From a virus, in IMG/VR virus record IMGVR_UViG_3300046530_000163, positions 1 through 20,185 of that record: a stretch of DNA of 20,185 nucleotides; one strand, given 5' to 3'. The position numbers were made by a program, and so were the translations under genes. The notes under the pieces are model-generated. The model was not told where the DNA came from. It was given only the letters and a program-made list of their open reading frames with translations, and did not search any database. Below, piece after piece: positions 1-20,185 of the stretch; the stretch's first letter is position 1; each line of letters opens with the position of its first letter.

Positions 1-895
1 CATTGACCTCAGCCAGCTCCCGGCGCCGCAGATCGTCGAGCAGATCGACTTCGAATTGATCCTGGTCGAGCGTAAGGCGTACATGATCAGCCTGTGGCCG
101 ATCGAGGAACAGGCACAGATTGCGGCGCGCCTTGAGCTGGAATCGGAGCCCCTGACCAAGCTGTTGCAAGAGAACGCCTACCGCGAAACTATCTGGCGTC
201 AGCGGGTGAATGAGGCGTCCATTGCCAACCTGCTGGCCCTGGCGAAAGGTCCCGATCTGGATCAACTGGCCGGCAACTTCAACGTCCAGCGCCTGGTGGT
301 GCAGGAAGCCAAGCCGATGGCGGTGCCGCCCATCGCGCGGCTGATGGAGAGCGACGACAGCTTGCGCGAACGGGCGCAGATGTCCTGGGAAGGCCTGAGC
401 ACCGCCGGCCCACGGCAGAGCTACATATTCCACGCCCGAGGGGCGGACGGGCGGGTTGCCGATGCCACCGCCGAAAGCCCATCACCTGCCGTGGCGGTGG
501 TCACCGTGCAATCGTTGCTCGATGACGGCACCGCTTCGGCTGACCTGGTCGCTGCCGTCCAAAAATACCTGAGCGACGATGACCTCCGCCCTGTGGCCGA
601 CCGCCTGACTGTCCAAGGCGCGGAGATTATCCGTTACCAGGTCAAAGCCAAGCTCTACCTGCTGACCAGTGGCCCCGAGTCGGAACCGATCCTTGCTGCG
701 GCCGAGCAAAGCCTGCTGACCTACGTCAACCAACGCCGACGCCTGGCAATGGAAGTGTCGGAATCGGCCTTGCACGCCGCGCTGTTTGTCGAAGGCGTGC
801 GCAAAGTTGTGCTGGAAGACTGGGTTGATATCACCGCCACTGAGGAACAGGCGCCTTACTGCACCGGCATTACCATCACGCGGGGAGCCGAATAA
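1..895 (+). CDS. J: Baseplate assembly protein gpJ (P2-like), 5' end missing
   Basis: The frame is open from base 2 and reads IDLSQLPAPQIVEQIDFELI before the first possible internal start (TTG at 56). This matches the N-terminus of P2 gpJ-type baseplate wedge proteins, so the gene begins just left of the window and only a few residues are missing; about 297 residues are visible and the family is about 300 long. In P2-like phages gpJ is a structural wedge of the contractile-tail baseplate (Baseplate_J family) and works with gpW and gpI. The stop TAA shares one base with the ATG of gpI, showing translational coupling in one operon. Family assignment rests on the N-terminal and C-terminal pattern and on gene order. 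Confidence is high. Confidence 0.93.
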   Translation, partial: IDLSQLPAPQIVEQIDFELILVERKAYMISLWPIEEQAQIAARLELESEPLTKLLQENAYRETIWRQRVNEASIANLLALAKGPDLDQLAGNFNVQRLVVQEAKPMAVPPIARLMESDDSLRERAQMSWEGLSTAGPRQSYIFHARGADGRVADATAESPSPAVAVVTVQSLLDDGTASADLVAAVQKYLSDDDLRPVADRLTVQGAEIIRYQVKAKLYLLTSGPESEPILAAAEQSLLTYVNQRRRLAMEVSESALHAALFVEGVRKVVLEDWVDITATEEQAPYCTGITITRGAE

Positions 896-1512
896 TGGGC
901 GTGCAGCAGCTGGTGCCGAAGAACTCCACGGCGCTTGAGATTCAAGCAGCGCAGGCACTCGCAGAGATTCAGCGCGTCCCCATCCCGCTGCGGCTGCTTT
1001 GCAACCCAAACACCTGCCCGGTCTCGGTGCTGCCCTACCTCGCCTGGGCCTTTTCCGTTGACCGTTGGGACAGCAACTGGACCGAAGCCACCAAGCGCGC
1101 GGCCATCCGCTCATCCCGCTACATCCACGCACACAAAGGCACCATCGGTGCCCTGCGTCGCGTGGTCGAGCCGTTGGGCTACCTGATCGAGGTGATGGAG
1201 TGGTGGCAGACCGTGCCGGAAGGCGTGCCCGGAACCTTTGCCTTGAAGGTCGGCGTGCTGGACACCGGTATCACCGAAGAAATGTATCAAGAGCTGACCT
1301 GGCTGATCGATGACGCCAAGCCGCTCACCCGCCTCTTGACCGGCCTGGCCATCAGCCTGGAAAGCACCGGCGCCCTGTACATCGGGGCCTGCGTATCCGA
1401 AGGCGACGAACTCAGCGTTTACCCACCGACCCAGCGCGATATCGACGTCAGCGGCGTGTACCGCATCGGTGGCCGCGAACACCATATCGACACGATGGAC
1501 ATCTACTCATGA
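895..1512 (+). CDS. I: Tail protein gpI (P2-like baseplate component)
   Basis: This 205-residue protein lies directly between gpJ and the tail fibre, the fixed place of gpI in P2-like phages. Recognisable gpI-family features are the PYLAWAFSVDRWD stretch (near residue 45), followed by the KRAAIRSSRYIHAHKGTIGALRRVVEPLGY segment. It is a little longer than P2 gpI (about 176). gpI is a baseplate wedge protein that helps join the fibres to the baseplate. The ATG overlaps the gpJ stop (TAATG), and its own stop overlaps the fibre start (ATGA), so all three are translated as a coupled unit. Confidence 0.92.
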   Translation: MGVQQLVPKNSTALEIQAAQALAEIQRVPIPLRLLCNPNTCPVSVLPYLAWAFSVDRWDSNWTEATKRAAIRSSRYIHAHKGTIGALRRVVEPLGYLIEVMEWWQTVPEGVPGTFALKVGVLDTGITEEMYQELTWLIDDAKPLTRLLTGLAISLESTGALYIGACVSEGDELSVYPPTQRDIDVSGVYRIGGREHHIDTMDIYS

Positions 1513-3500
1513 CCGACCAAAACAGCCAGTTCTTCGCGATCCTTACTGCCGTCGGCGAAGCCAAGCAGGCCAACGCCGCTGCCCTGGGCACCTCTTGGAC
1601 GTTTGCTCAGATGGCAGTGGGGGATGCTAACGGCACCGACCCGATTCCCGTCCGCACCCAAACCAAACTGATCAACGAGCGACGCCGTGCGCCCTTGAAC
1701 CAGGTGAAGGTCGACCCGACCAACGCCAGTGTGATCACCGCCGAACAGATCATTCCGGAGAGTGTCGGCGGTTGGTGGGTACGCGAACTCGCGTTGTACG
1801 ATGCTGACGGCGACATGGTTGCGGTTGCCAACTGTGCACCCACGTTCAAGCCATTACTTGCACAAGGCTCCGGTCGGACGCAGGTGATTCGAATCAATCT
1901 GATCGTCAGCAGCACGGCCAACATCGAGCTGAAGATTGACCCCAGCGTGGTATTGGCGACCCGCGAATACGTCGATACCGTCGTGGTTGAGGCGCTGTCG
2001 AAGCTTGATTACAAGCACTCCGTACTGGCGGCCACCACCGCAAACATCGTGCTGAGCGGCATCCAGACCACTGACGGCGAGTTGTTGCCGGCAGGAGCCC
2101 GCGTGCTGGTGAAGGATCAAACGCAGGGTAAAGACAACGGCATCTACGTTGTTTCCGCAACAGGTGCGTGGAAGCGTGCCCAGGACGCGGACACCAGCAT
2201 TGAAGTGACGCCAGGGCTGTTCGTCCACGTCGAGAAGGGGGCGGACAATGGTGATAGCGTCTGGCAACTGGTAACGGATGCCCCAATTGTCTTGGGCACC
2301 ACTGCACTGGCGTTCGAAATGGTTGCTGGGCGCACAGGGGTTGGAGCTGGCACTTACGCGAAGGTGACAGTCGATAAATACGGTCGAGTAATTGCCGGCA
2401 CTAATCCGACGACACTGGAAGGCCAGGGGATTACCGACGCACTGTCATCCACTCCCCAACCTGGTGTAGCTGGGGCTATTTCTGATATCGCAAAGCACGT
2501 CGTAGGGACTTATGCGAGCAGCACCACCGACAAGCCAACAAGCGGTGGTGTGTTTTTGCGGATGAAATATCCGGGCGCGACGCCGGTGGCTTTCGATATT
2601 TTTGGCCATGTGGGTAGCGGCTATGACGTTTTTGGATTCAGGCGTGTGCTTGCCGATGGAAGCTACACGTTTCGGACGGTTTGGCACGACGGGAACTTCG
2701 ACCCGTCTCAGAAAGCTAACCTGGCATCCCCTGCATTTACGGGGCTGCCCACGGCCCCTCTGGCGCCGGCGGCCAATAGCAACCAAGTGGCAAACACTGC
2801 ATTCGTTTGGAACGCGGTTAACACTTATGCAACTACCGTTACGGCATCCCTCGCCACCAAAGCTGACAAAGATAAAGCGTTGATCGTTGGCTCTGTGAGC
2901 CGCCAGCAACCCATGTTGTCGGCCCCAAGCGCGGGTGAAACCTACGCGTCTGGTGCGATGATTATTCGCGAAGCTATGGAAGTTGGGGCGTCTGACCTGA
3001 GCGAAGTAAACGCGCCAGGCATAGGCTTCTATTGGCTTGGGCAGACTGCCGGAAAGCTGTTAATGGATGCCTTCGGCAAATTGAAGTGGAACGGCCTGCC
3101 GATAATGACAGGCGCTATCGCAGCACAGGATGAAGTCGACACGGGCAGCACCGACACCAACGTCGTGAGCCCTTTCAAAATGCGCTTTGGGTTCGCAATG
3201 AGCTTCACGGCGGCCAGCGGCTACGTGTTGTTTCCAACCTGGCTGGGCGGCTTGTTGTTCCAATACGGGCGGGGCTCTTTGCCTGGTGATACCGGTCAGC
3301 TCTTCACTTGGCCCCTTGCCTGGCCAGATGCGTGTTACTCACTGAGCGGCGGGGTTTTAAGTGCTTTCGCGCGACAAGAGGACAGCGTTACACCTCAATT
3401 CCGCCTGCTAACAAAAACCAACGTAGTCATCGAGCGGCAAGATAGCTACACCGTAACGGCCAACAATCGCGACATCTTTGTCCTGGGAATAGGTAAGTAA
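1509..3500 (+). CDS. H: Tail fibre protein gpH
   Basis: This 663-residue fibre starts at an ATG overlapping the gpI stop. Residues 1 to about 155 form the conserved P2-type tail-fibre N-terminal domain (phage_tail_fib/DUF3751 type), which attaches the fibre to the baseplate. A module with the VLVKDQTQGKDNGIYVV pattern, common in tail fibres, follows at about 170-280. The middle holds a short fibre repeat (FTGLPTAP...NSNQVANTAFV, about 408-435). The last 100 residues (GYVLFPTWLGGLLFQYGRG onward) resemble the Gp53-like C-terminal receptor-binding domain. The N-terminal third is GC-rich like its neighbours; from about 2340 onward the DNA is visibly less so, as expected for an exchanged host-range module. 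The protein probably binds the cell-surface receptor, but which one cannot be seen. Confidence 0.9.
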   Translation: MTDQNSQFFAILTAVGEAKQANAAALGTSWTFAQMAVGDANGTDPIPVRTQTKLINERRRAPLNQVKVDPTNASVITAEQIIPESVGGWWVRELALYDADGDMVAVANCAPTFKPLLAQGSGRTQVIRINLIVSSTANIELKIDPSVVLATREYVDTVVVEALSKLDYKHSVLAATTANIVLSGIQTTDGELLPAGARVLVKDQTQGKDNGIYVVSATGAWKRAQDADTSIEVTPGLFVHVEKGADNGDSVWQLVTDAPIVLGTTALAFEMVAGRTGVGAGTYAKVTVDKYGRVIAGTNPTTLEGQGITDALSSTPQPGVAGAISDIAKHVVGTYASSTTDKPTSGGVFLRMKYPGATPVAFDIFGHVGSGYDVFGFRRVLADGSYTFRTVWHDGNFDPSQKANLASPAFTGLPTAPLAPAANSNQVANTAFVWNAVNTYATTVTASLATKADKDKALIVGSVSRQQPMLSAPSAGETYASGAMIIREAMEVGASDLSEVNAPGIGFYWLGQTAGKLLMDAFGKLKWNGLPIMTGAIAAQDEVDTGSTDTNVVSPFKMRFGFAMSFTAASGYVLFPTWLGGLLFQYGRGSLPGDTGQLFTWPLAWPDACYSLSGGVLSAFARQEDSVTPQFRLLTKTNVVIERQDSYTVTANNRDIFVLGIGK

Positions 3501-3926
3501 ATGTCCATATATTTCTGTGCTGAGACACTCGGGTTTTACTTGTCGGGGATGCAGCCTGAAGGGTTGGCCTGCGTCGAAATAACTGAGGCAAAGCATGCTG
3601 ACTTGCGGGCGCAAAATGCCGCCGGGAAGATCATCAGCGCGGACGCTGACGGTGCTCCGATTGCTATAGACCCACCACCACCTACGGACGAGGAAAAAGC
3701 ATCTAAGGAACGCGGGTGGCGCGATATAGAAGTGTCCCGAGCAGCGGTCCTGCGAGACCGTCACCGGGACCAGCTGGAAATTGGCGCAACGCCGAATCTG
3801 ACGGCTGAGCAGTTCACGGAGCTGTTGGTGTACATGCAAGCGCTACGGGATTGGCCCCAATCACAGCACTTCCCCGATAGCGAACATCGTCCGCCAGCAC
3901 CTCCATGGATCGTAGACCAGCAATAG
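3501..3926 (+). CDS. Tail fibre assembly protein (gpG-like chaperone)
   Basis: The 141-residue product begins on the base right after the gpH stop. It has the usual make-up of phage tail-fibre assembly proteins: an N-terminal small beta-type segment (FCAETLGFYLSGMQPEG), a Pro-rich linker (IDPPPPTDEEKA, about 54-66), and a helical C-terminal part with RDIEVSRAAVLRDRHRDQ, ending in PPAPPW. Such proteins act as chaperones needed to fold or attach the distal fibre and usually travel with the fibre tip when it is exchanged. The assignment is inferred from architecture and position; overall identity to P2 gpG is not obvious by eye. Confidence 0.75.
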   Translation: MSIYFCAETLGFYLSGMQPEGLACVEITEAKHADLRAQNAAGKIISADADGAPIAIDPPPPTDEEKASKERGWRDIEVSRAAVLRDRHRDQLEIGATPNLTAEQFTELLVYMQALRDWPQSQHFPDSEHRPPAPPWIVDQQ

Positions 3927-3943
3927 TGATGCTTATTCGATTA

Positions 3944-3982
3944 CGGCGGGCCTTGTAGGAACGCCGCTTACAACTCCCGCCG
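3944..3982. promoter_or_regulatory. Nested dyad upstream of the F operon (candidate late-activator site or terminator)
   Basis: In the 123-base gap between the fibre-assembly gene and the sheath gene lies a nested inverted repeat: CGGCGGG (3944-3950) pairs with CCCGCCG (3976-3982), and inside it TTGTA (3953-3957) pairs with TACAA (3969-3973) around an 11-base centre. The inner TTGT-N13-ACAA resembles the TGT-N12-ACA dyad bound by Ogr/Delta activators at P2-type late promoters, near -55, though the spacing differs by one base. The start of the sheath gene is 68 bases downstream of the outer dyad. No U-tract follows, so a classical terminator is less likely. No convincing -10 was found. Confidence 0.35.
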
Positions 3983-4049
3983 CTCGCCCATCCGGCGCGC
4001 GCGCGGCAGCCTGTGCACTGTCATTCCATCACAGCGCAGGCAACCACCC

Positions 4050-5219
4050 ATGGCCGACTATCTCCACGGCGTGCGGGTTCTCGAACTCAACGACGGCACC
4101 CGTCCCATTCGCACCATCGCAACCGCAGTCATCGGCATGGTTTGTACCGCTGAAGATGCGGACCCGCTGACCTTTCCGCTGGACACCCCTGTCCTGCTGA
4201 CCAACGTGCAAACCGCCATCGCCAAAGCCGGCGTCAAGGGCACCCTGGCGTCCAGCCTGCAAGCCATTGCCGACCAGACCAAGCCCTACACCATTGTGGT
4301 GCGGGTCAAGGAAGGCGTGGACGATGCAGCCACCACCAGCGCCCTGATCGGCGGCACGACTGCCGAAGGCAAGTACACCGGCATGAAAGCCCTGCTCGCC
4401 GCCAAGGCCCGCGTGGGCATGACGCCGCGCATTCTCGGTGTGCCAGGCCTCGACAGTCAGCCGGTGGCCACCGCCCTGGTAGCGATTGCGAAGGAGCTGC
4501 GGGCCTTCGCCTACGTCAGCGCGTGGGACTGCAAAACCAAGGAAGAGGTGGTCGCCTACCGCGAAATCTTCGGCGCCCGCGAGGTGATGGTGATCTGGCC
4601 GGAATTCCAGAACTGGGACACCGTCACCAACATAACGGTTACCGCGTCGGCAGTAGCTCGCGCCCTGGGCATGCGGGCTCTGATCGACAAGGAAACCGGC
4701 TGGCACAAAACTATCTCCAACGTCGCCGTCAACGGCGTGACCGGCATCAGCGCTGACGTGTTCTGGGATCTGCAAAACCCGGCCACCGATGCCAATTACC
4801 TCAACAGCAACGACGTCACCACCCTGATCAATGAGGGCGGTTTCCGCTTCTGGGGTAGCCGCACGTGCAGCGACGACCCGCTGTTTGCGTTCGAAAACTA
4901 CACCCGTACCGCGCAGATCATCGCCGACACCATGGCCGAAGCGCACATGTGGGCCATGGACAAGCCGATGCATGCGTCCCTGGTCAAAGACATCATCAAC
5001 GGGATCAACGCCAAGTTCCGCGAGCTGGTTTCGCAGGGCTACCTGATCGGCGGCGAATGTTGGTACCCGGAAGACATCAACGACAAAGACACCCTCAAGG
5101 CCGGCAAGCTGACCATCGACTACGACTACACCCCCGTGCCGCCCCTGGAAGACCTCACCCTTCGCCAACGCATCACGGATCGCTACCTGATGCAGTTCGC
5201 CGCCGCCGTCAACGCGTAA
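4050..5219 (+). CDS. FI: Contractile tail sheath protein FI
   Basis: This 389-residue protein is a P2 FI-type sheath protein; P2 FI is about 396 residues. Family hallmarks include the N-terminus ADYLHGVRVLELNDGTRPIRTIATAVIG, the central FWDLQNPATDANYLNSNDVTTLI and FRFWGSRTCSDDP segments, and the C-terminal stretch around ADTMAEAHMWAMDKPM. The sheath forms hexameric rings around the tube and contracts to drive the tube into the cell. ATG 4050 fits the conserved N-terminus, but the upstream RBS is weak (AGG at 4037-4039). It heads the F operon (FI, FII, E, T, U, D), whose late promoter probably sits in the preceding gap. Confidence 0.96.
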   Translation: MADYLHGVRVLELNDGTRPIRTIATAVIGMVCTAEDADPLTFPLDTPVLLTNVQTAIAKAGVKGTLASSLQAIADQTKPYTIVVRVKEGVDDAATTSALIGGTTAEGKYTGMKALLAAKARVGMTPRILGVPGLDSQPVATALVAIAKELRAFAYVSAWDCKTKEEVVAYREIFGAREVMVIWPEFQNWDTVTNITVTASAVARALGMRALIDKETGWHKTISNVAVNGVTGISADVFWDLQNPATDANYLNSNDVTTLINEGGFRFWGSRTCSDDPLFAFENYTRTAQIIADTMAEAHMWAMDKPMHASLVKDIINGINAKFRELVSQGYLIGGECWYPEDINDKDTLKAGKLTIDYDYTPVPPLEDLTLRQRITDRYLMQFAAAVNA

Positions 5220-5226
5220 ATCGGGC

Positions 5227-5242
5227 CTCCCCGCGAGGGGAG
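5227..5242 (+). other. Intercistronic hairpin between sheath and tube genes
   Basis: CTCCCC (5227-5232) and GGGGAG (5237-5242) form a perfect 6-bp stem capped by GCGA, a GNRA-type tetraloop. It starts 7 bases after the sheath stop and precedes the FII RBS (GGAG, 5264-5267). There is no T-run after it. It could set mRNA stability or the relative dose of sheath and tube; this role is inference. Confidence 0.5.
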
Positions 5243-5276
5243 TTAACCCTGTGCCATAACCCCGGAGAATCCCGCC

Positions 5277-5792
5277 ATGGCCCTGCCTCACAAACTGAAA
5301 CACCTGAATTTGTTCAACGACGGCGGCAGCTACACCGGCAAAGTGAAGACCGTCACCCTGCCCTCGCTGGGTCGCAAGATGGAAGCGTATCGCGGCGGCG
5401 GCATGAGCGGCCCGGTCAAAGCTGACCTGGGTTTCTCCGACGATGGCATCCAGCTGGAATGGAAGCTCGGCGGACTTGACCTGGTGGTGCTCAAGCAATT
5501 CGGCGCGGTCAACGCATCGGGCGTCGCTCTGCGGTTCGCTGGCTCGTTCGAACAAGACGACACCGGCGAAATCAGCGCGGTGGAGATCACCGTTCGCGGT
5601 CGTCACGAAACCATCGAAATGGGCGACGCCCAACCCGGTGAAGACACCGAACACTCCATCACCACCACCTGCACCTACTACAAGCTGACCGTCGACAACG
5701 AAGACATCATTGAAATCGACCTGCTCAACTTTATCGAGAAGGTCGGCGGCGTTGACATGTTGGAGAAACACCGCAGCGCCATCGGCCTTTGA
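5277..5792 (+). CDS. FII: Major tail tube protein FII
   Basis: The 171-residue product matches P2 FII in size and pattern: MALPHKLKHLNLFNDGGSYTGKVKTVTLPSLGRKMEAYRGGGMSGPVKADLG at the N-terminus and a C-terminal YYKLTVDNEDIIEIDLLNFIEKVGGVDML. FII polymerises into the inner tail tube through which DNA passes. ATG 5277 has a GGAG RBS 9 bases upstream. It follows the sheath gene by 57 bases containing a GNRA-capped hairpin, and precedes E. Confidence 0.96.
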   Translation: MALPHKLKHLNLFNDGGSYTGKVKTVTLPSLGRKMEAYRGGGMSGPVKADLGFSDDGIQLEWKLGGLDLVVLKQFGAVNASGVALRFAGSFEQDDTGEISAVEITVRGRHETIEMGDAQPGEDTEHSITTTCTYYKLTVDNEDIIEIDLLNFIEKVGGVDMLEKHRSAIGL

Positions 5793-5839
5793 TCGCCGGC
5801 ATCGATCGCTAACCCCCTTTATCACCAGGAGCTTTACCC

Positions 5840-6175
5840 ATGAAAACCCCAGCTACCGAACAACCTGACGTACACCCCCTGGCCGACGACAACACCGTCA
5901 CCCTAGACACACCGATCCGCCGTGGAACCACCACCATCGTCAGCATCACCTTGCGCAAACCCAACTCCGGGGAGCTGCGCGGTGTGAGCCTGGCCGAGCT
6001 GCTGCAAATGGATGTGAACAGCTTGATCAAGGTGCTGCCGCGCATCAGCTCGCCGAGCCTCACCACTGTTGAAGTCACGTCCATGGACCCCGCCGACCTG
6101 GTCGCGCTCAGCACGAAGATCACTGGTTTTTTGCTACAGAAATCGACGAAGACGGATGCATCCCTCGTTGCGTAG
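5840..6175 (+). CDS. E: Tail assembly protein E (unshifted product)
   Basis: This 111-residue protein occupies the position of P2 gpE between the tube and the tape measure. The pattern DNTVTLDTPIRRGTTTIVSITLRKPNSGELRGVSLAELLQMDVNSLIKVLPRIS is typical of P2-type E proteins (phage_TAC family). E and its frameshifted form act as tail assembly chaperones that bind the tape measure while the tube polymerises. An AGGAG RBS (5827-5831) precedes ATG 5840. Near the 3' end, codons GGT TTT TTG contain the slippery heptamer TTTTTTG at 6127-6133, in the correct frame (T TTT TTG) for a -1 shift. Confidence 0.92.
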   Translation: MKTPATEQPDVHPLADDNTVTLDTPIRRGTTTIVSITLRKPNSGELRGVSLAELLQMDVNSLIKVLPRISSPSLTTVEVTSMDPADLVALSTKITGFLLQKSTKTDASLVA

Positions 6176-6303
6176 AGGACGCCATGGCCGATCTGGCCGT
6201 GGTTTTTCACTGGGCACCGGCTGATATGGATCAGTTGGGCCTGCAAGACCTGATGGACTGGCGCGAGCGTGCCAGGGTGCGGAGTTCCACCGATGGCAAA
6301 TGA
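5840..6303 (+). CDS. E+E': Tail assembly chaperone E+E' (programmed -1 frameshift product)
   Basis: A -1 shift at the slippery T TTT TTG (6127-6133) joins E to a second frame that stays open to the TGA at 6301-6303. After the slip it reads ATEIDEDGCIPRCVEDAMADL and continues AVVFHWAPADMDQLGLQDLMDWRERA. The latter is the P2 GpE-type E' domain (compare MADxAVxFHWxP...LMDWRERA). The same heptamer is used in P2. The shifted form is about 153 residues long and ends 11 bases inside the tape measure gene. Two products made at a fixed ratio are the norm for tail chaperones of long-tailed phages. Frame and motif were read directly; the efficiency is unknown. Confidence 0.88.
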
Positions 6304-8914
6304 TCTGCGGCTACAGGTGGTGCTGGATGCCATCGACAAAGCCACCCGCCCGTTGAAGCAAATCAACAATGGTAGCCTTGAGACTGCTCGTGCCCTCAAG
6401 GCTGCCCGCGACCGACTGAAAGAACTCAACACTCAGCAGAAAGACATCAGCGCCTGGCGCACGCAGCGCGCCGCCGCTGAGCAGACCGGAACCGCCCTCA
6501 CCGCTGCCCGCGAAAAGGTCAAAGCCCTCAGCCAGCAATTTGCCGCAACTGGCGCGCCGACCAGGGCAATGACGCGTGAGTTTCAAGCGGCGATGCGCGA
6601 GGCGGCAAAGCTCAAACAGCAGCACCAGCAACAGAGCGTGCAGCTGCAAGGCCTGCGCTCGAAGCTCTACGACGCCGGCATCAGTACCAAGAACCTGGGC
6701 ACCCACGAACGCCAGCTGCGCGAGCAAATCACCGCGACCAACGCCAGTATCAGTGCCCAGGGCAAACGCATGGCCGAACTGACCGCCCAGCACAAACGTG
6801 CGGCGGTTGCCCGTGGGAATTACGACAAAGGCAAGCAGCTCGCAGGCAGCGCCGCCGTGGCAGGCGGTTCCAGTCTGGGCGTGGCATACGCTGCAAGCCG
6901 CCCAGTACTCGGCGTGGTGAAGGAATACGTCGACTTCGAAACCGCGATGATGGGCGTAGCCAAGCAGGTGGACGGCGCGCGTGACGACAACGGCAAGCTC
7001 ACCGCCACCTACTACGAGTTTGCGGACGCTATCAAAGCGGCCAGCAACGAAATGCCCATCGCCACCACCGAGTTCGCCGCCCTGGTCGAAGCCCAGGCCC
7101 GTGCCGGTATCCAGGGTAAGGAAAACCTGCTGACCATGGCGAAAGTGTCGGCCACCGCCGCTGTGGCCTTCGACCTGCCGGCGGAACAGGTGGGCGAGGA
7201 CATGGGCCGGATCGCCGGCTTGTACAAGGTGCCGATCAAGAACATCTCCGCGCTGGGTGATGCGCTCAACTACCTGGACGACAACACCCGGTCCAAGGGT
7301 GGCGACATCATTGAAACCCTGACCCGCATGAGCGACGTGGCCGATAAGCTCGACTACCGCAAGGCGGCAGCGCTGGGCAGTACCTTTCTGTCCCTGGGCT
7401 CAGCCCCCGAAGTCGCCGCCAGTGCGTCGCGAGCCATGGTGCGCGAATTGGCTATCGCCAACATGCAGAGCAAGACCTTCCGTGAAGGTATGAAAATGCT
7501 AAATCTGGACTCCAATGAGATTCAGGGCGGCATGACCACGGACGCAATGGGCACAATGATGAAGGTGCTTGAGCGCATCAAAGCAATAGATCCGAAACAA
7601 CGAACCGAGGTAGCTACACGGGTCTTTGGCAAAGAGTACGGTAAGGATGCCGCCAAACTAGTGAACAACCTCGGCGAGCTGAAACGTCAACTCGATCTGG
7701 TGAATGACACTGCTGCAAATGGCTCGATGCAACGTGAAATGGATATCCGTGCCGATGCGATCGAAGGCCGCTGGCAGATACTGCAAAACAAGCTGTTCAA
7801 CACTAAAAGTGGCGCAGGCGAAACCGTACGGGCGACCATGGTCGACGTCATGGACGCCATCGGCGGCGTGCTGGACAAGGTCAACGCTTGGGTCAAAGCC
7901 AACCCGACGTTGACCGCGACCCTGCTGAAAATCGTTGCCAGTGTGGCGGTGTTGTCGGCGGTGTTCGGCGGGCTCGCCCTCACGCTTGCCGGTATCTTGG
8001 GGCCGTTCCTGTTCCTGCGGTTCGGCCTGGCCATGTTCGGCATAAAGCTTCCGGGCATCATCGGCATTTTCAAGGTGTTCGGCACGGTGCTGCGCACGCT
8101 GGGCGGCATTTTGATCGGACCGTTGGTAACCGCTCTACGGGCAGTCGGGATTGCGCTGTGGGGGCTTTCCGCCAATCCGATTGTCCTGGTCATCGCTGCC
8201 GTCGTCGCGGCGCTGGCTGGCGGTGCCTACCTGATCTACAAGAACTGGGACGCGGTGAAGAACTACTTCGCCAACGCCTGGACCGAAATCAAAGCCGGAT
8301 TCAGCGGTGGTATCGCCGGGATCATCACCACGCTGGTCAACTTCAGCCCTCTTGGGCTGCTTTACCAGGCTTTCGCTGGTGTGCTGAGTTACCTGGGCGT
8401 TGACCTGCCCAGCCGCTTTACCGAGTTCGGCGGCATGATCGTCAACGGTCTGATCAATGGCCTGAAAGCTGGGCTCGGTTCCGTCAAAGACGCCATCAGC
8501 TCAATCGGCGACGCCAGCATCGGTTGGTTCAAGGAAAAGCTCGGCATTCACAGCCCGTCGCGTGTGTTCGCCGAGCTGGGCGGATTCACCATGGCCGGTC
8601 TCACGCAAGGCCTGGAAGGTGGGCAGAAAGGCCCGCTGGACGCTCTGACCAACATGAGCAAGCAGATGACTGCGGCGGGTACCCAGGCCATGGGGACCAC
8701 CGCCATGCCGGCGTTTACCGTAGATAGCAAGCCGCCAATCAGCAGCGCCCCCGCAGCGGCGGTGTACGACAGCCACGACACCTACGAATTTAACTTCCCG
8801 GTAGGGCCTGGCACGGACATGCAGAGCCTGGAAAAGACCTTGCGCGCCATGATGACCCGCATCGAAAACGAAAAGAAAGCGCGCCAGCGCAGCAAACTCT
8901 CTGACCTGGACTAA
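6293..8914 (+). CDS. T: Tail tape measure protein gpT
   Basis: The preferred start is ATG 6293 (MANDLRLQVVLDAIDKATRPL), with GGAG at 6281-6284 8 bases upstream; an upstream in-frame GTG at 6269 is less likely. The 873-residue protein has the tape-measure layout: an N-terminal long Ala/Gln-rich coiled coil (about 20-180), a conserved TP901-type core with FETAMMGVAKQVDGARD (about 210-500), a run of hydrophobic segments (about 539-652) that would enter the host membrane, and the C-terminal KEKLGIHSPSRVFAELGG motif near 745-760. It fixes tail length and is injected ahead of DNA. It overlaps the end of E' by 11 bases, which implies translational coupling. Confidence 0.96.
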   Translation: MANDLRLQVVLDAIDKATRPLKQINNGSLETARALKAARDRLKELNTQQKDISAWRTQRAAAEQTGTALTAAREKVKALSQQFAATGAPTRAMTREFQAAMREAAKLKQQHQQQSVQLQGLRSKLYDAGISTKNLGTHERQLREQITATNASISAQGKRMAELTAQHKRAAVARGNYDKGKQLAGSAAVAGGSSLGVAYAASRPVLGVVKEYVDFETAMMGVAKQVDGARDDNGKLTATYYEFADAIKAASNEMPIATTEFAALVEAQARAGIQGKENLLTMAKVSATAAVAFDLPAEQVGEDMGRIAGLYKVPIKNISALGDALNYLDDNTRSKGGDIIETLTRMSDVADKLDYRKAAALGSTFLSLGSAPEVAASASRAMVRELAIANMQSKTFREGMKMLNLDSNEIQGGMTTDAMGTMMKVLERIKAIDPKQRTEVATRVFGKEYGKDAAKLVNNLGELKRQLDLVNDTAANGSMQREMDIRADAIEGRWQILQNKLFNTKSGAGETVRATMVDVMDAIGGVLDKVNAWVKANPTLTATLLKIVASVAVLSAVFGGLALTLAGILGPFLFLRFGLAMFGIKLPGIIGIFKVFGTVLRTLGGILIGPLVTALRAVGIALWGLSANPIVLVIAAVVAALAGGAYLIYKNWDAVKNYFANAWTEIKAGFSGGIAGIITTLVNFSPLGLLYQAFAGVLSYLGVDLPSRFTEFGGMIVNGLINGLKAGLGSVKDAISSIGDASIGWFKEKLGIHSPSRVFAELGGFTMAGLTQGLEGGQKGPLDALTNMSKQMTAAGTQAMGTTAMPAFTVDSKPPISSAPAAAVYDSHDTYEFNFPVGPGTDMQSLEKTLRAMMTRIENEKKARQRSKLSDLD

Positions 8915-8919
8915 CCACC

Positions 8920-9360
8920 ATGATGATGGCCCTCGGCATGTTCGTGTTCAGCCTCAGAACCGCCGCCTACCAGGAGCTGCAACGCCAAACTGATTGGCGC
9001 CATGCCAGCAACAACCGCATCGGCGCTGCACCCGCACGTCAATTCGTCGGGCGTGGCGACGACGCCATCACCCTCCCCGGCATCATCTTCCCCGAGCTGG
9101 CCGGCAGCGCCCTCAGCCTCGACGCCATACGCCTGATGGCGAACACCGGCAAGGCGTGGCCCATGGTCGAGGGCACCGGTCGCATTTACGGCCTCTGGGT
9201 GATCGAGAGCCTGAGCGAGACCAAGACCCTCTTTTTCAGCGACGGCACCCCACGGCGCATTGAATTCACCCTGAGCCTCAAACGCACCGACGACGACCGT
9301 ATTGACCTGCTCGGCGCCGGTACCAGCGTCGGCCTCAACATCCTGCGAGGCCTGTTTTGA
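8920..9360 (+). CDS. U: Tail completion protein gpU
   Basis: The 146-residue protein is a clear P2 gpU homologue: MMMALGMFVFSLRTAAYQELQRQTDWRHASNNRIG and the later DDAITLPGIIFPELAGSALSLD. gpU is a tail protein needed to finish a stable contractile tail. Three tandem ATGs (8920, 8923, 8926) are possible starts; the first fits P2 gpU, which also opens with repeated Met. It starts 5 bases after the tape-measure stop, and its TGA overlaps the TTG start of D. Confidence 0.94.
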   Translation: MMMALGMFVFSLRTAAYQELQRQTDWRHASNNRIGAAPARQFVGRGDDAITLPGIIFPELAGSALSLDAIRLMANTGKAWPMVEGTGRIYGLWVIESLSETKTLFFSDGTPRRIEFTLSLKRTDDDRIDLLGAGTSVGLNILRGLF

Positions 9361-10610
9361 TCGACTCCATTATTTCCAAGGTCACCGGCTACCTGCGAAA
9401 TACCGCCGAACGCTATGTGCGTGATGCGGCCTACCCGGTGCCGGCGTTCCGTCTTACCGTCGACGGCCTGGACATCGCCCAACTGATCAGCCCGCGGCTG
9501 ATGACCCTGGAGCTGACCGATAACCGCGGCGTCGAGGCCGACCAACTCAGCATTACGCTCAGCGACCATGACGGCCTGCTGTCGATTCCGCCCAAGGGTG
9601 CGGTGCTGCGGTTGTGGCTGGGCTGGAGCGACACCGGCCTGGTGGACAAAGGCACCTACACCGTCGACGAGACCGAACACAGCGGCGCACCGGACGTGCT
9701 CAGCATCCGCGCTCGATCCGCAGACCTGCGCAAAGGCCTCAAAACCAAACGCGAACGCAGCTGGAGCAACACTACCCTCGGCGACGTCCTGGGCGATATC
9801 GCCATTGGCAACGGCCTCACCGCCACCATCGCCGGCGCACTGGACGGTTTACCCATCCTGCAACTCGATCAGGCCAACGAGTCCGACGCCAACCTGATCA
9901 GCCGCCTGGGTGAAGAATTCGACGCGGTGGCCAGCGTCAAAGCCGGTTGCCTGCTGTGCCTGCCAGCGGGCGGCGGCAAGACCGCCAGTGGCATGGACCT
10001 GCCGCACATCGTCCTCACCCGCGAGGACGGCGACCAACACCGCTACCTGCAAGCCGACCGCGACAGCTACGACGGCGTGCGCGCCTATTACTACGACGTG
10101 AACAGCGCCAAGAAACAGGAGGCCATTGCCGGTGGTGGCGACAACCTCAAGGACTTGCGCCATACCTACAGCGATCAGCAGTCAGCCCTGCGCGCCGCCA
10201 GGGCGGAGTTTCGGCGGTTGCAGCGCGGCAGCGCTACGCTCAGTTACAGCCTGGCAATGGGCCGACCGGATCTGATTCCCGAGCTGACGTACACGCTCCA
10301 GGGTGTGAAGGCGGAAATTGACGAGATCATCTGGTACGGCGGGAATGTGCAACACAGCCTGAGTGCGGACGGTGGCTACACGGTCAGCCTGGAGCTGGAG
10401 AGCAAGTTGCCGGAGGACAACGTTGAGGATCTGGCGGAGGAGAACAAGGGGGATTACACGGGGATCATCGCGTACTACCGCGACCAGAAAACCGGGAAGG
10501 AAAAGACCATTACGGCGGGGGATCAGACGAAGCCGAGGCGGTTGCGGTGGTTGTATGCCAGTGAGAAGACGGCCAAACGGGCGGTGGATCGGGAGTGGAA
10601 ACGGTTATAG
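9357..10610 (+). CDS. D: Tail hub/late control protein gpD
   Basis: The 417-residue protein is a P2 gpD-type late control/hub protein (phage_GPD family). The N-terminal domain (PAFRLTVDGLDIAQLISPRLMTLELTDNRGVEADQLSITLSDHDG) and the central LADLRKG-like, LISRLGEEFDAVASVKAGCLLCLPAGGG segments are characteristic. Trimeric gpD links the tail tube to the spike. The start is a TTG overlapping the gpU stop (TTGA). The C-terminal part contains the expected KTITAGDQTKPRRLRWLYASEKTAKRAVDREW. In P2 an ogr gene follows D; here D ends 13 bases before a convergent foreign gene, and the Ogr-like gene is elsewhere. Confidence 0.95.
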   Translation: MIDSIISKVTGYLRNTAERYVRDAAYPVPAFRLTVDGLDIAQLISPRLMTLELTDNRGVEADQLSITLSDHDGLLSIPPKGAVLRLWLGWSDTGLVDKGTYTVDETEHSGAPDVLSIRARSADLRKGLKTKRERSWSNTTLGDVLGDIAIGNGLTATIAGALDGLPILQLDQANESDANLISRLGEEFDAVASVKAGCLLCLPAGGGKTASGMDLPHIVLTREDGDQHRYLQADRDSYDGVRAYYYDVNSAKKQEAIAGGGDNLKDLRHTYSDQQSALRAARAEFRRLQRGSATLSYSLAMGRPDLIPELTYTLQGVKAEIDEIIWYGGNVQHSLSADGGYTVSLELESKLPEDNVEDLAEENKGDYTGIIAYYRDQKTGKEKTITAGDQTKPRRLRWLYASEKTAKRAVDREWKRL

Positions 10611-10623
10611 CCCATCAGTACAT

Positions 10624-11949
10624 TCAGGCTTGAACAGTCCGATATAACAGCTCCTTCAGCCAAAACCATCTATCAAAACCATTCTCAGACAAAACACTAC
10701 GAAGTTTTTCCGCCAGCACAGGAAGAGCATGCTGTTTAAAAAGGGCTAATATATCACCACCCCATAGGCTGAAGAGGGAATACATAACCCCCAATACAAA
10801 CATAGCCGTCGCCAACTTATTAATTATGCTTATCCTTTCTCTCGCCCCACCCAGCAGACTCAAAAGCTTATTCTTAGCTTCTTCCGCACTAACTCTAATT
10901 TCTGCCTCGTCCTTAGCGACCTCTCCCTTAATGACTTCATATCGATAAAGAGACTTTCTAATCTGCCCTTCGAGAGTAGTGAAAGATTCAAAATATATCG
11001 CATTGGTTGTTTTTGTAAGATACATCACAAAGTACAGACCAAAGCAAACCAGGCCTACAGACAAAAAGTCCTGCCCCTTAACTAGCGCAGCGATTGCAAT
11101 TAGTGCGCCGGGTATCGCAAAAGCCTTATTCTGACTAGAGGACACAGACTCATTGATCTTAGAGATATAATCAGAAACCTTCTCTTCAATTTCACTGAGC
11201 AGCTTATTTACAGAAAACCGATGAACATATACATCATAATTTTCTCGAAACTTTTTCTGAAATTTCTTACACTGAGTCACAACCCAATCAAAAGAAGAAT
11301 CACTATGATCCTCATCTAATATATCAGAAAGAGTCGTCCTAAGCACGTCTCTACGTTCCCTGGCATGGGCATCCTTGATTTCAATTAAACCCTTTATCTC
11401 TATCGCAACATCATACGACAACTGACTAAAATCAAGCTGATTCAACTTTGCCAGAGTGAGAGTAGGATTAATTTCGTGCTTTTTGGCTCCCTTTTCAGTA
11501 CTTATGAAGTACACAAATGTTCCAGCAGATGAACTTGTACCTTTATGATCCGAAAGTGCTTTAAAAATGCCTTTCCACAAAAAATAAGTCCTTACTTTGA
11601 AAATAGCACTCGCATCTTCCTGCCAAGATCCTATTTTACCTTCGCATATAAAATAAAAATCTGGCAAAACGTCCTCACCTGATACAACCTCCCAAAAATG
11701 CTTGACACTTAGATATAATGGGCATCTTGTACCCCAGGCATCAGACCCTGTATCCACAACCAGTTGCAACTGCCCGTCAGCCTCCTCCAAGTTCAGAGGC
11801 TTTGTGAACTGCAGTGAAACCAACTCACTATACAAACTATTAAGATGCGTGCGCCCCGCTTCGGTGAGGGGCGCACTGAACAATACATAATGTTCGTCTA
11901 GAGACACATCTGAACATTCCAGCTTATTTATTAAGGCTGTCATCATCAT
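10624..11949 (-). CDS. Cargo gene 2: membrane protein of unknown family
   Basis: I do not recognise the family. From the ATG triplet at 11949-11941 the product has about 441 residues; an upstream in-frame ATG at 11997 lacks an RBS and is judged less likely. Residues 1 to about 270 are soluble and end in a helical, charged region (KKFQKKFRENYDVY...LSEIEEKVSDYISKINES). Two membrane segments follow (AFAIPGALIAIAALV, about 276-290; FLSVGLVCFGLYFVMYL, about 295-311), then a helical stretch of about 65 residues and a third hydrophobic segment (LATAMFVLGVMYSLFSLWGG, about 378-397). No nuclease, ATPase or Toll-type motif is visible. The start overlaps the end of cargo gene 1 by 26 bases, so the two are translationally coupled. 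The DNA is strikingly AT-rich against the flanking phage genes, which indicates recent acquisition. Confidence 0.85.
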   Translation of the reverse strand: MMMTALINKLECSDVSLDEHYVLFSAPLTEAGRTHLNSLYSELVSLQFTKPLNLEEADGQLQLVVDTGSDAWGTRCPLYLSVKHFWEVVSGEDVLPDFYFICEGKIGSWQEDASAIFKVRTYFLWKGIFKALSDHKGTSSSAGTFVYFISTEKGAKKHEINPTLTLAKLNQLDFSQLSYDVAIEIKGLIEIKDAHARERRDVLRTTLSDILDEDHSDSSFDWVVTQCKKFQKKFRENYDVYVHRFSVNKLLSEIEEKVSDYISKINESVSSSQNKAFAIPGALIAIAALVKGQDFLSVGLVCFGLYFVMYLTKTTNAIYFESFTTLEGQIRKSLYRYEVIKGEVAKDEAEIRVSAEEAKNKLLSLLGGARERISIINKLATAMFVLGVMYSLFSLWGGDILALFKQHALPVLAEKLRSVLSENGFDRWFWLKELLYRTVQA

Positions 11950-13075
11950 CTTTTTTGCCAACCTTGGAAAGAATTGCCTCTCTATCATCGTCATCAAGAG
12001 GTATTCTAATATAGCTTAAATCATCATCCAATAACACAGGCTTCCCTGAGCCTGCATACCCTAACGAACTAACTTTAACCTTACAACTAAAATTTCTGCT
12101 CGTATCGGAAATCTCTACCGACTCCCCTTTTACAGCATCCGGAACTGTCGGCTCAAAAATCGAATTTATTGGGTACTTATTAGTATTTACAAAAGTGCAA
12201 AACTTACCCTTCTTCTCATGACTAACCGGCAACTCCTTATCAATTACATGCTGAATCTCATTGAGACCTGTTGGCTTTTTCTGGCTAGCCCGCTGCTTTA
12301 AATGCTCGGTAACTTTCGAGACGATTTTTTCTCGTACGCTACGAGGCAACTTGCACTCCCCGATAAAATCATTGACTGCCCGAAATAAGTTACCAACACT
12401 CTCTTTGTTCGGAGTTGCGTCATTACAGCCTAAAGCCTCCTTAAAAAAATTACTTTTGGATTTACCAGCGATAAAATGCAGATATGGTTCACCATCATTT
12501 TTCGGGTATGTTACAGAAAATAAGTTAAGATCAAAAAGAGCGGCCTGCCGAAGTGCATCAGTATCAATCGGATTTAGTTTTTTTGGTTGCAAGTCACTAT
12601 CAAAATCAAAGCCACCTTTTTTTGAAACCATAACCACGAGAAATCGACCAAGATCGTCACAATCTGCGGACGACTTGTAATGAACCAACACTACATTTCC
12701 TCCCACAAGACTACCACGCTCAAGAGAGTTACCTGCACGCTTCAACCCTTGCATTATTTGTTCGGCCGCCTGAACAAACACTGTACCTTTATCTATATAC
12801 CCCTTTAAATTACCAGGAGTACTACTTGAAGTAGGACTAGCAAAATAGCCATGAAACTTATTTTTCTTTCTAAATTTTTCTTCAATTCTAAAAATAAAAT
12901 CAAGTGCGGTCTGATTATTCAAATTCCAGGACTTGCCCATAACAACCTCAAATGGATTTCCAGTAAAACTGGTATCTCTTTCAAGGCTTGCGGTTATAGC
13001 ATCAACTACAGTCAACACCGCTTCAGCTTTTTGCTTATCGTCACCCTGTGGTGGCAATACCTCAGCAATAGACAT
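11924..13075 (-). CDS. Cargo gene 1: NA37/YejK-like nucleoid-associated protein homologue
   Basis: This 383-residue protein matches the 37-kDa nucleoid-associated protein family (NdpA/YejK, NA37) in its middle part. GGNVVLVHYKSS...FLVVMVSKK (about 125-153), the LNPIDTDALRQAALFDLNLF segment (about 167-186), YLHFIAGKSKSNFFKEALGC (about 198-217) and SVGNLFRAVNDFIGECKLPRSVREKIVSKV (about 226-255) follow the order and spacing of YejK. The family binds DNA on the nucleoid. The N-terminal 100 residues and the Asp-rich C-terminus (DDDDREAILSKVGKKDDDD) are less family-like. The start ATG 13075 has a GGTGA RBS 5 bases upstream and a TATAAT/TATAAA -10 region. It is the first gene of the cassette. Homology was read by eye and is moderately secure; the role in a phage is inference. 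Confidence 0.8.
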   Translation of the reverse strand: MSIAEVLPPQGDDKQKAEAVLTVVDAITASLERDTSFTGNPFEVVMGKSWNLNNQTALDFIFRIEEKFRKKNKFHGYFASPTSSSTPGNLKGYIDKGTVFVQAAEQIMQGLKRAGNSLERGSLVGGNVVLVHYKSSADCDDLGRFLVVMVSKKGGFDFDSDLQPKKLNPIDTDALRQAALFDLNLFSVTYPKNDGEPYLHFIAGKSKSNFFKEALGCNDATPNKESVGNLFRAVNDFIGECKLPRSVREKIVSKVTEHLKQRASQKKPTGLNEIQHVIDKELPVSHEKKGKFCTFVNTNKYPINSIFEPTVPDAVKGESVEISDTSRNFSCKVKVSSLGYAGSGKPVLLDDDLSYIRIPLDDDDREAILSKVGKKDDDDSLNK

Positions 13076-13087
13076 TTACATCACCAT

Positions 13088-13100
13088 ATTATAATTTATA
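13088..13100 (-). promoter_or_regulatory. Putative promoter -10 region of the cargo cassette
   Basis: On the minus strand there are overlapping -10-like hexamers TATAAA (complement of 13095-13100) and TATAAT (complement of 13088-13093), shortly upstream of cargo gene 1. No good -35 is seen at 17 bases; only a weak TTAA-type element is present further up. The placement suggests the cassette has its own transcription start, independent of phage late expression. Confidence 0.45.
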
Positions 13101-13183
13101 GGAAAGCTAACGGACGATTAACTTTTCGAACAGGGAACAACGACTACTGGTAGCTAAAGAGCGACCACTAGAAAAATATGAAA

Positions 13184-13241
13184 ATAGGGATGGAGCAGAA
13201 CAAAGCGCTTGAATTGGCTTCAACATTGATCACATCCCTAT
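13184..13241 (-). terminator. Possible terminator/structured element downstream of the repressor gene
   Basis: ATAGGGATG (13184-13192) and CATCCCTAT (13233-13241) are exact 9-base inverted repeats. Read on the minus strand, the distal arm is followed by a T-rich run (TTTTCATATTTTTC), as expected of a terminator for the repressor transcript. The 40-base interior is long but contains a smaller hairpin, TTGAA-GCCAA-TTCAA. It also shields the cassette promoter from read-through. Confidence 0.4.
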
Positions 13242-13266
13242 GTGGTTTGAGGCGCCTTAATCAGCA

Positions 13267-13301
13267 CACCCGATATCCCTGTAGTCGGGTTCAATCGGGT
13301 G
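13267..13301. repeat. Inverted repeat in the repressor-cargo gap
   Basis: CACCCGAT (13267-13274) and ATCGGGTG (13294-13301) are a perfect 8-base inverted repeat around a 19-base spacer. It is the middle one of three inverted repeats in this gap. Confidence 0.6.
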
Positions 13302-13330
13302 GATCAGCGGCTTCCCTGTCTAACTGATCC
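13301..13330. repeat. Inverted repeat just downstream of the repressor stop
   Basis: GGATCAG (13301-13307) and CTGATCC (13324-13330) form a perfect 7-base inverted repeat with a 16-base spacer, abutting the neighbouring repeat at 13267-13301 by a shared base. It lies 18 bases past the repressor stop codon on the minus strand. Confidence 0.55.
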
Positions 13331-13348
13331 GTTCTTAATGGGTACAGA

Positions 13349-13786
13349 CTATGCTGGCCGTTTGGTATCGGCAAGGGCTTCAGTCAAATCCTTGAGGCGC
13401 TGCTCGACATCCATTAAGCGTTTCTTTTCTTCAGCAGCGCTCTGTATCTCCCGCTTACCGGCCTCTCCAAGCGAGCGGAACAGCTCAAGAATGGCCTCCT
13501 CCTGCTGATTCTTTGTTTGCGCTTCCGACGAGGCCGCCGAAACACCCAGACACATAGAGCCTTCCCCCGTCAGCAGCCAATCCAGACTTATACCCAAATG
13601 AGTGCGAATGGCTGCCATAGCCTTCGCATTGGGCTCACGTTCACCCAGAAGGTAGTTCTGAAGCGTCCTGTACGGAATCCCCACTACTTCTGAGGCCTCC
13701 TTTATAGACATACCTCTGTCGTCGATTACGCTGCGCAGGCGAGCGGCTATACTCATTTTTTCATGAATTCCAATTGACGCACTCAT
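13349..13786 (-). CDS. Xre-family (CI/C-type) prophage repressor
   Basis: The protein has an Xre-type helix-turn-helix near its N-terminus: MSIAARLRSVIDDRGMSIKEASEVVGIPYRTLQNYLLGEREPNAKAMAAIRTHLGISLDWLLTGEG. A short charged helical tail (about 65 residues, EEAILELFRSLGEAGKREIQSAAEEKKRLMDVEQRL) may allow oligomerisation. It lacks the Ser/Lys LexA-type peptidase domain of lambda CI, so direct RecA-stimulated self-cleavage is not expected. Starts at 13786 (145 residues) and 13756 (135 residues) are both possible; the former would give a near-leaderless mRNA from the minus-strand TATACG at about 13795-13800, the latter has a GGAA 11 bases upstream. It is divergent from the Cro-like gene across a shared promoter/operator. 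The likely role is keeping the early operon off in the lysogen. Confidence 0.87.
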   Translation of the reverse strand: MSASIGIHEKMSIAARLRSVIDDRGMSIKEASEVVGIPYRTLQNYLLGEREPNAKAMAAIRTHLGISLDWLLTGEGSMCLGVSAASSEAQTKNQQEEAILELFRSLGEAGKREIQSAAEEKKRLMDVEQRLKDLTEALADTKRPA

Positions 13787-13801
13787 TTTGGTGCGTATAC
13801 T
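13774..13801 (+). promoter_or_regulatory. Rightward early promoter with overlapping operator
   Basis: TTGACG (13774-13779) and TATACT (13796-13801) are separated by 16 bases, a good sigma-70 promoter directed at the Cro-like gene. Overlapping it, ACGCAC (13777-13782) and GTGCGT (13791-13796) form a 6-base inverted repeat with an 8-base spacer, a likely operator for the repressor, the Cro-like protein or both. GTATAC at 13795-13800 is self-complementary and could also serve as a -10 for the repressor on the other strand. Confidence 0.65.
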
Positions 13802-13845
13802 GCGAACAAACAGGTACATCTTAACCAACTAGGAACACTCGAACC

Positions 13846-14106
13846 ATGAGCCAAGCCATGGAAAAGCGCCAGATCCAAGCACGGCTGATCGAGCGCGGCA
13901 GCAACTTCCGTCAGTTCGCCCTGAGCCACGGCTATGAAGTGCGCACAGTGACGCAAGTGGTTCAGCGTTGGGCCGGGCACAAAAAACTGCCTCGTGGCCG
14001 GTTGACGTTCCAAATCCTGCGAGACCTATCGCGAGTAATCGGTAAGGAAGTGCTGCCGGGAATTCTCGCGGAGAACACCGAGCAAACCTCAGCTGAGGCT
14101 GTATGA
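13846..14106 (+). CDS. Cro-like early regulator, BcepMu gp16 family
   Basis: The 86-residue product has the pattern of the BcepMu gp16 phage-associated family: QARLIERGSNFRQFALSHGYEVRTVTQVVQRWAG...LPRGRLTFQILRDLSRVIGKEVLPGIL. It contains a helix-turn-helix-like stretch (FRQFALSHGYEVRTVTQVVQRW, about 21-42). Being first in the early operon and divergent from the repressor, it is the likely Cro counterpart. ATG 13846 has AGGA at 13831-13834; ATG 13858 is an alternative. Confidence 0.8.
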   Translation: MSQAMEKRQIQARLIERGSNFRQFALSHGYEVRTVTQVVQRWAGHKKLPRGRLTFQILRDLSRVIGKEVLPGILAENTEQTSAEAV

Positions 14107-14146
14107 AACGACTGTAGGGGCGATGACTCCAGGGAGAAACCAGAAG

Positions 14147-14620
14147 ATGAAACGCCCAGTTCTAGCAACCAAGCGCCAGGTCATGAGCGCAGTGATCAAC
14201 GACTACGAAGGCGGACGGGAATGCGCAGCGGCGCGCCTGGGGTACGAACTGAAGAAGTTCGATAACCACATCTACGAAAACGCTGGTAGCCGGCCTTTGA
14301 GCGATGAACAGATTCATCTGTTAGAGCAGGACATGGGCACGACCTACCTGCCGGAGTACATCGCCGCCATGTACGGCGGAATGTTCGTCCCCCTCGCCAA
14401 ACCTGAAACGCTGGACAACGTGGACCTCTACAACAGGTCAGTACGGGCAGCAGCCAAGCGCGGCGTGGTCGACCAGATCATCGCTAAGGCGCTGGACGAC
14501 GGTGTCATTGAGCGGGACGAAGCTGAGGCGATCTTGCGCGCTCACAGCCATTACATGGCAGCCCGTCACTCTGAGGTGCTGGCAACAATCCTGCTGCACA
14601 GCCGGGGGACCAAACAGTGA
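14147..14620 (+). CDS. CII/YmfL-like phage regulatory protein
   Basis: The preferred start is ATG 14147 (157 residues), which has GGGAG at 14132-14136; an upstream in-frame ATG at 14123 has its GGGG only 2 bases away. The N-terminus KRQVMSAVINDYEGGRECAAARLGYELKKFDNHIYE matches the YmfL/phage CII-type regulators (helix-turn-helix region about 12-45). Such proteins sit second in the early operon of P2-related and e14-like prophages and are thought to favour lysogeny or modulate early transcription. The C-terminal half is helical. The target site was not identified. Confidence 0.75.
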   Translation: MKRPVLATKRQVMSAVINDYEGGRECAAARLGYELKKFDNHIYENAGSRPLSDEQIHLLEQDMGTTYLPEYIAAMYGGMFVPLAKPETLDNVDLYNRSVRAAAKRGVVDQIIAKALDDGVIERDEAEAILRAHSHYMAARHSEVLATILLHSRGTKQ

Positions 14621-14630
14621 GCGACTGCAA

Positions 14631-14846
14631 TCAGCCTTTGCCGAGTCGTGACTTGATCTCTTTCAGCGCGGTGGCTACGTCGTCGACAGCAAAGCGTATG
14701 TCTTCGGCGCTCACCACCAGCCCCGGCGCTTCCCGGTCGGTCAGTTTTGTTGCGTCACGACCACGCATCACTTTCGCCAATGCTTCATGCCGCTCCTGCA
14801 AACGTTGCAGCAAGCGCTCGACTTCTCTTTTTGAGTGATTACCCAT
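14631..14846 (-). CDS. Small helical protein of unknown function, antisense within the early operon
   Basis: This 71-residue frame runs against the early operon. Its start ATG (14846-14844) overlaps that of the next plus-strand gene (shared CATG), and AGGGA lies 8 bases upstream on the minus strand. The protein is charged and helical: MGNHSKREVERLLQRLQERHEALAKV...AEDIRFAVDDVATALKEIKSRL. The plus-strand alternative over the same DNA (14617-14838) is Ser/Arg/Cys-rich and looks like a shadow. It shares a DIRxAxxD signature with the adjacent 14845 gene product. Function is unknown. Confidence 0.6.
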   Translation of the reverse strand: MGNHSKREVERLLQRLQERHEALAKVMRGRDATKLTDREAPGLVVSAEDIRFAVDDVATALKEIKSRLGKG

Positions 14847-15036
14847 GACCTACATCCCTGAAGAAGAAAGGAAACATCTAACGGATTTGCTGGTGATCGC
14901 TCAACAGCGACTGAACACATTAAAAGAAATCGTCGCCACCACCAATCACGACTGTTCTGGCACTGACATCCGCCTGGCCATCGGTGACGCAATCACACCG
15001 TTGAACATTGCCCAAGAAGCTGCGGAAGCGCTCTAA
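14845..15036 (+). CDS. Small early protein of unknown function
   Basis: The 63-residue product (MTYIPEEERKHLTDLLVIAQQRLNTLKEIVATTNHDCSGTDIRLAIGDAITPLNIAQEAAEAL) is helical and not recognised. A GAGTGA RBS-like element lies about 7 bases upstream. It precedes the Ogr-like gene by 12 bases. TDIRLAIGDAITPL aligns with EDIRFAVDDVATAL of the divergent small gene at 14631-14846, so the two may be diverged copies. Confidence 0.65.
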   Translation: MTYIPEEERKHLTDLLVIAQQRLNTLKEIVATTNHDCSGTDIRLAIGDAITPLNIAQEAAEAL

Positions 15037-15048
15037 AGGACGCCGTTT

Positions 15049-15342
15049 ATGAGCACTTACAAACTGGTCTGCCCCCACTGCCACGGCCGCATGCGCATCC
15101 GCACCAGTGAAGGCCAACATATTTTCCTGCGTATCACCTACATGCAATGCACCAACGAAGCGTGCGGCTGGGCGGTGCGTGCTGAATTTCAAATGACCCA
15201 CGAGCTGAGCCCCAGCGGCATGCCCAACCCGGCGGTAAAGCTGCCAGTTGCAGATGTGGTCATTCGTCGCCAGGCAATGAAAACAGCCAACGATCAACCT
15301 GATCTGCTGGATCAACTGGAAATGGAGGCCACAACCGCATGA
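15049..15342 (+). CDS. Ogr/Delta-like zinc-finger late transcription activator
   Basis: The 97-residue protein has the Ogr/Delta zinc-binding arrangement C8-X2-C11-X22-C34-X4-C39 (CPHC...CTNEAC), identical in spacing to P2 Ogr. Ogr proteins bind a dyad near -55 of late promoters and contact the RNA polymerase alpha subunit. It is longer than P2 Ogr (72 residues), with an Asp/Glu-rich tail (NDQPDLLDQLEMEA). AAGGA (15036-15040) lies 8 bases from the ATG. Unlike P2, where ogr follows D, it lies in the early operon, which would make late gene switching depend on early transcription. The end overlaps the next gene (ATGA). Confidence 0.85.
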   Translation: MSTYKLVCPHCHGRMRIRTSEGQHIFLRITYMQCTNEACGWAVRAEFQMTHELSPSGMPNPAVKLPVADVVIRRQAMKTANDQPDLLDQLEMEATTA

Positions 15343-15713
15343 ACACCATAGCCCTAACAACCAACCCCACCAGCGACTACCGTGCCGCAATGCAACAAGC
15401 GGCGGTGGCCTACCTCTACCGCCATCGTTGCCAGCATCTGGCCGGTGACACCCAGTTGCTTGAGAACTGCACCCGCTACCTGACGCTATCGCTGGAAGTC
15501 CCTCAGCACCTGGTGCAACGCATCGCTGAACTCGCCGTCGCAGAGTTCGAGAGCATGACCTGCAAGCGCGTTGCCTGGCTGGGCGTTCACCCGAACAGCG
15601 GTCCTTTCCGACCGGTCATCTGGTTACTCGACACCTGCACTCAGCAGCGGCACCCCGTCTCAGCACGCTTGCTTCCCACACGCCTGCTGCTGACTCGCAA
15701 CCTCCAGCACTAA
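15339..15713 (+). CDS. Early-operon protein of unknown function
   Basis: The 124-residue product starts at an ATG overlapping the Ogr-like stop. It contains an N-terminal helical half (SDYRAAMQQAAVAYLYRHRCQHLAGD...LEVPQHLVQRIAELAVAEFESM) and a C-terminal part rich in Leu, Arg and Pro. No family is recognised. Tight coupling to its neighbours suggests a role in early phage functions. Confidence 0.7.
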   Translation: MNTIALTTNPTSDYRAAMQQAAVAYLYRHRCQHLAGDTQLLENCTRYLTLSLEVPQHLVQRIAELAVAEFESMTCKRVAWLGVHPNSGPFRPVIWLLDTCTQQRHPVSARLLPTRLLLTRNLQH

Positions 15714-15784
15714 CCCAAAACCAAGCCCTGATAGATGCCCGCACCGCGTGGGTAGGGGAAATTTGCAACTTACTGGTGGCCGAA

Positions 15785-16030
15785 ATGAGCAAAATCACCA
15801 TAAAACTGGAGCTGGACGAACAGCAGGCGCAGCACTACCTGCTGTGGTTGACCAGTCAGTACGAAGTCACCATGGCTGATATTTGGTACTCCGATCGCTA
15901 CCGGAATGTACCCAACGGTCAGCGTGGGCCGAAGGTGCTTGCCGACTACCCGCACCTGGCAGGTATTGGCAAGACGCGCCACGAGTTGAAAAAGCAGCTC
16001 GTTGCGCCTACTGCGGAGCGTCCGCAGTGA
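15785..16030 (+). CDS. Early-operon protein of unknown function
   Basis: The preferred start is ATG 15785, giving 81 residues (MSKITIKLELDEQQAQHYLLWLTSQYEVTMADIWYSDRYRNVPNG); a GTG at 15776 is an alternative and the RBS (GGTGG, 15775-15779) is weak. The frame is also open upstream without a usable start. The family is not recognised. The stop TGA overlaps the GTG start of the primase-helicase gene (GTGA), so it is coupled to replication. Confidence 0.6.
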   Translation: MSKITIKLELDEQQAQHYLLWLTSQYEVTMADIWYSDRYRNVPNGQRGPKVLADYPHLAGIGKTRHELKKQLVAPTAERPQ

Positions 16031-18840
16031 TACGTAAGCCAATGGAAGACAAGATCCGGGCTGATGTACTTCAGCGTCTGGAGTCCGATTACGGCCTTCA
16101 GCACATGACCGGCACGCATTACATGCGCAAGGGCACCTGCCCCCAGTGCAATCAGAAACGCCTGTTCTCGCGTCACGATGAACCGTGGTTCATACGCTGT
16201 GGCCGCGAGGAAAAATGCCGGTATATGGCTCCTACCAAAGAGTTGTACCCGGACCTATTCGACGACTGGAGCAAGCGTGCCCCGGCGACTCGCAACGAGC
16301 CGGCCGCCAGCGCAAGAGCGTACCTGTCTTTTGCTCGGGGTTTCCGTGTCGATCTGATCGAGGGTTGGTACACCCAAGAGAGCTACTTCGATCGAGACCT
16401 GAACATCGGTTCCGCAACCGTCCGCTTTCCTCTGGAACATGGCGGCTACTGGGAGCGCTTGATTGATCAGCCTTCCCGCTTCGGCAAGAAGAAAGCTCGG
16501 TTCCAGCCCCTCAAGAGCTACAGGGGGCATTGGTGGTGCCCGCCCTGCCTGGACCTGCTGGAGGTGAACGAGCTGTGGATTGTTGAAGGCATCTTCGACG
16601 CCATTGCGCTCATTCAAAACGGAATTTCAGCCGTCGCGGCCCTGTCGTCAAACGCCTTCCCAGAAGAATCACTGAAGGCGCTGATTACCGCTCGCGGCGG
16701 TAAAACGCCCAAGTTGGTCTGGGCCTTAGACAACGAGCCCGGCGCCCACAAGTACACCAAGACCTGGGTTAAACGGGCCCGTGAGCTCGGCTTCACCTGC
16801 GACGCAGCCCAGGTCTCGCAGCCGGATGCACGCAAGGTCGACTGGAACGATCTGCATCAACGCTGGGCATTCATCGACGATGAGAAATCCCGCGCGGATC
16901 GAATCGAAAAAGACCTAAAGGAAGCCCGGCACCAGGGTGCCCTGTTGATCGCGGACAGTGCCAGCGATAAGGCGTTGCTCATGTACCAGTGGCGCGAGCG
17001 CGAGGAATTTCACTTCTGTTTCGACTCCCGCCTGTACTGGTGGAAATTGGACCTTGCGAAATACAACAGCGCCAAGCAGGCGCTGGAGAAAAGCGACGAC
17101 CAGGAAGCCCAGGTGCTGAACGAAAAGCAACTGCGGGAGAAGGCACTGAGCGTGGCCGGCTGCGTCGTCGAAATCGCCAACTGCTACCCCAAAGCACTCT
17201 ATTTCCAGCGCAACGAGATTACCGACGAGTCCTGGTACTTCTTCCGAGTCGACTTCCCCCATGACGGTGGATCAGTGAAAAACACTTTCACCGGAGGCCA
17301 GGTCGCCGCCGCCAGCGAATTCAAAAAACGACTTCTCGGCATGGGCGCCGGGGCCGTGTTCACCGGGAGTGGACAACAGTTGGACAAACTCATGAAAGAC
17401 CAGCTATTCGGCATCAAGACCGTACAAACCATCGACTACGTGGGCTACAGCAAGGAATACCGCTGCTACGTCTTCAACGACGTCGCTGTCCGCGAAGGCC
17501 AGGTGATCCACATCAACGAGGAGGATTTTTTTGAGATGGGCAAGCTCAAGCTCAAGACCCTGCAAAAGGGCGTGAAGATCGATCTGGAGAAGGACGGTAA
17601 AACCTATGATCAACAGTGGCTCGACCTACTGTGGCAGTGCTTCGGCGCTCAAGGCATTGTCGCTCTGACCTTTTGGTTTGGCTCACTGTTCGCTGAGCAA
17701 ATCCGTGGCCGGTACCAATCCTTTCCGTTCCTCGAAGCCACAGGCGAAGCCGGCGCGGGCAAGACGACCTTGCTCACCCTGCTCTGGAAACTGGCTGGCC
17801 GGGACGGTTACGAAGGGTTCGACCCATCCAAGTCCACTAAGGCCGGCCGCAGCCGTCTGATGGGTCAGGTATCCGGCATGCCGATTGTACTGCTGGAGTC
17901 GGACCGCAGCGGCGACGACAAGGCCCACGCCAAGACCTTTGAATGGGACGAACTCAAGGACTACTACGGCGGCGGCACACTCGCGACCAAGGGCGTCAAA
18001 ACCGCCGGCAACGAGACCTACGAACCTCCGTTTCGCGGCACGATTGCCATTAGCCAGAACGCCCCTGTAGTGGCGTCTGAAGCGATCATGACCCGGATTG
18101 TGAAACTGCACTTTGTGCGCCCGAACGTGACGCCAGATAGCCGAGCGGCGGCCGATCGGCTCAATGCCCTGGAAGGCTCGACCCTCAGCAACTTTGTGTT
18201 GCAGGCAGTTCGCAAAGAGCTGGAAGTGATGGAACTGTTCGCCCATCGCATACCTGGCTACGAGGCGAAGTTACGTAACCTACATTCGCATTGCTTTGCC
18301 TGCGAGAGACCGTTTCAGGACGAGCAAAGCGATTGTCAGCACTGCGGCAACAAGCTGCGTGGATACATCCGGGTGGAGCGGATCAACAAGAACCACGCTC
18401 AACTGCTCGCCCTGCTCGACTGTCTGCGCATGGTGGTGCCGCTCACCGAGCCGCAGATCAGCCACACGCGCAAGCAGATCATCCGCATGGCGATCGAGCG
18501 CCAATCCTCGATCAGCTCCGACCATCCGGTGGTGGCTGAATTCTGGGAAGTGTACGAGTACCTGGAAGGCCTCGACGCTGACGGCCCTGTGGTCAACCAC
18601 AGCAAGAAAGACAACATCATCGCCATCAACCTCAACGACTTTGTGAAGTGCGCGGCGGAGCATCGCCAAAAGATTGCCGACGTCAGTGAGTTGCGCGAGC
18701 GCCTGAAAGACTCTCGCTCACGGAAGTTGGTCGACACCAACAAAGCGACGGATAGCGCAGTACGGGCTCACCAGGCCAAGAACAGCAACGCCGTCATCAC
18801 CAAGCAGCCGATCGTGAAGTGCTGGCACTTCAACGCCTGA
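16027..18840 (+). CDS. Phage primase-helicase (zinc finger, toprim and P-loop ATPase domains)
   Basis: The start is GTG 16027 (GGAG at 16015-16018, 8 bases upstream), giving 937 residues; ATG 16042 is an alternative. An N-terminal CHC2-like zinc motif uses C38, C41, C58 and C64. A toprim-type domain follows with IVEGIFDAIAL (about 185-195) and the acidic LDNEPG motif (about 234-239). A P-loop ATPase/helicase has Walker A GEAGAGKTT (573-581) and a VLLESD Walker B-like strand some 45 residues on. A second zinc ribbon has C756, C759, C770 and C773. This fits a bifunctional replication protein making primers and unwinding DNA, replacing the gpA nickase of P2 (rolling circle). It is the largest early gene. 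No signal of truncation. Confidence 0.88.
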   Translation: MIRKPMEDKIRADVLQRLESDYGLQHMTGTHYMRKGTCPQCNQKRLFSRHDEPWFIRCGREEKCRYMAPTKELYPDLFDDWSKRAPATRNEPAASARAYLSFARGFRVDLIEGWYTQESYFDRDLNIGSATVRFPLEHGGYWERLIDQPSRFGKKKARFQPLKSYRGHWWCPPCLDLLEVNELWIVEGIFDAIALIQNGISAVAALSSNAFPEESLKALITARGGKTPKLVWALDNEPGAHKYTKTWVKRARELGFTCDAAQVSQPDARKVDWNDLHQRWAFIDDEKSRADRIEKDLKEARHQGALLIADSASDKALLMYQWREREEFHFCFDSRLYWWKLDLAKYNSAKQALEKSDDQEAQVLNEKQLREKALSVAGCVVEIANCYPKALYFQRNEITDESWYFFRVDFPHDGGSVKNTFTGGQVAAASEFKKRLLGMGAGAVFTGSGQQLDKLMKDQLFGIKTVQTIDYVGYSKEYRCYVFNDVAVREGQVIHINEEDFFEMGKLKLKTLQKGVKIDLEKDGKTYDQQWLDLLWQCFGAQGIVALTFWFGSLFAEQIRGRYQSFPFLEATGEAGAGKTTLLTLLWKLAGRDGYEGFDPSKSTKAGRSRLMGQVSGMPIVLLESDRSGDDKAHAKTFEWDELKDYYGGGTLATKGVKTAGNETYEPPFRGTIAISQNAPVVASEAIMTRIVKLHFVRPNVTPDSRAAADRLNALEGSTLSNFVLQAVRKELEVMELFAHRIPGYEAKLRNLHSHCFACERPFQDEQSDCQHCGNKLRGYIRVERINKNHAQLLALLDCLRMVVPLTEPQISHTRKQIIRMAIERQSSISSDHPVVAEFWEVYEYLEGLDADGPVVNHSKKDNIIAINLNDFVKCAAEHRQKIADVSELRERLKDSRSRKLVDTNKATDSAVRAHQAKNSNAVITKQPIVKCWHFNA

Positions 18841-18861
18841 CGAAATCGACAACCAACCCGT

Positions 18862-18904
18862 CAGGCGCTGCAACGCCTGCCACCCAAAGGAGAAGCACCA
18901 TGCA
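18862..18904 (+). repeat. Hairpin-plus-RBS leader, copy 1
   Basis: CAGGCG (18862-18867) and CGCCTG (18874-18879) form a 6-bp hairpin with loop CTGCAA, directly followed by a 25-base leader (18880-18904) containing AAAGGAG and the start ATG. The 25 bases are identical to those at 19250-19274. Confidence 0.7.
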
Positions 18905-19211
18905 CGTACAAGTCATCACCGGCGACGGACGCGAGGGGGAAACCAACCGCCTTCGGCACCTGAAAGAGCTAAAGGACTGGTTTAACGAATCAGGGAAGAT
19001 CGTTCACGCCGAAGCCTACGACCCTGCTGGCCTGGTCGCGATTCTGGAAGTTCGTGCGGTAAGCGACAAAGAGATTCTGGTGCTGAAGTGCAGCCGGGAT
19101 CAGATCCAGGCAGTCCTGGAATGGCAGTCAGCGACTGATGAGGTTGTTGAGTTTGAAAGCCTGCTGCTGCACCTGGTGCGCAAGCAAAACCCAACCGGCG
19201 AAAGCCAATAA
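18900..19211 (+). CDS. Early-operon protein of unknown function
   Basis: The start ATG 18900 has a strong AAGGAG RBS at 18887-18892, so the longer frame from 18819 is rejected. The 103-residue product (MHVQVITGDGREGETNRLRHLKELKDWFNESGKIVHAEAYDP...) has alternating strand/helix pattern and no recognised domain. It follows the primase-helicase and lies behind copy 1 of a duplicated hairpin leader. Confidence 0.65.
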   Translation: MHVQVITGDGREGETNRLRHLKELKDWFNESGKIVHAEAYDPAGLVAILEVRAVSDKEILVLKCSRDQIQAVLEWQSATDEVVEFESLLLHLVRKQNPTGESQ

Positions 19212-19222
19212 GAAGGTGGTGC

Positions 19223-19274
19223 CGAGGGGCTGCATCCCCTCGACACCGACCACCCAAAGGAGAAGCACCATGCA
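19223..19274 (+). repeat. Hairpin-plus-RBS leader, copy 2
   Basis: CGAGGGG (19223-19229) and CCCCTCG (19236-19242) form a 7-bp hairpin with loop CTGCAT, followed after 7 bases by the same 25-base RBS/start leader (19250-19274) found at 18880-18904. The stem sequence differs from copy 1 but pairing is kept and the loop is almost unchanged. Confidence 0.7.
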
Positions 19275-19530
19275 AGTGAATCAACCCAAAGGCGGCACCG
19301 CAGAGGCTACCACAACCCCGCTGGCTGTCGGCGACAAGGTCAGCTACGTCGAAATGAGCGGTGGTCGTCGAGAGTACCGACTCAGCGCACGTACGGGCTT
19401 GATCGTAGGGATCGACGACAACGTTGCGACCCTACGCGCCGCGAACGGTCGCACCCTCACCCAACCACTCGCGAAGCTGACACCGGACGGCCAGCCGAAT
19501 GCACTGACGCGCATGCTCGTGGGAGGTTAG
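19270..19530 (+). CDS. Small early-operon protein of unknown function
   Basis: The start ATG 19270 has AAGGAG 8 bases upstream, in a leader shared with the gene at 18900; the longer frame from 19138 overlaps the previous gene and is rejected. The 86-residue product (MQVNQPKGGTAEATTTPLAVGDKVSYVEMSGGRREYRLSARTGLIVGIDDNVATLRAANGRTLTQPLAKLTPD) resembles a small beta-barrel (KOW/SH3-like), since VGDKVSYVE...GLIVGI...ATLRAANG alternates strand and turn; this is only an impression. It ends just before the next gene. Confidence 0.65.
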   Translation: MQVNQPKGGTAEATTTPLAVGDKVSYVEMSGGRREYRLSARTGLIVGIDDNVATLRAANGRTLTQPLAKLTPDGQPNALTRMLVGG

Positions 19531-19533
19531 CGT

Positions 19534-19785
19534 ATGACGGTATTCCTTCTGCTTTACCTCTGCGCAGATGCAACCCGAACGGATTGCCAAGTGGTGAAGG
19601 CTGATAGCTGGAGTGGCCCTTTCGCCTTTGAGCAATGCACCGCCGTCGTGCCCGGCCTTACCGAAGCCCTGACGGCGCCCAACCGAATGCGGCATCGGTT
19701 CGTTTGCGAGACGCAGGGTAATGACGCGAAACCCGCAGAACACAAAGCACCACCAGCGCTAACTCACCAATCGTTTCGGATGTAG
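19534..19785 (+). CDS. Small Cys-containing protein of unknown function
   Basis: The 83-residue product begins with a short hydrophobic stretch (MTVFLLLYLCADA) and has Cys at 10, 18, 35 and 58. The N-terminus is too short and lacks basic residues for a typical signal peptide. The start has a GGGAGG RBS (19521-19526), 3 bases after the previous stop. No family is recognised. Confidence 0.6.
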   Translation: MTVFLLLYLCADATRTDCQVVKADSWSGPFAFEQCTAVVPGLTEALTAPNRMRHRFVCETQGNDAKPAEHKAPPALTHQSFRM

Positions 19786-19795
19786 GGGGTCAACC

Positions 19796-20071
19796 ATGAA
19801 CACAGCGTTTATCCTGATGGCCCAATACGACGGCCAAGCCATCATCTCGCTGGAGCTGGTGTGCCGTGACTACTTCACGCACCTGACGCCGGAGATGTTC
19901 CAGCGCAAGGTGATGAGCGGACAGATCAAACTGCCCATCACACGCCTGGAAGGTAGCCAGAAGTCGGCCAAAGGCATCCACCTCACCGACTTTGCTGCCT
20001 ACCTTGACCTACAGCGCGCTGCCGCCGTGAAAGAACACAACCAGCTCAACGGGATAAAACACGCCTTTTGA
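19796..20071 (+). CDS. PrtN-family (pyocin activator-like) regulator
   Basis: The 91-residue product matches the PrtN pyocin-activator family: MNTAFILMAQYDGQAIISLELVCRDYFTHLTPEMFQRKVMSGQIKLPITRLEGSQKSAKGIHLTDFAAYLDLQRAAAVKEHNQ. PrtN in Pseudomonas activates pyocin genes through a P box; members that lie next to prophage integrases are often annotated the same way and may act like excisionase/Cox proteins. The helical region YFTHLTPEMFQRKVMSGQIKLP resembles a winged-helix DNA-binding fold. An AGGGGG RBS (19784-19789) precedes ATG 19796. It is last in the early operon, convergent with an apparent integrase. Role here: transcription or excision control, not decidable from sequence alone. Confidence 0.85.
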   Translation: MNTAFILMAQYDGQAIISLELVCRDYFTHLTPEMFQRKVMSGQIKLPITRLEGSQKSAKGIHLTDFAAYLDLQRAAAVKEHNQLNGIKHAF

Positions 20072-20185
20072 GCCACTTCTCTGATGCGGCGCCCAGTTGG
20101 ACGGGCGCCCTCAGAATCTTGTCGTGCCATTCCCAGCCCACGTAACGGTCACCCTTGCCGCGCAGGTGGGTGTATCGTCTCATTG
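20046..20185 (-). CDS. int: Probable tyrosine integrase C-terminus (gene continues past the window)
   Basis: On the minus strand only one frame is open to the right edge. Its last 46 residues read MRRYTHLRGKGDRYVGWEWH and so on, ending in KWLKRRVLSR and TGA at 20046-20048. MRRYTHL fits the catalytic Tyr block of tyrosine recombinases (...TxRYTHL), and the position, convergent to a PrtN-family gene, is the usual one for such an integrase. The stop lies 25 bases inside the prtN gene. The alternative is a separate small protein starting at the ATG 20183-20181. Assignment is moderate. Confidence 0.55.
   Translation of the reverse strand, partial: MRRYTHLRGKGDRYVGWEWHDKILRAPVQLGAASEKWLKRRVLSR
20088..20109. 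terminator. Inverted repeat past the prtN stop (possible bidirectional terminator)
   Basis: GGCGCCC (20088-20094) and GGGCGCC (20103-20109) form a perfect 7-bp GC stem with an 8-base loop, 17 bases after the prtN stop and inside the apparent integrase coding tail. There is no T-run, so it is at most a weak or Rho-assisted terminator. Confidence 0.3.

Follow-up and report, generated by a model that had tools for sequence, protein, structure and literature searches.

Two overlapping minus-strand genes in the stretch of DNA analysed here, a 20,185-base virus record (the window) holding part of a Pseudomonas-type P2-like phage, very probably form a DS-1 defence system, and the most likely reading is that they are lysogenic cargo at a hotspot between gpD and the repressor gene of a P2-like prophage. 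The defence assignment of this member is a prediction by family membership. Gene 1 passes the curated cut-off (330) of NF053868 (DS1_1_antiphage) with 429.9 bits (E 7e-129), and gene 2 narrowly passes that (315) of NF053869 (DS1_2_antiphage) with 327.6 bits (E 9e-98). The DS-1 layout is also found: the genes are adjacent (overlapping ORFs) and on the same strand, with the NA37 gene first. The RefSeq names of the E. coli pair are 'nucleoid-associated anti-phage protein' and 'anti-phage protein'.

DS-1 (DefensePredictor-discovered system 1) is an anti-phage system published in April 2026 (PMC13092281). According to the portions of that article available to us, predicted systems were cloned with their native promoters and challenged in plaque assays with 24 E. 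coli phages, lower phage plating was demonstrated for the E. coli systems of the screen, and the YejK domain appears in its list of domains newly validated in defence; the text on DS-1 in these portions reports no mechanism. We equate the DS-1 of that article with this pair because of the NCBIfam model names and the domain list (YejK) in those same portions. An earlier reading of the letters alone (the sequence-only reading) had proposed an undescribed candidate defence system and stated that no system of this composition was known. Its defence part is upheld by the curated DS-1 cut-offs, the strict pairing and the hotspot, but the claim of novelty falls, as DS-1 has the same composition of an NA37 protein and a membrane protein. 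PADLOC returned no family at E ≤ 1 for either gene, and the INPHARED phage collection contained no gene 2 homologue and, for gene 1, only distant YejK proteins.

The gene pair and its predicted proteins

Besides tail genes, the window contains gpD, the repressor, a CII-like activator and a primase (these four confirmed by PHROG matches). Its nearest relatives in the phage collection are Dobby, Sirocco and D14A of P. aeruginosa, with ~77% DNA identity over one third of the tail region. The pair (Table 1) occupies the gpD-repressor interval, window 10,611–13,348. The GC content is 0.397 for gene 1 (GC3 0.34) and 0.410 for gene 2 (GC3 0.40); the flanking tail and primase genes have GC 0.57–0.63 and GC3 0.65–0.83. 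ORF calls, base composition and PHROG matches thus agree with the sequence-only reading, which had described two overlapping, AT-rich minus-strand genes between gpD and the repressor. The ORF of gene 2 has 457 codons when counted from a TTG; its true start is likely the ATG at 11,949, 11,946 or 11,943, because homologues begin near residues 17–19, and the overlap with gene 1 would then be 20–26 nt. The sequence-only reading had given the cassette its own -10 region. A TATAAT is present shortly 5' of the gene 1 start, but this -10 region was not borne out: a consensus promoter scan gave no promoter-like minus-strand site 5' of gene 1 and the sites in the region were no commoner than in shuffles. 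No minus-strand terminator-like site was found between 13,349 and 13,076 (repressor to gene 1), and transcription of the pair in the lysogen by read-through from the repressor is possible.

Table 1. Positions of the gene pair, its flanking genes and related pairs (window coordinates unless a locus is named)
Feature	Position	Strand	Evidence or remark
gpD, late tail protein	9357..10610	+	PHROG 52, E 8e-154; bounds the cargo site on the other side, convergent with the gene pair
Gene 2 (DS-1B-like), predicted cytoplasmic alpha/beta N-domain, long stalk helix and three TM segments	10624..11997	-	NCBIfam, PHROG 5023, AlphaFold2
TM3 of gene 2 (residues ~395-413)	10759..10815	-	hydropathy; model helix 363-412
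TM2 of gene 2 (residues ~311-333)	10999..11067	-	hydropathy; model helix 311-354
Conservation maximum of gene 2 (25 codons, residues 280-304, KINESVSSSQNKAFAIPGALIAIAA), at the end of the stalk helix and TM1	11086..11160	-	conservation
Gene 1 (DS-1A-like), 383 aa, NA37/YejK-fold nucleoid-associated protein	11924..13075	-	Pfam, NCBIfam, fold match
Phage repressor (C)	13349..13828	-	PHROG transcriptional repressor, E 1e-15; upstream of the pair on its strand
Divergent NA37 + three-TM pairs at the gpD-repressor site	L115:4937-7181, L129:4480-6721, L154:8265-10624, L171:8291-10532

Gene 1 matches Pfam NA37 (PF04245) with E 9e-25 (88.2 bits, cut-off 24.6), and its AlphaFold2 model (pLDDT 82) matches E. 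coli YejK (9be2) with a Foldseek E of 2e-15 and a VIA Z of 21.7 over 316 residues at 17% identity, so the YejK/NA37 pattern recognised in the sequence-only reading is confirmed. On the YejK equivalog model gene 1 reaches 68.7 bits (cut-off 341). The N-terminus of gene 1 has no CxxC pair, and hence it lacks the CxxC...CxxC zinc ribbon of E. coli DS-1A. This ribbon is found in 17 of 22 representative gene 1 homologues and is missing from those of the window, L002, L009, L014, L015, L069 and L098; it is not needed for passing the DS1_1 cut-off. Judged by sequence, the window's branch of gene 1 (L002, L009, L014, L015 and L069) and L098 fall outside the zinc-ribbon subtype of DS-1. Rows for CENP-N/CENP-L (VIA Z 4–5) could connect NA37 with RexA as remote structural relatives; we keep this as a lead only.

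For gene 2, no Pfam family was found above its cut-off, and its model matched no solved structure by Foldseek at E ≤ 0.001, nor did the PDB profile search give a significant match. The AlphaFold2 model (pLDDT 80, pTM 0.59) predicts an alpha/beta N-domain, followed by a helix of ~63 residues that runs into TM1 and by two helices carrying TM2 and TM3. Hydropathy places the hydrophobic segments at residues ~288–306, ~310–333 and ~395–413, and together with the model it bears out the earlier description of a soluble N-terminal part plus three hydrophobic segments. The case that gene 2 is a housekeeping transporter or structural protein, named in the sequence-only reading as one that would refute the proposal, was rejected: no Pfam family was above cut-off, and the equivalog match is to DS1_2. 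A CorA/MRS2-type channel or an alpha-pore toxin, suggested by VIA rows at Z 9–11, was considered but not adopted (the best helical matches, Z 9–12, are in the chance range for long helices, and there was no significant Foldseek match). Window 11,614–11,982 (residues 6–128 of gene 2), with a predicted helix-strand-strand-helix-strand-strand-helix order, weakly resembles LAGLIDADG/WhiA folds; with VIA Z of 5–6.5, within noise, we do not assign such a domain.

The most conserved part of gene 2 is the entry of the stalk into the membrane. The top-scoring window of the protein is residues 280–304 (mean 3.68 bits), in which K280, I281, Q289, K291, A292, P296 and G297 are invariant among 22 homologues; by part, the means are 1.90 bits for the N-domain, 3.20 for the stalk, 3.65 for TM1 and 0.72 for the C-tail. 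A conserved motif at the membrane entry suggests that the membrane part does the work, and with the stalk end and TM1 as the most conserved parts, a membrane effector fits better than a passive anchor.

Pairing, carriers and the cargo site

Using a profile search with gene 2, we found 64 loci (57 in IMG/VR, 2 in species genomes and 5 on plasmids). In 62 of them gene 1 is the immediate upstream neighbour, in the same orientation, and both exceptions (L013 and L018) are at a contig edge and start inside gene 2. The reverse survey gave gene 2 beside gene 1 in 36 of 37 gene 1 loci, the exception (L092) being a contig that ends before gene 2. The pair, as the sequence-only reading had suggested checking, does recur elsewhere. 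In E. coli, the pair occurs in near-identical form in 105 of 5,426 genomes, and each of these matches spans 80% or more of both genes together. The mirror-tree correlation of gene 1 and gene 2 is 0.94, which shows co-inheritance rather than contact. The linear 2.7 kb P. aeruginosa record pLINPALO6 (L009), possibly a piece of an assembly, has a gene 1 homologue at 373–1557 (41% identity) and no gene 2.

P2-like carriers of the pair are the window and L002. In lambdoid-type carriers the pair is found beside antiterminator Q or lysis genes, and L069 is an inovirus-like element with a secretin, Rep_trans and an integrase. The survey for defence genes nearby, also suggested earlier, was positive as well: L098 has a defence-type neighbourhood (NACHT-type ATPase, Mrr-type nuclease and PADLOC candidate PDC-S67), and other defence-like cargo occurs at the gpD-repressor hotspot. 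Broken frames in gene 1 or gene 2 were seen in L026, L035, L050, L060, L061, L062, L063, L068 and L184, which suggests turnover or loss of the system in several prophages; in L026, L035 and L050, gene 1 is disrupted and gene 2 is intact.

For the hotspot comparison we used 80 IMG/VR phages (L100–L179) with gpD at least 89% identical, in 71 of which the next conserved gene could be located. From gpD to Cox/CII, the interval in these 71 phages spans 1.0 to 4.0 kb at 41–54% GC and encodes 50 protein clusters, which makes the place between gpD and the repressor a hotspot for cargo in ~70 related P2-like phages of Pseudomonas. A comparable hotspot is found in E. coli P2-like phages at another place, near cos (PMC9122126). 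Part of the cargo is of a known or candidate defence type, such as PDC-S42 and the PDC-S20-like ATPases, which form a cluster of 13; many of the clusters have no family match. In L103, L111 and L116, gpD is followed by a C5-methyltransferase and two minus-strand genes, one of them PD-Lambda-5_A/ParB-like, possibly a modification-linked defence cassette. Unrecognised gene sets at the site include those of L102 (181+367 aa), L145 (200+318 aa), L149 (213+299 aa) and L142/L152/L158 (209+132+365 aa).

Four phages (L115, L129, L154 and L171) carry divergent pairs at the same site and on the same strand as in the window, again with an NA37 gene upstream of a three-TM gene. They score 71–88 bits on DS1_1 (cut-off 330) and 58–99 bits on DS1_2 (cut-off 315), and none of the libraries searched has a name for them. 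The K-I...Q...P membrane-entry motif of DS-1 gene 2 is retained in most members, and their gene 1 is nearer to ordinary YejK. Further relatives away from the gpD-repressor site (L181–L184) retain the pair, with broken frames in L184. We regard the four pairs as candidate sister systems, and since they lie far below the cut-offs yet share layout and motif, there appears to be a wider superfamily with DS-1 as one of its branches. It is possible, though we lean slightly against it, that in this unnamed superfamily of prophage defence pairs NA37/YejK proteins came to serve as the DNA-side trigger of a membrane effector with three helices, a recruitment separate from that of the RdgC-like RexA, and that several diverged branches exchange at one P2-phage cargo site.

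Possible modes of action

The mode of action we favour is a RexAB-like abortive mechanism, although, given the DS-1 identity, we judge the chances for and against it to be about equal. By this analogy, the NA37 protein (gene 1) would sit on DNA and recognise some feature of the infecting phage genome or its replication complexes; it would contact the cytoplasmic half and the stalk of gene 2, the contact would open or rearrange the membrane helices of gene 2, and damage to the inner membrane would abort the infection. A DNA-associated sensor signalling to a membrane effector is plausible. What the analysis establishes is family identity, strict pairing, operon order, the membrane segments, the NA37 fold and the conservation peak at the membrane entry of the stalk; DNA sensing, contact between the two proteins, membrane damage and the abortive outcome are what we infer. 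In the best analogue, a RexAB-type pair from a prophage of P. putida, the soluble partner binds DNA and activates the membrane partner, and when triggered the pair damages the membrane and makes cells leaky (PMC12894663). DNA binding by gene 1 is an assumption, against which it counts that NdpA2, related to gene 1, gave no DNA shift on its own (PMC8565334). A relation of gene 2 to RexB was not detectable, and the lack of a significant Foldseek match (E ≤ 0.001) of gene 2 to a solved pore protein also counts against the RexAB-like reading.

Unlikely, in our view, is a Kiwa-like mode in which gene 2 is the membrane sensor of injection and keeps the NA37 protein at the membrane, and the NA37 protein coats or clamps incoming phage DNA and blocks its transcription or replication while the membrane stays undamaged. 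The layout of a membrane protein with a DNA-associated protein is common to both, the large cytoplasmic N-domain and long stalk predicted for gene 2 would suit a scaffold, the NA37 core residues of gene 1 are also highly conserved, and KwaB binds DNA without cutting it (PMC12904381). However, conservation in gene 2 is highest at the membrane entry and not in the cytoplasmic N-domain that would hold the partner, and neither protein gave a PADLOC model match or a Kiwa chain in the PDB-sequence profile searches, in line with the sequence-only reading, in which the pair was not recognisable as Kiwa.

It seems improbable that the pair is mainly regulatory, with the NA37 protein acting on H-NS/MvaT-type silencing or on nucleoid topology, gene 2 localising or regulating it, and the anti-phage effect secondary. 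H-NS-type silencers bind AT-rich DNA, and the cassette is DNA of this type. Moreover, NdpA2, a YejK-family protein of a Pseudomonas mobile element, controls genes together with MvaT (PMC8565334). Such counter-silencing would leave the obligate membrane partner unexplained, and the curated families to which both proteins are assigned are anti-phage families, derived from a screen with plaque-assay validation. We give similarly little credence to a toxin-antitoxin-like arrangement, in which gene 2 is a membrane toxin restrained by gene 1 and freed by phage infection or host shut-off. The tight operon with its short overlap, the strict pairing in fixed order and the conserved membrane module would fit it, but the soluble partner in the P. 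putida RexAB-type pair activates rather than restrains (PMC12894663), and three loci keep gene 2 intact with gene 1 disrupted; if sequencing errors do not account for them, these loci argue against free toxicity of gene 2 in the absence of gene 1.

Comparison with known systems

For comparative work on DS-1, the window member forms a natural set with the diverged sister pairs found at one phage site and with the conserved motif at the membrane entry. This set separates variable parts (zinc ribbon, N-domain and C-tail) from constant ones (stalk end and TM1) and can thus guide the choice of the first mutants. If the RexAB-like reading is true, a family of housekeeping nucleoid proteins would have acquired the role of infection trigger, as a second solution reached independently of the one in lambda.

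With E. coli YejK/NdpA, gene 1 has in common the NA37 fold across nearly the whole protein; it travels with gene 2, whereas YejK is a chromosomal housekeeping protein. Kiwa (KwaA-KwaB) also consists of two genes, for a membrane protein and a DNA-associated protein (PMC12904381), but no sequence relation to the window pair was found in the Pfam, PADLOC and PDB profile searches. Lambda RexAB and P. putida PP_5643-5644 resemble the window pair as prophage-borne combinations of a soluble DNA-associated protein with an inner-membrane protein. They differ in that RexA has an RdgC-like fold (and domain homology with the yeast IML3 and CHL4 subunits; PMC11077077) and gene 1 the NA37 fold, and in that RexB and RexBpp have four predicted TM helices and gene 2 three TM segments. 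RexA is absent from the listed fold matches of gene 1 (Foldseek and VIA), and no Pfam or PADLOC match at E ≤ 1 pointed to Rex, although it is uncertain whether these libraries include Rex models. The comparison with RexAB is an analogy of function and layout, not a membership.

DS-1 is the known system to which the window pair corresponds: both proteins are over the curated cut-offs, and gene order, strand and prophage location are alike. The window pair differs from E. coli DS-1 in sequence (identity ~40% for gene 1 and ~29% for gene 2), in its carrier (P2-like, lambdoid-type for E. coli DS-1), in having no N-terminal zinc ribbon and in the longer C-terminal tail of gene 2. DS-1 itself is already named and published; what we add to it is a member from a Pseudomonas P2-like phage whose gene 1 has no zinc ribbon, the cargo hotspot between gpD and the repressor, and the sister pairs of divergent sequence.
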